From assembly GCF_029870285.1 (NCBI RefSeq), contig NZ_JACSYA010000004.1, forward strand, positions 62,001 to 126,000: a stretch of DNA of 64,000 nt, written 5' to 3'. Positions 1 to 64,000 of this stretch are shown here, in pieces. The DNA is from Delftia sp. PS-11 (lineage in GTDB: Bacteria; Pseudomonadota; Gammaproteobacteria; Burkholderiales; Burkholderiaceae_C). Every line of letters begins with the position of its first letter. The stretch's first letter is position 1. The notes beneath the pieces are model-generated. The model was given only the letters and a program-made list of their open reading frames with translations, was not told where the DNA came from and did no database searches. A program made the translations under genes and the position numbers.

Positions 1-585
1 GGGCGCTGCCTGAGCCGCGCCTGCGGCCTCGGGAATGCGCACCTGCCACAGCGCATGGATGGACAGCAGCCCCAGGGCGAGCGATGGCACGTAGGCCGAC
101 ACCAGGGGCCAGGGCATCCACTGCGCGACCAGGCCGCCGACCACAGGGCCCAGGCCGAAGCCGAAGGCAATGGTCAGGCTGGTCGTGGCGGCGGCGCGCT
201 GCAGGTCGCCCTTGTTGTTGAGCCGTGTCATGCCCACCGAGGCCGAGGTGGTGATCAGCCCCGATGCGACGCCGATGACCACGCGGGCCAGCGCGAAGCT
301 GGGCACATTCCAGGCCAGGGCCGATGCGGCCACGCCCAGCGTCATCAGGATCAGGCCCGCGCGCAGCACGGGCACGAAGCCGAAGCGGTCGGTCAGCCGG
401 CCCAGCAGCAGCAGGCTGGCCAGCGTGCCCAGCATGTAGGCAACGAAAATCTGCGTGATGTGGCTGGGCTGCAGGCCCCAGGCCTGCTGGTACAGCGGGT
501 ACAGCGGACTGGCCAGGGCCGTGCCCATGACGCCCACGCACATGGAAAAACACACCCAGGCATAGGGCGGCCAACGGGATTGCAT
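1..585 (-). CDS. MFS transporter, N-terminal part (runs off window)
   Basis: Reading leftward from an ATG at 585, 195 codons stay open to base 1, so the C-terminal half lies outside the window. The visible part has about six hydrophobic segments. Between the second and third is the major facilitator motif A, seen as GRLTDRFGF near residues 62-70. The family moves small molecules across the inner membrane by proton antiport or symport; the substrate cannot be told. The opening residues MQSRWPPYAW lead straight into the first helix, which supports this start, although no clear ribosome-binding site precedes it. The gene is preceded by a dispersed repeat. Confidence 0.85.
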   Translation of the reverse strand, partial: MQSRWPPYAWVCFSMCVGVMGTALASPLYPLYQQAWGLQPSHITQIFVAYMLGTLASLLLLGRLTDRFGFVPVLRAGLILMTLGVAASALAWNVPSFALARVVIGVASGLITTSASVGMTRLNNKGDLQRAAATTSLTIAFGFGLGPVVGGLVAQWMPWPLVSAYVPSLALGLLSIHALWQVRIPEAAGAAQAAP

Positions 586-664
586 AGGGGGTAGAACGGC
601 AATTGCACCGCCAGGGCGCCAGGGCCTGTCGGTGGATCAGCGGATGGGGGAGCCCTGGATTTTA

Positions 665-786
665 GAACCGCTAACACAACCCTTGATACGTCGTTGCTTC
701 GCCTTGTCGTACCGTTTGTACTGCCTGCGGCTTCGCGCCTCGTCTCAACCGCAAATCTTCGATTTGCTGGGTCGTGTTAGCGGTTC
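665..786. repeat. 122-bp dispersed element, copy 1, flanked by TTA
   Basis: An element with 18-bp terminal inverted repeats (left arm GAACCGCTAACACAACCC at 665-682, right arm 769-786, one mismatch). It contains a perfect 7-bp hairpin GCAAATC-TTC-GATTTGC at 751-767. The identical sequence, with one base changed, recurs at 26032-26153. TTA stands directly on both sides (662-664 and 787-789). The right-hand TTA is the complement of the TAA stop of the REC-GGDEF gene. It could be a MITE-like or REP-like unit, or a transcription-ending structure. Bases 586-661, between it and the MFS start, show nothing recognisable. Confidence 0.9.
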
Positions 787-1737
787 TTAGTCATCGGCCC
801 AGACGGTGCGGTTGCGGCCGGCGTTCTTGGCCTGGTACAGGCGCTTGTCGGCCTGTTCCAGCAATTGCTGGGTGCGGCTGCCTGGCGCAGGCACCATGCT
901 GGCGATGCCCATGCTGATCGTGACCTGGCCGCTGATGGGCGAGGCCGCGTGCGGCAGTGCCAGCGAATTGACGGCGCCGCTGATGCCCTGCGCCACCTGG
1001 ACCGCGCCGTCCAGGTCCGTGTGCGGCAGCATGCAGATGAACTCCTCGCCGCCATAGCGTGCCAGCATGTCGCCGGGGCGGCGCAGCACGCCGAAGATGG
1101 CCTGGGCCAGCCGGGTCAGGCATTCGTCGCCTGCCATATGCCCGTAGTGGTCGTTGTAGTCCTTGAAATAGTCCACATCGATCATCGCCAGCGACAGCGG
1201 CTGGCCCAGCCGCTGCAGGCGCATGAACTCGCGCGAGAACTGGGTGCCGAAGAAGCGCCGGTTGGCAACGCCCGTGAGCGCGTCGCTGTGCGACAGCAGC
1301 TGCAGCATCTGGCGCTGGCGCGCGATCTCCAGGTGGTTGCGCACGCGGGCCTGCAGCACCGGCGCGCGAAAGGGCTTGGTCACGAAGTCCACGGCCCCCA
1401 GGTTCAGGCCCAGTTCCTCGCAATGGGGCTCGGTCACTGCCGTGAGGAAGATCACGGGGATATGCGATGTCTCCAGATCCGCCTTGAGACGGCGGCAGAC
1501 CTCGAAGCCGTCCATCTGCGGCATGCGGATGTCCAGCAGCACCAGATCGGGCTGGTGCTGGCGGGCCAGTGCCAGCGCCTCCTCGCCGTTGTACGCCACG
1601 GTCAGGTCGCACATGCCGCGCAATACATGGCAGATGACAGCGGCGTTGTCCGGCACATCGTCCACGACCAGCACCTTTTGCGTTGCAGGCAGAGGCTGGA
1701 GCAGGTGAGGCGGGGCTGGAAAGGCGGAATGGGGCAT
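787..1737 (-). CDS. Response regulator with GGDEF output (diguanylate cyclase)
   Basis: A 316-residue protein with a receiver domain (about 20-135) followed by a GGDEF domain (about 150-310), the PleD/WspR-like arrangement that makes cyclic-di-GMP when phosphorylated. Visible residues are the acidic DD pair at 26-27, phospho-acceptor D69 in LLDIRMP, the conserved TKPF lysine near 121, and the active-site GGEEF at 229-233. The RPGD sequence at 220-223, five residues before GGEEF, is a canonical inhibitory I-site, so product feedback is expected. I chose the ATG at 1737. A TTG further upstream would add 38 residues with no domain and run through a palindrome. No partner kinase is adjacent. Confidence 0.9.
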   Translation of the reverse strand: MPHSAFPAPPHLLQPLPATQKVLVVDDVPDNAAVICHVLRGMCDLTVAYNGEEALALARQHQPDLVLLDIRMPQMDGFEVCRRLKADLETSHIPVIFLTAVTEPHCEELGLNLGAVDFVTKPFRAPVLQARVRNHLEIARQRQMLQLLSHSDALTGVANRRFFGTQFSREFMRLQRLGQPLSLAMIDVDYFKDYNDHYGHMAGDECLTRLAQAIFGVLRRPGDMLARYGGEEFICMLPHTDLDGAVQVAQGISGAVNSLALPHAASPISGQVTISMGIASMVPAPGSRTQQLLEQADKRLYQAKNAGRNRTVWADD

Positions 1738-1807
1738 GGCGGCAGCAACGTCCAAAGGAGGATACCGCCAAACCTCCAGCCGCACAGGTCGGGCGTCGGT
1801 TTCCGGA

Positions 1808-1835
1808 CAATTTGTAAAGATTTGTTTACAAATTG
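1808..1835. promoter_or_regulatory. Perfect 11-bp inverted repeat in AT-rich spacer
   Basis: CAATTTGTAAA, six bases, then TTTACAAATTG forms a perfect inverted repeat in otherwise GC-rich DNA. It lies between the end of srkA and the start of the REC-GGDEF gene, both on the minus strand. No T-run follows on the minus strand, so an operator for the cyclase gene is at least as likely as a terminator. The binding protein is unknown. Confidence 0.5.
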
Positions 1836-1859
1836 GGCGGACTGTGCACAACCCCGCCT

Positions 1860-2921
1860 TCAGGCGTACAGCGGCTCCTCCTGCATGGCCTCGATCTGTT
1901 CATGGAGCATGTCCACCTGGCCGCGCCAGTAGTCGGGGGTGCCGAACCAGGGGAAATTGATGGCGAAGGTCGGGTCGTCCTGGCGCCGTGCCAGCCAGGC
2001 GCTGTAGTGGATCAGGCGCAGCGTGCGCAGCGGCTCGATCAGGGCCAGCTCGCGGCGGTCGAAGGGCCGGAACTGCTCGTAGCCGTCGAGCAGCGCGCCC
2101 AGCTGGCGCGTGCGCTGGGCGCGGTCGCCCGACAGCAGCATCCACAGGTCCTGCACCGCCGGGCCGGTGCGCGCATCGTCCAGGTCCACGAAGTGCGGGC
2201 CGCCACGGCCCTCGTCGTCCAGGGGCGTCCACAGCACGTTGCCGGGGTGGCAGTCGCCATGCAGGCGCAGCACGCGCGCGCTGTGCAGTCCGAAGTGGCC
2301 CGCTGCGCTCAGGCCGTCCGCCGCTGGCGCCATCAGGTCCAGCGCCTGCTGGCAGGCCGCTTTCCAGGCGGATTCGACCTCCAGTGGAATCATTTGCTGC
2401 GACAGCAGCCACTGCATGCAGTCCTGGCCGAAGCTGGCCAGATCCAGCGCGGGCCGGTGTGCAAAAGGCTGGCTTTCGCCCACGGTATGGATGCGCGCCA
2501 GAAAGCGCCCGATCCACTCCAGCACCTCGAAATCATCGAGTTCGGGCGGCCTGCCGCCGCGCCAGGGGCTGACCGAGAAGTCAAAGCCTGCATGGCTGTG
2601 CAGCGTGGCGCCCTGCAGCACCAGAGGCGCCACGGCTGGCACCTCGGCGGCGGCCAGCTCGGCGCTGAAAGCGTGTTCTTCCAGAATCTGCGCGCGGCTC
2701 CAGCGGCCCGGGCGGTAGAACTTGAGCACCACGCGCTGGCCGTCGTCGAGCACCGCCTGATAGACGCGGTTCTCATACGAGGCCAGGGCCGTGAGCCGGC
2801 CATCGCCCCACAGGCCCACCGAGGCCAGGGCGTCGAGCACCACGTCTGGCGTGAGCTGCGCATAGGCATGGCCGGCCTGTGGCAAGGCGTTGAAGTCGGA
2901 ATCGTTGGATAGGGCAGACAT
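1860..2921 (-). CDS. srkA: Stress response Ser/Thr kinase SrkA (YihE/RdoA)
   Basis: A 353-residue aminoglycoside-phosphotransferase-fold kinase. The catalytic loop reads LHGDCHPGN and the metal-binding segment is FVDLDDA. The ATP-side lysine is in VVLKFYRPGRW. The surrounding blocks (ALASYENRVYQ, SPWRGGRPPE) match the SrkA family, a cytoplasmic protein kinase that protects against stress-induced death in E. coli. The length is close to the usual 325-350 residues. The ATG at 2921 is chosen because the reading frame further upstream is low-complexity Arg/Pro/Ala sequence unlike any family member. Confidence 0.92.
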   Translation of the reverse strand: MSALSNDSDFNALPQAGHAYAQLTPDVVLDALASVGLWGDGRLTALASYENRVYQAVLDDGQRVVLKFYRPGRWSRAQILEEHAFSAELAAAEVPAVAPLVLQGATLHSHAGFDFSVSPWRGGRPPELDDFEVLEWIGRFLARIHTVGESQPFAHRPALDLASFGQDCMQWLLSQQMIPLEVESAWKAACQQALDLMAPAADGLSAAGHFGLHSARVLRLHGDCHPGNVLWTPLDDEGRGGPHFVDLDDARTGPAVQDLWMLLSGDRAQRTRQLGALLDGYEQFRPFDRRELALIEPLRTLRLIHYSAWLARRQDDPTFAINFPWFGTPDYWRGQVDMLHEQIEAMQEEPLYA

Positions 2922-3057
2922 CCGGCCATTGTCGCCGGGCCAGGCCCTGTTTCGCCGGGGCCGGGCATTGCATGGCCCACGCCGCCGCTGTGCGCGGGCG
3001 GGCCTGCCCTGGGTGTGCCAGGCCGTGCAGCTGGCGCCGTGCGCCAGCGTCAACCCG

Positions 3058-3474
3058 TCAGGCCAGCGTGATCTGCACGTCGATGTTGCCGCGCGTGGCG
3101 TTGGAGTAGGGGCAGACCTGGTGGGCGGCATCCACCAGCGCCTGGGCCTGGGCGCGGTCCATGCCGGGCAGGCTGACCTTCAGGCGGGCGGCGATGCCGT
3201 AGGCGTTGGGGATGGTGCCCAGGTCCACTTCGGCGTCGATGGACAGGTCCTGGGGCAGCGCGATCTTTTGCTGTCCGGCCACGGCCTTGATGGCGCCGAT
3301 GAAGCAGGCCGAGTAGCCGGCTGCGAACAGCTGCTCGGGGTTGGTGCCCGCGCCGCTGGAGCCGGGCGAGGACAGCGTCACGTCCAGGCGTCCGTCGTCG
3401 GTGCGCGAGGCGCCGTCGCGGCCGCCGGTGGTGTGGGCGCGTGCGGTGTACAGGACTTTTTCGAGCTGGGCCAT
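3058..3474 (-). CDS. ohr: Organic hydroperoxide resistance protein Ohr
   Basis: A 138-residue OsmC/Ohr-family thiol peroxidase that reduces organic and fatty-acid hydroperoxides. The two redox cysteines are visible: C57 in GYSACFIGA and C121 in [12 protein letters not shown]. An AAGGAAG ribosome-binding site stands 6-7 bases before the ATG at 3474. It lies 64 bp downstream of ohrR on the same strand, so the two genes probably form one peroxide-inducible unit, though a separate promoter in the short spacer cannot be excluded. Confidence 0.96.
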
Positions 3475-3538
3475 GGTGTCTTCCTTTTGCAAAGATGTCC
3501 GGCTGTGCGGACGGGGGGAGGAAATCGTCGTTGTGCCC

Positions 3539-4006
3539 TCAGGCGCCACGGCGCGGCGTCAGCCGTTCGCGCAGCGCGCTGAGCTGCTGCGTCAGCGCAT
3601 GCAGCTCGGGCAGGGTGCACTGCGTGCTTTGCAGCACGCAGGCGGGAATTTTTTCAGCCTCGGCGCGCAGCGCACGCCCCTGGGCCGTGAGCGTGACGCG
3701 CACGCGGCGCTCGTCGCTGGCATCGCGCAGCCGCGCCACCAGGCCCGAGGCTTCGAGCCGCTTGAGCAGCGGCGTCAGCGTGCCCGAATCCAGGGTCAGC
3801 CGCTCGCCGATGTCCGACACGCCCAGCCCATCGTTTTCCCACAGCACCAGCATCACCAGGTACTGCGGATAGGTCAGGCCGATGGTTTCGAGCAGCGGCT
3901 TGTACAGCTTGGTCATGGCCAGCGAGGCCGAGTACAGCGCAAAGCAGACCTGGTTGTCGAGCTTGAGCAGTTCGGGGGTGCTGATCGGGGTGGCGTTGCG
4001 TGGCAT
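3539..4006 (-). CDS. ohrR: MarR-family peroxide sensor OhrR
   Basis: A 155-residue winged-helix repressor that senses organic hydroperoxides through a reactive N-terminal cysteine. Here this is C21 in [13 protein letters not shown], with the partner tyrosines Y36 and Y47. The winged helix (about 50-100) carries [16 protein letters not shown] and [10 protein letters not shown]. The ATG at 4006 gives the usual length; a TTG seven codons upstream would run into the operator. Two AATT-type palindromes just upstream suggest autoregulation. Confidence 0.94.
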
Positions 4007-4024
4007 GGGGTGAATTATTGCTGG

Positions 4025-4051
4025 CAATTAAATTGTGCGCAATCTAATTGC
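4025..4051. promoter_or_regulatory. Candidate OhrR operator, two AATT palindromes
   Basis: CAATTAAATTG (4025-4035) is a perfect palindrome. GCAATCTAATTGC (4039-4051) is a second inverted repeat, centred 15 bp away. Known OhrR sites are AT-rich inverted repeats around AATT, and this position 20-45 bp before the ohrR start suits autorepression. The assignment rests on position and pattern only. Confidence 0.6.
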
Positions 4052-4054
4052 GGG

Positions 4055-4078
4055 AAAAACCCCGGACTGACCGGGGTT
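4055..4078 (-). terminator. Rho-independent terminator of the crotonase gene
   Basis: Read on the minus strand: stem AACCCCGG, loop TCAGT, stem CCGGGGTT, then a run of T. It lies 114 bases after the crotonase stop and just before the ohrR operator, so it separates the two units. Confidence 0.75.
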
Positions 4079-4192
4079 GTGTTCCAGGGCCTGCCCGCGC
4101 AGGCATGGGGTGCGCTCTGCGTGCAAGCGCGGGCGCCTTGCATCTGACCCCGCTGCCGGGCAACGCGATCCCCAGATCCGTGGGAACAGGCC

Positions 4193-5008
4193 CTAACGCC
4201 CCGTGAACCGGGCCGGACGCTTTTCGATGAAGGAGCGCACGCCCTCGGCGGCATCCTCGCTCTGGGCCAGCCGCTGCTGCACGGGCAGGAAGTCGGCCAC
4301 GGCCGCTGCCTGCCCCAGCTCGATGGCCTTGAGCACATTGAGCCGCGTCGCCACCACGGCCTGCGGCGCCTGGGCCGCGATGCGCTCGGCGATGGCAAAG
4401 GCCTCGGCCAGCTCCTGGCCGGCGGGCACCACCTTCTGCACGAAGTTCAGCCGGTAGGCTTCGGCGCTGCCGAATTCGTCGGCCGTCAGCAGGTGCAGCA
4501 TGGCGTTGCCCACGCCTGCGCGCTCGGCCATGCGCAGCGTGGCGCCTCCCGTGGGCATGATGCAGCGCTGCACTTCCAGCTGGGAGAAGCGGCAGTCGTC
4601 GGCTGCGACCACGATGTCGGCGCCCAGCATCAGCTCGATGCCCACGGTGAAGCAGATGCCCTTGACCGCCACCACCATGGGCTTGGTGCGGCGCCGGTAG
4701 CCGGGCAGCCCGTAGTCGTGCGGCTCGACCAGGCCCGGCGGTATGGCCTTTTTGCCCGCGCGCAGGAATTCGGCCATCACCGGCAGGTCCAGCCCGGCCG
4801 TGAAATGGCTGCCGAAGGCGTGCAGCACGCCCACGCGCAGCGCGGGGTCGTCATCCAGCCGGGTATAGGCCTCGGCCAGCTGCTGGAACATGGCAGGCGT
4901 CCAGCCGTTGCGCTTGGCCGGGCGGTTGATGCCGATCAGCAGCACATGGCCGCGCACTTCGCAGCTGATGCAGCCTTCGGGGGGCGGGGTAGGGGTTTCA
5001 ATGTCCAT
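4193..5008 (-). CDS. Enoyl-CoA hydratase/isomerase family protein
   Basis: A 271-residue crotonase-fold enzyme acting on acyl-CoA thioesters in the cytoplasm. The oxyanion-hole segments are at HFTAGLDL and VKGICFTVG. Glutamates that align with the two catalytic ones of rat crotonase appear in GIELMLGAD and SQLEVQR, so a hydratase is plausible. An AGGAGA ribosome-binding site precedes the ATG at 5008; an upstream start would lack one. It lies beside the IclR regulator on the same strand, 68 bp downstream, and could supply the hydratase step missing from the divergent acyl-CoA operon. Confidence 0.88.
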   Translation of the reverse strand: MDIETPTPPPEGCISCEVRGHVLLIGINRPAKRNGWTPAMFQQLAEAYTRLDDDPALRVGVLHAFGSHFTAGLDLPVMAEFLRAGKKAIPPGLVEPHDYGLPGYRRRTKPMVVAVKGICFTVGIELMLGADIVVAADDCRFSQLEVQRCIMPTGGATLRMAERAGVGNAMLHLLTADEFGSAEAYRLNFVQKVVPAGQELAEAFAIAERIAAQAPQAVVATRLNVLKAIELGQAAAVADFLPVQQRLAQSEDAAEGVRSFIEKRPARFTGR

Positions 5009-5076
5009 GTGTGTCTCCTGCGCGGCAACCATAGTGCAGCGCCGTGGGCGGCGCAGTCGCGCACAGGACGCGGCAT

Positions 5077-5844
5077 CTACCGCAGCCCGTGGACCTGCAG
5101 CCCTGCCATGCCGATCTCCTCGCGCAGGATGCGCAGCGCCGCTGTCTTGTGTGCGCCATCCATGCGGCTGTGATGGCCGGCCACGCTCAGTGCGGCGACA
5201 TGGCCTGGCTCCAGCGCGATGGGCAGCCCCACGCCAATGGCGCCCGAGGTCAGCAGGTTCAGGCTTTCCGAATGGCCCTGGCGGCGCGTGTGCGCCACCA
5301 TCTCGCGCAGGCGCTCGCGGCTGATGCCGGCAGATTCATAGTCGAGCCTGCGGCGCTGGTGGATCTGCTCCAGCTCGCGGTCGCGCAGCGTGGCCGCCAG
5401 CGCCAGGCTGGCCGTGCCCTGGCCCAGCAGGCGCATCTGGCCCGTCATCAGGCTGTGCGCAGGCAGTGCGCTGGCGCCGATCTGCACATGCAGGCAGTGC
5501 GCGAAGTCGCCATTGCGGATGACGAGGAACACCGTGTCCTGCGTGCGCCGCGTCACGTTCAGCATCACCGGGCGGCAGGCCTCGAACACGGGCGGACGGG
5601 CCAGCGTCTGCAGGCCGCACAGCATGGCCTCCACGCCCAGACCATAGCGTCCGCTGGCCGCATCCTTGGCCGCCAGGCCGGTGGAGACCAGCACCATCAG
5701 GTGCCGGCGCGCCGTGCTGCGGTCCAGCCCGCACAGCGCGGACAGTTCGCGGATGGACAGGCCCCGCACGTGGTGGCGTGCCAGCAGCTTGAAAACGGCC
5801 ACCAGCCGCGCCGCGCTCTGGGCTCCGGGAAATCCTGAGTTCAT
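5077..5844 (-). CDS. IclR-family transcriptional regulator
   Basis: A 255-residue regulator with an N-terminal winged helix (about 10-70, containing LSIRELSALCGLDRSTARRH) and a C-terminal IclR effector-binding domain. The C-terminal GHSESLNLLTSGAIGVGLPI block is typical of that domain. Family members usually sit next to, and divergent from, the catabolic genes they control and bind a pathway substrate or intermediate. This one is divergent from the operon starting at 5940, with a 95-bp shared promoter region. The crotonase gene follows it on the same strand and may be co-transcribed. Confidence 0.93.
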   Translation of the reverse strand: MNSGFPGAQSAARLVAVFKLLARHHVRGLSIRELSALCGLDRSTARRHLMVLVSTGLAAKDAASGRYGLGVEAMLCGLQTLARPPVFEACRPVMLNVTRRTQDTVFLVIRNGDFAHCLHVQIGASALPAHSLMTGQMRLLGQGTASLALAATLRDRELEQIHQRRRLDYESAGISRERLREMVAHTRRQGHSESLNLLTSGAIGVGLPIALEPGHVAALSVAGHHSRMDGAHKTAALRILREEIGMAGLQVHGLR

Positions 5845-5939
5845 ATGGTGAACATTTCCCGCGCCACGCTTTGCCAGGGCGGCCATGGCGCGCCGATAGT
5901 GCGCTGTCGGCACGCCGTGCCATGGACCAGGAGCCCTTG

Positions 5940-7022
5940 ATGAATGCCTACAGGCCAGTGCATATGCCCCATGTCCCCCCCGTTGCCGGTGATGCGCGCA
6001 AGCCGCGCTGGACGCAGCGTCCGCCCCAGTCCAACTGGGGCGACTTCGGGCCCGACGACCAGTGGGGCCGCCTGAACTACCTGACCGCCGACAAGGTGCG
6101 CGAGGCGGTGCTGGAGGTGCAGTCCGGCCAGCGCTTTTGCCTGAGTCTGCCACTGGACAAACCGGGCGGCAATGCGCTCAACCCGCGCCGGCATCCGCCC
6201 GTCATACGCCCGGCGCAGCGGCCGCTGGGGCCGGGCATGAACTTCGCGCTGGCCCGCGAAAACCCCGGCAGCACCGACGTGGTCTGCGACGATCAGGCCC
6301 AGCTCTACCTGCAGTACTCCACCCAGTGGGATGCGCTGTCGCACATGGGCAGCCATTTCGATGTGGACGGCGACGGCGTGGACGAGCTGGTTTACTACAA
6401 CGGTTTCCAGGCCGGCATCGACATCCTGGCGCCCCAGGACCTGCCCGGGCGCGGGGGCGAGTCGCGTGCGCTGGCCCTGGGCGTGGAGCGGCTGGCCGAG
6501 GCCGCCATCCAGGGGCGGGGGGTTCTGCTGGATCTGCGCCGGCATTTCGGCGATGGCCACACGCTGGTGACGGGGCGCATGCTCCAGCAGGTGATGGCGC
6601 AGGACGGCATCGTGCCCGCGCGCGGCGACATCGTGGCGCTGTACACGGGCTTCAGCGAGGCGCTGCTGGCGCTGGACGCCTCGCCCAGTCCCGACATGCC
6701 GCACACCGTGGGCGCGGTGCTGGACGGGCGCGACCCCGGGCTGCAGCAGTGGATCATCGACAGCGGCATCAGCGCCCTGGTGGCCGACAACTACGGCGTG
6801 GAGCAGGTGCCCGGCACGCCGCAGCAGGGGCCGTGCGCCCTTTTGCCGCTGCATGAGCTGTGCCTGTTCAAGCTGGGCATGCCGCTGGGCGAGCTGTGGT
6901 ATCTGCATGAGCTGGCCCTGTGGCTGCGCGCGGCCGGGCGCCACCGTTTCCTGCTCACGGCGCCTGCGCTGCGTCTGCCTGGGGCCGTGGGCTCGCCGGT
7001 CACGCCCGTGGCCACGGTGTAG
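5940..7022 (+). CDS. Cyclase-family (kynurenine formamidase-like) metal hydrolase
   Basis: A 360-residue member of the cyclase family (Pfam PF04199), metal-dependent hydrolases that open cyclic or amide bonds, such as bacterial kynurenine formamidase. The metal-binding signature is SHMGSHFDVDG near residue 140. It is longer than KynB (about 210 residues) and resembles the larger, mostly uncharacterised subgroup. The ATG at 5940 follows a good GGAG site; an upstream ATG at 5922 lacks one. It is the first gene of an operon with CoA ligase, dehydrogenase, SDR and transport proteins, so a ring-opening or amide-cleaving step is possible. Confidence 0.88.
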   Translation: MNAYRPVHMPHVPPVAGDARKPRWTQRPPQSNWGDFGPDDQWGRLNYLTADKVREAVLEVQSGQRFCLSLPLDKPGGNALNPRRHPPVIRPAQRPLGPGMNFALARENPGSTDVVCDDQAQLYLQYSTQWDALSHMGSHFDVDGDGVDELVYYNGFQAGIDILAPQDLPGRGGESRALALGVERLAEAAIQGRGVLLDLRRHFGDGHTLVTGRMLQQVMAQDGIVPARGDIVALYTGFSEALLALDASPSPDMPHTVGAVLDGRDPGLQQWIIDSGISALVADNYGVEQVPGTPQQGPCALLPLHELCLFKLGMPLGELWYLHELALWLRAAGRHRFLLTAPALRLPGAVGSPVTPVATV

Positions 7023-7031
7023 GAGGCGGGC

Positions 7032-8597
7032 ATGGCCGATTCCGAAACCCGTCCTGCCACCTTGCAGGAGCTGCTGCGCCGGGCGCACCCCGGCCAGGTG
7101 GCGCTGTCCTGTGGCGATGCCCAATGGAGCTATGGCCAGCTGGCCGATGAGGCCGGGCGGCTGGCCGCCGGGCTGCGCGCCCGGGGCCTGGGTCCAGGCG
7201 ATGTGCTGGGCCTGTGGCTGCCCAGCACATCGCGCTGGCTGCTGCTGCACCTGGCCTGCGCCATGCTTGGCGTGGCCACGCTGAGCCTGAACCCCCGGCT
7301 GGGTCTGCAGGAGCTGGCCGACTTTCTGGCCCGCGCACGCTGCAAGGCACTGGCCTGCGATGGCTGCATGGCGGCAGGCGCTGCCAGTGCCCTGGAGCGG
7401 CTGCGTGCGCACGCTGGCGGGCCGTTGCAGTTGCTGATCCATGCCGGCGGGCCGCAAGATCAGGCGGCGTGGGACGCGCTGCCCGCGCAGCCGGGCCTTG
7501 CAGGCGAGGCCGTGGCTGCGGACCGGCCCTGCATCGTGCTGTCATCGTCCGGCACGACCAGCCGGCCCAAGCTCATCGTCCATGCCCAGCGCCACGTGGC
7601 CCTGCATGCGCAGGACGCTGCCCGCAGACTCGCGCTCGATGCCGGCAGCCGCGTGCTGCTGGCGCTGCCGCTGTGCGGCGCCTTTGGCTACACGGTGGCA
7701 CTGGCCGCCCTGGCGGGCGGCGCCACGCTGGAGCTGCACGAAGGCTTCGAGCCTGTGCAGGCGGCGCAGGCCCTGCACAGCCGGCCTGTCACCCACATGT
7801 TCGGCACCAACGACATGCTGGACCGGATGATCGCACCGCTGCCCCCGCACTGGCGGCCCAGGGCGCTGCGCGTCTTCGGCCACGCCAGCTTTGTGCCGGG
7901 GCTGGACGATCTGCCCGAACGGGCGCAGCGGCTGGGCATCCACATGGTGGGCTGCTTTGGCATGAGCGAGGTGCTGGCGCTGTTCGCCCACCAGCCGGTG
8001 GATGCGCCCCTGCAGCGCCGCGCGCAGGCCGGCGGCATTCCGGTATCGCCCGGCGCCGAGGTGCGCGTGCGCAGCCTGGACGGCGCGCGGCTGAACCCGC
8101 CGCTGGAGACGGGCGAACTGGAGCTGCGCGGTCCGCACATGATGCAGGGCTACCTGGATGATGCCAGCGCCACGGCGCTGGCCTTTACCGGGGACGGCTT
8201 TCTGCGCACGGGCGACCTGGGCTATCTCCAGGGCGACGGCGGCTTCACCTTTGTGTCGCGCCTGGGCGATGTGCTGCGCATCGGTGGCTTTCTCGTGCAC
8301 CCGGCCGAGATCGAGGAGACCGTGCTCGCCATCAGCGGCGCCTCGGCCTGCCAGGCGGTGGCCGTGGTCACGGACGCGGGTTCGCGGCCCGTGGCATTCG
8401 TCATCGCCGGGCCGGGCCAGACCGTGGACGAAGACCGCATCCGCCAGGAATGCCAGCGCCGCATCGCGCGCTACAAGGTGCCGGTGCGCATTTTCAGCGT
8501 GGACCATTTCCCCACCATCACGGGCCCCAATGGCGCCAAGGTCCAGCGCAATGCGCTGCGTGACCTGGCGCAGCGGCTGCTCTCACAGGAGGTCTGA
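7032..8597 (+). CDS. Acyl-CoA synthetase (AMP-forming), substrate unknown
   Basis: A 521-residue class I adenylate-forming enzyme that activates a carboxylic acid to its CoA thioester via an acyl-AMP. Core motifs are LSSSGTTSRPKLIV (phosphate loop), GCFGMSEV, RTGDLGY, and a hinge around RLGDVLRIGGF. The C-terminal catalytic lysine is probably in GPNGAKVQRN. GGAGG precedes the ATG at 7032, nine bases after the cyclase-family stop. The substrate pocket cannot be read from sequence alone. Confidence 0.92.
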   Translation: MADSETRPATLQELLRRAHPGQVALSCGDAQWSYGQLADEAGRLAAGLRARGLGPGDVLGLWLPSTSRWLLLHLACAMLGVATLSLNPRLGLQELADFLARARCKALACDGCMAAGAASALERLRAHAGGPLQLLIHAGGPQDQAAWDALPAQPGLAGEAVAADRPCIVLSSSGTTSRPKLIVHAQRHVALHAQDAARRLALDAGSRVLLALPLCGAFGYTVALAALAGGATLELHEGFEPVQAAQALHSRPVTHMFGTNDMLDRMIAPLPPHWRPRALRVFGHASFVPGLDDLPERAQRLGIHMVGCFGMSEVLALFAHQPVDAPLQRRAQAGGIPVSPGAEVRVRSLDGARLNPPLETGELELRGPHMMQGYLDDASATALAFTGDGFLRTGDLGYLQGDGGFTFVSRLGDVLRIGGFLVHPAEIEETVLAISGASACQAVAVVTDAGSRPVAFVIAGPGQTVDEDRIRQECQRRIARYKVPVRIFSVDHFPTITGPNGAKVQRNALRDLAQRLLSQEV

Positions 8598-8599
8598 AC

Positions 8600-9778
8600 A
8601 TGACAGCACCGTGGACATTGCCAGACACCCCGTTTTTCGATGACGCGCACCGTGCGGTGGTGGACGCGCTCAATGCCTGGATCGCCAGCGAGGCGCAGGC
8701 GCTGCAGCACGGGCCGCCGGGCGGCCTGGAGGCGCAGTGCGCCTACTGGCTGCAATCGCTGGCCCGCGCCGCACTGCTGCGCCATGCCGTGCCCGACATG
8801 CGCCAGGGCACGCCGGCGGTGGACCTGCGCAGCATCTGCCTGGTGCGTGAGTGCCTGGGCTACCACGCGCCGCTGGCCGACTTCGTGTTCAGCATGCAGG
8901 GCATCGGCGCGGCGGCGCTGTGGCAGCGCGGCGACCCCGCTGTCTGCCAGCCCTATGTACAGGCCTGCCAGGAGGGCCGCAAAGTGGCTGCCTTCGCGCT
9001 GACCGAGCCCGAAGGCGGCTCCGATGTGGCCGCCACGCGCACCCAGGCCACGCCCGATGCACAGGGCGGGGGCTATGTGCTGCAGGGGGCCAAGTCCTAT
9101 ATCTCCAACGGCGGCATCGCCGACTTCTATGTGGTGGTGGCGCGCACGGGGTTGCAGCCGGGCGCGGGCGGACTGTCGGCCCTGCTGGTGGATGCCGCAA
9201 CGCCCGGCCTGGCCATCCACCGGCGCATCGACATCGTGGCGCCCCATCCGCTGGCGGAAATCCGCTTCGACCAGTGCCGCGTGCCCGCCGGGCGGCTGAT
9301 CGGCGCGCCGGGCGAAGGCTTCAAGGTGGCCATGGGGGTGCTGGACATTTTCCGCAGCTCGGTGGGCGCGGCGGCCGTGGGCATGGGCCGGCGCGCGCTG
9401 GACGAGACGCTGGCGCGCATGTCCACGCGCCAGCTTTACGGCCAGCCCATGTCCGCCATGGATACGGTGCGCCACAAGATCGCGGACATGGCCACGCCGC
9501 TGGAGGCGGCGCGGCTGCTGGTGCACCGCGCGGCCTGGCTGCGCGATGTGCGCGGGCAGCGCATCAGCACCGAGGCGGCCATGGCCAAGCTGCAGGGCTC
9601 GGAGGCCGGCTTTGCCGCCGTGGATGCGGCGGTGCAGCTGTGGGGCGGCATGGGCATCACCAGCGGCACCGTGGTCGAGCGGCTGTACCGCGAGATCCGC
9701 CCCATGCGCATCTACGAGGGGGCCACCGAGGTGCAAAAAAGCATCATCGGCCGCCAGCTGCTGCGGGGCGCGGCATGA
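8600..9778 (+). CDS. Acyl-CoA dehydrogenase
   Basis: A 392-residue FAD-dependent dehydrogenase that introduces an alpha,beta double bond into an acyl-CoA. Visible blocks are FALTEPEGGSDVAA (FAD contact) and YISNGGIADFYVV. The C-terminal RIYEGATEVQKSIIGR carries the glutamate that serves as catalytic base in many family members. AGGAGG stands before the start, which lies two bases after the ligase stop. Its own stop overlaps the next start (ATGA), so translation is probably coupled. Confidence 0.94.
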   Translation: MTAPWTLPDTPFFDDAHRAVVDALNAWIASEAQALQHGPPGGLEAQCAYWLQSLARAALLRHAVPDMRQGTPAVDLRSICLVRECLGYHAPLADFVFSMQGIGAAALWQRGDPAVCQPYVQACQEGRKVAAFALTEPEGGSDVAATRTQATPDAQGGGYVLQGAKSYISNGGIADFYVVVARTGLQPGAGGLSALLVDAATPGLAIHRRIDIVAPHPLAEIRFDQCRVPAGRLIGAPGEGFKVAMGVLDIFRSSVGAAAVGMGRRALDETLARMSTRQLYGQPMSAMDTVRHKIADMATPLEAARLLVHRAAWLRDVRGQRISTEAAMAKLQGSEAGFAAVDAAVQLWGGMGITSGTVVERLYREIRPMRIYEGATEVQKSIIGRQLLRGAA

Positions 9779-10521
9779 GCGCGGCCACAGCCCGCGAAAG
9801 CCCCCGGCGCGTGCTGGTCACGGGCGCCAGCCGGGGCATAGGCCGCGCTGCCATGCGCGCGCTGGCCCAGGCCGGCTACCAGGCCGTGGGCCTGGCCCGC
9901 CAGGTGCCCGGGGATGCGGCAGCGGGCGAGCAGTTCCTGGCCTGTGACCTGACAGACGCTCAGGCCACCCGCACCCTGCTGGATGCGCTGCTGCGCGAGG
10001 GGCCTTTCTATGGGCTGGTCAACAACGCAGGCATGGCCCATGCCACCAGCCTGGCCGAGACCAGCGTCCAGGAGATGGACGAGGCCATGGCGCTGAACGT
10101 CAACGCGGCCCTGGTGTGCATGCAGGCGCTGATGCCCGGCATGGTGCAGGCACGCGCGGGGCGCGTGGTCAACATTTCCTCGCGTGCGGCGCTGGGCAAG
10201 CCCCTGCGCACCACCTACAGCGCCAGCAAGGCCGCGCTGATCGGCATGAGCCGCACCTGGGCGCTGGAGCTGGCGCCGCACCAGATCACGGTGAACGCCA
10301 TTGCGCCCGGCCCGGTGGATACCGGGCTGTTTTGGGCCGCCAGTCCGCCCGATGCCGCCCAGACCCGGGCGCTGATGGACGCCGTGCCGCTGCAGCGCGT
10401 GGGCGCGCCGGCCGAGATCGCCCATGCCATCGCCTTTTTGCTGCACCCGCTGTCGGGCTACATCACGGGCCAGATATTGCACATCGATGGCGGCCTGACC
10501 ATCAGTGCCACGCGTCTCTAG
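9775..10521 (+). CDS. SDR-family oxidoreductase (hydroxyacyl/ketoacyl type)
   Basis: A 248-residue classical short-chain dehydrogenase. It has the nucleotide-binding TGASRGIG, the structural NNAG, the catalytic serine in NISSRAA, the YSASK tetrad pair and the IDGG end block. Such enzymes in CoA pathways oxidise a 3-hydroxyacyl-CoA, as BadH does in cyclohexanecarboxylate degradation. The start codon overlaps the dehydrogenase stop by 4 bases. Substrate and direction are inferred from context only. Confidence 0.92.
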   Translation: MSAATARESPRRVLVTGASRGIGRAAMRALAQAGYQAVGLARQVPGDAAAGEQFLACDLTDAQATRTLLDALLREGPFYGLVNNAGMAHATSLAETSVQEMDEAMALNVNAALVCMQALMPGMVQARAGRVVNISSRAALGKPLRTTYSASKAALIGMSRTWALELAPHQITVNAIAPGPVDTGLFWAASPPDAAQTRALMDAVPLQRVGAPAEIAHAIAFLLHPLSGYITGQILHIDGGLTISATRL

Positions 10522-10538
10522 GCGCACCGGAGGACACC

Positions 10539-11546
10539 ATGCATGCCACCTGTCTTTGGGCTGCCGCCCAGGCGTCCCGCCGCCGCTGGCTGGCGCTGTG
10601 CGCCGCCAGCCTGCTGGCGCCAGCCCGCGCTGCCGGGCCATCGCCTGCCTATCCTTCGCGGCCCATCCATCTGGTCGTGCCGTTTTCCGCTGGCGGCGCC
10701 ACCGATGTGCTGGGCCGGCTGCTGGCCAAGGCCATGGAGGTCGCGCTGGGCCAGCCCGTGGTGGTGGAAAACCGCGTGGGCGTGGCGGGCGCCATCGGCG
10801 CCACCCATGTGGCCCGTGCCGATGCCGACGGCCATACCGTGCTGATGGGCGGGCTGGGCACCAACATCGTGCTGGAGCACACCCTGCGCGACCCGCCCTA
10901 CCGGCCGCAGCGCGATTTCGCCGCCGTCGCCTATCTCTGGAATGTGGACTATGTGCTGGTCGTGGCCCGGGACAGTCCCTACCAGACTCTGGACGACCTG
11001 CTGGCCGATGCCCGCAGGCGCCCCGGCCAGGTGCGCTACATGTCCACCGGCGCGCGGGGCGCGCAGCATGTGGCGATGGAGCAGCTCAGCCGCCTGGCGG
11101 GCGTGCGCATGGTGCATGTGCCCTACAAGGGCGAGGCGCCCGCGCTGCCAGACCTGTTCGAGCAGCGGCTGGAGCTGGGCTTTCTCACGGCCCTGTCCGC
11201 GCGCACGCATGTGGACTCCGGCCGGCTGCGCGCGCTGGCCGCGCCGGGCATGCAGCGCATTCCTGCCTGGCCGCAGCTGCCCACCGTGCAGGAGCTGGGC
11301 TTTGCCGGCTATGTGGTGCCCATCTGGAACGGCCTGTTCGTGCCTGCCCAGACGCCGCCCGCCATCGTGGAACACCTGGGCCATGCCATGGTGCAGCTGC
11401 TGCAGGACGCGGACCTGCGCAGCGCGCTGGAGCAGCGGGGCGTGACCGTCACCGGCTGGGGCGCAGCCGAGTACGAGCGCTTTTTGCAGACCGAGCGCGT
11501 GCGCTGGAAAAAGATGATCGAAGACTCGCAGGTTCTCAACGACTGA
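10539..11546 (+). CDS. Bug/TctC-family periplasmic solute receptor
   Basis: A 335-residue tripartite tricarboxylate receptor-like protein with an N-terminal export signal (RRRWLALCAASLLAPARA). The family signatures are YPSRPIHLVVPFSAGGATD and VVVENRVGVAGAIG. Such receptors bind carboxylated ligands in the periplasm. No TctA/TctB membrane partner is present, as is common in Comamonadaceae and Bordetella. CGGAGGA precedes the ATG. Its place in the operon suggests that it binds the substrate of the pathway. Confidence 0.94.
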   Translation: MHATCLWAAAQASRRRWLALCAASLLAPARAAGPSPAYPSRPIHLVVPFSAGGATDVLGRLLAKAMEVALGQPVVVENRVGVAGAIGATHVARADADGHTVLMGGLGTNIVLEHTLRDPPYRPQRDFAAVAYLWNVDYVLVVARDSPYQTLDDLLADARRRPGQVRYMSTGARGAQHVAMEQLSRLAGVRMVHVPYKGEAPALPDLFEQRLELGFLTALSARTHVDSGRLRALAAPGMQRIPAWPQLPTVQELGFAGYVVPIWNGLFVPAQTPPAIVEHLGHAMVQLLQDADLRSALEQRGVTVTGWGAAEYERFLQTERVRWKKMIEDSQVLND

Positions 11547-11566
11547 CTGACGATGGAGGGCATGGC

Positions 11567-12802
11567 ATGCATCACGTTCGCAACATCATTCGCCGCGCGG
11601 CGGCCGGGGCCGCCCTGGCCGCCCTGATGGCCGCGCCTGCACAGGCCCAGGACAAGCCGCCCCTGCGCATCGGCCTGATCGTGGACCAGTCCGGCGTGTA
11701 CTCTGCCATCACCGGCAAGGGCAGCATCGCCGCAGCGCAGATGGCCATCGACGAGCACGGCGGCGCGGTGCTGGGGCGCCCGGTGCAACTGCTGAGCTTT
11801 GACCACCAGAGCCGGGCTGACCCCGCTGCCAGCAAGGCACGCGAGTGGTATGACAGCGGCGTGGAGGCCATCCATGACGTGGGCGGCTCGGCGGCTGCGC
11901 TGGCGGTGCTGCATATCGCGCGCGAAAAGGGCCGGCTGCTGGTGCTCAGCGGCCCGGCCAGCGACCGCATCACGGGGGACATGTGCGGCCCCACCATCGC
12001 CCACTGGGCCTACAACTCGCACGCGCTGGCGCAGACGGTGGGCAAGGCTGCGGCCGAGCGCATCGGCCGCAACTGGTTTTTCATCACGGCGGACTATTCG
12101 GGCGGCCACGATGTGGCCAGGGCCGCATCCCGGGCCGTTGCCAGCGCGGGCGGCAAGGTGGTGGGCGAGGTCCGCCATCCGCTCAATGCCCTGGATTTTT
12201 CCTCGGCAGTGGTGCAGGCGCGCTCCAGCCAGGCCGATGTGGTGGGGCTGGCCAGCTTCGGCAACGATCTGGTCAACGCCATCAAGGCCGCGCGCGAATT
12301 CGGCATCCGGCCTGAGGGCCGGCAAAAGCTCGCCAGCCTGCTCATGTACATCAACGATGTGCATTCGCTGGGCCTGCGCACGGCCCAGGGCATGCTGCTG
12401 GCCGAGGCGTTCTACTGGGACATGAACGAGCAGACCCGGGCCTTTGCCCGGCGCTACCAGGCCCAGGTCGGCGCCATGCCCAACATGAGCCAGGCCGGCG
12501 TCTATTCTTCGGTGCGCCACTATCTCAAGGCCGTGGAGGCCGCAGGCACGGCCGATGCCCTGGCCGTCATGGCCCGCATGCGCGAGCTGCCCGTGCGCGA
12601 TGCCTTCACCGCCCACGGCCGCCTGCGCGAGGACGGCATGATGGTGCACGACATGTACCTGTTCCAGGTCAAGCCGCCCGCCGAGTCCCGCTACCCGTGG
12701 GACTACTACCGGCTGGTGGGGACCGTGCCGGCCGCACAGGCCTTTGCGCCGCTGGCGCAGTCGGCCTGTGAGGCCGCCAGGGCCCAGGCCGGCGCGAAGT
12801 GA
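11567..12802 (+). CDS. LivJ/LivK-type ABC substrate-binding protein, orphan
   Basis: A 411-residue periplasmic binding protein of the branched-chain amino acid/amide type (type I fold), with a signal peptide ending near APAQAQ. Its start reads LRIGLIVDQSGVYSAITGKG, typical of the aromatic- and amide-binding branch. The ATG at 11567 follows GATGGAGGGC. It closes the six-gene operon, 20 bp after the Bug receptor. No permease or ATPase is adjacent, so it must borrow a transporter from elsewhere or act as a sensor. Only 12 bp separate its stop from the convergent dehydrogenase gene, with no visible terminator. Confidence 0.92.
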   Translation: MHHVRNIIRRAAAGAALAALMAAPAQAQDKPPLRIGLIVDQSGVYSAITGKGSIAAAQMAIDEHGGAVLGRPVQLLSFDHQSRADPAASKAREWYDSGVEAIHDVGGSAAALAVLHIAREKGRLLVLSGPASDRITGDMCGPTIAHWAYNSHALAQTVGKAAAERIGRNWFFITADYSGGHDVARAASRAVASAGGKVVGEVRHPLNALDFSSAVVQARSSQADVVGLASFGNDLVNAIKAAREFGIRPEGRQKLASLLMYINDVHSLGLRTAQGMLLAEAFYWDMNEQTRAFARRYQAQVGAMPNMSQAGVYSSVRHYLKAVEAAGTADALAVMARMRELPVRDAFTAHGRLREDGMMVHDMYLFQVKPPAESRYPWDYYRLVGTVPAAQAFAPLAQSACEAARAQAGAK

Positions 12803-12814
12803 GGCCGGGGCCCG

Positions 12815-13663
12815 TCAGTAGCGGTACACGCCGTGGCCCGTCTTGCGGCCCAGGCGGCCGGCGGCGACCATTTCCTTGAGCAGCGGGCAGGGGCGGTACT
12901 TGCTGTCGCCGAACTCCTTGAGGTAGACCTCCATCACGGCCAGGCACACGTCCAGGCCGATCATGTCGGCCAGGGCCAGCGGGCCGATGGGCTGGTTGCA
13001 GCCCAGCTTCATGCCGGCGTCGATGTCCTCGGCCGATGCCAGGCCTTCGGCCAGCACGAAGAAGGCTTCGTTGATCATAGGCACCAGAATGCGGTTGACC
13101 ACGAAGCCCGGCGCGTTCTTCACCGTGATGGGGCTCTTGCCCAGGCGCTCGGCCAGTGCCTTGACGGCGTCATGCGTCTCGCTGCTGGTCTGCAGGCCGA
13201 CGATGATCTCCACCAGCGCCATCATGGGCACGGGGTTGAAGAAGTGCATGCCGATGAATTTTTCGGCACGGCGCGTGACGGCCGCCAGCTGGGTGATGGA
13301 GATCGACGACGTGTTGGTGGCGACGATGACATCGGCGTCCAGCAGTTCGTCCAGCTGCTTGAGGATCTTGACCTTGAGGTCGTAGTTCTCGGTGGCGGCC
13401 TCGATGACCAGCTGCGCGCCCTTGAGCGCGCCATAGTCGGTCGATGTCTGGATGCGCGCCAGCGCAGCGGCCTTGTCGGCTTCGGTCAGCTTCTCTTTCT
13501 TGATCAGCCGGTCCAGGCTGCTGGAGACGGTGCCCAGTCCCTTCTGGACGGCGGCCTCAGAGATGTCCACCATGACCACGTCGATGCCCGATACCGCGCA
13601 GGCCTGCGCGATGCCGTTGCCCATGGTGCCAGCGCCGATGATGCCGACGGTTTGAATTGCCAT
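12815..13663 (-). CDS. 3-hydroxybutyryl-CoA (3-hydroxyacyl-CoA) dehydrogenase
   Basis: A 282-residue stand-alone enzyme, the exact usual size. The NAD-binding motif GIIGAGTMGNGIA is at the N-terminus and the active-site segment is IGMHFFNPVPMM. It interconverts 3-hydroxyacyl-CoA and 3-ketoacyl-CoA. The C-terminal domain ends in LGRKTGHGVYRY. An AGGAGA site precedes the ATG at 13663. It is convergent with the acyl-CoA operon and may serve the same pathway or general PHB/fatty-acid metabolism. Confidence 0.95.
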   Translation of the reverse strand: MAIQTVGIIGAGTMGNGIAQACAVSGIDVVMVDISEAAVQKGLGTVSSSLDRLIKKEKLTEADKAAALARIQTSTDYGALKGAQLVIEAATENYDLKVKILKQLDELLDADVIVATNTSSISITQLAAVTRRAEKFIGMHFFNPVPMMALVEIIVGLQTSSETHDAVKALAERLGKSPITVKNAPGFVVNRILVPMINEAFFVLAEGLASAEDIDAGMKLGCNQPIGPLALADMIGLDVCLAVMEVYLKEFGDSKYRPCPLLKEMVAAGRLGRKTGHGVYRY

Positions 13664-13724
13664 GACTGTCAGTCTCCTCAAATGAATCCAATGGATGTGA
13701 TGGGTTGATCGTAGCGGTATTTGC

Positions 13725-14954
13725 TCATGCCCAGGGGGGCACGTGCCCAGGCGCGGTGTCAGACGGCTCCTGGGTGTCCGGCGGATTCACGCGCACCAGG
13801 TTCCAGCAGTCACGCCCACGGCGCTTGGCGGTATAAAGCGCCTCATCGGCCGGCGACAGCAGCATGTCCAGGGTCAGGCCGCGCCAGACCTTGGGCACAT
13901 GGGCGCAGCCTGCGCTGAAGCGCACCTCGAAGCCCAGCGTCTGCACCGCTTCCTGCTGCAGCGCCGACTGCAGCCGCGCGCACACGCTGTCCACGCCCTC
14001 TGCCGAGGTGTACAGCAGCAGGCAGAACTCCTCGCCGCCCCAGCGCGCTGCGATCTCGTCGCTGCGCAGCTGCTCCCTGAGCAGCCGTGCGAACAGGCAC
14101 AGGGTCTGGTCGCCGACGGCATGGCCATGCGCGTCATTGACATGCTTGAAGTGGTCCAGGTCCAGCACGACCAGGGCCAGCGCCTGCTGGCTGCGCTGGG
14201 CATGGGCCAGCATGGAGGGCGCGCGCTCCAGCAGGGCCCTGCGGTTGGGCAGGCCGGTCAGCAGGTCCTGCAGCGCCATGTCGCGCAGCTGCTGGTGGCT
14301 TTCATCGCGCCAGGCCACCAGCACGGCCACCATCAGCAGCGTGCCGCTGACGGCGCTCGTCAACGCGAAGAACAGGTTGGCGCTGCTGTTGGCTGTGAAG
14401 CTGGGCAGCCAGGGCGTTGCCATCGCCAGGTAGCTGCGCGTGAACAGCATCAGCGACATGCCAAAGGCCATGCCGCACATCAGGTAGCGCCATCCACGAG
14501 CGACCGGCTTGTGCGGCGCCAGGCACTGGCCTGCCAGCATCAGCAGGCACATGCCATGCATGGCGCTGAACCAGCCCAGGCGCGCCGGTGTCTGCTGCAG
14601 CAGCAGCGCAAAGCCCAGTGGCGCCAGCAGGCAGCTCAGGGCCAGGCCGCGCACCAGCACCACGGGCCGTGGGCCCAGCCATTCGCGCAGGGCCTGTCCC
14701 ATCTGCCAGGGCGCGCTGGCTGCGCTGGCCGTGGCGCACAGTGTCAGCAGTTGATGCGCCAGCGTGTCTGGCGGCAGGCGGCTGGCGGTGAGCACGAAAA
14801 TCCAGGCCAGGGCCTGGCACATGAAAAAGTACTGGGCATGGCGCGCCGCGACGCTGATGCGCCGGCCCATGGCCAGTGGCAAAGCCGCCGACATGGCCAT
14901 CACATTGAGGGCTACGACGGCGGTCACAGAAAAGAAGTCCAGTGGGATGGGCAC
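13725..14954 (-). CDS. Membrane-bound diguanylate cyclase
   Basis: A 409-residue protein with six to seven hydrophobic segments (about 5-220) and a C-terminal GGDEF domain (about 235-395). The active site reads WGGEEFCLLL. The residues upstream read RSDE in place of the RxxD inhibitory site, so feedback inhibition may be weak. The frame opens with GTG at 14954; the next in-frame ATG (14900) would cut into the first helix. The membrane part matches no named sensory domain that I recognise. It follows amn on the same strand. Confidence 0.87.
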   Translation of the reverse strand: MPIPLDFFSVTAVVALNVMAMSAALPLAMGRRISVAARHAQYFFMCQALAWIFVLTASRLPPDTLAHQLLTLCATASAASAPWQMGQALREWLGPRPVVLVRGLALSCLLAPLGFALLLQQTPARLGWFSAMHGMCLLMLAGQCLAPHKPVARGWRYLMCGMAFGMSLMLFTRSYLAMATPWLPSFTANSSANLFFALTSAVSGTLLMVAVLVAWRDESHQQLRDMALQDLLTGLPNRRALLERAPSMLAHAQRSQQALALVVLDLDHFKHVNDAHGHAVGDQTLCLFARLLREQLRSDEIAARWGGEEFCLLLYTSAEGVDSVCARLQSALQQEAVQTLGFEVRFSAGCAHVPKVWRGLTLDMLLSPADEALYTAKRRGRDCWNLVRVNPPDTQEPSDTAPGHVPPWA

Positions 14955-14996
14955 GGCTGGCGCGGCAGGCCCGCGAAGGCCTGGCCGGTGTTGATC

Positions 14997-16493
14997 CTAC
15001 TGGAACGCCACTTCGGCGAAGCTGCGCAGCTTGCGGCTGTGCAGGCGCTGCACACCCCCCTCGCGCAGGATGTCGATGGCGCGCATGCCGATGCGCAGAT
15101 GCTGGTCCACGCGCTCGCGGTAGAAGTGGTTGGCCATGCCGGGCAGCTTGATCTCGCCATGCAGCGGCTTGTCGGACACGCACAGCAGCGTGCCGTAGGG
15201 CACACGGAAGCGGAAGCCGTTGGCTGCGATGGTGGCGCTTTCCATGTCCAGCGCCACGGCGCGGCTCTGGCTGAAGCGCTTTTGCGGCAGGTTGTCGGGC
15301 AGCAGCTCCCAGTTGCGGTTGTCGGTGCTGGCCACGGTGCCGGTGCGCATGATGCGCTTGAGGTCGGGGCCGTCCATCTGCGTTACATCGGCCACGGCCT
15401 GCTGCAGCGCCAGCTGGATTTCGGCCAGCGCCGGGATCGGCACCCACAGCGGCAGCTCCTCGTCGAGCACATGGTCCTCGCGCACATAGGCATGGGCCAG
15501 CACATAGTCGCCCAGCTGCTGGCTGTTGCGCAGGCCCGCGCAGTGGCCCAGCATCATCCAGGCGTGCGGGCGCAGCACGGCGATATGGTCGGTGATGGTC
15601 TTGGCATTGGCCGGGCCCACGCCGATGTTGACCATGGTGATGCCGCTGTGGTCCGCGCGCACCAGATGGTAGGCCGGCATCTGGGGCAGCCGTGGCGGCG
15701 GGTTGCCCAGCTCATCGCCCGGCTGGGCCGGCAGGCCGGCGCGGCGCGTGACCACGTTGCCGGGCTCGATGAAGGCCACGTACTCGCTGTCTTCCCGGGC
15801 CATCTCGGCGTGGCCCAGGCGGATGAACTCGTCGATGTAGAACTGGTAATTGGTGAACAGCACGAAATTCTGGAACCACTCGGGCTGGGTGCCCGTGTAG
15901 TGGCGCAGGCGGTGCAGCGAGTAGTCCACGCGCGGCGCCGTGAACAGCGACAGCGGCATGGCCTGGCCGGGCTGGGCGCGCCAGGTGCCGTTGGCGATGC
16001 CGTCGTCCATGGCCTCCAGGTCGGGCAGGTCGAACACATCGCGCATGAGCAGGCGCCGCTCGTGCGACAGCGTGCCTTCGATATGGTCGTTCTCGGCGAA
16101 CGAAAAATGGATGGGAATGGGCTTGTCGCTCAGTCCCACCTCCAGCGGCACGCCGTGGCTCTTGATCAGCAGGCGCAGCTGCTCGGCATAGTAGTGGGCG
16201 AACAGGTCGGGCCGTGTGAGCGTGGCCTCGTAGGTGCCCGGCCCCTCGACGAAGCCATAGGCCAGTTGCGTGTCGGCGCGTGCCACCGTGCTCGTATGCA
16301 GGCGCACGAACGGGTAGTAGGCATGGATGGGAGCGGCCGGTGTCTCGCCGCCGACAAAGCGCTGCATGGCCGCGCGCAGATGGTCGATCTGTTCGCGGTA
16401 AAGCTGCTGCACATGCGCCAGCGCCTGCTCTGGATCGGTGTGCAAGGTGGTGCCTGCCTGTGCGGCCGGCGGGGTGTGGTGATGCGAAGCCAT
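14997..16493 (-). CDS. amn: AMP nucleosidase
   Basis: A 498-residue enzyme that hydrolyses AMP to adenine and ribose 5-phosphate (E. coli Amn is 484 residues). The N-terminal AMN domain contains AYYPFVRLHTST. The C-terminal phosphorylase-like domain contains TMVNIGVGPANAKTITDHIA and the base-binding ALDMESATIAANG. It helps control the adenylate pool. It lies between two c-di-GMP genes on the same strand. Confidence 0.96.
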   Translation of the reverse strand: MASHHHTPPAAQAGTTLHTDPEQALAHVQQLYREQIDHLRAAMQRFVGGETPAAPIHAYYPFVRLHTSTVARADTQLAYGFVEGPGTYEATLTRPDLFAHYYAEQLRLLIKSHGVPLEVGLSDKPIPIHFSFAENDHIEGTLSHERRLLMRDVFDLPDLEAMDDGIANGTWRAQPGQAMPLSLFTAPRVDYSLHRLRHYTGTQPEWFQNFVLFTNYQFYIDEFIRLGHAEMAREDSEYVAFIEPGNVVTRRAGLPAQPGDELGNPPPRLPQMPAYHLVRADHSGITMVNIGVGPANAKTITDHIAVLRPHAWMMLGHCAGLRNSQQLGDYVLAHAYVREDHVLDEELPLWVPIPALAEIQLALQQAVADVTQMDGPDLKRIMRTGTVASTDNRNWELLPDNLPQKRFSQSRAVALDMESATIAANGFRFRVPYGTLLCVSDKPLHGEIKLPGMANHFYRERVDQHLRIGMRAIDILREGGVQRLHSRKLRSFAEVAFQ

Positions 16494-16504
16494 GCGCTAT
16501 TGTC

Positions 16505-18580
16505 TTAGGAGTCAGTGACAGTGTGAGCCGATTGCCGGGCCAGCCAGGCGCGCGCCTGGCTGGCGGGTAGAGGTCGGGCGACCAGATAGCCCTGGATCAT
16601 GCCGCAGCCGAGCCCGCGCAGCAGGGCCAGCTGTTCGTGGGTCTCCACGCCTTCGGCCACGATGTCCAGATGCAGGCTGTGGCCCATCTGCACGATGGCG
16701 GTGACGATGGCCGTGTCATCCGTGCTGGCCGGCACATCGGCGATGAAGGAGCGATCGATCTTGATCCGGTCGATGGGGTGGCGGCGCAGGCTGGCCAGCG
16801 AGGAATAGCCGGTGCCGAAGTCGTCCAGCGCCAGGCCCACGCCCAGCTGCCTGAGCGCCAGCAGGGTGTCGTGTACCGGGCCGCTGGTGTGCATCAGCGT
16901 GGATTCGGTCAGCTCGATGTGCAGCCAGCGTGCATCCAGGCCAGTGTCCTGCAGCACCTGGGCCACCTCTCGGGCCATGTCGCGCTGGCGGAATTCCAGT
17001 GCCGAGAGGTTGACGGCTATCGCCACCGGCGTCAGCCCCTCGTCCTGCCACTGCCGCATCTGGCGGCAGGCCTCGCGCAGCACCCAGCGGTCAATCGCTG
17101 AGATCAGGCCACGCGCCTCGGCAAAGCCGATGAATTCGCCCGGCAGCACCAGGCCGCGCTGCGGGTGGCGCCAGCGCACCAGGGCCTCGAAGCCTGCCAG
17201 CCGGCCATCGTCCGCGAAAGTCTGCGGCTGGTAGTGCAGTTCGAATTCGCCGTTTTCCAGGGCCTGGCGCAGCATCAGCTCCTGCGTCAGCAGGTCGGCA
17301 GCCCGGCTGGCGAGCAGCGGCGTGTAGAACTGCAGGTTGCGGCGGCCGCTGTCCTTGGCCAGCTGCAGCGCCGTCTCGGCATGGTTCATCAGCTCTTCGG
17401 GGCTCTGGCCGTCGCCAGGGAACATGGCGATGCCCATGCAGGGCGAGACCACCAGGTGCGTGCCCTCGATGCAGCACGGCGCCTCGATGGTGCGCTGCAA
17501 GTGGCTGGCCAGGCTATGCGCCGCCTGGGGGCAGGGGTTGTCGGTGAAGACGACCACGAACTCGTCGCCGCCCAGGCGCGCCACCAGATCGTGCGCCGGC
17601 ACGCTGGCGCGCAGGCGCTGCGCCACCTCGCACAGCAGCAGGTCGCCTGCGTGGTGCCCCAGCGATTCGTTGATGGTCTTGAAATGGTCGAGATCGATGC
17701 TCAGCACAGCCAGCGTGCGCTGGTGCAGCCCCGCCTGTGACAGCGCCTGGCGCAGCATCTGGTTCAGGCCCGCGCGGTTGGGCAACTGGGTCAGTTGGTC
17801 GTGGCGCGCCAGAAAATCCAGGCGCTCCTGCGCCTGGTGGCGCTGCGTGGTGTCGCGCACCAGCACGATGCGGTAGGGTCCGTCTTGCGACGGCATGGTC
17901 TTGGCCTCGACCTCCACGGGAATGCGGTGGCCGTCGCGGTGCAGTATGGCCGCGTCGAAGCGGTCCTCGCGTCCGCTGCGCATGTGCTGCAGCGCATAGA
18001 TGCGGAATTCCGGGCTGAGGTAATCGAGCACATGGCAGCCGATCAGCGTGCTGACCGCATGGCCGGTCAGGCGCGACAGGGCTTCGTTGCCGTCCAGGAT
18101 CAGCCCGTTGCGGTGCATGACAATCGCCTCGGTCGTGACCTCGGCGAACTTGCGCATGCGCTCCTCGCTGTCGCGCAGCTGCTGAGATGCGTAGTAATGG
18201 CGGCTGATGTCGGTGACCTGCACCACGGTGCCCTGCAGCACGCCGTCTTCGACATGCGGCAGCAGCAGGGTCTCGATGTGGCGTGGCGGCCCGTTCGGCT
18301 GGGGGACCGCGCGTTCATAGCGCACCTGCTCCCCGCGCAGCCCCCGCTCCACGTTGGACGCGATCAGTTGCCACGTCGCCTCTCCGACGATTTCCTGCAC
18401 CGTCTTGCCGATGGCATCGCCCGGCGCTATGCCAAAGTTGCGCGCGTAGTGGGCGTTGGCGAAGCGGCAGCGCCACGTATGCGCGTCAAAGTAGGCCAGC
18501 ATGGCGGGCGCTGTATCCGCGATCAGCTGCAGCAGAGCCTCACGGGGCCCTGGGTGTCGCGCTTCGATGTTCTCTGCCAT
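16505..18580 (-). CDS. PAS-PAS-GGDEF-EAL cyclic-di-GMP enzyme
   Basis: A 691-residue soluble protein with two PAS domains (about 15-120 and 140-255), a GGDEF domain (about 270-425) and an EAL domain (about 440-685). The cyclase site is intact (ARLGGDEF) but no RxxD inhibitory site precedes it. The phosphodiesterase residues are all present: FEALVRW, NLSALEF, ELTES, DDFGTGYSS, KIDRSFI and EGVET. It could both make and break c-di-GMP depending on the PAS signal. The ATG at 18580 has a GAGGGAA site. Confidence 0.93.
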   Translation of the reverse strand: MAENIEARHPGPREALLQLIADTAPAMLAYFDAHTWRCRFANAHYARNFGIAPGDAIGKTVQEIVGEATWQLIASNVERGLRGEQVRYERAVPQPNGPPRHIETLLLPHVEDGVLQGTVVQVTDISRHYYASQQLRDSEERMRKFAEVTTEAIVMHRNGLILDGNEALSRLTGHAVSTLIGCHVLDYLSPEFRIYALQHMRSGREDRFDAAILHRDGHRIPVEVEAKTMPSQDGPYRIVLVRDTTQRHQAQERLDFLARHDQLTQLPNRAGLNQMLRQALSQAGLHQRTLAVLSIDLDHFKTINESLGHHAGDLLLCEVAQRLRASVPAHDLVARLGGDEFVVVFTDNPCPQAAHSLASHLQRTIEAPCCIEGTHLVVSPCMGIAMFPGDGQSPEELMNHAETALQLAKDSGRRNLQFYTPLLASRAADLLTQELMLRQALENGEFELHYQPQTFADDGRLAGFEALVRWRHPQRGLVLPGEFIGFAEARGLISAIDRWVLREACRQMRQWQDEGLTPVAIAVNLSALEFRQRDMAREVAQVLQDTGLDARWLHIELTESTLMHTSGPVHDTLLALRQLGVGLALDDFGTGYSSLASLRRHPIDRIKIDRSFIADVPASTDDTAIVTAIVQMGHSLHLDIVAEGVETHEQLALLRGLGCGMIQGYLVARPLPASQARAWLARQSAHTVTDS

Positions 18581-18671
18581 GCATTTCCCTCGCAGAGACT
18601 CTTTATAGCTGATTCGCCCTGCTTTTAACAGCGTCAGACGGGGTGAGCGTGCACTGACACGGACATGCCAC

Positions 18672-18697
18672 AAAAAAGCCTTCCCATCAGGGAAGGC
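18672..18697 (-). terminator. Rho-independent terminator of the GlcG-like gene
   Basis: On the minus strand: GCCTTCCC, loop TGAT, GGGAAGGC, then six T. It starts 32 bases after the stop of the upstream gene. Confidence 0.88.
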
Positions 18698-18728
18698 CTG
18701 TGCTGTGGCGGGTGCCGGGAGGCGGCAC

Positions 18729-19232
18729 TTACCTGAGCAGTTCCTGGACCTGCGCCAGCGCAGTCTGGGCGCATTTGTCGTCGAGGTGCCCGCCCGGCGC
18801 GCCGCCGATGCCCACCGCGCCGATCACCTCGCTGCCCGCCTTCACCGGCAGGCCGCCACCCAGCAGCAGGTAGCCGGGGATGTTCACCAGATTGGCCGCA
18901 CCCGGATTCTTTTGCGCGCCCTCCATGATGGCCAGCGTGCTGTTCTTGGCCGAGGCGGCGGTGTAGGCCTTCAGACGGCTGGCCTCCAGCGTGTGCGGGC
19001 CGGCGTTGTCGGCGCGCTGCACGGCGCGCACGGTGCCGGCACGGTCCACGACCGTCGCGGTGACGGCATAGCCATCGGCCGCACAGGCCGCCACGCTGCG
19101 CGCGGCAATCTGGTTGGCCAGCTCCAGCGACATGTTCTTTTCGGTGCGCACGGCATCGGCCTGGGCGGCGGTGGCGATCAGGCCCAGGGCCAGGCAGGCG
19201 ATGCGGGTCAGGGGCAGGGGGCGGCGTTGCAT
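18729..19232 (-). CDS. Exported GlcG/HbpS-like (DUF336) protein
   Basis: A 167-residue protein with a signal peptide (ACLALGLIATAAQADA) and a PF03928 domain, the fold of heme-binding HbpS and GlcG. Typical blocks are GYAVTATVVDRAGTVRAV and IPGYLLLGGGLPVK, ending with AVGIGGAPGGHLDDKCA. The role is unproven. In other proteobacteria such exported proteins often lie next to quinoprotein alcohol dehydrogenase genes and FixJ-type regulators, and here a kinase/regulator pair is directly upstream. TGGAGA precedes the ATG at 19232. Confidence 0.88.
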   Translation of the reverse strand: MQRRPLPLTRIACLALGLIATAAQADAVRTEKNMSLELANQIAARSVAACAADGYAVTATVVDRAGTVRAVQRADNAGPHTLEASRLKAYTAASAKNSTLAIMEGAQKNPGAANLVNIPGYLLLGGGLPVKAGSEVIGAVGIGGAPGGHLDDKCAQTALAQVQELLR

Positions 19233-19349
19233 GGTTTTCTCCAGGACAATCTTGGAAGCAAAAGCCCGGAGCACCATGCCCCGGACGCATGCATGCACTG
19301 TAGAAAACGCCGGCCCTGCGCACCATTCGGACGGCTACGCGCGGCGCTG

Positions 19350-19361
19350 CGTAGAAATACG
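19350..19361. promoter_or_regulatory. CGTA-N4-TACG palindrome upstream of GlcG-like gene
   Basis: CGTAGAAATACG lies in the 149-bp spacer between the response regulator stop and the GlcG-like start, 118 bp before the latter. Its position and symmetry suit a binding site for the adjacent LuxR/FixJ-type regulator. No other copy was compared, so this remains a candidate. Confidence 0.35.
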
Positions 19362-19381
19362 GAGTCTTTGGGCGGCCTTGG

Positions 19382-20023
19382 TCAGCCGCCGCCTGCGGCA
19401 TCCGCCAGACGCGCGTAGCGGCGGATGAGCTGGGCCAGGCTGGGCGCCTCCAGCTTGGCGAACAGGTTGGCGCGGTGCGTCTCCACCGTGCGCGGCGACA
19501 GGTCCAGGCTGCGGCCGATCTCCTTGTTGGTCAGCCCCTGCACGATCAGCGCCAGCACCTCGCGCTCGCGCACCGACAGCTGGGCAAAGCGCTGGTGCGC
19601 ATCGCGGTCGCCCTGCTGGCGTTCGCGCGATTGCACATGCTGGCGCACGGCGCCCTGCAGCGCCTCGATCAGCACCTCGTCATCCACCGGCTTTTCGAGA
19701 AACTCCGCAGCGCCGGCCTTGAAGGCGCGCCGGCACATGTCCACCGTGCCATGGCCCGTGAGCATGATCACCGGCAGGTCCACGCCGTCCTCCATCAGAC
19801 GTGCCAGCAGGGCCAGTCCGCCCATGCCCGGCATGCGCACATCGAGCACGATGGCCCCGACGCTGTGGCGCTCGAACTGCGCCAGGAACTGCAGCGGATC
19901 GGCCCAGCACTGCACCCGCAGGCCAACAGTGCCGATCAGCAGCGCCAGGCTCTCGCGCACGGCGTCGTCGTCATCGACCAGATGGATCAGCGGGGACAGC
20001 TCTTGTGCGGGGGCGTTGTACAT
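19382..20023 (-). CDS. FixJ/NarL-type response regulator
   Basis: A 213-residue regulator with a receiver domain (about 10-125; phospho-acceptor D61 in IVLDVRMPG) and a LuxR-type helix-turn-helix (about 145-205, with LSVREREVLALIVQGLTNK and SPRTVETHRANLF). The ATG at 20023 has a GCAGGA site; an ATG five codons earlier is possible. The frame starts 18 bases after the histidine kinase stop, so the two are one unit and surely partners. Confidence 0.93.
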   Translation of the reverse strand: MYNAPAQELSPLIHLVDDDDAVRESLALLIGTVGLRVQCWADPLQFLAQFERHSVGAIVLDVRMPGMGGLALLARLMEDGVDLPVIMLTGHGTVDMCRRAFKAGAAEFLEKPVDDEVLIEALQGAVRQHVQSRERQQGDRDAHQRFAQLSVREREVLALIVQGLTNKEIGRSLDLSPRTVETHRANLFAKLEAPSLAQLIRRYARLADAAGGG

Positions 20024-20040
20024 GGTCCTGCAATCCATTC

Positions 20041-21540
20041 TCAAGGGGCGGGCTGCGCCAGGGGCAGCCGCAGCGCGAAGCAGGCGCCGCTGCCCGGGGC
20101 CGGGGAAGGCTCCAGAGCCAGGCTGGCGCCCATGGACTCGGCCAGGCTCTGGCTCAGCGTCAGCCCCAGGCCCAGCCCCTGGGCGCGGCCTGTGGCAAAG
20201 GGGGTGAACAGGCGCTGGCGCATCTCGGGCGCCACGCCGGGGCCGCTGTCCTGCACGGCAATGCGCAGACCGGCGCCGCCATGCGCCAGCGCCACCAGCA
20301 GGTGGCGCTGTGCGGGCGGCTGGTCATCCATCGCCTGCAGCGCATTGATCAGCAGGTTGTGCAGAATCTGCTGCACGGCCACGGGATCGGCCTGCGCAGC
20401 GGGCAGGTCGGCTGCGGCCTGCACTTGCACCTGGACCTGGCGCCGGCGCAACTCCGGCTCCAGCAGGTGCAGTGCTTCTGCCACGGCCTGTGCTGTGTCC
20501 AGGGCCTGCTCCTGCGGCGCCAGCCCTGGACGCTCCACCAGACGGCGCAGCCGCCCCACCACGGACGCCGCGCGCTTGGCCTGCTCGGCCGCCTGGGTCA
20601 TGGCCTGGCGCGCTGCGTCCAGCTCGGGCGGCTCCTCTGCCAGCAGCCGGCGCGCGGCCTGGCTGCTGGACAGCACCGCCGTCAGCGGCTGATTGAGTTC
20701 ATGCGCCATGCCAGCGGCCAGTTCCCCCAGGGTATTGAGCCGCGCCACCTGGCCCAGCTGCAGCAATTGCTCGGCCCGGCGACGGGCCACGCGCTGGCGC
20801 AGCAGCGTGCGCAGCGCCGCCAGCAGCAGTGCGCTGCCCAGCGCCCAGCCCAGCATGGCGCCCCAGGGCAGCACCGAGGCATCCAGCGTCTGGCGCAGGT
20901 GCAGCACCAGCGGCTGGCTGGGCGAGGCCAGCGTCTTGCCGGCCTGCCAGGACCAGCGGCTCCAGCGCGGCCAGCCCGGCTGCGGCGCGGCGCCTTCCTG
21001 GATCACGAACACCTGGCTGCCCAGCGCCAGCCAGGCGCGCACCGGGCTGGTGGCCGGCGGCAGCGGCCATTCGTCGGCCGGGATGGTGGCACGCAGGTCC
21101 AGCGCCAGCGCATGGCTGGCCGGCACCCCGGCCTGTACCAGGAACAGGCGGCCCGGTGCCAGCGCGGCCAGCGCCAGCTCGGCATGGCCGCTGGCCTGGG
21201 AGCGGCGCTCCGCCTCGGCCATGCCGGGCGGCCAGTGCGCGGGCCATGCCTTGCCCGTGGCGGCATCGCGGCTGGCGGCATCCAGCACCTGGGGATACAG
21301 GCGCTGCAGCGGTTTCCAGGAGTCCTGCGCGGGCTGGCGCGGCTGCAGCAGCGCCAGCGTGTCCAGAATGGCATCGTGCTGCACCATGCGCTGGCTCAGC
21401 AGGCGGTGGGCGATGCGCGCATCGGTGTCGAACACCTCGCGCAGCGCCCGCAGGCGCTCGTGCGCCAGCCAGGCCGCGCCGCAGCCCGCAGCCACGGCCC
21501 AGGCCAGCACCCACCATGCCGCACGCTGCCACCAGTTCAT
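20041..21540 (-). CDS. Membrane sensor histidine kinase (DctB-like)
   Basis: A 499-residue kinase with an N-terminal membrane helix (about 8-27), a periplasmic sensory region (about 30-222) and a second helix (about 224-245). The dimerisation domain carries H280 in GMAHELNQPL. The ATP-binding domain has HNLLINALQAM (N box), DSGPGV (G1) and GLGLGLTL (G2). The HELNQPL form is typical of kinases paired with FixJ- or NtrC-type regulators. The ligand is unknown; the periplasmic part has no domain that I recognise. Confidence 0.92.
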   Translation of the reverse strand: MNWWQRAAWWVLAWAVAAGCGAAWLAHERLRALREVFDTDARIAHRLLSQRMVQHDAILDTLALLQPRQPAQDSWKPLQRLYPQVLDAASRDAATGKAWPAHWPPGMAEAERRSQASGHAELALAALAPGRLFLVQAGVPASHALALDLRATIPADEWPLPPATSPVRAWLALGSQVFVIQEGAAPQPGWPRWSRWSWQAGKTLASPSQPLVLHLRQTLDASVLPWGAMLGWALGSALLLAALRTLLRQRVARRRAEQLLQLGQVARLNTLGELAAGMAHELNQPLTAVLSSSQAARRLLAEEPPELDAARQAMTQAAEQAKRAASVVGRLRRLVERPGLAPQEQALDTAQAVAEALHLLEPELRRRQVQVQVQAAADLPAAQADPVAVQQILHNLLINALQAMDDQPPAQRHLLVALAHGGAGLRIAVQDSGPGVAPEMRQRLFTPFATGRAQGLGLGLTLSQSLAESMGASLALEPSPAPGSGACFALRLPLAQPAP

Positions 21541-21614
21541 GGCGCGGATTCTGGCACGGGACGCAGCCGTTGCAGTGGTCTAATTCCTGCCAACCACGAT
21601 CCATCGACTGTCTT

Positions 21615-22589
21615 ATGCCCGATACCCGCTTTGCGTCTGTTTCCGAATGGATGACGCCTCACCGGCTGCTGCGCATCTCCGTGGTGGTCGCCTTGCTGAC
21701 CATCGTGCTCAAGACCCTGGCCTGGTGGCTGACCGGCTCGGTCGGCCTGCTGTCGGATGCGCTCGAATCCTTTGTCAATCTGGCGGGCGCCATCTTCGCG
21801 CTGGCCATGGTCACCATTGCCAAGCGGCCCGCCGACACCGACCACCCCTACGGCCACTACAAGGCAGAGTATTTTTCCGCAGGCTTCGAGGGCATCCTCG
21901 TCATCGGCGCCAGCCTGGCCATCGCCTGGGCGGCCGCCGCACGGCTGTGGGACCCGCAGCCGCTGGAGCAACTGGGCTGGGGGCTGGGGCTGTCCGTGCT
22001 CAGCTCCGCACTCAACGGGCTGCTGGCCGTGGCCATGCTGCGCTCGGCGCGCCAGCACCGCTCCATGGCGCTGGAAGGCGATGCCCGCCACCTGCTCACC
22101 GACGTCTGGACCTCGGCCGGCGTCGTCATCGGCCTGCTGGCCGCCTTCCTGACCGGCTGGCTGTGGCTGGACGCGGCCGTGGCCATTGCGGTGGCCTGCC
22201 ACATCTGCCTGCAGGGCGCGCAGCTGGTATGGCAATCCTCCCAGGGCCTGATGGACCAGGCACTCGACGCACCCGAGCGCCTGCGCATCGACACCATACT
22301 CGACCGCCATGCGCAGCAGGCGCCCGGCGTGGCCTTTGACAACATCTCCAGCCGCAAGGCCGGCGAGCGCAGCTTCATCGACCTGCACATGCATGTGCCC
22401 GGCGACTGGAGCGTGGCCCGCGCCGCGCAGCTGCGCACCGGCATCGAAGCCGAACTGCTGCAGGCCGTGCCCGGCCTGTACGCACGCATCGAACTGCTGC
22501 CCCAGGGCATGCAGACCGCCATGGAAGCCGCCATGCAGGCAGCGCACCCGGCGGACACCGAATCCACTGCCACCCCACAGAAACCATGA
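21615..22589 (+). CDS. Cation diffusion facilitator (metal efflux)
   Basis: A 324-residue CDF transporter with about six membrane helices (about 20-210) and a cytoplasmic C-terminal domain. Metal-site segments are [14 protein letters not shown] in helix 2 and [11 protein letters not shown] in helix 5 (HxxxD). The helix 2-3 loop has [15 protein letters not shown], typical of the family. It exports divalent metals by proton antiport; Zn, Fe or Mn cannot be told apart here. The stop overlaps the dtd start (ATGA). Confidence 0.93.
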
Positions 22590-23065
22590 TCAGCATCCTG
22601 CAGCGCGTCAAGCATGCGCGCGTCGAAATCGACAACCAGACCGCCGGCAGCATCGGCCCGGGCCTGCTGGCCCTGGTCTGCGCCGAACGCGGCGACACCG
22701 AAGCCGAGGCCGACAAGCTGCTGGCCAAGATGCTCAAGCTGCGCATCTTTGCCGACGATGCCGGCAAGATGAACCGCAGCGTCCAGGACCTCGACGGGCA
22801 GGGCGCCTGCGGCGGCCTGCTCATCGTCAGCCAGTTCACGCTGGCCGCCGACGCCAGCGGCGGCAACCGCCCCAGCTTCACGCGCGCCGCGCCGCCTGCC
22901 GAGGGCGAGCGCCTCTACGACTACTTCGTGCAGCGCGCGCGCGCCCTGCACCCCGACGTGGCCACAGGCCGTTTCGGCGCCGACATGCAGGTCCACCTGC
23001 TCAATGACGGGCCCGTGACCATCCCGCTGTCCATCGCGCCGCAGCAGGTACCGATCCTGGCGTGA
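22586..23065 (+). CDS. dtd: D-aminoacyl-tRNA deacylase
   Basis: A 159-residue proofreading enzyme that frees D-amino acids, and glycine from tRNA-Ala, from mischarged tRNA. Both diagnostic motifs are present: SQFTLAAD and NDGPVT (the Gly-cisPro motif is in GPVT). The start overlaps the CDF stop by 4 bases. Length is a little above the usual 145 because of an acidic insert near residues 37-45. Confidence 0.96.
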
Positions 23066-23138
23066 TGTGTGAATGCCGCTCGCCCGGCGCAGTGCGGCGA
23101 GGCCGTATGCTTGCGCTCCGTACACCCTTTGTCAGACC

Positions 23139-24926
23139 ATGAAGAACCATCCCTTCAAAGCCTGCACCCTGGCCCTTGCCACAAGCATCGCCCTGGCGTG
23201 GTGCGGCGTGGCCGGCGCCGACAGCCTCCAAAAGCCCGCACTGGACGCGCTGGCCCAGGCCCAGCCATCTCCCGCCGACTTCGCCAGCTTCCTGCAGAAC
23301 GCGGCCGCAGCCCAGCCCGCCATCGCCCAGGCCGTGCAGCGCCATGCCGCAGGCCAACCGCTGGCAGGCGAAGACCTGATCCACATCGCCCGCCTGCTGG
23401 GCCTGTACACCCGGCTCACGCAGGAGCATGCCGTGCTCGCCAGCCTGGAGCGCATGGTCGCCCTGCCCACCGTGCGCGACCCCAAAACGCCTCCCCATGA
23501 AAGCCCCGCCATCGTTGCTTTCGGGGAACTCGTCGAAGGCATGGCCCGCGACTTCGGCCTGCGTTACCGCAACGTGGACAACCGCATCTTCGAAGTCACG
23601 CTGCCCGCGAACGTGGCCAACGCTGCCGGCGCTGCCGGCGCTGCAGGCGCCGAAGAATTCGGCATCCTCACCCATGCCGATGTCGTGCCCGCCGTCCCTG
23701 CCGAATGGGTGCTGGACGGCCAGGCCATCCCTCCCTTCAGGCTCACCCGCGTGGGCGACCGGCTCTACGGACGCGGCGCCATCGACGACAAAGGCTCCAT
23801 CGCCACCGTGCTCTTCGCCATGAAGGCCGTCAAGGACAGCGGCCTGCCGCTGGCGCGGGGCATACGGCTCATGATCGAGACCACCGAGGAAACCGGCGGC
23901 GACGCCATGAAGTACTACCAGGGCAAGGCCACGCTGCCGGCCTACAACATCGTGCTCGACAGCAAATACCCCGCCGTCGTTGCCGAAAAAGGATCGGGCG
24001 CGCTCAAGGCCTCGTTCGCCCAGGTCCGTACCGATCCGGCCCTTCCGGCCATCACCGCCATGTCCGGCGCGGCTTCGGCCAATGCCATCGCCCAGACGGC
24101 CACGGCCACCATCACCGCCACGGACGAAGCCGCCCTTGCCGCCATCGCAGCGCGCCTGCACGCCGCCCGGCAGGGATTTGCCGACCGCTATGCGGGCGAG
24201 GGCGGACCGTTCGCCATCGACATCCAGCGCAGCGGCGGCGCCGTCACCGTCAAGGTCACGGGCACCTCGGCCCATGGCTCGCGCCCCGAGGAAGGCGTCA
24301 ACCCCGTGCCGCGCCTGACCCTGTTCCTGCAGCAGGTGCTCATGCCCTTCGACGGCCCGTCCCTGCTCCAGCCCAACGCCTACAGCCATGCCCTGCGCTA
24401 CATCAACGGCGCCTTCGGCCTCGACTACTTCGGCAACCAGCTGGGCGTGGCCTACGCCGACGACTTCATGGGCCCGCTGACCCTGTCGCCCAACCTCATC
24501 CAGACGGTGGACGCGCGGCTGGAAGTCACCACCAACGTGCGCATGCCGCGCGGCAAGACCCCCGAGCAGCTGCGCGCCGAGATCGAGCAGCGCCTGGCCC
24601 GCTGGAGCGAAGCCGCCAAGGTGCCCATGACCGTGCACTACACCCAGGGCAACTGGATGGCGCGCGACCCCCAGGGCGCATGGCTGGCCACCCTGCTGAA
24701 CATCTTCGGCGACACCACAGGCCTGGACGCCCGGCCCGTGCCCACGGCCGGCAGCACCACCGCCAAGCTCATGCCCAACGCCATCAACTTCGGCCCCGCC
24801 ATGCCCGGCAAGAAGTACACGGCGCACAACGCGCTCGAATACAAGGAACTGCCCGACCTGCGCGCCGATATGCAGATGTTCACGGAAATGCTGGTGCGTA
24901 TTGGCAATCTTGCGCAAATGCAGTGA
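23139..24926 (+). CDS. Secreted M20-family dipeptidase
   Basis: A 595-residue zinc peptidase with a signal peptide ending near CGVAGA-DS. The metal ligands of the M20 family are visible: GILTHADVVPA, GRGAIDDKGS, TTEETGG, LDSKYP and SAHGSRPEEG. The length and the lid insertion resemble PepV-like dipeptidases, here with an export signal, so it probably cleaves peptides in the periplasm. The spacer before the ATG has no strong ribosome-binding site. Confidence 0.9.
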   Translation: MKNHPFKACTLALATSIALAWCGVAGADSLQKPALDALAQAQPSPADFASFLQNAAAAQPAIAQAVQRHAAGQPLAGEDLIHIARLLGLYTRLTQEHAVLASLERMVALPTVRDPKTPPHESPAIVAFGELVEGMARDFGLRYRNVDNRIFEVTLPANVANAAGAAGAAGAEEFGILTHADVVPAVPAEWVLDGQAIPPFRLTRVGDRLYGRGAIDDKGSIATVLFAMKAVKDSGLPLARGIRLMIETTEETGGDAMKYYQGKATLPAYNIVLDSKYPAVVAEKGSGALKASFAQVRTDPALPAITAMSGAASANAIAQTATATITATDEAALAAIAARLHAARQGFADRYAGEGGPFAIDIQRSGGAVTVKVTGTSAHGSRPEEGVNPVPRLTLFLQQVLMPFDGPSLLQPNAYSHALRYINGAFGLDYFGNQLGVAYADDFMGPLTLSPNLIQTVDARLEVTTNVRMPRGKTPEQLRAEIEQRLARWSEAAKVPMTVHYTQGNWMARDPQGAWLATLLNIFGDTTGLDARPVPTAGSTTAKLMPNAINFGPAMPGKKYTAHNALEYKELPDLRADMQMFTEMLVRIGNLAQMQ

Positions 24927-25115
24927 TTGCCTGCGCTGACAGTAAAACCGCAAAGCGCCTTGCGTGAGCAAGGCGCGGCTAGCCTTCAGGCTAGCCCGTC
25001 GATGATCTGGCCTGCCAGCGCGGCATAGAACAACAATCCGATCATCGACTGGCGCGTTACCGTGATGACCCGCTTGCGAGCAAGGTAGCAAGGTGTGAGT
25101 GCAATGCACATGTCT
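24927..25115. other. Palindrome-dense spacer between convergent genes
   Basis: This 189-bp spacer holds four inverted repeats in a row. GCGCCTTGC-gtga-GCAAGGCGC is at 24955-24976, and two GGCTAGCC palindromes at 24977-24984 and 24989-24996 pair with each other. GTCGATGATC (24998-25007) pairs with GATCATCGAC (25040-25049), and CTTGCGAGCAAG is at 25073-25084. The outer hairpins may end transcription from both sides, but the density exceeds a simple terminator. No coding frame is supported. Confidence 0.8.
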
Positions 25116-25874
25116 TTACTGCCGCCAGAAAAACACCCCCGCCATCACCAGCCCCGTCAGCACGATGCCCGCGCGCAGCCATTCGGGCGGGATGCGGCGT
25201 GCCAGGCGTGCGCCGCCATAGCCGCCGGCCGTGGCGGCGACCATCATGACCATGGCCTGCTGCCATTGCACCACGCCGCCTGCGGCGTAGATGGCGACGG
25301 CAATGGTGGTGAGCAGCGCGGAGACCAGATTTTTCATGCCGTTCATGGCGTGCAGCCGGGTCTGGCCCAGCAGGCTGAACAGTGCCAGCAGCAAAATCCC
25401 CAGGCCGCCGTTGAAGTAGCCGCCGTAGAAGGACACGGCCAGCATGCCGGCGCCGGCTTTCAGGGACGAGGCATGGGCTGCCGGGGCCTCGGTGCCGCGC
25501 GAGGCCCAGCGGCGCAGCTGGGGCGCAAACGCGAACATGGCCGTGGCCGCCAGCAGCAGCCAGGGCACGACCTTGCGAAACAGGTGGTCGGGGGTGAACA
25601 GCAGCAGGGCAGCGCCCAGCGAGCCGCCGAGCAGCGACAGCGCGACCACGCTGCGCATGCCCAGGCCGGGCGGCGGCTCCATGTCGTGCCTGAAGCCCCA
25701 GGCTCCGGCCATGTAGCCGGGCAGCAGGGCGACGGTGCCGGTGGCATTGGCCGCCACGGGCGGCACGCCCGTGAAGACCAGCGCAGGCAGGGTCAGAAAG
25801 CTGCCGCCACCGGCGACGGCATTGAGCGCGCCAGCCACGAAAGCGGCGGCCATGAGCAGGGCGATGTCCCACAT
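25116..25874 (-). CDS. TSUP (TauE/SafE) family permease
   Basis: A 252-residue protein with seven to eight membrane helices. The N-terminal GALNAVAGGGSFLTLPAL and mid-protein SFYGGYFNGGLGILLLAL blocks are the internal repeats of the TSUP family, which export or import sulfite, sulfonates or organosulfur acids. No sulfur genes are nearby, so the substrate is unknown. A strong AGGAGGAGA site precedes the ATG at 25874. Confidence 0.93.
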   Translation of the reverse strand: MWDIALLMAAAFVAGALNAVAGGGSFLTLPALVFTGVPPVAANATGTVALLPGYMAGAWGFRHDMEPPPGLGMRSVVALSLLGGSLGAALLLFTPDHLFRKVVPWLLLAATAMFAFAPQLRRWASRGTEAPAAHASSLKAGAGMLAVSFYGGYFNGGLGILLLALFSLLGQTRLHAMNGMKNLVSALLTTIAVAIYAAGGVVQWQQAMVMMVAATAGGYGGARLARRIPPEWLRAGIVLTGLVMAGVFFWRQ

Positions 25875-26031
25875 GGGTATGTCTCCTCCTGGTGCACCGC
25901 CGCATGTGGCGCGCGGCCGTGCCTTGTTTTGGCGGGCAGGTGCCGCCTGTGTTGGCTGGCGCCGATCTTAGTGTCAGGAGGGGGTGCGCAATGTCATGGC
26001 TGTTTTGCGCAAAAGTGCCGGCTGGTATTTA

Positions 26032-26153
26032 GAACCACTAACACAACCCTTGATACGTCGTTGCTTCGCCTTGTCGTACCGTTTGTACTGCCTGCGGCTT
26101 CGCGCCTCGTCTCAACCGCAAATCTTCGATTTGCTGGGTCGTGTTAGCGGTTC
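26032..26153. repeat. 122-bp dispersed element, copy 2, flanked by TTA
   Basis: Identical to the copy at 665-786 except G to A at the sixth base (GAACCA for GAACCG). It has the same terminal inverted repeats and the same internal hairpin (26118-26134). TTA flanks it at 26029-26031 and 26154-26156; the right one is the complement of the ybeY stop TAA. Orientation relative to the upstream gene is the same as in copy 1. The remaining spacer (25875-26028) shows nothing else. Confidence 0.9.
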
Positions 26154-26612
26154 TTACTTGGCGTACGGGTCCTGAAAACCCAGCTCTGCCATGATCTCGG
26201 TCTCGTAGGCTTCCATTTCCTCGGCGTCCTGTTCGCTGGTTTCGTGGTCCCAGCCCTGGGCGTGCAGCGTGCCGTGCACCAGCAGGTGCGCGTAGTGCTC
26301 CTCCAGCGTCTTGTTTTGTTCGCGTGCCTCGCGCTCCACCACCGGGGCGCACAGCACCAGGTCGGCCATGACGGTGGGTTCCTGCTGGTAGTCGAAGGTC
26401 AGCACATTCGTGGCGTAGTCCTTGTGGCGGTACTCGCGGTTGAGCTGCTGGCCTTCCTCGGCATCGACGATGCGCACGGTGATTTCGGCATCGGCAGCCA
26501 GTGCGTGGCGTATCCAGCGCGTCACCTTGCTGCGCGACAGCACGGCGCGGTGCGCGGGCGCCTCGGCAAAGCGCGCGAATTGCAGGGACAGTTGCAGTTG
26601 GTTCAGTGGCAT
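26154..26612 (-). CDS. ybeY: Endoribonuclease YbeY (rRNA maturation)
   Basis: A 152-residue metal-dependent RNase needed for 16S rRNA 3' processing and ribosome quality control. The zinc motif is [11 protein letters not shown] near residues 113-123, and [16 protein letters not shown] is the second conserved block. It follows the PhoH gene by 46 bp on the same strand, the widespread ybeZ-ybeY order. The usual CorC gene (ybeX) is absent after it; the 122-bp repeat begins at its stop codon instead. Confidence 0.96.
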
Positions 26613-26658
26613 GGGGGATGTGCGCCCGTGGCACGGGCGTTTGCGGTTTCTGGCGGGA

Positions 26659-27630
26659 TCAAAGCGCGGTCAGGCGCGGCGAGGCACGCCGGGCCGTGGC
26701 CTGGCCGCGCGCGTCGTAGGCATCGACGATGCGCGCCACCAGCGGGTGGCGCACCACGTCGGCGCTGGTGAAGTGGTTGATGGCAATGCCCTTGACGCGC
26801 TTGAGCACGCGCTCGGCATCGATCAGGCCGCTCATCGCGCCCTTGGGCAGGTCGATCTGGCTGACGTCGCCCGTCACCACCGCCTTGGCGCCGAAGCCGA
26901 TGCGTGTCAGGAACATCTTCATCTGCTCGGGCGTGGTGTTCTGCGCCTCGTCCAGGATGACGAATGCATTGTTCAGCGTGCGCCCGCGCATGAAGGCCAG
27001 CGGCGCGATCTCCAGCACATTGCGCTCGAACGCCTTTTGCACGCGGTCATGGCCCATCAGGTCATACAGCGCGTCATACAGCGGGCGCAGGTAGGGATCG
27101 ACCTTTTGCGTCAGGTCGCCGGGCAGAAAGCCCAGGCGCTCGCCGGCCTCCACGGCCGGGCGGGTGAGCACGATGCGCTGCACGCTGCTGCGCTCCAGCG
27201 CGTCCACGGCGCAGGCCACGGCCAGATAGGTCTTGCCAGTGCCGGCCGGGCCGATGCCGAAAGTGATGTCGTGGCGCGCGATGTTGTCCAGATAAGCGGC
27301 CTGGTTGGCCGTGCGCGCGCGCAGGTCGCCCCGGCGGGTGGACAGCTGCACGGCGTCCTGGGGCAGCTCGACCAGCTCGGCGTCGCCGGCCAGCATGAGC
27401 TGCAGCACGTCCTCGGCAATCGGGTCGATCGCCATCTCGTACAGCGCCTGCAGCAGCTCCAGCGCCTCGTTGGCTTTGACCTTGGGGCCGTCGATCTTGA
27501 ACTGCTCGTGGCGGTGGGCGATCTTGACGCCCAGCGCGTCCTCGATGGTGCGCAGGTGCGCGTCTGCCGGGCCGCACAGATGGCTCAGGCGGTGGTTGTC
27601 ATGGGGGGTGAAAGTGTGGCGCAGGATCAC
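26659..27630 (-). CDS. ybeZ: PhoH-family ATPase (YbeZ)
   Basis: A 323-residue P-loop ATPase with a Walker A motif GPAGTGKT near residues 127-134 and a Walker B segment [11 protein letters not shown], typical of PhoH. The N-terminal region matches the YbeZ branch that works with YbeY on RNA. The frame opens with GTG at 27630, giving the sequence [12 protein letters not shown]; no in-frame ATG lies near. It is divergent from ruvA across a 124-bp spacer that shows no clear operator. Confidence 0.94.
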
Positions 27631-27754
27631 GCGGATAATTCCAAAGATTCCGGGTGGCAGCCGGCGCGGTGGCGCGGTGCCGGACCATGGTCATGGACCG
27701 GCTTTCGGTTGCGCACGGGCATGAAAAGCCGCCAAGCGGCGGCAAAGGACACCA

Positions 27755-28327
27755 ATGATAGGCAAATTGACAGGAACGCTGCTGGAAAAAAACCCGCCCG
27801 AGGTGCTGGTGGACTGCGGCGGCGTGGGCTACGAGGTGCAGGTGCCCATGAGCACCTTCTACAACCTGCCGGCCGGCGGCGCCAAGGTCAGCCTGCTGAC
27901 GCACTTCGTGGTGCGCGAGGACGCCCAGCTTCTGTATGGTTTTGGCACGCACAGCGAGCGCCAGGCGTTTCGCGAGCTGATCAAGATCACTGGCATCGGC
28001 CCGCGCATGGCCCTGTCCGTGCTCAGCGGCATGAGCGTCGAGGACCTGGCCCAGGCCGTGACCCTGCAGGAAGTGGGGCGCCTGGTCAAGGTACCGGGCA
28101 TCGGCAAGAAGACGGCCGAGCGCCTGCTGCTGGAGCTCAAGGGCAAGATCGGCGCCGACACGGGCGCGCATTCGCTGTTCGCCAACAACGACCAGAACGA
28201 CATCCAGCAGGCGCTGATGGCGCTGGGCTATTCCGACAAGGATGCGGCCGCCGCGCTCAAGAAGCTGCCGCCCGACGTGGGCGTGACCGAGGGCATCAAG
28301 CTGGCGCTGAAGGCGCTGGCCAAGTGA
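27755..28327 (+). CDS. ruvA: Holliday junction helicase subunit RuvA
   Basis: A 190-residue protein that binds four-way junctions and guides RuvB. The N-terminal OB fold starts [12 protein letters not shown]. The tandem helix-hairpin-helix motifs are [15 protein letters not shown] and [17 protein letters not shown], and a C-terminal RuvB-binding domain follows. It is seven bases upstream of ruvB. Confidence 0.98.
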
Positions 28328-28334
28328 GCAGCGC

Positions 28335-29402
<1,068 letters not shown>

Positions 29403-29409
29403 CCCCGGG

Positions 29410-30126
29410 TCACTCCTCGGTGCCGGCGTTCCAGAAAGCCTGCAGCACGCCGGGCAGGGCCTCGATGGCGGCGATGACGCGGTCCAGCTCCTGGGCATCG
29501 ACCGAGGTGGCATAGAGCATGGCCTCGATCTCGGTGTCCTGGGGGCCGAAGGCGTGGGTCTCCACGCCGCGCACGGGGTAGCTGGCACCCTCCAGCAGCT
29601 CCAGCATGCGCTCGCGCACCTCGCCCTGCGCGCCCCGGTGGCAGATGGCATAGACGTAGTAGGTCGATTCCGTGGACTCGTCATCGACCGGGCGGCGGTT
29701 GATGCGGTTGACCACAGGCCGCAGCAAGGTATTGCTGGCCAGCACGAACAGCGTGGCCAGGATCGCCTCGCCAATCAGGCTGGCGCCCGCGCAGGCGCCC
29801 ACGGCGGCCGAGCCCCACAGCGTGGCTGCCGTGTTCAGGCCCGTGATGTTGGCGCCCTCCTTCATGATGGCGCCGGCGCCCAGGAAACCCACGCCCGAAA
29901 CCACATAGGCCACGACGCGCGTGGCCCCGTCGGCCCCGCCCAGGCGCATGGCCAGATCCACGAAAACGGCCGCGCCCACGGCAACCAGCGTGTTGGTGCG
30001 CAGTCCGGCCGTGCGCTGGCGCACCTGCCGCTCCAGGCCGATGAGGGCGCCCAGCACAAAGGCCGCCGACAGGCTGACAAAGGTATCCAGCAATGCGCCG
30101 GGATTGAAATTCTGCAGGGCCAGCAT
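29410..30126 (-). CDS. MgtC/SapB-family membrane protein
   Basis: A 238-residue protein with four to five N-terminal helices bearing the MgtC blocks GALIGLERQ, GLRTNTLVAVGAA and GVGFLGAGAIMKEG. A cytoplasmic domain with a possible ACT-like fold follows (about 160-238). Family members aid survival at low magnesium and modulate ATP synthase in Salmonella. Directly upstream on the same strand lies a small protein resembling the MgtE N-domain, so this may be a magnesium-linked unit. Confidence 0.9.
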   Translation of the reverse strand: MLALQNFNPGALLDTFVSLSAAFVLGALIGLERQVRQRTAGLRTNTLVAVGAAVFVDLAMRLGGADGATRVVAYVVSGVGFLGAGAIMKEGANITGLNTAATLWGSAAVGACAGASLIGEAILATLFVLASNTLLRPVVNRINRRPVDDESTESTYYVYAICHRGAQGEVRERMLELLEGASYPVRGVETHAFGPQDTEIEAMLYATSVDAQELDRVIAAIEALPGVLQAFWNAGTEE

Positions 30127-30189
30127 GTCGCGGGGGCTTTCCTGGTGGTGCGTGATCGGGAGGCGAGGGGCGCCAGGGGCAGTCCGGAT

Positions 30190-30579
30190 TCAGGCGAGCT
30201 TGAATCCCAGCGCATGGCGCAGCCACTGCCAGTGGCGCTGGCAGGTGCACAGCATGCGGCGGTGCAGTGGCATGCGGGCGGCCGCCGACGCCTGCAGCCA
30301 TTGGCGGCGGGCGCTGGCGGGCAGGTGGCGGTAGACATCCGCGCGTTCCTGCGCTGCCAGCAGCGACAGAATGTCGGCCTGCTGGCGCTGTGTCAGCGCA
30401 GTGAGGGCGTGTGCGAAACAAGAGGCGCCGTGCTGGTGCAGCAGGGCGTGCAGCCGTTGCGTGTGGCGTGCCGCGATGGCGGCGCGCAGCGCCTGCGGCA
30501 GGCCACCAGTGCCTGTGGCGGCAGGTGCAGCATGTGCATGGGCGATGAAATGTTGTGGCATGGCGGGCTTCTTTTTCAT
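30190..30579 (-). CDS. Small protein resembling the MgtE N-terminal domain
   Basis: About 129 residues, without membrane segments. The helical repeats ALTALTQRQQADILSLL and ERADVYRHLPASARRQWL resemble the superhelical N-domain of the magnesium channel MgtE, which gates by magnesium occupancy. Here no channel or CBS part follows. The ATG at 30579 is a choice among several; 30603 and 30561 are also possible, and none has a strong ribosome-binding site. It ends 63 bp before mgtC on the same strand. The similarity is by eye and should be treated as tentative. Confidence 0.6.
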   Translation of the reverse strand: MKKKPAMPQHFIAHAHAAPAATGTGGLPQALRAAIAARHTQRLHALLHQHGASCFAHALTALTQRQQADILSLLAAQERADVYRHLPASARRQWLQASAAARMPLHRRMLCTCQRHWQWLRHALGFKLA

Positions 30580-30768
30580 GGCGGCCGAGGAAGCCCGGCG
30601 CATACCCGTCAAGCGGCGTGCGCGGTCCTCCCGGCCGGAGCCTTGGGATGGTGCGGCGGGGCCTGGTGAGGCCCCTGGATGGCAGGGCGCGGTCGCGCTG
30701 GATCGGGGTCCATGGGGAACGCCTTTCTGGCTGTGTGGCCTGTGCGGTGCGCGGGCGGCAGCGCCCGG

Positions 30769-30981
30769 TCAGCGCGGCTGCTGGCTCAGGAAGCTGCGGA
30801 TGCGGTGCGTGGGCCAGCTCGTCTGCTGGTCCAGGCTCATCGCATGCTCCATGGCGGAGGGGGCCTGCGCCTGCATTTGCATCTGGGGTGCAGCCGTGCC
30901 AGGGCCTGCGGCGCCAGGGCGGGGCGCAGCAGGGGCGGGCTGCAGGCTTTGCATTGCGGGGCGGGCGAACAGTGCGGGCAT
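30769..30981 (-). CDS. Small Pro/Ala/Gln-rich hypothetical protein
   Basis: A 70-residue frame with a strong AAGGAGA site six bases before its ATG. The N-terminal half is rich in proline and alanine (QPAPAAPRPGAAGPGTAAP), followed by QMQMQAQ and a charged tail HRIRSFLSQQPR. I recognise no family. It lies upstream of the MgtE-N-like gene and mgtC on the same strand. It could be a leader peptide whose translation reports proline supply, by analogy with the mgtCBR leader of Salmonella, or an ordinary small protein. Confidence 0.45.
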   Translation of the reverse strand: MPALFARPAMQSLQPAPAAPRPGAAGPGTAAPQMQMQAQAPSAMEHAMSLDQQTSWPTHRIRSFLSQQPR

Positions 30982-31543
30982 GGCTTTCTCCTTGGCGAAC
31001 CAGGCAAACCGCCGCGTGGCAGGGCCGTCAGGCAGCGCGGGCCGGGCACCGCAGGCAGCGGCATGGGCACGCGCCCAGTGGAAAAGCAACTCCTGGAGCC
31101 TGCACGCCAAAGGGCATGCGCTGTGCCGTGCATGCGCAGGCACTGAGAGATCCAAGAGAGAAACGCAACAAGGGAGGCAAGCCGGGTGACATGGCCTGCT
31201 TCCCATCAAGGAAGCCGGTCAGTCAGCCAGCAGCGAAGCCATTGCGGCGCGCTGTTTGTCACTGGTTGAACTGGCACTGTCCACGGGGGACTCCTGAAAC
31301 TTCGATCCCGCAATTGTGCCCTGCGGGGCCTTGCGGGTCAACCCTGAGAGGCCGCAGACCGGGGTGCTGGAGCCACTGCACGTAGGAGGGTGGTCAAGGG
31401 TTGAAACTGATTGCAATACTTTTTGTTGTGTGGCAGGAAAATTGCATGCCATGGCAAAATCTTCCACCAGCCTCTTGCCACTGGCACGGACCTTGCGCCC
31501 ATCGGGTCCTGGCTGCCTGCTCTTCTGTCCCATTTTCCCCCCG
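30982..31543. other. Spacer of about 560 bp between small ORF and Bug receptor
   Basis: Divergent promoter region. On the minus strand a 21-codon frame (31284 to 31219) opens with GTG after an AGGAGT site. It is followed by a hairpin GCTTCC...GGAAGC (31197-31214). This is compatible with a leader peptide for the mgtC-linked genes. The part at 31400-31470 is AT-rich and probably holds the promoter of the Bug gene. A longer open frame here looks non-coding. Confidence 0.4.
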
Positions 31544-32572
31544 ATGTTTGTTTGCCGTCGTTCCTTCGTGGCCTCCGCTCTGGTGGCCGCCGCCGGATTT
31601 CCCGTCCATGCCGCCCTGGCCCAGGTCCAGGAGCGGCCGGGAAGCAGGCCGCAGCCGGCATGGCCGGCTGCGCGCCCCATCACCCTGATCGTTCCCTTTG
31701 CCGCAGCGGGCGAGTCCGATGGCATCGCGCGCCTGATCGGGCGCCGGCTGGGCGAGCGGCTGCACCAGTCGGTGGTGGTGGACAATGTCCCGGGCGCTGG
31801 CGGCGTGCTGGGCGTCAGCAAGGCGGTCATGTCCCCGGCCGATGGCTACACCCTGCTCCTGGGCTTCGAGGGGCCGGTGGGCCTGGCCCAGCTGCTGAGC
31901 CCGTCCGTGCGCTATGACGCCGAGCGCGATCTCGTGCCCGTGGGACTCGTCAGCGCCTCGCCCCTGGTGGCCGTGGCCCGTCCCGGCCTGCGGGCGCGCA
32001 ACCTCTCCGAACTGATCGCCCTGGCCCGTGCGCGGCCCGGCACCCTCAGCTACGGCACCCCCGGCACAGGCTCGGTCCAGCACCTGGCCATGGAGACACT
32101 GCTCGAACGTGCCCGCATCCGCATGCTCCATGTGCCCTACCGCAGCGGTGCCCAGATTCTCAGCGAGGTCATGGGCGGGCAGGTCGATGTCGGCATGCTG
32201 GCCGCCGCCAGCGCGGCGCCGCTGCTGCAGCACAAAAAGCTCGCTGCGGCGTCCGCCCAGCGTGTCGATGCGGTCGCGGCCGTCATGCGCTTTGGCGAGG
32301 TGCCTGAACTTCAGGGCGTGGAGCTCAACACCTGGACCGGGCTCTTCGCGCCCGCCGCCACGCCCTCGGCCATGGTCCACCGGTTGTCCGCCGAGCTGGC
32401 CGAGGTGCTCAGGATGCCCGAGGTGCGCAAGCAGATCGAAGACATGGGCGCCACGCCGGGCGAAGGCTCGCAGGCGGCTTTTGCGCAGTTTCTCAAGCGC
32501 GAGAAGGCCAGCTATGCCCAGATCGTGAAATCCGCAGGCCTGTGCTGCAGCGATTCCATCACTCGCCTGTGA
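31544..32572 (+). CDS. Bug/TctC-family periplasmic solute receptor
   Basis: A 342-residue receptor with a Tat-like leader (CRRSFVASALVAAAGFPVHA). Family signatures are ARPITLIVPFAAAGESDGIA and VVVDNVPGAGGVLG, with YGTPGTGSVQHLAMETL and HVPYRSGAQ further on. The start at 31544 places the twin arginines near the N-terminus; an ATG at 31451 would give an odd 31-residue extension but has a better AGGAAA site. No transporter genes adjoin. The ligand is unknown. Confidence 0.9.
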   Translation: MFVCRRSFVASALVAAAGFPVHAALAQVQERPGSRPQPAWPAARPITLIVPFAAAGESDGIARLIGRRLGERLHQSVVVDNVPGAGGVLGVSKAVMSPADGYTLLLGFEGPVGLAQLLSPSVRYDAERDLVPVGLVSASPLVAVARPGLRARNLSELIALARARPGTLSYGTPGTGSVQHLAMETLLERARIRMLHVPYRSGAQILSEVMGGQVDVGMLAAASAAPLLQHKKLAAASAQRVDAVAAVMRFGEVPELQGVELNTWTGLFAPAATPSAMVHRLSAELAEVLRMPEVRKQIEDMGATPGEGSQAAFAQFLKREKASYAQIVKSAGLCCSDSITRL

Positions 32573-32596
32573 GCAGGCCCCGGGCGGGGCGGGCGC

Positions 32597-33238
32597 TCAG
32601 CTGAAAGACTCGTCGCGCGCGCCGCCTTCGAGGTGCTGCACATCGCCCCAGCCCACCAGGGCCAGGCCCTCTGGCGTCCACAGCAGCCGGTTGATGGCGG
32701 CGTTGCCCAGCGCCCAGGTGCGCGGCGACTGCAAATCCTGCCGGGTGGCCAGGCGGTACAGCACATCCATCACGCCGCCGTGCGCCACGACCACGATCTG
32801 CTCGCCCGCATGGCGGGCGGCCAGCCTGTCCACCGTGGCTGCGATGCGCTCGCGCAGCATCTGCAGCGATTCGCCGCCGCCAGCGGGCACGAAATCGGGA
32901 TCACGCTTGCGCCAGCGCAGTGCATCCTCGGGATGCGTGGCTTCGATGTCGCTGAAGGTGCGGCCCTCGAAATGGCCGAAACAGCGCTCGCGCAGGCCCG
33001 GGTCGGCCGACAGTGGCGCACCCGTGGTGGCTGCCACGGCCTCGGCCGTGGCATGGGCGCGCTGCAGGTCGCTGCTGTAGATGGCGGCCACGGTCTCGCC
33101 CGCCAGCGCCTTGCCCGCCTGTGCAGCCTGCCACAGGCCCAGGTCATTGAGCGGAATATCCAGATGGCCCTGGATGCGGGCATCCACATTCCAGGCGGTT
33201 TCTCCGTGTCGGATGGCGATGATGCGCGTGGCTTGCAT
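32597..33238 (-). CDS. Histidine phosphatase family protein
   Basis: A 213-residue phosphoglycerate-mutase-like phosphatase. The catalytic histidine is in AIRHGETAWN at the N-terminus, the second arginine in SSDLQRAHATAEA, the acid in LRERCFGHFEGRTF, and the second histidine in VVVAHGGVMDVLYR. It could be a cofactor-independent mutase, an alpha-ribazole phosphatase or a broad phosphatase; no cobalamin genes are near. It is convergent with the Bug gene. Confidence 0.93.
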   Translation of the reverse strand: MQATRIIAIRHGETAWNVDARIQGHLDIPLNDLGLWQAAQAGKALAGETVAAIYSSDLQRAHATAEAVAATTGAPLSADPGLRERCFGHFEGRTFSDIEATHPEDALRWRKRDPDFVPAGGGESLQMLRERIAATVDRLAARHAGEQIVVVAHGGVMDVLYRLATRQDLQSPRTWALGNAAINRLLWTPEGLALVGWGDVQHLEGGARDESFS

Positions 33239-33327
33239 GGGAGACGGGTGTCAGGCTTGAGCAAAAGAGCAGGCCATTGTCCTGCAAGATATGCAGCGGC
33301 GCGGCCCTGTGCGCAGGGCGCTGCGGA

Positions 33328-33753
33328 TCAGGTCAGGTTTTTGGCGTTGTTCAGCACCAGATCGCAGGCCTTTTCCTTGAGGTCGCCCTTGAGCCTGTCG
33401 ATGCTGAAGCTCTTGCCATTGGAGCCGGTGACCAGGCCGCCCAGCCCGCTCTGGAAGCCCTGGTCCCTGGGTTCCTCCTGCCTGGGCACACCCAGCTTGC
33501 CCAGCAGCTGGTCCTTGACCTGGGCCGCCTTGTCGGCATTGAGGTAATTGTTCTTCATGCAGTAGGTGATGACCCCCGCCGCGTTGCCCGCCGTGCCAGA
33601 AGGGCTCAGGCCCATGGCCCCCAGCGCGCCAGCGCCGCCCGATCCGGCGCCCAGTTCATTGCGCAGCGCATCGCCCAGGCCCGATGCCTGGGCGGGCAGG
33701 ACAGTCAGGCCCAGTGCGGTGCACAGCAGTGCGGCCAGAGTGCGTGTTGTCAT
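33328..33753 (-). CDS. Exported DUF2501 protein (YjjA-like)
   Basis: A 141-residue protein with a signal peptide (LCTALGLTVLPAQA) and a DUF2501-type body, recognised from VITYCMKNNYL and KLKEKACD-like C-terminal features (seen here as GDLKEKACDLVLNNA). Two cysteines may form a disulfide in the periplasm. The function of the family is unknown. Confidence 0.8.
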   Translation of the reverse strand: MTTRTLAALLCTALGLTVLPAQASGLGDALRNELGAGSGGAGALGAMGLSPSGTAGNAAGVITYCMKNNYLNADKAAQVKDQLLGKLGVPRQEEPRDQGFQSGLGGLVTGSNGKSFSIDRLKGDLKEKACDLVLNNAKNLT

Positions 33754-34031
33754 GGCGTATTCCTTTTTTCAGGGGCCTGGCCCCGTGATATCGACAGGGC
33801 GCCACGCTAGCACGCCTGGAATGCGCCTTGCGGGATGCGATTGCAAACCTTTGCCACAGGTATCTGCAGGCGGCTTGTTATTTGGAAATGGCTTTTAAGT
33901 ATGTGGGGAGACTTGAAAAGCTTTGAAAGTTATTTAAAGTGGCGCACACTTTTTCGCATGGCCCGCTTCTTGCAGGGCCAGGGGCCTTGCACTGGCATTG
34001 CCGACTTTTCCATCCACAGGAGAGCAGACAC
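33754..34031. promoter_or_regulatory. Promoter region of the peptide ABC operon
   Basis: The AT-rich stretch at 33870-33945 contains TTGAAA (33913-33918), 16 bases, TAAAGT (33935-33940), and, further up, TTGTTA (33875-33880) with AAGTAT (33897-33902). Either may be a sigma-70 promoter for the ABC importer genes. An AGGAGA site lies before the first start. Nothing else is seen here. Confidence 0.35.
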
Positions 34032-35624
34032 ATGATCATGAAGATTCTGGGCCATTCGTTGCTGGCCGCCGGCCTGTTGACTTCGGCTGCGCTGGCGCAG
34101 GCCGACACCGTGCGCTGGGCGCGCAGCGCGGACGCCGCCTCGCTGGACCCGCATGCCTACAACCTGGGCAACAGCTTCGTGCTGCTGCACCAGATCTACG
34201 AAACCCTGGTCATCCGCTCGGCGGACGGCAAGCTGGTGCCCACGCTGGCCACCTCGTGGAAGATGACCTCCGATCCCTCGGTCTGGGAGTTCAAGCTGCG
34301 CCCCAACGTCAAGTTCCATGATGGCACGCCCTTCACGGCGCGCGACGTGGTGTTCTCGCTCAACCGCGCCAGGGGCGAAAACGCCCAGGTCAAGTCGCTG
34401 CTGTCCTCCATGGAAGAGGCCAAGGCCATCGACGACCTCACCGTGCAGGTCAGGACCAAGGGCCCCAACCTGATCTTCCCCGACAACCTGACCAACCTCT
34501 TCATCATGAGCGAGAAGTGGTCCAAGGCCAACGGAGCCGAGACCACGCAGGACACGGCCAGCAAGACCGAAAATGGCGCCACGCGCGCAGCCAATGGCAC
34601 GGGCGCCTATGTGCTGGCCAGCCGCGAGATCGACTCCAAAACCGTGATGAAGCTCAACCCCAATTACTGGGGCAAGGGCCAGTTCCCGCTGCAGGTCACC
34701 GAGCTGGTGTTCCTGCCCATCAAGTCGCCTGCCACGCGCGTGGCGGCCCTGCTGTCGGGCGAGGTGGACTTCGCCCAGGACATTCCCGCGCAGGACGTGG
34801 CCCGCCTCAAGCAGGAGCCGCGCCTGCGCATCAACGAAGGGCCCGAAAACCGCTCCATCTTCCTGGGCCTGAACGTGGGCGCCGAAGAGCTCAAGACCAG
34901 CAACGTCAAGGGCAAGAACCCGCTGGCCGATCCCAAGGTGCGCGAGGCCATCGAGCTGGCCATCGACCGCGATGCCATCAAGCGCTCGGTGATGCGCGGC
35001 CTGTCCAGCCCGAGCGGCGTGATCGCCCCGCCGTTTGTCAATGGCTACAGCAAGGTCTTTGCCGCCTATCCCAAGGCCGATCCGGCCAAGGCCAAGAAGC
35101 TGCTGGCCGAGGCGGGCTACCCCAACGGCTTCACCATCACCCTCAATACGCCCAATGACCGCTATGTAAACGATGAGGCCATCGCCACCGCCGTGGCGGG
35201 GTTCCTGGGCCGCGTGGGCATCAAGACCGAAGTCTCGGCCCGTCCCATCGCCATGCACAGCGTCTCCATCTCCAAGGCCGATGCGGACTTCTACCTCTAC
35301 GGCTGGGGCGTGCCCACCTATGACTCGGCCTACATCTTCGACTTCCTGGTGCACACACGCGGCAAGGACGGGCGCGGCGCGCAGAACGCCACCCACTACA
35401 GCAACCCGGTCGTTGACGCCAGAATTGCAGCCCTGTCCTCCGAAAGCGACAAGGCCAAGCGCGATGTGACCATCCGCAACATCTGGGAGACGGTGCAAAA
35501 GGAACGCTTCTACATCCCGCTGCATGACCAGGTGATCCACTTCGCCTCGGTGCAGAAGATCAACGTGCCCGTGCACCCGGACAACGTGCTGCACTTCAAG
35601 TCCGTCAAGTTCGAGAAGAAGTAA
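34032..35624 (+). CDS. Peptide-type ABC transporter substrate-binding protein
   Basis: A 530-residue family 5 solute-binding protein (DppA/OppA/NikA/GsiB fold) with a signal peptide ending LAQA-DT. Signature blocks are RWARSADAASLDPHA, WEFKLRPNVKFHDGTPFTARDVVFSL and NRSIFLGLNV. It captures di- or oligopeptides, glutathione or a similar ligand. The first of four tightly linked genes of one importer; the next start is six bases after its stop. Confidence 0.95.
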   Translation: MIMKILGHSLLAAGLLTSAALAQADTVRWARSADAASLDPHAYNLGNSFVLLHQIYETLVIRSADGKLVPTLATSWKMTSDPSVWEFKLRPNVKFHDGTPFTARDVVFSLNRARGENAQVKSLLSSMEEAKAIDDLTVQVRTKGPNLIFPDNLTNLFIMSEKWSKANGAETTQDTASKTENGATRAANGTGAYVLASREIDSKTVMKLNPNYWGKGQFPLQVTELVFLPIKSPATRVAALLSGEVDFAQDIPAQDVARLKQEPRLRINEGPENRSIFLGLNVGAEELKTSNVKGKNPLADPKVREAIELAIDRDAIKRSVMRGLSSPSGVIAPPFVNGYSKVFAAYPKADPAKAKKLLAEAGYPNGFTITLNTPNDRYVNDEAIATAVAGFLGRVGIKTEVSARPIAMHSVSISKADADFYLYGWGVPTYDSAYIFDFLVHTRGKDGRGAQNATHYSNPVVDARIAALSSESDKAKRDVTIRNIWETVQKERFYIPLHDQVIHFASVQKINVPVHPDNVLHFKSVKFEKK

Positions 35625-35630
35625 GCACCC

Positions 35631-36596
35631 ATGCTGGTCCATCTGCTGCGCAGGCTGGGCCAGTCAGTCCTGGTACTGCTGGCCGTCTCCTTTGTCTCCT
35701 TCATGGTGTTTCGCCACATCGGCGACCCCACCATCAGCCTGCTCGGCGAGGATGCCACCGTGGCCGAGCGCGAGGCGCTGACCGAGGAGCTGGGCTTCAA
35801 CCGCCCCGTTCCCCTGCAGTACCTGGGCTATGTGGGCAAGGTGCTGCAGGGCGACCTGGGCATCTCCTACCGGCTCAAGCGGCCTGTGGCCGACATCATC
35901 GCCGAGCGCCTGCCCGCCACGCTGGAGCTGGCGCTGACGGCGGCCCTGTTCGCGCTGGTCATCGGCGTGGCGCTGGGCGTGTACACCGCCATCCGGCGCG
36001 AAGGCTTTCTCAGCCGCTGCATCATGAGCGTGTCCCTGGTGGGCGTGTCCCTGCCCACCTTCCTGATCGGCATCGGCCTGATCTACCTGTTCGCGGTCGA
36101 ACTGCGCTGGCTGCCCTCCTTCGGTCGCGGCGAAACCGTGAAGATCGGCGGCTGGGAGACCGGCCTGCTCACGGCCTCGGGCTGGTCGGCGCTGATCCTG
36201 CCGGCCATCACGCTGGGCTTTTACAACATGACGCTGATCATGCGCCTGGTGCGCGCCGAGATGCTGGAAGTGCTGCGCGCCGACTATATGCGCTTTGGCC
36301 GCGCGCGCGGGCTGCGCGAGCGCGACCTGTACTTCGGCCATGCGCTGCGCAACACCTGGATTCCCGTGATCACCATCGCGGGCCTGCAGCTGGGCTCGCT
36401 GATCGCCTTCGCCATCGTCACCGAGACCGTGTTCCAGTGGCCCGGCGTGGGCCTGCTGTTCATCTCCTCCATCCAGGGGGTGGACGTGCCGCTGATCGCC
36501 GCCTACCTGATGTTCATCGCGCTGCTGTACGTGGCCATCAACCTGCTCGTCGATTTCCTCTACGCCATCGTCGATCCGCGACTGAGAACCCGATGA
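35631..36596 (+). CDS. ABC permease, DppB type
   Basis: A 321-residue inner-membrane permease with six helices. It has the DppB-type N-terminus (LLRRLGQSVLVLLAVSFVSF) and the EAA-loop RADYMRFGRARGLRERDLYFGH split across residues 220-241, which couples to the ATPase. Its stop overlaps the next start (ATGA). Confidence 0.96.
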   Translation: MLVHLLRRLGQSVLVLLAVSFVSFMVFRHIGDPTISLLGEDATVAEREALTEELGFNRPVPLQYLGYVGKVLQGDLGISYRLKRPVADIIAERLPATLELALTAALFALVIGVALGVYTAIRREGFLSRCIMSVSLVGVSLPTFLIGIGLIYLFAVELRWLPSFGRGETVKIGGWETGLLTASGWSALILPAITLGFYNMTLIMRLVRAEMLEVLRADYMRFGRARGLRERDLYFGHALRNTWIPVITIAGLQLGSLIAFAIVTETVFQWPGVGLLFISSIQGVDVPLIAAYLMFIALLYVAINLLVDFLYAIVDPRLRTR

Positions 36597-37531
36597 CCGA
36601 ATCCGTGAAACAAGCAAACCTTCCCACGGGCTGGCGCGCCAGCGATTCGCCCGTCAAGCGTGCCTTTGCGCGCTCGCGGCTGGTGCAGGTGGCGTCGGCC
36701 GTGCTGGCGCTGATCGTGCTGGCCACGCTGCTGTCACCCTGGCTGGCCTGGCAAAACCCCTTCGATCCGGCCAACCTCGACCTCATGGACGCCTTCACGC
36801 CGCCGGGCCAGCAGGGCACCAGCGGCGCTCTGTACGCTCTGGGCTCGGATGACCAGGGCCGCGATGTCTGGAGCGCCATCCTCCATGGCCTGCGCATGTC
36901 GGTGCTGGTGGGCGTATCGGCCGTGGGCCTGTCCCTGCTGATCGGCGTGCCGCTGGGCCTGGTCTGCGGCTACGCGGGCGGCTGGTTCGACACGCTGATG
37001 ATGCGCATCGCCGATGTGCAGCTGACGTTTCCCGTCATCCTGGTCGCGCTGCTGATCTTCGGCATTGCGCGTGGCCTGCTGCCCGAGGGCTACCGTGACG
37101 ACATGGCCGTTTTCGTGATCATCATCGCCATCGGCCTGTCCGACTGGGTGCAGTACGCGCGCACCGTGCGCGGCGCCGTCATGGTCGAAAGGCACAAGGA
37201 CTACGTGCTGGCCGCTCAGCTCATCGGCCGCAGCCGCAGCGCCATCCTGGTGCGCCACATCCTGCCCAACCTGCTGGCGCCCGTGCTGGTGATCGCCACC
37301 ATCAGCTTTGCGCACGCCATCGTGGCCGAATCCACGCTGTCCTACCTGGGCGTGGGCCTGCCGCCCACCCAGCCCTCGCTGGGCACGCTGATCCGCATCG
37401 GCCAGGGCTTTCTGTTCTCGGGCGAGTGGTGGATTTTGCTGTTCCCCTCGCTGGTGCTGCTGGCCCTGGCGCTGTCTGTCAACCTCGTCGGCGACTGGCT
37501 GCGCGACGCCCTGAATCCCAAGCTGCAATGA
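36593..37531 (+). CDS. ABC permease, DppC type
   Basis: A 312-residue partner permease with the DppC features LGSDDQGRDVWSAILHGLRM and LSYLGVGLPPTQPSLGTLI. The coupling loop is around HKDYVLAAQLIGRSRSAIL. Start overlaps the DppB-type stop and its own stop overlaps the ATPase start, so all are translationally coupled. Confidence 0.96.
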   Translation: MTESVKQANLPTGWRASDSPVKRAFARSRLVQVASAVLALIVLATLLSPWLAWQNPFDPANLDLMDAFTPPGQQGTSGALYALGSDDQGRDVWSAILHGLRMSVLVGVSAVGLSLLIGVPLGLVCGYAGGWFDTLMMRIADVQLTFPVILVALLIFGIARGLLPEGYRDDMAVFVIIIAIGLSDWVQYARTVRGAVMVERHKDYVLAAQLIGRSRSAILVRHILPNLLAPVLVIATISFAHAIVAESTLSYLGVGLPPTQPSLGTLIRIGQGFLFSGEWWILLFPSLVLLALALSVNLVGDWLRDALNPKLQ

Positions 37532-39249
37532 GCACCCACCACCCACAACCCGGGCAGCCCCCCGTGCTCAGCGTGCGCGGACTGTCCGTCACCTTCGACA
37601 CCTACAAGGGTCCCGTGCAGGTGCTCGATGATGTCTCCTTCGACATCGCGCCCGGCGAAATCCTGGGCGTGGTCGGCGAATCGGGCGCGGGCAAGTCCAT
37701 GACGGGCGCTGCCGTCATCGGCCTGATCGAGGCGCCGGGCCGCATCTCGGCCGGCACCGTCCTGCTGCGCGGCGAGCGCATCGACGCCTTGCGCGGCGAA
37801 GACCTGCGGCGCATCCGTGGGCGGCGCATCGGCTCCATCTTCCAGGACCCGCTGACCAGCCTGAACCCGGTCTACACCGTCGGGCAGCACCTGGTGGAAA
37901 CCATTCGCACCCACCTGCCTGTCTCCGAAAAAGAGGCCCAGGCGCGCGCACTGGCCCTGCTCGAAGAGGTGGAAATACCCCAGGCGCGTGAGCGCATGGC
38001 CCAGTACCCGCACCAGTTCTCTGGCGGCATGCGCCAGCGCGTGGCCATCGCCCTGGCGCTGTGCGCCGAACCCGAACTCATCATTGCCGACGAGCCCACG
38101 ACCGCGCTGGACGTCTCGGTGCAGGCGCAGATCATTGCCCTGCTGCGCCGTGTCTGCAAGGAGCGCGGCGCGGCCGCCATGCTCATCACCCACGACATGG
38201 GCGTGATCGCCGAGACAGCCGACCGCGTCATGGTCATGTACCAGGGCCGCGTGCTGGAGACCGGCCCCGTGCGCCAGGTGCTCGACACGCCAGCCCAGCC
38301 CTACACCCAGGTGCTCATGGCCGCTATCCCCAGCGTGCGCCAGCGCGTGCAGCGTCTGCCCGTGCCCGAAGTGGGCGGCGGACCGGCCGCGCCCGCCGTG
38401 CCCTGGCAGCCCAGGGCACAGGCCGCGCAGCAGCCTGCGCAGGCGCTGCTGCAGGTGCATGACCTGCACAAGGCATACGATCTCTCCGGCGGCTGGCTCG
38501 CGCGCCTGCTGGCGCGCGAAGGAAAAACCATCCTCAAGGCCGTGGATGGCGTGGGCTTTTCCATCCGCAAGGGAACGACCTTCGGCCTGGTGGGCGAGTC
38601 CGGCTCCGGCAAGTCCACGGTGGCGCGCATGGTGGCCGGGCTGACCCCGCCGACCAGCGGCACCGTGCTGTTCGATGGCGTGGACAAATGGAGCGCCGCC
38701 GCGCAGACCGTGGCCATGCGCCAGCGCCTGCAGATGATCTTCCAGGACCCCTATGCCAGCCTGAACCCCCGCTGGACCGTGCACGAGCTGATCGCCGAGC
38801 CGCTGCAGGTGCTGGGCCTGACGGCCAGCCGCGAGGAAACGGCGCAGCGCGTGCAGCAGGCGCTTGCGCGCGTGCGCATGAAGCCCGACGATGCGCGCAA
38901 GTACCCGCACCAGTTCTCGGGCGGACAGCGCCAGCGCATCGCCATCGCGCGCGCCCTGGCCAGCCAGCCCGAATTCATCGTCTGCGACGAGCCGACCTCG
39001 GCGCTCGATGTCTCGGTCCAGGCCCAGGTGCTCAACCTCATGCGCGACCTGCAGGACGAATTCGGCCTGACCTACCTGCTCATCAGCCACAACCTCGCCG
39101 TCATCCGCCACATGTGCGACGACATCGGCGTCATGCAGCGCGGGCGCCTGGTGGAGGCGGGCGAAGCCTCTGCCGTGCTCGATGCGCCGCAGCACGAGTA
39201 CACGCGCGCACTGATGGCCGCCGTGCCCGACATGGCGCGCCAGCGCTGA
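37528..39249 (+). CDS. Fused double ATPase of the peptide ABC importer
   Basis: A 573-residue protein joining the DppD- and DppF-type ATPases in one chain, as in GsiA. The first half has Walker A GESGAGKS, signature FSGGMRQRVAIA and Walker B LIIADEPTTALD. The second has GESGSGKST, FSGGQRQRIAIARAL and FIVCDEPTSALD. The halves are joined by an Ala/Pro/Gln-rich linker near residues 275-310. One polypeptide can therefore power the importer. Glutathione or peptide uptake is plausible. Confidence 0.95.
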   Translation: MSTHHPQPGQPPVLSVRGLSVTFDTYKGPVQVLDDVSFDIAPGEILGVVGESGAGKSMTGAAVIGLIEAPGRISAGTVLLRGERIDALRGEDLRRIRGRRIGSIFQDPLTSLNPVYTVGQHLVETIRTHLPVSEKEAQARALALLEEVEIPQARERMAQYPHQFSGGMRQRVAIALALCAEPELIIADEPTTALDVSVQAQIIALLRRVCKERGAAAMLITHDMGVIAETADRVMVMYQGRVLETGPVRQVLDTPAQPYTQVLMAAIPSVRQRVQRLPVPEVGGGPAAPAVPWQPRAQAAQQPAQALLQVHDLHKAYDLSGGWLARLLAREGKTILKAVDGVGFSIRKGTTFGLVGESGSGKSTVARMVAGLTPPTSGTVLFDGVDKWSAAAQTVAMRQRLQMIFQDPYASLNPRWTVHELIAEPLQVLGLTASREETAQRVQQALARVRMKPDDARKYPHQFSGGQRQRIAIARALASQPEFIVCDEPTSALDVSVQAQVLNLMRDLQDEFGLTYLLISHNLAVIRHMCDDIGVMQRGRLVEAGEASAVLDAPQHEYTRALMAAVPDMARQR

Positions 39250-39266
39250 GCGCCGCCGCGCTCCGG

Positions 39267-39950
39267 CTACCGGGTCTTGGCCGGCTCGGCCGCTGCCCCT
39301 GCAGCGGCGGGGGCCTGCTGTACGGGGCCGATGGTGGTGCGCACCACGCGCTGGCCCTGGGGCGGCTGCGGGAAGCCGGTCAGTGCCGCATCGAACAAAA
39401 TGCCGAAGATGGCCGGATCATCGGTCCACACATCCTGGCGCCGCGCCGAAGTCTCGTACACGATCTTCTGCGTCGTGGCATCGCGCATCACGATGCTCAC
39501 CGCGCGGTAGTACTCCAGGGGCGGGCCGTCGAACATGAAGCTGCTGTTGACGCCCCAGCCACGATGGCCCCAGCCATAGCCGATGCCCCATCCCCAGCGC
39601 GTGCCCCAGGGACCGTAGTAGGGCCATGCGGCATAGTCGCGCGCATAGCGTGCATCGGCGCCGATCTGCACGACCAGGCCGGCCTGCGCATCATCGCGTT
39701 GCAGGCCCACGCGGGCCAGCGCCTGCTGCGCCTGGGATTCGATGGCCGCGAAATGCGCCTGCGCCTCGCGCTGCGAGGGCAGAACTTCAAGTCGGTAAGT
39801 GGGTGGCGCGGGCAGCGCGGCCAGCGCCGAATAGCTCTGTACCGTGCTCTGGACCTCGCGCACACTGGCGCAACCGGACAGCAGGGCCGTGGCGGCCAGT
39901 GCCGTTGCGGCCATTGCCAGTGCCCTGGCATGGATGCTGCGCAGCTTCAT
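39267..39950 (-). CDS. DUF4136 lipoprotein
   Basis: A 227-residue protein with a lipobox ATALLSGCAS, so it is lipid-anchored. The middle is rich in Gly/Trp/Tyr (WGTRWGWGIGYGWG), and the C-terminus has YRAVSIVMRDATTQKIVYET, typical of DUF4136 envelope lipoproteins of unknown function. GGAGT precedes the ATG. It is convergent with the ABC operon and follows the ttcA terminator. Confidence 0.88.
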   Translation of the reverse strand: MKLRSIHARALAMAATALAATALLSGCASVREVQSTVQSYSALAALPAPPTYRLEVLPSQREAQAHFAAIESQAQQALARVGLQRDDAQAGLVVQIGADARYARDYAAWPYYGPWGTRWGWGIGYGWGHRGWGVNSSFMFDGPPLEYYRAVSIVMRDATTQKIVYETSARRQDVWTDDPAIFGILFDAALTGFPQPPQGQRVVRTTIGPVQQAPAAAGAAAEPAKTR

Positions 39951-39967
39951 GGTGGACTCCTTGATCG

Positions 39968-39995
39968 AAAAAAAGGCCCGTGCGAACGGGCCTTT
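39968..39995 (-). terminator. Rho-independent terminator after ttcA
   Basis: On the minus strand: AAAGGCCCGT, loop TCGC, ACGGGCCTTT, then further T. It begins 34 bases after the ttcA stop and separates that unit from the lipoprotein gene. Confidence 0.92.
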
Positions 39996-40029
39996 GTTGG
40001 AGTGGGGCGCTTTGTTTTTGGTTCAGCCG

Positions 40030-40992
40030 TCAGGACAGTTGTACCACCTGCAGGCCCGCAAGTGCGGGTGCCGTGGGCAATTCCTCGTGGTCGAAAGCCA
40101 TGTCGCCGTTGGGATCGGCGATGCCTGTGGCCTTGGCATTCTTGAAGTCATGCAGGTTGGGGTCCATCATGTGCGTGGTCACGATATGGCCCATGGCGCG
40201 GAACATGCTCTCCACGCGGCCCGGGAACTTCTTGTCCCACTCGCGCAGCAGCTCGCCCACGGCCACGCGCTGCAGGCCGTCCTGGCTGCCGCAGAGGTTG
40301 CAGGGAATGATGGGGAAGTTCTGGTACTGCGCCCAGCGCGTCGTGTCCTTCTCGGTCACATAGCACAGCGGGCGGATCACCACATGCCTGCCATCGTCCG
40401 ACACCAGCTTCGGCGGCATGCCCTTCATGCGGCCGCCGTAGAACATGTTGAGCATCAGCGTCTGCACGATGTCATCGCGGTGATGGCCCAGCGCCACCTT
40501 GGTGCAGCCCAGCTCGTCGGCCACCTTGTAGAGAATGGCGCGGCGCAGGCGCGAGCACAGGCCGCAGGTGGTCTTGCCCTCGGGCACCACGCGCTTGACC
40601 ACGCTGTAGGTATCCTGCGTCTCGATGTGGTAGTCCACGCCGATGCTCTGGAAGTACTCGGGCAGCACATGGTCGGGAAAGCCCGGCTGCTTCTGGTCCA
40701 GGTTCACGGCCACCAGCTCGAACTTCACGGGCGCGCGCTTTTGCAGCTTGCGCAGCACATCCAGCAGGGTATAGCTGTCCTTGCCGCCCGACATGCACAC
40801 CATGATCTTGTCGCCTTCCTCGATCATGTTGAAGTCGGTGATGGCGCGGCCCACCTCGCGGCACAGGCGTTTTTCGAGCTTGATCTGCTCGCGCTCTATC
40901 TTGATCTTGTTGCCAGGCGCGGCATCGGCGCTGGCCTGGGCTTCGGCGGCGGCCTCCTCGGCCAGCCAGGGGTTGTCAGTCACTGCGTTCAT
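40030..40992 (-). CDS. ttcA: tRNA 2-thiocytidine biosynthesis protein TtcA
   Basis: A 320-residue PP-loop ATPase that thiolates C32 of certain tRNAs with an iron-sulfur cluster. The PP-loop is [13 protein letters not shown]. The cluster cysteines lie in [12 protein letters not shown] and in the later PCNLCGSQ. The ATG at 40992 is just after the folB stop on the same strand (4 bp); further upstream sequence belongs to folB. A strong terminator follows. Confidence 0.96.
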
Positions 40993-40996
40993 TGGG

Positions 40997-41368
40997 TCAC
41001 CATTGTCCGGTCTCGACGCGAATGGCCACTTCGCAGTCGTCAAATATTTCAAGCTTGGCGATCTTCACGCGCACGCCCAGCACGCCGGGCAGCTGCATCA
41101 GGCGCTGCGCCAGCTTGCCGATCAGGCTCTCCAGCAGGTTCACATGCTCCGCCGTGCACTCGTCGATGATGATCTGGCGCACCTTGCGGTAGTCCAGCAC
41201 ATGCAGGATGTCATCGTCGCGCGGCGTCAGCGGCTGCGTGCCCAGGCTCAGCTCGGCATCGACCTGGATGGGCTGCGGGGTTTTCTTCTCGTGGGCGAGG
41301 ATGCCCAGGTTGGCGTCGAAGCGCAAACCCGTAAGCGTCAGGATCTGTTGTCCGGTGGCGGAGTTCAT
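40997..41368 (-). CDS. folB: Dihydroneopterin aldolase (FolB)
   Basis: A 123-residue tunnelling-fold enzyme of folate synthesis, converting dihydroneopterin to hydroxymethyl-dihydropterin. It carries [31 protein letters not shown], and [13 protein letters not shown] with the conserved glutamate that contacts pterin. It sits between ttcA and an SDR that may be a pteridine reductase. Confidence 0.92.
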
Positions 41369-41401
41369 GGGGGAAAAGCCGGGGGGCGCCTCAAAGGGCG
41401 C

Positions 41402-42187
41402 TTACATCATGGAAAAATCGCGCTCGAAGCGCTGCAGGTGCTGGCCGCCATCGACCAGCAGTGTCGTGCCCGTGATGGACTGGTTGTCCAGCGCGAAACA
41501 CACGGTGGAGGCCACATCGGCCGCATTGGACGAGCGGCCCAGCGGGCTCATCGTATGCAGCGTCTCGAAGCGCTCCTGGCTCAGCAGATGGCTGGGCAGC
41601 GTCAGTCCGGGCGCCACGCCAACCACGCGCACGTGCGGTGCCAGCGCCAGCGCCAGCATGGTGCCGGCCGCTTCCAGCGCTGCCTTGGACAGCGTGTAGC
41701 TGAGAAAATCGGGGTTCTGGTTCCAGAGCTTCTGGTCCAGCATATTGACCACGGCGCCACGGGCATGCTCCTCGCCAGCGGCCACGCGCTCCTGGATGTG
41801 CGCATGCAGCCCCTGGGCCAGCAAAATGGGCGCGCCCGTGTTGCTGCGCAAATGCGCCTCCAGCGCCACATAGCAAAAACTGTTCACATCGTCATGCTCG
41901 AACAGCGAGGCATTGTTGACCACGGCATCCAGATGGCCGAAGTGCGCCACCGCGCGCGGCACCAGCGAGCGCACCGAATCCTCGTTGAAGAAATCGGCAT
42001 CCAGCGCTGTGCTGTCGCCTGACAGCTGGGCGCACTCCATGGCCGTTTCCTGCGCCTGCTCATTCGAGTCGCGGTAGTGGATGGCCACCTGCCAGCCGGC
42101 GCGAGCCAGTGCGAGTGCGATATCGCGGCCCAGACGGCGGGCGGCGCCGGTCACCAAAACGGTGCGTGGTCGTGCAGATGTGGACAT
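41402..42187 (-). CDS. SDR oxidoreductase, possible pteridine reductase (FolM-like)
   Basis: A 261-residue short-chain dehydrogenase. The nucleotide site is VTGAARRLGRDIA, where the extra arginine pattern resembles NADPH-dependent pteridine reductases. NNAS replaces NNAG, and the catalytic pair is YTLSK. Adjacency to folB (33 bp) supports a role in reducing dihydromonapterin or dihydrofolate. The substrate is an inference. The ATG at 42187 overlaps the divergent gene start by 10 bases. Confidence 0.85.
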   Translation of the reverse strand: MSTSARPRTVLVTGAARRLGRDIALALARAGWQVAIHYRDSNEQAQETAMECAQLSGDSTALDADFFNEDSVRSLVPRAVAHFGHLDAVVNNASLFEHDDVNSFCYVALEAHLRSNTGAPILLAQGLHAHIQERVAAGEEHARGAVVNMLDQKLWNQNPDFLSYTLSKAALEAAGTMLALALAPHVRVVGVAPGLTLPSHLLSQERFETLHTMSPLGRSSNAADVASTVCFALDNQSITGTTLLVDGGQHLQRFERDFSMM

Positions 42188-43317
42188 TCGAGGACAATGT
42201 GCTGATTGTGACGACAGAACCTTCAATTTTAACGACCGCCCTGGAAACCCGTATTGCGCAAGAGATTGCCGCAGCGGACGGCTGGCTGCCCTTCGACCGC
42301 TTCATGGCACTGGCGCTCTACGAACCAGGACTTGGTTACTATGCCAACAATACGGCCAAATTCGGGTTGATGGCATCCTCCGGCAGCGATTTTGTGACCG
42401 CGCCCGAGATGTCGCCAGTATTTGGTCAGCTACTGGCGGCCCAGGTGGCCGAGGCGCTGGTGCGCACGGGCACGCGCCAGGTCTGGGAATTCGGCGCCGG
42501 CACGGGTGCGCTGGCACTGCAGGTGCTGGACGAACTGGCCGCGCTGGGCGTGCGGCCCGACCGCTACACCATCGTGGATGTGTCGGGCACGCTGCGCGCA
42601 CGCCAGCAGCTGCGGCTGGCCAGGTACGGCGGCCTGGTGCACTGGGCCGATGCGCTGCCGGCCCGGCTCGAAGGCGTGGTCATCGGCAACGAAGTGCTGG
42701 ACGCCATGCCCGTGCAGCTGCTGCAGCGCCTGGGCGGCGCATGGCATGAGCGCGGCGTGGTGCGGCGCCCCGAGGGCGGCTTTGGCTGGCAGGACCGGCT
42801 CACGCCGCTGCGCCCGCCCATGGACATCGAGGGCGAGCACGACTACCTGACCGAAATCCACGCCCAGGGCGAGGCCTTCATCCGCACGCTGGGCGAGCAC
42901 ATGGTGCGCGGCGCGGCATTCTTCATCGACTACGGCTTTGGCGAATCCGAGTACTACCACCCTCAGCGCCACATGGGCACCCTGGTCTGCCACCGGCTGC
43001 ACAAAGTGGACGACGACCCGCTGACCGACGTCGGCCTCAAGGACATCACCGCCCACGTCAACTTCACGGGCACGGCCGTGGCCGCCCAGGACGCAGGCTT
43101 CGAGGTGCTGGGCTACACCAACCAGGCCCACTTTCTCATCAACTGCGGCCTGGGGCCCAAGCTCGACGCCCTGGAACAGGGGCCGCGTGCCATGGCCGCC
43201 AAACTCATGATGGAGCACGAGATGGGCGAACTGTTCAAGGTCATCGGCCTGGTCAAGGGCGCTGAGCCCTGGGACGCCCTGGGCTTCGTGCGCGGCGACC
43301 GCACGCACCGGCTGTAG
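42178..43317 (+). CDS. SAM-dependent methyltransferase, MidA/NDUFAF7 family
   Basis: About 379 residues of a DUF185 methyltransferase, the family of mitochondrial NDUFAF7, which methylates an arginine of a complex I subunit. Motifs are YEPGLGYYAN, SDFVTAPEMSPVFG, the SAM site VWEFGAGTGALA and VIGNEVLDAMPV. The true start is uncertain: ATG 42178, or GTG 42199 or 42208 after GAGGA. The bacterial substrate is unknown. The start region overlaps that of the divergent SDR gene. Confidence 0.92.
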   Translation: MWTFEDNVLIVTTEPSILTTALETRIAQEIAAADGWLPFDRFMALALYEPGLGYYANNTAKFGLMASSGSDFVTAPEMSPVFGQLLAAQVAEALVRTGTRQVWEFGAGTGALALQVLDELAALGVRPDRYTIVDVSGTLRARQQLRLARYGGLVHWADALPARLEGVVIGNEVLDAMPVQLLQRLGGAWHERGVVRRPEGGFGWQDRLTPLRPPMDIEGEHDYLTEIHAQGEAFIRTLGEHMVRGAAFFIDYGFGESEYYHPQRHMGTLVCHRLHKVDDDPLTDVGLKDITAHVNFTGTAVAAQDAGFEVLGYTNQAHFLINCGLGPKLDALEQGPRAMAAKLMMEHEMGELFKVIGLVKGAEPWDALGFVRGDRTHRL

Positions 43318-43325
43318 CCCGCGCC

Positions 43326-43520
43326 ATGATCCGCTGGCTCCTGGTCATCTTTCTGGCCCTGCTGCTGTTCAACGGGCTGCATGCCTGGCTGGAGCGCCTG
43401 GGCCTGGGGCGCCTGCCGGGCGACTTGCGCTTTCGCCTGTTCGGGCGCACGATCTTTCTGCCCATCGGCAGCACCGTGGTGCTCAGCCTGGTGGCCGCCC
43501 TGATTGCCAAACTGGTTTGA
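43326..43520 (+). CDS. DUF2905 small membrane protein
   Basis: A 64-residue protein with two hydrophobic helices (about 1-22 and 45-62) separated by LGRLPGDLRFRLFGRTIFLP, the DUF2905 signature. It lies 8 bp after the methyltransferase and is probably co-transcribed. The function of the family is unknown. Confidence 0.92.
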   Translation: MIRWLLVIFLALLLFNGLHAWLERLGLGRLPGDLRFRLFGRTIFLPIGSTVVLSLVAALIAKLV

Positions 43521-43835
43521 CGCCAGCTGGCCCCGGCTTTTGGCAGTCTGGCAGGGCGGCAGACAGCTGCCAGGCCATATTTCAGACTTGTCTTAACGAC
43601 AAAAGCCCGCGCTTTCCCTAAATTCAGCGCCAAGACAGTCAGTACGTAAAACAGCTTGCTGACGGCCACGTGGGCTGCTGACTGTCTGGCCGTATCCCTG
43701 CGGCCTGCTCGCGCTGGCCTGTCCAGCCTTCCCAGGCGCAGTCTTTGCGCCTGCTACATCCACTTTTGCCATGGAGCCTGCGGGCCGCAGACCTCTGCGC
43801 CCGTTTGACCTATGGCCAAACGGGAGGTTCATGCC
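43521..43835. other. Autotransporter leader region with inverted repeats
   Basis: No gene is supported here. AGACAGTCAG (43633-43642) and CTGACTGTCT (43678-43687) form a perfect 10-bp inverted repeat. Just before the autotransporter start, CCCGTTTG (43800-43807) pairs perfectly with CAAACGGG (43817-43824) across nine bases, and the right arm includes the first three bases of the GGGAGG ribosome-binding site. The hairpin could modulate translation. TTGTCTTAACGACAA at 43589-43603 is a weaker repeat. Confidence 0.65.
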
Positions 43836-47459
<3,624 letters not shown>

Positions 47460-47462
47460 GCG

Positions 47463-48734
47463 TCAGGGGGCAGCCGGCGCGCTGCCTGCCCGTGCCAGCC
47501 ATGCGGCCACGGCCTGGGTGCGGGCGGCATGCACCGCCTCGCCGATGGCCTTGCCCTGCTTGCCCTGTGCCGCTGCTTCGGCGGCCGCCTGCGCCGTCGG
47601 GACCGACAGCGCCGCAGCCAGCGCATCGCGCAGGCGCTGGCGCTGGGGGTAGGGCCGATCCGCAAAGCCCAGGCGCCCGCGCGCATCGCACTCGCAGGCC
47701 AGCAGGGCCTGCTCGAAGCGCCCGGGCTTGCGGATGGCGTCGCAGCGTTCCAGCAGGCGCATGATGGCCTGCGCGTCCAGTGCATCGCTGCGGTGGATAT
47801 TGCCGTGCTCGCGGGCCACCACATCGGCCAGCTCCTGGCAGTCGGTGGGCACGCGCAGCCGCTGGCCTACCTGCCGTGCCAGTTCGGCGCTGCGCTGCTC
47901 ATGGCCGATATGGCGCGGCAGCACATCGGCAGGTGTCGTGCCCTTGCCCAGGTCGTGCACCAGGCAGGCGTAGCGCACGGCCAGCGGGGCATCGAGCCGG
48001 GCCGCCATGTCCAGCACCATCATGGTGTGCACGCCGGTATCGACTTCGGGGTGGTATTCGGCGCGCTGGGGCACGCCCCACAGCCGGTCCAACTCGGGCA
48101 ACAGCACGGCCAGCGCTGTGCAGGCGCGCAGCAGCCCGAACATGCGCGAGGGGTGGCTCTCCATCAGCCCCCGGCTGATTTCCTGCCAGACGCGCTCTGG
48201 CACCAGGGCGCTGGCTTCGCCTGCCGTCACCATCTCCCGCATCAGCTCCAGGGTCTGCGGCGCAACCGAAAAGTCGTGCAGGCGGGCAGCAAAGCGTGCC
48301 ACCCGCAGGATGCGAACGGGGTCTTCCCGGAAGGCATCGGTCACATGGCGCAGCACCTTGCTGCGCAGGTCGGCCTGGCCGCCGTAGGGATCGACGACTG
48401 CCTCCCCGCCATCCCAATCCGGCGCCGCCGCCATGGCGTTGATGGTCAGGTCGCGCCGTGCCAGGTCCTGCTCCAGCGTGACATCGGGCGCTGCCTGCAC
48501 GACAAAGCCCCGGTAGCCCTGGCCGCTTTTGCGCTCGGTGCGCGCCAGCGCGTATTCCTCACGGGTCTGTGGATGCAGGAAGACCGGAAAGTCCCGCCCC
48601 ACGGGCAGGAAGCCGCGCGCTGCCATCTGCTCGGGCGTGGCACCGACCACGACCCAGTCATGGTCATGCACGGCCCGGCCCAGCAGGCGGTCGCGCACGG
48701 CGCCGCCCACCATATACACCTGATATTCACTCAT
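47463..48734 (-). CDS. cca: CCA-adding tRNA nucleotidyltransferase with HD domain
   Basis: A 423-residue enzyme that adds or repairs the 3' CCA end of tRNA. The nucleotidyltransferase motif is [12 protein letters not shown] with the metal aspartates in [19 protein letters not shown] and the [15 protein letters not shown] block follow. The C-terminal HD domain (CLVHDLGKG) gives the phosphatase/phosphodiesterase activity of the bacterial multifunctional form. Convergent with the autotransporter, 3 bp between stops. Confidence 0.97.
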
Positions 48735-48743
48735 GCCCCGATG

Positions 48744-49436
48744 TTACGTGCCTGTCCCTGCGCTGCGGTAGGGCTCCTCGAAGGCACGGAAATCATGTTC
48801 TGCCAGTGCGCCTTGTATCCACTCCTGTACGCCAGGCAGCGCGCGCACGCGGCGCACATAGGCCTCGACGGGTGGGGCCATGGGCAGGGCGTAGGTGGTC
48901 AGCCGCATGCACACGGGGGCGAAGAAGGCATCGACGATGCTGAACTGGTCGAACAGCATGGGGCCTGTGGCCGCCGACAGCAGCGGCTGCCACAGCTCGG
49001 CCAGGTGCTGCACATCCTCGCGCAGCGCGGCATGTTCGCTCCACAGCCGCGCGCCGACTTCGGGCAGCTGTGCCTCGATGTTCATGGGGCACAGCGAGCG
49101 CAGGGCGCCAAAGCCGCTGTGCATTTCGGCGCAGAGGCTGCGCGCGCGGGCCCGGTTCAGCGCCAGCGTGGGCCACAGGTGCTTTTCGGGGAATTTCTCG
49201 GCCAGGTATTCGCAGATGGCCAGGCTGTCCCAGATGGCCAGCCCTTCGTCCATCAGTACTGGCACGCGGCCCATGGGGGACAGGGCGCGGGCGCGCTGTT
49301 TGAAAGCCGATTGCGCATCGAAGCTGTCGAAGCGCAGCACCACCTCCTCGAAGGCAATGCCGGTCTGGCGCATCAGGACCCAGGGCCGCATGGACCAGGA
49401 GGAGTAATTCTTGTTGCCGATGTAGAGCTTGAGCAT
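48744..49436 (-). CDS. Glutathione S-transferase family protein
   Basis: A 230-residue GST with a thioredoxin-fold N-domain (KLYIGNKNYSSWSMRPWVLM; the YSSWS region holds the likely catalytic serine) and PVLMDEGLAIWDSLAICEYL for glutathione binding. The C-domain is all-helical. It resembles the YfcF/zeta-like branch. GGAGAA precedes the ATG at 49436. Nine bases after it, cca begins on the same strand. Confidence 0.93.
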   Translation of the reverse strand: MLKLYIGNKNYSSWSMRPWVLMRQTGIAFEEVVLRFDSFDAQSAFKQRARALSPMGRVPVLMDEGLAIWDSLAICEYLAEKFPEKHLWPTLALNRARARSLCAEMHSGFGALRSLCPMNIEAQLPEVGARLWSEHAALREDVQHLAELWQPLLSAATGPMLFDQFSIVDAFFAPVCMRLTTYALPMAPPVEAYVRRVRALPGVQEWIQGALAEHDFRAFEEPYRSAGTGT

Positions 49437-49608
49437 GGCACGTTCTCCGCTGTAGGTCGCCAGCTTAACAAGCTCCCGGCAAAAAGCCATGTAGGAGCCG
49501 GGCGCGCTCTGGGATGGACCTCTATCGCCCACTATAGGGGCTATGGCGCCGAACTGCTGACCCCGGACCTGTATCCTGTGGGCGCAAGTCAGGTCTAATC
49601 GGCACACT

Positions 49609-50358
49609 ATGCAACACAGTTTTTCTACCGAGCCGGCGCCGGCTGGCCGCCATACGGCGGCGCTGGTGCTGTTTTCCGGCGGCCAGGATTCGGCCACCTG
49701 CCTGGCGCAGGCGCTGTCGCGCTACCAGCGCGTCGAAACCCTGGGCTTCGACTATGGCCAGCGCCACAGTGTGGAGATGCAGGTGCGCCTGCAGGTGCGC
49801 GAGCGCCTGGCCCGCGACTTTCCCGAGTGGGCGCCGCGCCTGGGTGAGGACCATGTGCTCTCGCTGGACGTGCTGCAGCAGATCGGCGGCTCCTCGCTGA
49901 CCGAAGATGTGGCCTTCGCCATGCAGGCCGACGGCCTGCCCAACACCTTTGTGCCGGGGCGCAACCTGCTGTTTCTCACGCTGGCGGGCGCGCTGGCCTA
50001 CCGGCGCGGCCTGTCGGTCATCGTCACCGGCGTCTGCGAGACCGATTACTCGGGCTACCCCGACTGCCGCGACGACACCATGAAGGCCATGCAGCTGGCA
50101 CTGAATCTGGGCCTGGAGCGGCGCCTGCGCATCGACACTCCGCTGATGTGGATCGACAAGGCGGCCACTTGGCAAATGGCCCATGACCTGGGCGGCGACA
50201 AGCTGGTGGACCTTATCCGCCGTGATACCCACACCTGCTACCAGGGTACGCGCGAGACGCTGCATGACTGGGGCTACGGCTGCGGCAGCTGCCCCGCCTG
50301 CGACCTGCGCGCGCGCGGCTGGGCCCAGTGGCAGGCGCAGCGCGCCCAGGCCAGCTAG
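49609..50358 (+). CDS. queC: 7-cyano-7-deazaguanine synthase QueC
   Basis: A 249-residue ATP-dependent amidoligase of the queuosine pathway, making preQ0 from carboxy-deazaguanine. The PP-loop is [14 protein letters not shown]. The zinc cysteines are in [13 protein letters not shown], with [12 protein letters not shown] and [12 protein letters not shown] as further markers. No other queuosine gene is in the window. The 172-bp spacer upstream holds only a short AGCTT-AAC-AAGCT hairpin. Confidence 0.97.
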
Positions 50359-50408
50359 GCGCCGGCAAAAGAGCAATCTGGCGCGCAGCGCCTCAGGGGG
50401 TGCTTGTT

Positions 50409-50981
<573 letters not shown>

Positions 50982-50996
50982 CAGATAATTTCCTCC

Positions 50997-52976
50997 ATGC
51001 ACTGGCTGAAGATTTTGACACCGCTTCTGGCGGCTTCCCTCTGGACCACCGCAGTATCGACTGCGATGGCACAAAACCGTGGCGATCAGGTGCTGCTGGA
51101 CATGCAGCAGGCCTTCCGCAAGAACGACAAGGCCCGGCTGACCCAGCTGCTGCCCTCGGCGCAGGGCCATGTGCTCGAACCTTGGGCCGCCTATTGGGAA
51201 CTCAAGGCCCGGCTCGACGATGCCAGTGCCGATGAAATCCAGGCATTTTTCAAGCGCTGGGCTGGAAGCTACCAGGAGGACCGCCTGCGCAACGACTGGC
51301 TGCTGTTGCTGGGCCAGCGGCGCGACTGGGGGCTGTTCGATCAGGTCCATGCGGCTTTTCGCATGCGCGATGACCGCTCGGTCAACTGCTATGCGCTGCT
51401 GGTGGACAGCATCAAGGGCCAGGCCAGCCCGGGCACCGGGCAGAAGGTAAGAGACCTCTGGTGGGCCCAGCGCGATGCGGACGATGGCTGCACGCTGGCT
51501 GCTGGCGAGATGTATGCGGCCCGGCAGATCACCGCAGCCGAGGTCTGGCGCAAGGCGCGCCAGGCCGCCGAGGCCAACCGCCAGAAAGCCACGCGCGATG
51601 CCGTGACCATCGTCGCGCCCGAGGTGGTGTCCCAGGTGGCCCAGGTTTTCTCCGCGCCTGCCAAATACCTGGCCGGACAGGCGCGCGTGCGCGGCGCCGT
51701 GCCCAAGGAGCTGGCCCTGCTGGCCCTGATCCGCGTGGCCTCCACCGACCCCGATGCTGCAGCCGCTCAGCTGGAAGGCGGCTGGGGTGCCCGGCTGAGC
51801 GCCGAGGAAAACAACTGGGCCTGGGCGGTCATTGGCAAGCAGGCTGCGCTCAAGCTGCAGCCCGAGGCCAACAGTTATTTCGCCAAGGTGCGCAAGGACA
51901 GCGATCTCAGCGACGAGCTGCTGGGCTGGAAGGTGCGCGCTGCGCTGCGCGCAGGCGATTGGCGAGCCGTGCGCCGCAGCATCGACGCCATGGGCGCTGA
52001 GCGCACCGAGCCCACCTGGATTTACTGGAAGGCCCGCGCGCTGCTGGCTGGCCGCCCCAGCGAGCAGGAGCGCGGCGAGGCGCGCCAGTTGCTGGAGGAT
52101 ATTGCAGGCACCAGCAGCTTTTATGCGCAGCTGGCCCTGGAGGAGATCGGCCAGCGCGTGACCGTGCCGCCGGCGCCTGCGCCGCTGACGGCCCAGGAAA
52201 AGGCAGGTGCCCGCGCCAATCCCGCGCTGGCGCGCGGCCTCTATGCCATCCAGGCCGGCTTGCGCAGCGAGGGCGTGCGCGAGTGGAACTATGCGACCAA
52301 TCTGCACCAGCCCGGCGGCATGGGCGACCGCGAACTGCTGGCCGCTGCCGACTACGCCTGCCAGCAGCAGGTCTGGGACCGCTGCATCAACACCAGCGAG
52401 CGCACACGTGGCTTTGCCGACTGGAGCCAGCGCTTTCCCATGCCTTTCCACGATACGGTGCTGGCACGCGCGCGCTCTATCGGGCTGGACCCGGCCTATG
52501 TCTATGGCCTGATCCGCCAGGAGAGCCGCTTCATCATGGATGCGCGCTCGGGCGTCGGCGCCTCGGGCCTGATGCAGGTCATGCCGGCCACGGCGCGATG
52601 GACGGCCCGCAAGATCGGCATGGCGGATTTCTCGCCGTCCATGATCAATGACCGCGATGTGAACATCACCATCGGTACGGCCTACCTCAAGCTGGCGCTC
52701 GACGACTTCGACGGCTCCATGGCGCTGGCCGCTGCCGGCTACAACGCAGGGCCGGGCCGTCCGCGCAGCTGGCGCAACGGTCCCGTGCTGGATGCGGCGA
52801 TCTGGGCCGAGAACGTGCCGTTTTCCGAGACGCGCGACTATGTGAAGAAGGTGCTGTCCAATACCACCAACTATGCTGCGCTGATCACGGGCCAGCCCCA
52901 GTCGCTCAAGAGCCGCCTGGGCACGGTAGGCCCGCGTGACGCCTCCACGCCCGACCCGAGCAAGGAACTGCCATGA
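50997..52976 (+). CDS. Soluble lytic murein transglycosylase
   Basis: A 659-residue Slt70-like enzyme with a signal peptide (ending VSTAMA-QN), a long helical superhelix (about 30-480) and a C-terminal lysozyme-like domain. The catalytic glutamate is in IRQESRFIMDARSGVGASG, followed by GLMQVMPATA and AAGYNAGPGR. It cleaves peptidoglycan in the periplasm and releases anhydro-muropeptides. Start chosen by the signal peptide; no strong ribosome-binding site is visible. Confidence 0.95.
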   Translation: MHWLKILTPLLAASLWTTAVSTAMAQNRGDQVLLDMQQAFRKNDKARLTQLLPSAQGHVLEPWAAYWELKARLDDASADEIQAFFKRWAGSYQEDRLRNDWLLLLGQRRDWGLFDQVHAAFRMRDDRSVNCYALLVDSIKGQASPGTGQKVRDLWWAQRDADDGCTLAAGEMYAARQITAAEVWRKARQAAEANRQKATRDAVTIVAPEVVSQVAQVFSAPAKYLAGQARVRGAVPKELALLALIRVASTDPDAAAAQLEGGWGARLSAEENNWAWAVIGKQAALKLQPEANSYFAKVRKDSDLSDELLGWKVRAALRAGDWRAVRRSIDAMGAERTEPTWIYWKARALLAGRPSEQERGEARQLLEDIAGTSSFYAQLALEEIGQRVTVPPAPAPLTAQEKAGARANPALARGLYAIQAGLRSEGVREWNYATNLHQPGGMGDRELLAAADYACQQQVWDRCINTSERTRGFADWSQRFPMPFHDTVLARARSIGLDPAYVYGLIRQESRFIMDARSGVGASGLMQVMPATARWTARKIGMADFSPSMINDRDVNITIGTAYLKLALDDFDGSMALAAAGYNAGPGRPRSWRNGPVLDAAIWAENVPFSETRDYVKKVLSNTTNYAALITGQPQSLKSRLGTVGPRDASTPDPSKELP

Positions 52977-53090
52977 CGTGCCCGGCGCTGCCACTGGACA
53001 GATTGGTGTAGTGGCGCGTCCCGCCTGCGCCACTACACTTGCCGCCCAGCAGTGGCTTGCGTGGCGCAGGTCCAATCAGGGAGTATGAGG

Positions 53091-53648
53091 ATGGCGGCAA
53101 TATGCAGCCGTGCGGTTTGCGCCGCATTGGCGGGGGTCTGGACATGTGCCGTGGCGGCCCAGCCCGTTTACAAGTGGGTGGATGCCCAGGGCCGCACCCA
53201 CTACGGATCACAGCTGCCACCCGAGCAGGGCGATGCCGCCCAGCTCAAGGTTTCACCCAATGGCAGCTCGGGCGCGGGACGCTTCGGTGAGGAGCGCAAC
53301 CCGGACGGCACGAAGAAGCTGCCCAAGGAGGCGCGTGAACTGGCCGATGGCATGGTCAAGGGGCTCCAAAAGGTCGATCCCAAGGAGGTGCCGCTCAACT
53401 GCGCAGCGGCCGTGGACAATATCCGCAGCCAGATCGACACCATGCTCGAAAACGGCAGCAAGAACCTCAAGGGTGGCTACATCACCCAGGCGCAGCATGA
53501 CGCCTCGGTCGGCAAGTTCCGCGAGTTGCGCTCGCAGGCGACGGTGGCGGACTGCCAGTCTTCCTCGGGCCGCTCCAAGGCCATGTACCAGTGCATGTCC
53601 AGCAGCTACAACCACCTGATTGGCTGCGCCGAAAAGCACAAGCCCTGA
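53091..53648 (+). CDS. Exported DUF4124-domain protein
   Basis: A 185-residue protein with a signal peptide (AALAGVWTCAVAA-QP) and a short DUF4124 segment, VYKWVDAQGRTHYGSQLPP. A charged helical part follows, with four cysteines that could pair. The function is unknown; the family is common in envelope proteins of beta- and gammaproteobacteria. The ATG at 53091 has CAGGGAG at good spacing; an ATG two codons earlier is too close to it. Confidence 0.85.
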   Translation: MAAICSRAVCAALAGVWTCAVAAQPVYKWVDAQGRTHYGSQLPPEQGDAAQLKVSPNGSSGAGRFGEERNPDGTKKLPKEARELADGMVKGLQKVDPKEVPLNCAAAVDNIRSQIDTMLENGSKNLKGGYITQAQHDASVGKFRELRSQATVADCQSSSGRSKAMYQCMSSSYNHLIGCAEKHKP

Positions 53649-53687
53649 CAAGGTCGCCTGCGCCCTTGGCCCGAAGGCCACAGGCGC

Positions 53688-54368
53688 CTACATCTCCCCC
53701 CACATCCGCAGCAGGTTGTGGTACTGGCCCGCGAGGGCAAGGGTTTCCTCAGTCTCGCCCAACTGCGCGCGCAGCCGCTGTATGGTCTGGTCCATCTCGA
53801 ACAGCATGGCGCGGCGCGCATCGTCGCGCACCATGCTCTGGACCCAGAAGAAGGAGCACACGCGCTCGCCGCGCGTGACGGGCTCCACGCGGTGCAGGCT
53901 GGTCGAGGGGTAGACGATGAGGTCGCCGGCCGGCAGCCTGGCCTCGTGCGTGCCATAGGTGTCCACCACCACCAGCTCGCCGCCGTCGTAGTCCTCGGGG
54001 TCGCACAGGAACAGGGTGCAGGAGATATCGGTGCGCATCCAGGGCTGCGGGCCGGGCAGGCGGCGCGCGGCGCCGTCCACGTGCAGGCCGTAGGTCTCGC
54101 TGCCGGCATAGCGGTTGAACAGCGGGGCCATGGTGCGCGCGGGCAGGGCGGCGCTGAAAAACAGCGCATTGGCCGCCAGCGCCTGCTGGATGATGCGGCC
54201 CTGCTCCAGCGCCACCGGGCAGTTTTCGGGCAACTGGCGGTTGCGCTTGACCTGCATGCCCTGGCTGCCTGCCGTGGCGCGGCCATCCACCCAGTCGGCG
54301 GCGTCGATGGCTGTGCGGATGGCGGTGACCTGTTCGCGGGTCAGCACCTCGGGGATGTGCAGCATCAT
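53688..54368 (-). CDS. PKHD-type Fe(II)/2-oxoglutarate hydroxylase (PiuC/YbiX)
   Basis: A 226-residue oxygenase of the YbiX/PiuC family, usually linked to siderophore receptors. The iron ligands are seen as HxD in YGLHVDGA and the distal histidine in [15 protein letters not shown], where the arginine binds 2-oxoglutarate. Its start lies 26 bases after the TonB-dependent receptor stop, so the pair is probably one iron-regulated operon. The substrate is unknown. Confidence 0.94.
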
Positions 54369-54393
54369 GGCGTGGGTCCTTGGAAGGGCAGCA

Positions 54394-56712
54394 TCAGAAT
54401 GCCAGCGTGGCGGTCAGCCGTGCGGAGCGTGCAGGGCCAGGTGTGTAGCGTCCGCCGTTGCTGTTGAGGCTGGCGATGTATTTTTTGTTGGCCAGGTTGT
54501 AGATATTGAACTGCAGGCTCATGCGGCGGTTGACCTGGTAGGACAGGAAACCGTCGAATACCCAGTAGGCCTGGGTGTTGAGCATGTTGCTGGTGGCCGC
54601 TTCGGCGGTATTGCTGACCGAGCGCGTGACGGTGTCCGTGTAGCGTGCGCCGCCGCCTATCGTCAGCCCGTGGCCCAGGCGGTAGGTGGTCCAGCTGGTG
54701 AAGCTGAGCCGGGGCGACCAGTTGAGGCGGGCGCCGGTCTGCTTGTCGCTGCCCTGCAGCACGCGGGTGTTCATGCGGGCCAGCCCGGCGCTGATGCTCC
54801 AGTCGGGCGTGATCTGTCCCACCGCGCCCAGTTCCAGGCCGCTGACCCGCTTTTTGCCGTACTGTGTCACTTCTCCGGTGGCCTTGTCCACGGTACCCAT
54901 GTCGTTGCGCACCGTGGTCTGGAACAGCGCAGCTGTCAGCAGCAGCCTGCGCTCCAGCACATCCCATTTGGTGCCTATTTCCAGGTTGATGGCCCTGGAG
55001 GGGTCCATGGCGGCGTTGTTGATGTTGCCGGCCTGGGTGCTGAGGGTGAAGCTGCTGCCGCCCGGCGGCTGCTGCGAGCTGGACATGCTGGCATAGATGC
55101 TGCCGTGCTCCACAGGCTTGTAGTTCAGCCCCAGCTTGCCGCCCAGCAGCGTGCCGGAGGCCGTGAGCCCAGAGGCGCTGGGCACGACGGTGCCTTCAGG
55201 CTGGCCACCACAGTCAGGGCCCCGGCGTCCGCCGCACTCTGCCGTGGCGTCGTAGCGCGTGCGGTAGCGGTCCAGGCGCAGGCCGCCGGTGAGCTGCCAC
55301 TGCGGGTGCAGTTCGATGCTGTCGAAGGCATAGAGCGCCAGTGTCCGGGTGCTGCCTTCGCTGTTCACGCCCGTGTAGGTGATGTGTTGCCCAGTCACCT
55401 GATCGCCAGCATCCGGCGCATACAGATCGCCAGGTGCCATGGTGCCAGCGCCCGTGCGGCCCTTGGTGGTCTGCGTCTCGCGGATGAACTCCAGTCCCGC
55501 GCTCAGCGCATGCTGCAGCCTGCCCGTGGCAAAGCTGGCATTCAGGCTGGTCTGGTTGGTCAGCAGCGTGTTGTCCTGCCAGCGCAGCTGGCGCGAGCGC
55601 GATGCGGTCCAGGTCGCCGGGTCCAGCCGTGCCACGGCATCATCGCCCCTGCCGTCGCTGACGGTGGCGCCCGTGCCGGTGAGCAACTGGTCGATCCGGC
55701 TGCGGCCTACGCGCGTGATGTTGCGCACGGTCACGCCCTGGGACAGATCGTGTTCGATGCGCACCGTGCCCTGGTCCAGCCCGGTTTTGCTGAAGTCGCC
55801 CAGGCTGCCGTAGAAATTGGAGGGCGCCACAGGGCGCATGCCGGTGATGCCGACCTTGGCCAGCGCCTCGTTGTAGTAGCCGGACAGGCCAATGGTGGGC
55901 ACCCCGCCATCGGGGCGGCCATCGTAGCGCAGCACCTGCAGATCGGCCAGCACGCGCGTGGGCGTGCCCAGGCCCAGGGCCAGCGAGGGGGCAATGCCCT
56001 GGCCCTTGCTGCGCACGAAGTCGCGGCCCGCCACGCCGCTGCTCTGGAGCATGGCATTCAGCCGCAGCGCCGTGGTCTCGCCCAGCTGGCGGTTCATGTC
56101 CAGCGTGGCACGGTGGCTGTCGGCCGTGCCGGTGGACAGGCGCAGTTGCGACAGATCGTCCGCGAATGGCTGCTTGGTGGCCATATTGATGCTGCCCGAG
56201 GGCGCTCCGCGCCCGTACTCCGAACCGGAGGCGCCCTTGACGATCTCGATCTGCTCGATGTTGAAGGTGTCCCGCACCGAACTGCCCAGATTGCGCGCGC
56301 CGTCGATGAAGATGCTGCCCGAGCTGTCGAAGCCGCGCATGGACACATTGTCCTTGCTGCTGGAGTTGCCGCCCTCGCCCATCAGGAAGGTCACGCCCGG
56401 GGTGTTGCGCAGGGCCTCCTGCAGATTGGTAGCCTGCTGCTCCTGCAGCACTTCCTGGCGGATCACCGTCAGGGTTTGCGGCGTGTCCAGCAGCGGGCGC
56501 GTGAATTTCGGGGAGGACGCTGCATCGGCCTTGTAGCCGCTGTCCCGCTGGCCTTGCACCTGGACTTCCTTGAGTGCGTGTGCCGCTGGCGCAGGCTGCG
56601 CCTGGGCCTGCTGGCCCAGTGCCATCAGCGTGGCGGCAATGCCTGCTGCCGCAGGTCGCAGGGTGGCCGCGCGATGTCTGCGGCCGGTGATGTGAAAGTT
56701 GTGGTGAGCCAT
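54394..56712 (-). CDS. TonB-dependent catecholate-type siderophore receptor
   Basis: A 772-residue outer-membrane receptor. It has a long signal peptide (to QQAQAQ), a plug domain (about 45-190, with [31 protein letters not shown] and [17 protein letters not shown]) and a 22-strand barrel ending in ARLTATLAF. With the adjacent PiuC-like gene, the closest well-known arrangement is fiu-ybiX, so catecholate siderophore uptake is likely. The ATG at 56712 has GGAGG; an ATG six codons upstream precedes that site. Confidence 0.93.
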
Positions 56713-56841
56713 GCCCGCCTCCTTTTGCATGCCTGGATGCTGGCTGGCGGGTGGACTGGTGCGCGGGATGGGCCGCGTTCAGGCCTGGTGCTCGCTCCGG
56801 TCGGATCCGGGTTCCCGGGATAGGGGAACCCAGTCCGATGA

Positions 56842-56860
56842 AGTAATGATATTCATTCCC
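56842..56860. promoter_or_regulatory. Candidate Fur box upstream of the siderophore receptor
   Basis: The 19 bases starting AGTAATGATATTCATT match 14 of 19 positions of the consensus GATAATGATAATCATTATC, counted by eye. The site lies about 130 bp before the receptor start, in an AT-rich patch within the 206-bp spacer, and suits iron repression of the receptor and hydroxylase genes. Confidence 0.6.
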
Positions 56861-56918
56861 GACAGAAAATGAATTAAGACTGTTCTGATAATTGTTTCAG
56901 GCAGCAGGGGCGCCAGTT

Positions 56919-57911
56919 TCAGATGTTGAGCAGCCAGCCGTCCTGGCGCTGTGCGGCGCCGGACTGTTCGAGCGCATCGACCAGCCCATGTGCCCACTCC
57001 AGGAAGGCTGTATCCCCGAAATGGCGGGCATGCAGCACGCCGAAATAGGGCGTGGCGGCAACCCAGGCCAGCAGGTCGCCGGCACGCACGCGCTGCCAGT
57101 CGAGCAGCCGGTATTTGACCAGCACCTTGGCGGCATACAGGGCATGGCGCTCGGGCGCGCGCACAAAGCCTTCCAGGCGCCTGCGGGCTGTGGCCAGCGC
57201 GGCATCCACGCACGTGAAGATGCTGCCGTGGCCGGGCACGATGGTGCGCGGCGCCAGGCGTTCGATCAGGTCCAGGGTGGCTGCCACCTCGTCGAAGGCG
57301 GACTCGCCCTCGATCTCCGGAAAGACCACGCCAAAGCCGTTTTCCCAGAGCGCATCGGCAGAGATCAGCGTGCGGCTGTGCGGCTCGAAGAAGATGACGG
57401 AGTGCGGATCATGGCCGGGTGCAGCGTGGATTTCCCAGTCGCGCCCGGACAGGCGCACGCTGGTGCCGGGCTGCAGCACGCCGCTCATGGCAAAGCGCGG
57501 GCAGTCCTGGCCCGTGGGGGTATAGCTCAGGGCCTGCGGGTCCCAGTGGCGCACGTGCCCGGCCTGGCCGGGAGCGATCAAGGTTTGCGCCTGCGGCCAG
57601 CGCGCCTGCAGCGCTGCATTGCCGCCGCAGTGGTCGCTGTGCAGATGGGTGTTGAGGATGCGCGCCAGGGGCTGGCTGCCCAGCGCCGCTTCGATCAGCA
57701 GCACGGTCTGGCCGGCGTGGCTGGCATAGCCGGTATCGATCACGGCGGCGCCGTCGGCATCCCCGGGTGCTGGCAGGAAGACGATGTTGTTGGCCGACAG
57801 CCAGCCGCGCTCCAGCACGGCCATGCCGGAGGGCAGCGGCGCTGCCGGCATAGGCGCGGCCTGCATAGGCGCGGCCGGCATAGGCGCGGCCGGCATAGGC
57901 GCGGCCTGCAT
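56919..57911 (-). CDS. Metallo-beta-lactamase-fold hydrolase with N-terminal pentapeptide repeats
   Basis: About 330 residues of an MBL-fold enzyme. The metal motif is NTHLHSDHCGGN, later ligands are in AAPGHDPHS and SADALWENGFG, and VPGHGS closes the site. Such enzymes cleave thioesters, lactones or glutathione conjugates. The N-terminus is five pentapeptides MQAAP or MPAAP, each with an ATG, so the exact start is ambiguous among 57911, 57896, 57881, 57866, 57851 and 57824. It begins six bases after the fadD stop and may be co-expressed with it. Confidence 0.88.
   Translation of the reverse strand: MQAAPMPAAPMPAAPMQAAPMPAAPLPSGMAVLERGWLSANNIVFLPAPGDADGAAVIDTGYASHAGQTVLLIEAALGSQPLARILNTHLHSDHCGGNAALQARWPQAQTLIAPGQAGHVRHWDPQALSYTPTGQDCPRFAMSGVLQPGTSVRLSGRDWEIHAAPGHDPHSVIFFEPHSRTLISADALWENGFGVVFPEIEGESAFDEVAATLDLIERLAPRTIVPGHGSIFTCVDAALATARRRLEGFVRAPERHALYAAKVLVKYRLLDWQRVRAGDLLAWVAATPYFGVLHARHFGDTAFLEWAHGLVDALEQSGAAQRQDGWLLNI
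57837..57911 (-). repeat. 15-bp tandem repeat encoding M(Q/P)AAP units
   Basis: Five units of 15 bp, with ATG codons at 57909, 57894, 57879, 57864 and 57849 (left edges) and the core GGCCGCGCCT. The period is five codons, so gain or loss of a unit keeps the frame. It lies at the very start of the MBL-fold gene. Confidence 0.93.
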
Positions 57912-57916
57912 AGGCT

Positions 57917-59602
57917 TCACTGCTCGCGCAGCGCGCGCCGCAGAATCTTGCCCACATTGGTCTTGGGCAACTCCGTGCGGAACTCCACATGGCGCGGGCG
58001 TTTGTAGCCGGTCAGCTGGTCCTGGCAAAAGCGCAGCACCTGCTCTTCGGTCAGCGTGGGGTCGCTGCGCACCACATAGACCTTGATGGCCTCGCCCTGG
58101 CGCTCGTCGGCCACGCCCACGGCCGCGCATTCGAGCACGCCGGGGCACATGGAGATCACGTTTTCCAGCTCGTTCGGATAGACGTTGAAGCCGCTGACCA
58201 CCATCATGTCCTTCTTGCGGTCGATGATGCGCGTGAAGCCTTGCGCGTCCATGATGCCGATGTCGCCGGTGCGCATGTAGCCGTCAGCGGTGAATGCCTT
58301 GGCGGTTTCCTGCGGCTGGTTGTAGTAGCCCGTCATGACGTTGGGGCCCTTGATGCACAGCTCGCCAGGCTCGCCCAGCGGCAGGTCGCGCCCTTCGTCG
58401 TCCTTGATGGCGATGGTGATGCCCGGCAGCGGCAGGCCGATGGTGCCGCTGAACTGTGTGGCGGTGACGGGGTTGTTGGTGCCGATGGCGCAGGTCTCGC
58501 TCATGCCCCAGCCCTCGATCATCGCGCTGCCCGTGAGCTGCTGCCACTGGCGTGCCGTGCCTTCGCTGGCGGCCATGCCGCCCGCCTGCGATACGCGCAG
58601 CTGCGAAAAATCGAGTTCCCGGAACTGCGGGTTGCTGAGCAGGGCATTGAACAGGGTGTTGACGGCGGGCAGGATGTGAAACGGCCGTTTTTGCAGCACC
58701 TTGACGAACTTGGGGATGTCGCGCGGGTTGGGGATCAGGCTCAGGCTGGCGCCCAGACGCATGGCGAACAGGCTCACGGTGAGCGCGAAGATGTGATAAA
58801 GCGGCAGCGCCGCGATGATGTGTGTCTCCTCTGCCTTCACATGCCCGTGCAGCGCTGGCGTGAACCAGGCCTGCGCCTGCAGCGTGGCAGCGACGATGTT
58901 GCGGTGGGTGAGCACGGCCCCCTTGGACAGCCCCGTGGTGCCGCCCGTGTACTGCAGGAAGGCCACGGAGTCGAGTGTGGCCTGGCTGGGCTGCAGTGTG
59001 CGCTGCGCGCCGCGCGCCAGCGCCTGCGCGAACGTTGTGACCTCCTGGCCGTTGCTCAGCGGCAGGCTGTAGGCGGGCACCATCTTGGCCAGATGGCGCA
59101 CGGCGAATGTGATCCAGTGCCCGTAGGCGCCGCCCAGCAGGTCGCCCATGGCCGTGATGCAGATGTGGCGCAGCGCGGTGCGCTCCAGCACCTCGGCCAG
59201 CGTGTGGGCGAAGTTTTCGAGAATGATGATGGCGGTGGCGCCCGAGTCCTTGAGCTGGTGTTCCAGCTCGCGCGGCGTGTACAGCGGGTTGACGTTGACG
59301 CAGGTGAAGCCGGCGCGCAGCACGGCCGCCATGGTCACCGAGAATTGGGGCACATTGGGCAGCATGATGGCCACGCGCGCATCGGGCTCCAGCCCCAGAC
59401 TCTGCAGCCAGGCGCCCAGACGTGCCGACAGCTGGTCCACGTCGCGGTAGCGCATCCAGCGGTCCATGCAGACCGAAAAGGGCAGGTCTGCATGCCGGGC
59501 GAATGCCTCGTCCAGCAGGTGTGTGAGCGAGCGGTACTGCTCGGGATGCACCTCGTGGGGCACATCGGCGGGATAGTTCTTGAACCAGGGGGCAGCGTCC
59601 AT
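57917..59602 (-). CDS. fadD: Long-chain fatty acid-CoA ligase
   Basis: A 561-residue AMP-forming ligase, the size of E. coli FadD, which activates fatty acids for beta-oxidation. Motifs are QYTGGTTGLSKGAVLTHRN, IEGWGMSET, the linker GYMRTGDIG, the fatty-acyl-CoA signature RIIDRKKDMMVVSGFNVYP and the C-terminal lysine in TNVGKILRR. It is followed on the same strand by the MBL-fold hydrolase. Confidence 0.93.
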   Translation of the reverse strand: MDAAPWFKNYPADVPHEVHPEQYRSLTHLLDEAFARHADLPFSVCMDRWMRYRDVDQLSARLGAWLQSLGLEPDARVAIMLPNVPQFSVTMAAVLRAGFTCVNVNPLYTPRELEHQLKDSGATAIIILENFAHTLAEVLERTALRHICITAMGDLLGGAYGHWITFAVRHLAKMVPAYSLPLSNGQEVTTFAQALARGAQRTLQPSQATLDSVAFLQYTGGTTGLSKGAVLTHRNIVAATLQAQAWFTPALHGHVKAEETHIIAALPLYHIFALTVSLFAMRLGASLSLIPNPRDIPKFVKVLQKRPFHILPAVNTLFNALLSNPQFRELDFSQLRVSQAGGMAASEGTARQWQQLTGSAMIEGWGMSETCAIGTNNPVTATQFSGTIGLPLPGITIAIKDDEGRDLPLGEPGELCIKGPNVMTGYYNQPQETAKAFTADGYMRTGDIGIMDAQGFTRIIDRKKDMMVVSGFNVYPNELENVISMCPGVLECAAVGVADERQGEAIKVYVVRSDPTLTEEQVLRFCQDQLTGYKRPRHVEFRTELPKTNVGKILRRALREQ

Positions 59603-59749
59603 TCAGGGTACCTTGGTGGGCGTTAAGTCGGCACGGGTGCAATCGCACCGATTCTTGTCAGTTGGACGCTTGCCGGTCTACGCGGGGTTGCCCGAATGCT
59701 GGCTGTGTTACGTTGGTGACCTTGCTTTCGCGGGGAAGGGTGGTAGGCA

Positions 59750-60679
59750 GTGAATGCGCGCATTCTGCAGATGGTGGTGCTGGGCACGCTGGCGGGCGCT
59801 GTGGCCTGGCTGTCATGGTGGTGGCCGCGCTCGCCCGCTCTGGCGGTGGCGGGGCTGCTGCTGTGGTGCAGCCTGCCCGGTCTGCAGCTGGGCCTGCAGA
59901 TGCTGCTGATGCGGCGCGTGGCGCGTCAGCGGGGTGTGCCCGTGCCCTCCTGGCGCGCGCAATGCGTTGCCTGGGCTGCCGAGTGGCGTCTGGCGATTCA
60001 GGTTTTTGGCTGGCGCCAGCCGTGGCGTGCCAGCGCCGAGGCCGATGGCTGGCCTGGCGAGGCAGGAAGGGGTCAGGTCGGCGTGGTCCTGGTCCATGGG
60101 TATTTCTGCAACCGCGCGATCTGGGCACCCTGGCTGCGGCGGCTCAAGGCGCAGGGCATCGCCTGCGCTGCCATGACCCTGGAGCCGGCCCATGGCGCCA
60201 GCGTGGATGCCATGGTGGGCGCTCTGGATGCCTGTGTGCGCCGCATGGCCGATGCAACCGGGCGTGCGCCCCTGATCGTGGCCCACAGCATGGGCGGGCT
60301 GGTTGTGCGGGCCTGGCTGGGCATGCTGTCGGCGCAGGAGCGCCTGCGGCTCGCCGCACACGTGGTGACGCTGGCCACTCCCCACCAGGGTACCTGGATG
60401 GCCCGCTTCGCCCACGGACTGCCGGCGCTGGACATGCGCGAGGATGGGCCATGGCTGCGGCGGCTGGGGCCGCCACCTGCGCAGGTGCCGTTCAGCTGCT
60501 GGTGGAGTACCTGCGACAACATCGTGTTTCCGGCGCCCGTGGCCATGCTGCCGGGCAGCGATGGCCACCGCCTCGACGATGTGGCCCATGTGCAGATGGT
60601 GTTCGACGAGCGTGTCTGGCGGTTCTGCCAGGGGCTGCGCGAGCGGCTGCAGGCCGGCCATGCGCCCTGCAGCGGGTAG
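59750..60679 (+). CDS. Alpha/beta-hydrolase (lipase/esterase) with membrane N-terminus
   Basis: A 309-residue protein with two hydrophobic segments (about 5-24 and 30-52) followed by an alpha/beta hydrolase domain. The oxyanion strand is VVLVHGYFCNRAIW, the nucleophile elbow AHSMGGLVVRAWL, and the C-terminal acid and histidine are probably in GSDGHRLDDVAHVQM. It resembles membrane-anchored triacylglycerol lipase-like enzymes. The frame opens with GTG at 59750 after a GGTAGG site. Confidence 0.88.
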   Translation: MNARILQMVVLGTLAGAVAWLSWWWPRSPALAVAGLLLWCSLPGLQLGLQMLLMRRVARQRGVPVPSWRAQCVAWAAEWRLAIQVFGWRQPWRASAEADGWPGEAGRGQVGVVLVHGYFCNRAIWAPWLRRLKAQGIACAAMTLEPAHGASVDAMVGALDACVRRMADATGRAPLIVAHSMGGLVVRAWLGMLSAQERLRLAAHVVTLATPHQGTWMARFAHGLPALDMREDGPWLRRLGPPPAQVPFSCWWSTCDNIVFPAPVAMLPGSDGHRLDDVAHVQMVFDERVWRFCQGLRERLQAGHAPCSG

Positions 60680-60685
60680 CTGTTT

Positions 60686-61570
60686 TCAAAGCGCCACTTC
60701 GCCCGGCTCCAGCGCATCGGCTGCGATGGTGGGCTGATCGCGCAATTGCTGGTACAGCGGCGTGAAGTCTGCTGCCGTGAGGTCGAACAGCTGCTGCAGG
60801 CTGTCGATCACGAAGTAGGTGGGCTGGTAGCTGTCGATCTTGTAGAGCGTGCGCATGGTGCGCTCCAGCCGCAGCGGCAGGCGCTGCGGCTCTGTGCTGC
60901 GCACCGAATGGGCCAGCTCGCCCGAGGAGCTGAGAATGCCTGCGCCATAGGCGCGCAGGCCGCCGCTTTCGCGGATCAGCCCGAACTCGATGGTGTACCA
61001 GTACAGGCGCGAGAGCATCTCGCACGAACCCAGTTCGGCCGCCTTGAGCCCGCCTTGCCCGTAGGCCTGGATGTAGTCGGCAATGACGGGGTTGAACAGC
61101 AGCGGCACATGGCCGAAGAGGTCGTGGAAGATGTCGGGCTCGACGATGTATTCGAACTCTTCGGGCTTGCGGATCCAGTCCGTGACCGGGAACCTGCGCT
61201 GTGCCAGCAGGGAAAAGAAGGGCACCTCGGGGATCAGGCCCGGCACGCCGACTATTTCCCAGCCCGTGGCGCGGCGCAGCCGTTCGTTGACTTCCTCGAA
61301 GCGCGGAATGCGGTCCTTGGCGCCCAGCATGGGCAGCGCGTCGATGAAGTGCTGGCTGGCCAGGCCCGGCAGCAGGGCCGACTGGCGCTCGTACAGGCGC
61401 CGGTAGGTGTCGTGGTCGGCTTCGGTATAGGCTGCATAGTCCTGGGCGCAGGTGTAGTCGCCGTTGGCGCGGCTGTAGTCGCCGCGTGGCGGCCGGTCGG
61501 ACTGGCCGTAGACCACGGGGGCCATGCCGATGGCGGCCGAGGGTTGAACGGTGGGGGCGGTGGTCATCAT
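60686..61570 (-). CDS. phhA: Phenylalanine 4-monooxygenase
   Basis: A 294-residue pterin-dependent, non-heme iron hydroxylase turning phenylalanine into tyrosine. The iron histidines are in DIFHDLFGHVPLL, and the glutamate ligand in YWYTIEFGLI. Length matches bacterial PhhA. It needs a pterin cofactor; the pterin carbinolamine dehydratase is not in the window. AGGAGAGC precedes the ATG at 61570. It follows a Bug receptor gene on the same strand. Confidence 0.97.
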   Translation of the reverse strand: MMTTAPTVQPSAAIGMAPVVYGQSDRPPRGDYSRANGDYTCAQDYAAYTEADHDTYRRLYERQSALLPGLASQHFIDALPMLGAKDRIPRFEEVNERLRRATGWEIVGVPGLIPEVPFFSLLAQRRFPVTDWIRKPEEFEYIVEPDIFHDLFGHVPLLFNPVIADYIQAYGQGGLKAAELGSCEMLSRLYWYTIEFGLIRESGGLRAYGAGILSSSGELAHSVRSTEPQRLPLRLERTMRTLYKIDSYQPTYFVIDSLQQLFDLTAADFTPLYQQLRDQPTIAADALEPGEVAL

Positions 61571-61634
61571 GGTGCTCTCCTGGTTGGGTGCCATGCCCGC
61601 CCCGTGCCAGGGGCAGGCATGGCACCTGCGCGGC

Positions 61635-62678
61635 TCAGAGCTGGCGGATTCGGGCGGCCTGCACCAGCAGGCCGTATTTGCTGTGTTCCGAGCGCAAAAA
61701 GCGCGAGAACTCCTGCAGCTGCAGGTTGTCGGGCAGAACCCCCATGGCGGCCAGCATCTCCTGCAGAGGGGGGTGCCGCATGGCCTGCGAAAAGACGGCC
61801 GCATGGCGCTGGGCCAGTTCGGCGGGCCATGCCGCCGGGGCGAACAGGCCGAACCAGTTGGTCAGGTTGAAGCCGTGCACCGTGTCGTTGAGGGGGGGCA
61901 CCTCGGGCAATTGAGGCACGCGCTCCAGCGTGGTCACGGCAATGGCCTGCAGGCGGCCGGCGCGAATGTGCGGCAGCGCCGAAGGCAGGCTGTCGAACAG
62001 CAGTTCTGCCGAGCCATCGAGCAGCGCCGACAGCGCGGGCTGCGAGCCTCCGAAGGGCAGATGCTGCAATGTCAGCCGTGTCAGCATCTGGTACATCTCG
62101 CCCGACAGATGCCCGCTGCTGCCCACTCCTCCCGAGGCATAGCGCACAGGCTGGCGCGGGCGTGCCAGAAACCGCTGGAGATCGGAGGGCGTGCGTATAC
62201 GCCACTGGCGCGCCAGATCGCTGCGCATCACCAGCACGTGGGGCATGCGTGCCACCAGCACCAGGGGCTGGAAGTCGCGCTGCGGGTCGTAGCCCAGCTG
62301 TGGCTGCAGCCAGGGCAGCACGGCGTGTGTGGCCGCCGTGCCCATGAGCAGCAGGCGATCCTGTGCCGTCGCCTGGGCCACCAGTCCCGAGCCCTTGGCG
62401 CCGCCGTCGCCCGGCACATTGAGAATGTGGATAGCCCCCAGCCGGGCTGTGCAGGCATCGGCCAGCGGCCTGGCCGTGCGGTCCAGCGGGCCTCCCGCCG
62501 CATACGGCACGACCAGCGTCAGTGGCCGGGCCGGCGGAGACTGCTGCGCCGCTGCCGGCAGGCCCTGCCACGCGGCCAGCGCGGCCAGCATGCCGCGCCG
62601 CGTCAGCGCTGCCGCCGACTCCCCCGCCTTGCCCGTTGGGCATGGCGGTGCGCGTTGTGCGTCGTGGCGGGGCTGCAT
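61635..62678 (-). CDS. Bug/TctC-family periplasmic solute receptor
   Basis: A 347-residue receptor with a twin-arginine leader (ALTRRGMLAALAAWQGL) and the family blocks RPLTLVVPYAAGGPLDRTA, IHILNVPGDGGAKGSG and YASGGVGSSGH. It lies 64 bp upstream of phhA on the same strand, so it may bind an aromatic or amino acid used by that pathway. The start at 62678 leaves about 30 residues before the twin arginines; a later start is possible. Confidence 0.88.
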   Translation of the reverse strand: MQPRHDAQRAPPCPTGKAGESAAALTRRGMLAALAAWQGLPAAAQQSPPARPLTLVVPYAAGGPLDRTARPLADACTARLGAIHILNVPGDGGAKGSGLVAQATAQDRLLLMGTAATHAVLPWLQPQLGYDPQRDFQPLVLVARMPHVLVMRSDLARQWRIRTPSDLQRFLARPRQPVRYASGGVGSSGHLSGEMYQMLTRLTLQHLPFGGSQPALSALLDGSAELLFDSLPSALPHIRAGRLQAIAVTTLERVPQLPEVPPLNDTVHGFNLTNWFGLFAPAAWPAELAQRHAAVFSQAMRHPPLQEMLAAMGVLPDNLQLQEFSRFLRSEHSKYGLLVQAARIRQL

Positions 62679-63086
62679 GGCATGGAGCAAGGAATGAGGG
62701 ACCCCGCCAGTATAGGCAGCACGGGCGGCGCTGGAGCGCTGTGCCTTCGCAGTGTGCGAGCCCCGGTCGCGATGGTGACGAACGCATGTCTGGCGGCTTC
62801 AGTGCGTGTCCGGGCAATGTGCCAGGCCGGCAAGGCAATGGGGCGGGGGCAATGGGGCGTTCATGGGGTCTCCGGGCCTGCGTCCTCGGGCCGGAAAGGG
62901 CCGCGTCCGGACGATGTGTTCCGTCAGTCACTGTAGGACGCAGGGGCTTCAGCTTTTTGCCGTTTGCGTGGGATGTAAAAATACGCAATGCATGAAAACT
63001 GCGAAAAAAATGCTATTTCCGCAATTTGAATGGTTAATTCGGGTTAACCCTGAAGAAAATATGCAATACACCAGGGGGGTAACGCC
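62679..63086. promoter_or_regulatory. Divergent regulatory region with GGGTTAACCC palindrome
   Basis: A 408-bp spacer between the Bug receptor (minus) and the AsnC-type regulator (plus). Its right part (62975-63070) is strikingly AT-rich, with A-tracts typical of Lrp-type sites. It holds the perfect palindrome GGGTTAACCC (63041-63050), bordered by TTC and GAA, 37-46 bp before the regulator start. Autoregulation is likely. The left part shows nothing recognisable. Confidence 0.5.
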
Positions 63087-63569
63087 ATGAACGCTACGCA
63101 CACTATCGACAAGCTGGACCGCGCGATCCTGCGCCGCCTGCAGGCCAATGGCCGGGAAACCTATGACGTGATCGGAGAGCAGGTCGGCCTGTCGCCCAGC
63201 GCCGTGCTGCGGCGGGTCAAGCGGCTTGAGGATGCGGGCGTGATCGACCGCTATGTGGCCCTGGTCCAGCCAGAGACCGTAGGTCTGGGCCTGACGGCCT
63301 ACCTGAATGTGCGCCTTGAAAAATACACGGAGACCAGCAAGCGCAACCCCATGGATGTGTTCCGCGCCAGCGTGCAGGCCTGGCCCGAGGTGGTCGAGTG
63401 CGTCTCTCTGACGGGCGAGATGGACTATCTGCTGAGGGTTGTCGTCGCCGATATGCAGCACTACAGTCGCTTTGTCATGGACACCTTGCTCAAGCACCCC
63501 AGCGTGCAGGACTGCAAGACCAGTTTCGTGATGGACCGCGTGAAGGTGACCACCGCAGTGCCGCTGTAG
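63087..63569 (+). CDS. Lrp/AsnC-family transcriptional regulator
   Basis: A 160-residue regulator with an N-terminal helix-turn-helix (DKLDRAILRRLQANGRETYD, then GLSPSAVLRRVKRLEDAGVI) and a C-terminal RAM domain for amino-acid binding (VVECVSLTGEMDYLLRVVV). Such proteins often control phhA or related amino-acid genes, and this one faces that direction. Its link to phhA is inferred from position. Confidence 0.95.
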   Translation: MNATHTIDKLDRAILRRLQANGRETYDVIGEQVGLSPSAVLRRVKRLEDAGVIDRYVALVQPETVGLGLTAYLNVRLEKYTETSKRNPMDVFRASVQAWPEVVECVSLTGEMDYLLRVVVADMQHYSRFVMDTLLKHPSVQDCKTSFVMDRVKVTTAVPL

Positions 63570-63669
63570 AGTGCGTTGTCATTGGTTGGCATGCTACTAA
63601 GACCCTACGGTTTTGCTGCGTTGCAACATCCTCATTGCTGGAATTCGGGTTTTTACCTATATTTGAGCC

Positions 63670-64000
63670 ATGAATGCATCCAAAGACTGGTTGAAAGCGT
63701 CCTGGCAGGCCGGCAGGGACATGTTGCGTGGCAGCGCCGGCCAGCCGCACCAACCCGATGGCCGTTCCACGGCCATGGTGCCCATCCGTTCGCTGGGTCC
63801 GTCCCACCGCGAGCGCGTGGTGGCGCATTTGCTCAAGCTCGATGAAGGCGACCGCTATCTGCGCTTCGGCTACGCCGCCAGCGACGAGCAGGTGCGCCGC
63901 TATGCCATGCAGCTCGACTTCGAGCGCGATGACATCTTCGGCATCTACAACCGGCGCCTGGAACTGATTGCCATGGCGCATCTGGCTTTCTCCTCGCACC
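63670..64000 (+). CDS. GNAT-family acetyltransferase, N-terminal part (runs off window)
   Basis: 110 codons are visible from an ATG at 63670 to the right edge. The start of a GNAT domain is seen: VPIRSLGPSHRERVVAHLL, then RYLRFGYAASDEQVRRY and IYNRRLELIAMAHLAF. The acetyl-CoA loop would lie beyond the window. A possible promoter lies in the AT-rich 63570-63669. The substrate is unknown. Confidence 0.8.
   Translation, partial: MNASKDWLKASWQAGRDMLRGSAGQPHQPDGRSTAMVPIRSLGPSHRERVVAHLLKLDEGDRYLRFGYAASDEQVRRYAMQLDFERDDIFGIYNRRLELIAMAHLAFSSH

Follow-up and report, generated by a model that had tools for sequence, protein, structure and literature searches.

Two nearly identical copies of a 122-bp sequence lie 25 kb apart in the window, the 64,000-nt stretch of Delftia sp. 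PS-11 DNA analysed here, raising the questions of what this sequence is, how it reached both sites and whether it acts there. An earlier note, made from the letters alone, had described copies at 665–786 and 26032–26153 that differ at a single base, with 18-bp terminal inverted repeats and an internal 7-bp hairpin, and each of these points was confirmed. Specifically, the difference lies at position 670 (G in copy 1, A in copy 2), the terminal repeats of copy 1 (665–682 on the plus strand and 769–786 on the minus strand) pair with one mismatch, and the hairpin reads GCAAATC-TTC-GATTTGC (751–767, plus strand). Each copy is laid out as an 18-bp end, a 66-bp core (683–748 and 26050–26115, both on the plus strand), the 7-bp hairpin and a second end. 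A repeat finder listed the terminal arms of copy 1 as 19 nt with 95% complementarity; it did not list the arms of copy 2, the left end of which carries the one-base difference, and the ends of that copy were placed with the end pattern (26032–26049, plus strand, one mismatch to the pattern; 26136–26153, minus strand). The end pattern, which also locates the ends of copy 1, occurs four times in the window, versus 0.02 expected. The element folds with z-scores of −7.0 and −8.6 on the two strands.

Two features absent from the earlier note place the element with respect to its targets. Flank comparison reveals TTA direct repeats on both sides of either copy, the left ones at 662–664 and 26029–26031 and the right ones at 787–789 and 26154–26156. 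Furthermore, both copies abut a stop codon exactly: the right TTA of copy 1 is the TAA stop codon of a minus-strand response-regulator/GGDEF gene (787–1851), and the right TTA of copy 2 is the TAA stop codon of ybeY, which encodes an rRNA maturation RNase (26154–26612, minus strand). Simple scans found neither a sigma-70-like promoter nor a T-tailed terminator around either window copy, and an Rfam search of the element matched no family.

The 5.44-Mb draft genome of the host (80 contigs) contains 26 matches to the element, comprising 14 copies of 122 bp (98–100% identity), nine of 150 bp (77–81%) and three fragments. The nine 150-bp copies (L015–L023) carry two extra stretches, which seemingly pair and would lengthen the stem. 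Of the 23 full copies, 18 (13 short and five long) lie between identical 3-bp flanks, always TTA, TAA or TCA, and because these flanks are TNA triplets duplicated around the repeat, it is nearly certain that the 122-bp repeat is a transposed, non-autonomous miniature inverted-repeat transposable element (MITE). It is short and multicopy, has terminal inverted repeats and duplicates its target, as MITEs do. Among 100 genomes, host included, 50 contain matches: 45 of the 53 from the genus and five of the other 47. Of the best copies in relatives, 29 were inspected as loci, and in 18 of these the two 3-bp flanks are the same, TNA in 17 and TTG in one. The search of the genome and its relatives proposed in the earlier note thus returned many copies, not a pair confined to this genome.

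Presence and absence can be seen at orthologous sites. For ybeY, present in 52 genomes, the gene end was inspected at 30 loci of the genus; the core model matches at two of these, in the host and G004, and at none of the remaining 28. None of the 30 loci offers a perfectly clean empty site; the nearest is L247, which is unoccupied and shares its downstream DNA with the host, with ~50 bp of other sequence between. In G004 (L271, 1978–2042), a second species, an element sits behind the ybeY stop codon that copy 2 also abuts, but is turned the other way, with TAA and TCA as flanks. The MITE reading, one of several options in the earlier note, is supported by the target duplications, the copy number, these mostly unoccupied orthologous sites and an insertion sequence (IS) with similar ends, described below. 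Another of its options, a REP/BIME-like unit, for which the mover would be a RAYT tyrosine transposase, would suit an imperfect hairpin present in many copies at gene ends. Movement by RAYT is not known to leave target duplications, the lack of which is a defining feature of REP/BIME units, and we reject this identity as highly improbable because 18 of 23 host copies have 3-bp duplications, together with terminal inverted repeats.

Lone end-like matches elsewhere in the host did not prove to be the ends of a hidden autonomous element. Those on contigs C6 and C80 resemble MITE fragments, and the one on C7 lies beside a transposase fragment. There, the element end at C7:65763 (L080, near 1764) directly adjoins a transposase fragment of another type, which we take to be IS3-type. 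The distinct ends found in G097 were likewise set aside, as they recur only at the two known copies and at four matches with two mismatches.

A transposase gene bordered by the same terminal repeats, which the earlier note had suggested seeking, was found in part: there is an IS5-family IS with similar ends, but the ends are not identical. The host has eight DDE_Tnp_1 genes, one of which, on C56, lies between ends GAGTGGCTAACACCAC and GAGTGGCTAAAACCAC, and this is the only IS of the host with such ends. The C56 copy (~828 bp) is probably decayed, because its frame is split and it is ~45 bp shorter than its relatives. Related IS5-family genes occur in 30 of the 100 genomes, all among the 53 of the genus, and by our own reading ends of this type are present at 19 of the 30 IS loci. 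In 15 of these 19, both ends could be placed by pattern, giving lengths of 872–875 bp, and where both flanks were available (14 loci) they are identical in ten (eight TAA, one TGA and one TTA). The 274-aa open frame of L114 matches DUF4096, DDE_Tnp_1 and the NCBIfam model NF033580, ‘IS5 family transposase’.

Seven IS left ends agree with seven chosen MITE ends of the genus at 12–17 of 18 positions, and IS ends agree with the host's own MITE ends at 12–15 of 18, versus 12 for the best of 100,000 random 18-mers. By eye, the likeness stops after ~17 bp. Because the sequences differ beyond this point, the MITE is ruled out as a deleted copy of the IS, and its interior is not derived from the IS5-family IS. 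From the likeness of the ends, an IS5-family transposase is nevertheless the likely mover of the element.

The interior of the element has a different affinity. A search of a plasmid collection returned three matching records, none covering 80% of the query, of which two are chromosome-sized gonococcal records with 34 and 32 matching places. One of them (L057, NZ_CP119140.1) is a 2.17-Mb gonococcal record filed as a plasmid, the size of which suggests a chromosome. The gonococcal match has 83.8% identity over query bases 8–80 (E = 5e-11), and the matched place is a Correia element (CREE/NEMIS), with ends that agree with the strings printed in the accessible text of PMC9778887. An end-to-end alignment with this Correia element scores 88, versus a maximum of 42.5 in 500 letter shuffles. 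On the evidence of this alignment, the 66-bp core is homologous to the core of the Correia elements of Neisseria, and the host element has the make-up of a Correia element apart from its different ends and an additional hairpin, the one at 751–767, which is missing in the aligned gonococcal element. By its core, the element belongs to the same superfamily as CREE; by its ends and target, it is not a CREE. The earlier note had recognised no named family, which holds for the ends, the target duplication and the hosts, but not for the core.

Among the places listed (100 of 138), the gonococcal record shows no IS bounded by CREE ends. A single wider pair is listed, at 496593 and 498498, and it was dismissed as a candidate because its first end opens a Correia element that is ordinary but for an altered right end. 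The copies in N. dentiae (L325 and L350) have ends TATAGTGGCTTAA and TATAGTGACTTAA, which by eye lie between the CREE ends and the IS end GAGTGGCTAAC. CREE has promoters at its ends and an IHF site in its long form, for which no counterpart was found in the 122-bp form: no sigma-70-like site was detected, and the published IHF string is absent from it. In the accessible parts of the literature, Correia elements are described as unique to Neisseria; their mobilising mechanism was called undetermined in a 2009 paper (PMC2649163), and the transposase of the IS5-family IS1106 was suggested as their mover in a 2009 review (PMC3898611). We found no relatives of Correia elements outside Neisseria in print, in a search that covered few subscription journals, and a literature search with core strings returned no title on bacterial repeats.

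A model of the core (R1) extends this kinship well beyond the host. Within the order, R1 matches 134 of 399 genomes, from 69 of 158 genera, and within the phylum 39 of 398, from 27 of 212 genera, with 27 of these 39 outside the order. Some genomes are common to both searches, the E-values are rough and many of the outside-order matches are weak, scoring below 42 bits. Most genomes outside the host genus have no match. A scan of named genomes gave at least 118 stretches, and the 80 listed include Comamonas, Acidovorax, Variovorax, Cupriavidus, Ralstonia, Janthinobacterium, Chromobacterium, Vogesella, Aquitalea, Cardiobacterium, Pseudomonas and Neisseria dentiae. The copies L276, L289 and L345 resemble the window copies, which suggests that the window genome is close to Comamonas. 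The core is common to elements with different termini in different families. Among 76 named cores with recognisable terminal repeats, 17 have identical 3-mer flanks, all TNA, versus 6 in the control; many copies outside the genus are therefore without a visible duplication. In Janthinobacterium sp. 344 (L346, 5938–6675), four cores of the same orientation lie ~217–228 bp apart, resembling a small tandem array. Weak ~82-bp model matches in other classes (L210, L213 and L214), with a longer hairpin and ends CCTGTTCACAATTG, may be a separate repeat family.

The earlier note had also raised a structured RNA family and proposed a covariance test, which reveals pairing kept by compensatory change. 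In 30 genus copies, one per genome, there are 45 double-changed cells, versus 13.6 in shuffled alignments, with double changes in 17 of 46 pairs and the internal helices (2–5) participating. Alignment A2, with 38 cores drawn from the genus, Neisseria and five further families, has 106, versus 36.2, with double changes in 13 of 22 pairs; it omits 7 of 45 cores (L071, L075, L078 and the Correia copies L139, L151, L154 and L156), and its 14 genus rows were hand-picked from 52 copies. The 89 distinct named cores (312 double-changed cells versus 98) and 48 other cores (246 versus 81.6) were aligned by fitting to the model and lean towards it. In each of the four alignments, slid controls give far lower counts. 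Extra pair types show no clear excess over shuffles in three of the four, their count being reached by 386 of 500 shuffles for the 38 cores, 394 of 500 for the 48 others and 34 of 500 for the 89 named. Wobble pairs were dropped as a strand indicator because the overall excess of G-U over A-C (268 versus 65) reverses without three fixed pairs (30 versus 63).

The core is near-fixed in sequence near its GTAC-loop-GTAC tip, while its stems are kept by compensatory change. A covarying core so conserved is a candidate new structured RNA family, as far as pairing goes. An Rfam search of 13 core loci, including a Correia copy, returned only a neighbouring tmRNA.

Many copies lie at gene ends. In the host, 8 of 14 short and 2 of 9 long copies abut a stop codon exactly (open frames of at least 100 codons), and the exact offsets are balanced between the two sides, four and four, with one further stop codon upstream at 17. 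In 29 genus relatives, the stop codon lies upstream (17–18) in 16 and downstream (36–38) in 8, and 64 other loci have 29 stop codons at 17–21 upstream. Among 83 named cores, a stop codon lies 15–22 nt upstream in 34, versus 7 for the 23 positions that follow (p = 3e-14), and mirror positions downstream hold 12, versus the 34 upstream (orientation p = 0.0016); these counts use open frames of at least 130 codons and offsets and mirror positions chosen after seeing the data, and some of the cores are not independent (four are in the L346 array, and some Cupriavidus sites are similar). A rival explanation is a plain, functionless IS5-type MITE, the ends of which are kept alike by the transposase and the stop-codon placement of which reflects the choice of TNA sites and the loss of gene-breaking insertions. 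The TNA duplications, the balanced orientation in the host and the patchy presence at ybeY (2 of 30) would fit such an element, while covariation that reaches the internal helices and not the ends alone, a core that recurs in several families between differing ends, and the sense bias of the named sample, read with its post hoc mirror positions, make it doubtful.

Recurrence behind particular genes bears on a further possibility, that the core arose long ago as a structured cis-acting RNA element of Proteobacteria and has been kept by vertical descent, working in mRNA at the ends of genes such as pstB, while the Correia and window lineages added IS-type ends and, as a secondary gain, mobility. 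In another family, f55, pstB has a match in 58 of 59 genomes, and among the best 30 inspected as loci, a core of at least 39 bits lies directly behind pstB in ten, from seven genera, all in the sense orientation. Three further f55 loci (L193, L197 and L204) also carry the core behind pstB but were found through the core itself. Two further genera of the host's family carry the element at the end of infB (L196 and, judged by likeness, L198), and at L195 it follows iscS; the genes following pstB, infB and iscS are presumably phoU, rbfA and iscU, respectively. Along with the wide distribution, the pstB and infB loci favour vertical descent, yet the other 20 of the best 30 pstB loci have no core of at least 39 bits (one scores 20.7 bits), and insertion could recur at one stop codon, as at ybeY. 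One such locus, L234, holds a seeming remnant without a core. We regard this possibility as a tentative one, short of our preferred explanation. If it were true, Correia elements would be neither unique to Neisseria nor primarily transposons.

The explanation that we prefer, and consider probable, is a Correia-type MITE, the conserved structured core of which would function in mRNA. The element would consist of two modules, ends of the IS5-family type and an imperfect hairpin of 66 bp that shares ancestry with the Correia core. An IS5-family transposase (DUF4096 plus DDE) would act on the ends in trans, inserting the element at TNA sites and duplicating 3 bp, and since TAA and TGA stop codons are TNA sites, insertion at a stop codon would duplicate the stop and leave the gene intact. 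The element would then be transcribed together with the gene ahead of it, and the core would act as an mRNA hairpin, either as an RNase III substrate or as a stability element, as published for Correia elements; action of RNase III on CREE is reported in the accessible text of PMC2649163 and PMC2229807. We lean towards this RNA role with less assurance than towards the mover, by analogy with that action and on the conserved pairing, the stop-codon position, the sense bias and the pstB recurrence. Against the explanation count the agreement of IS ends with the host's own at only 12–15 of 18 positions, the shortened host IS, the counts of extra pair types, the balanced orientation of the host copies, wobble pairs that favour neither strand, and the missing matches in most genomes outside the genus and at 20 of 30 pstB loci. 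With homologous cores in many genera outside Neisseria, in one of which an IS5-family element has similar ends and TNA duplications, both the transposase and the RNA role would become testable in ordinary laboratory bacteria.

Links of Correia elements to RNase III and to IS-like movement are of long standing, so the new parts here are the host range, the core shared by elements with differing ends and the stop-codon position. Compared with known systems, the IS5-family IS of the genus (NF033580, 872–875 bp) resembles the MITE in its similar ends and TNA duplications and is unlike it in encoding a transposase and, by eye, in its sequence beyond the first ~17 bp. REP/BIME units likewise form hairpins at gene ends in many copies, whereas target duplications and long terminal repeats are the element's own. 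RUP of Streptococcus pneumoniae, as described in the accessible text of PMC2229807, is also a MITE that was linked to an IS because their ends are alike, in that case IS630-Spn1 with a TA target; we liken it by description only. The closest system is CREE, which shares with the element the homologous core, small size, inverted-repeat ends, lack of coding and, as far as the accessible descriptions go, two size classes per genome (122 and 150 bp here, ~107 and 155 bp in Neisseria). Unlike the element, which has ends GAACCGCTAACACRACCC and duplicates a 3-bp TNA, CREE has 26-bp ends TATAGTGGATTAA, duplicates TA (in the accessible text of PMC3898611), lacks the extra 7-bp hairpin, has a long form of another type and is hosted by Neisseria.
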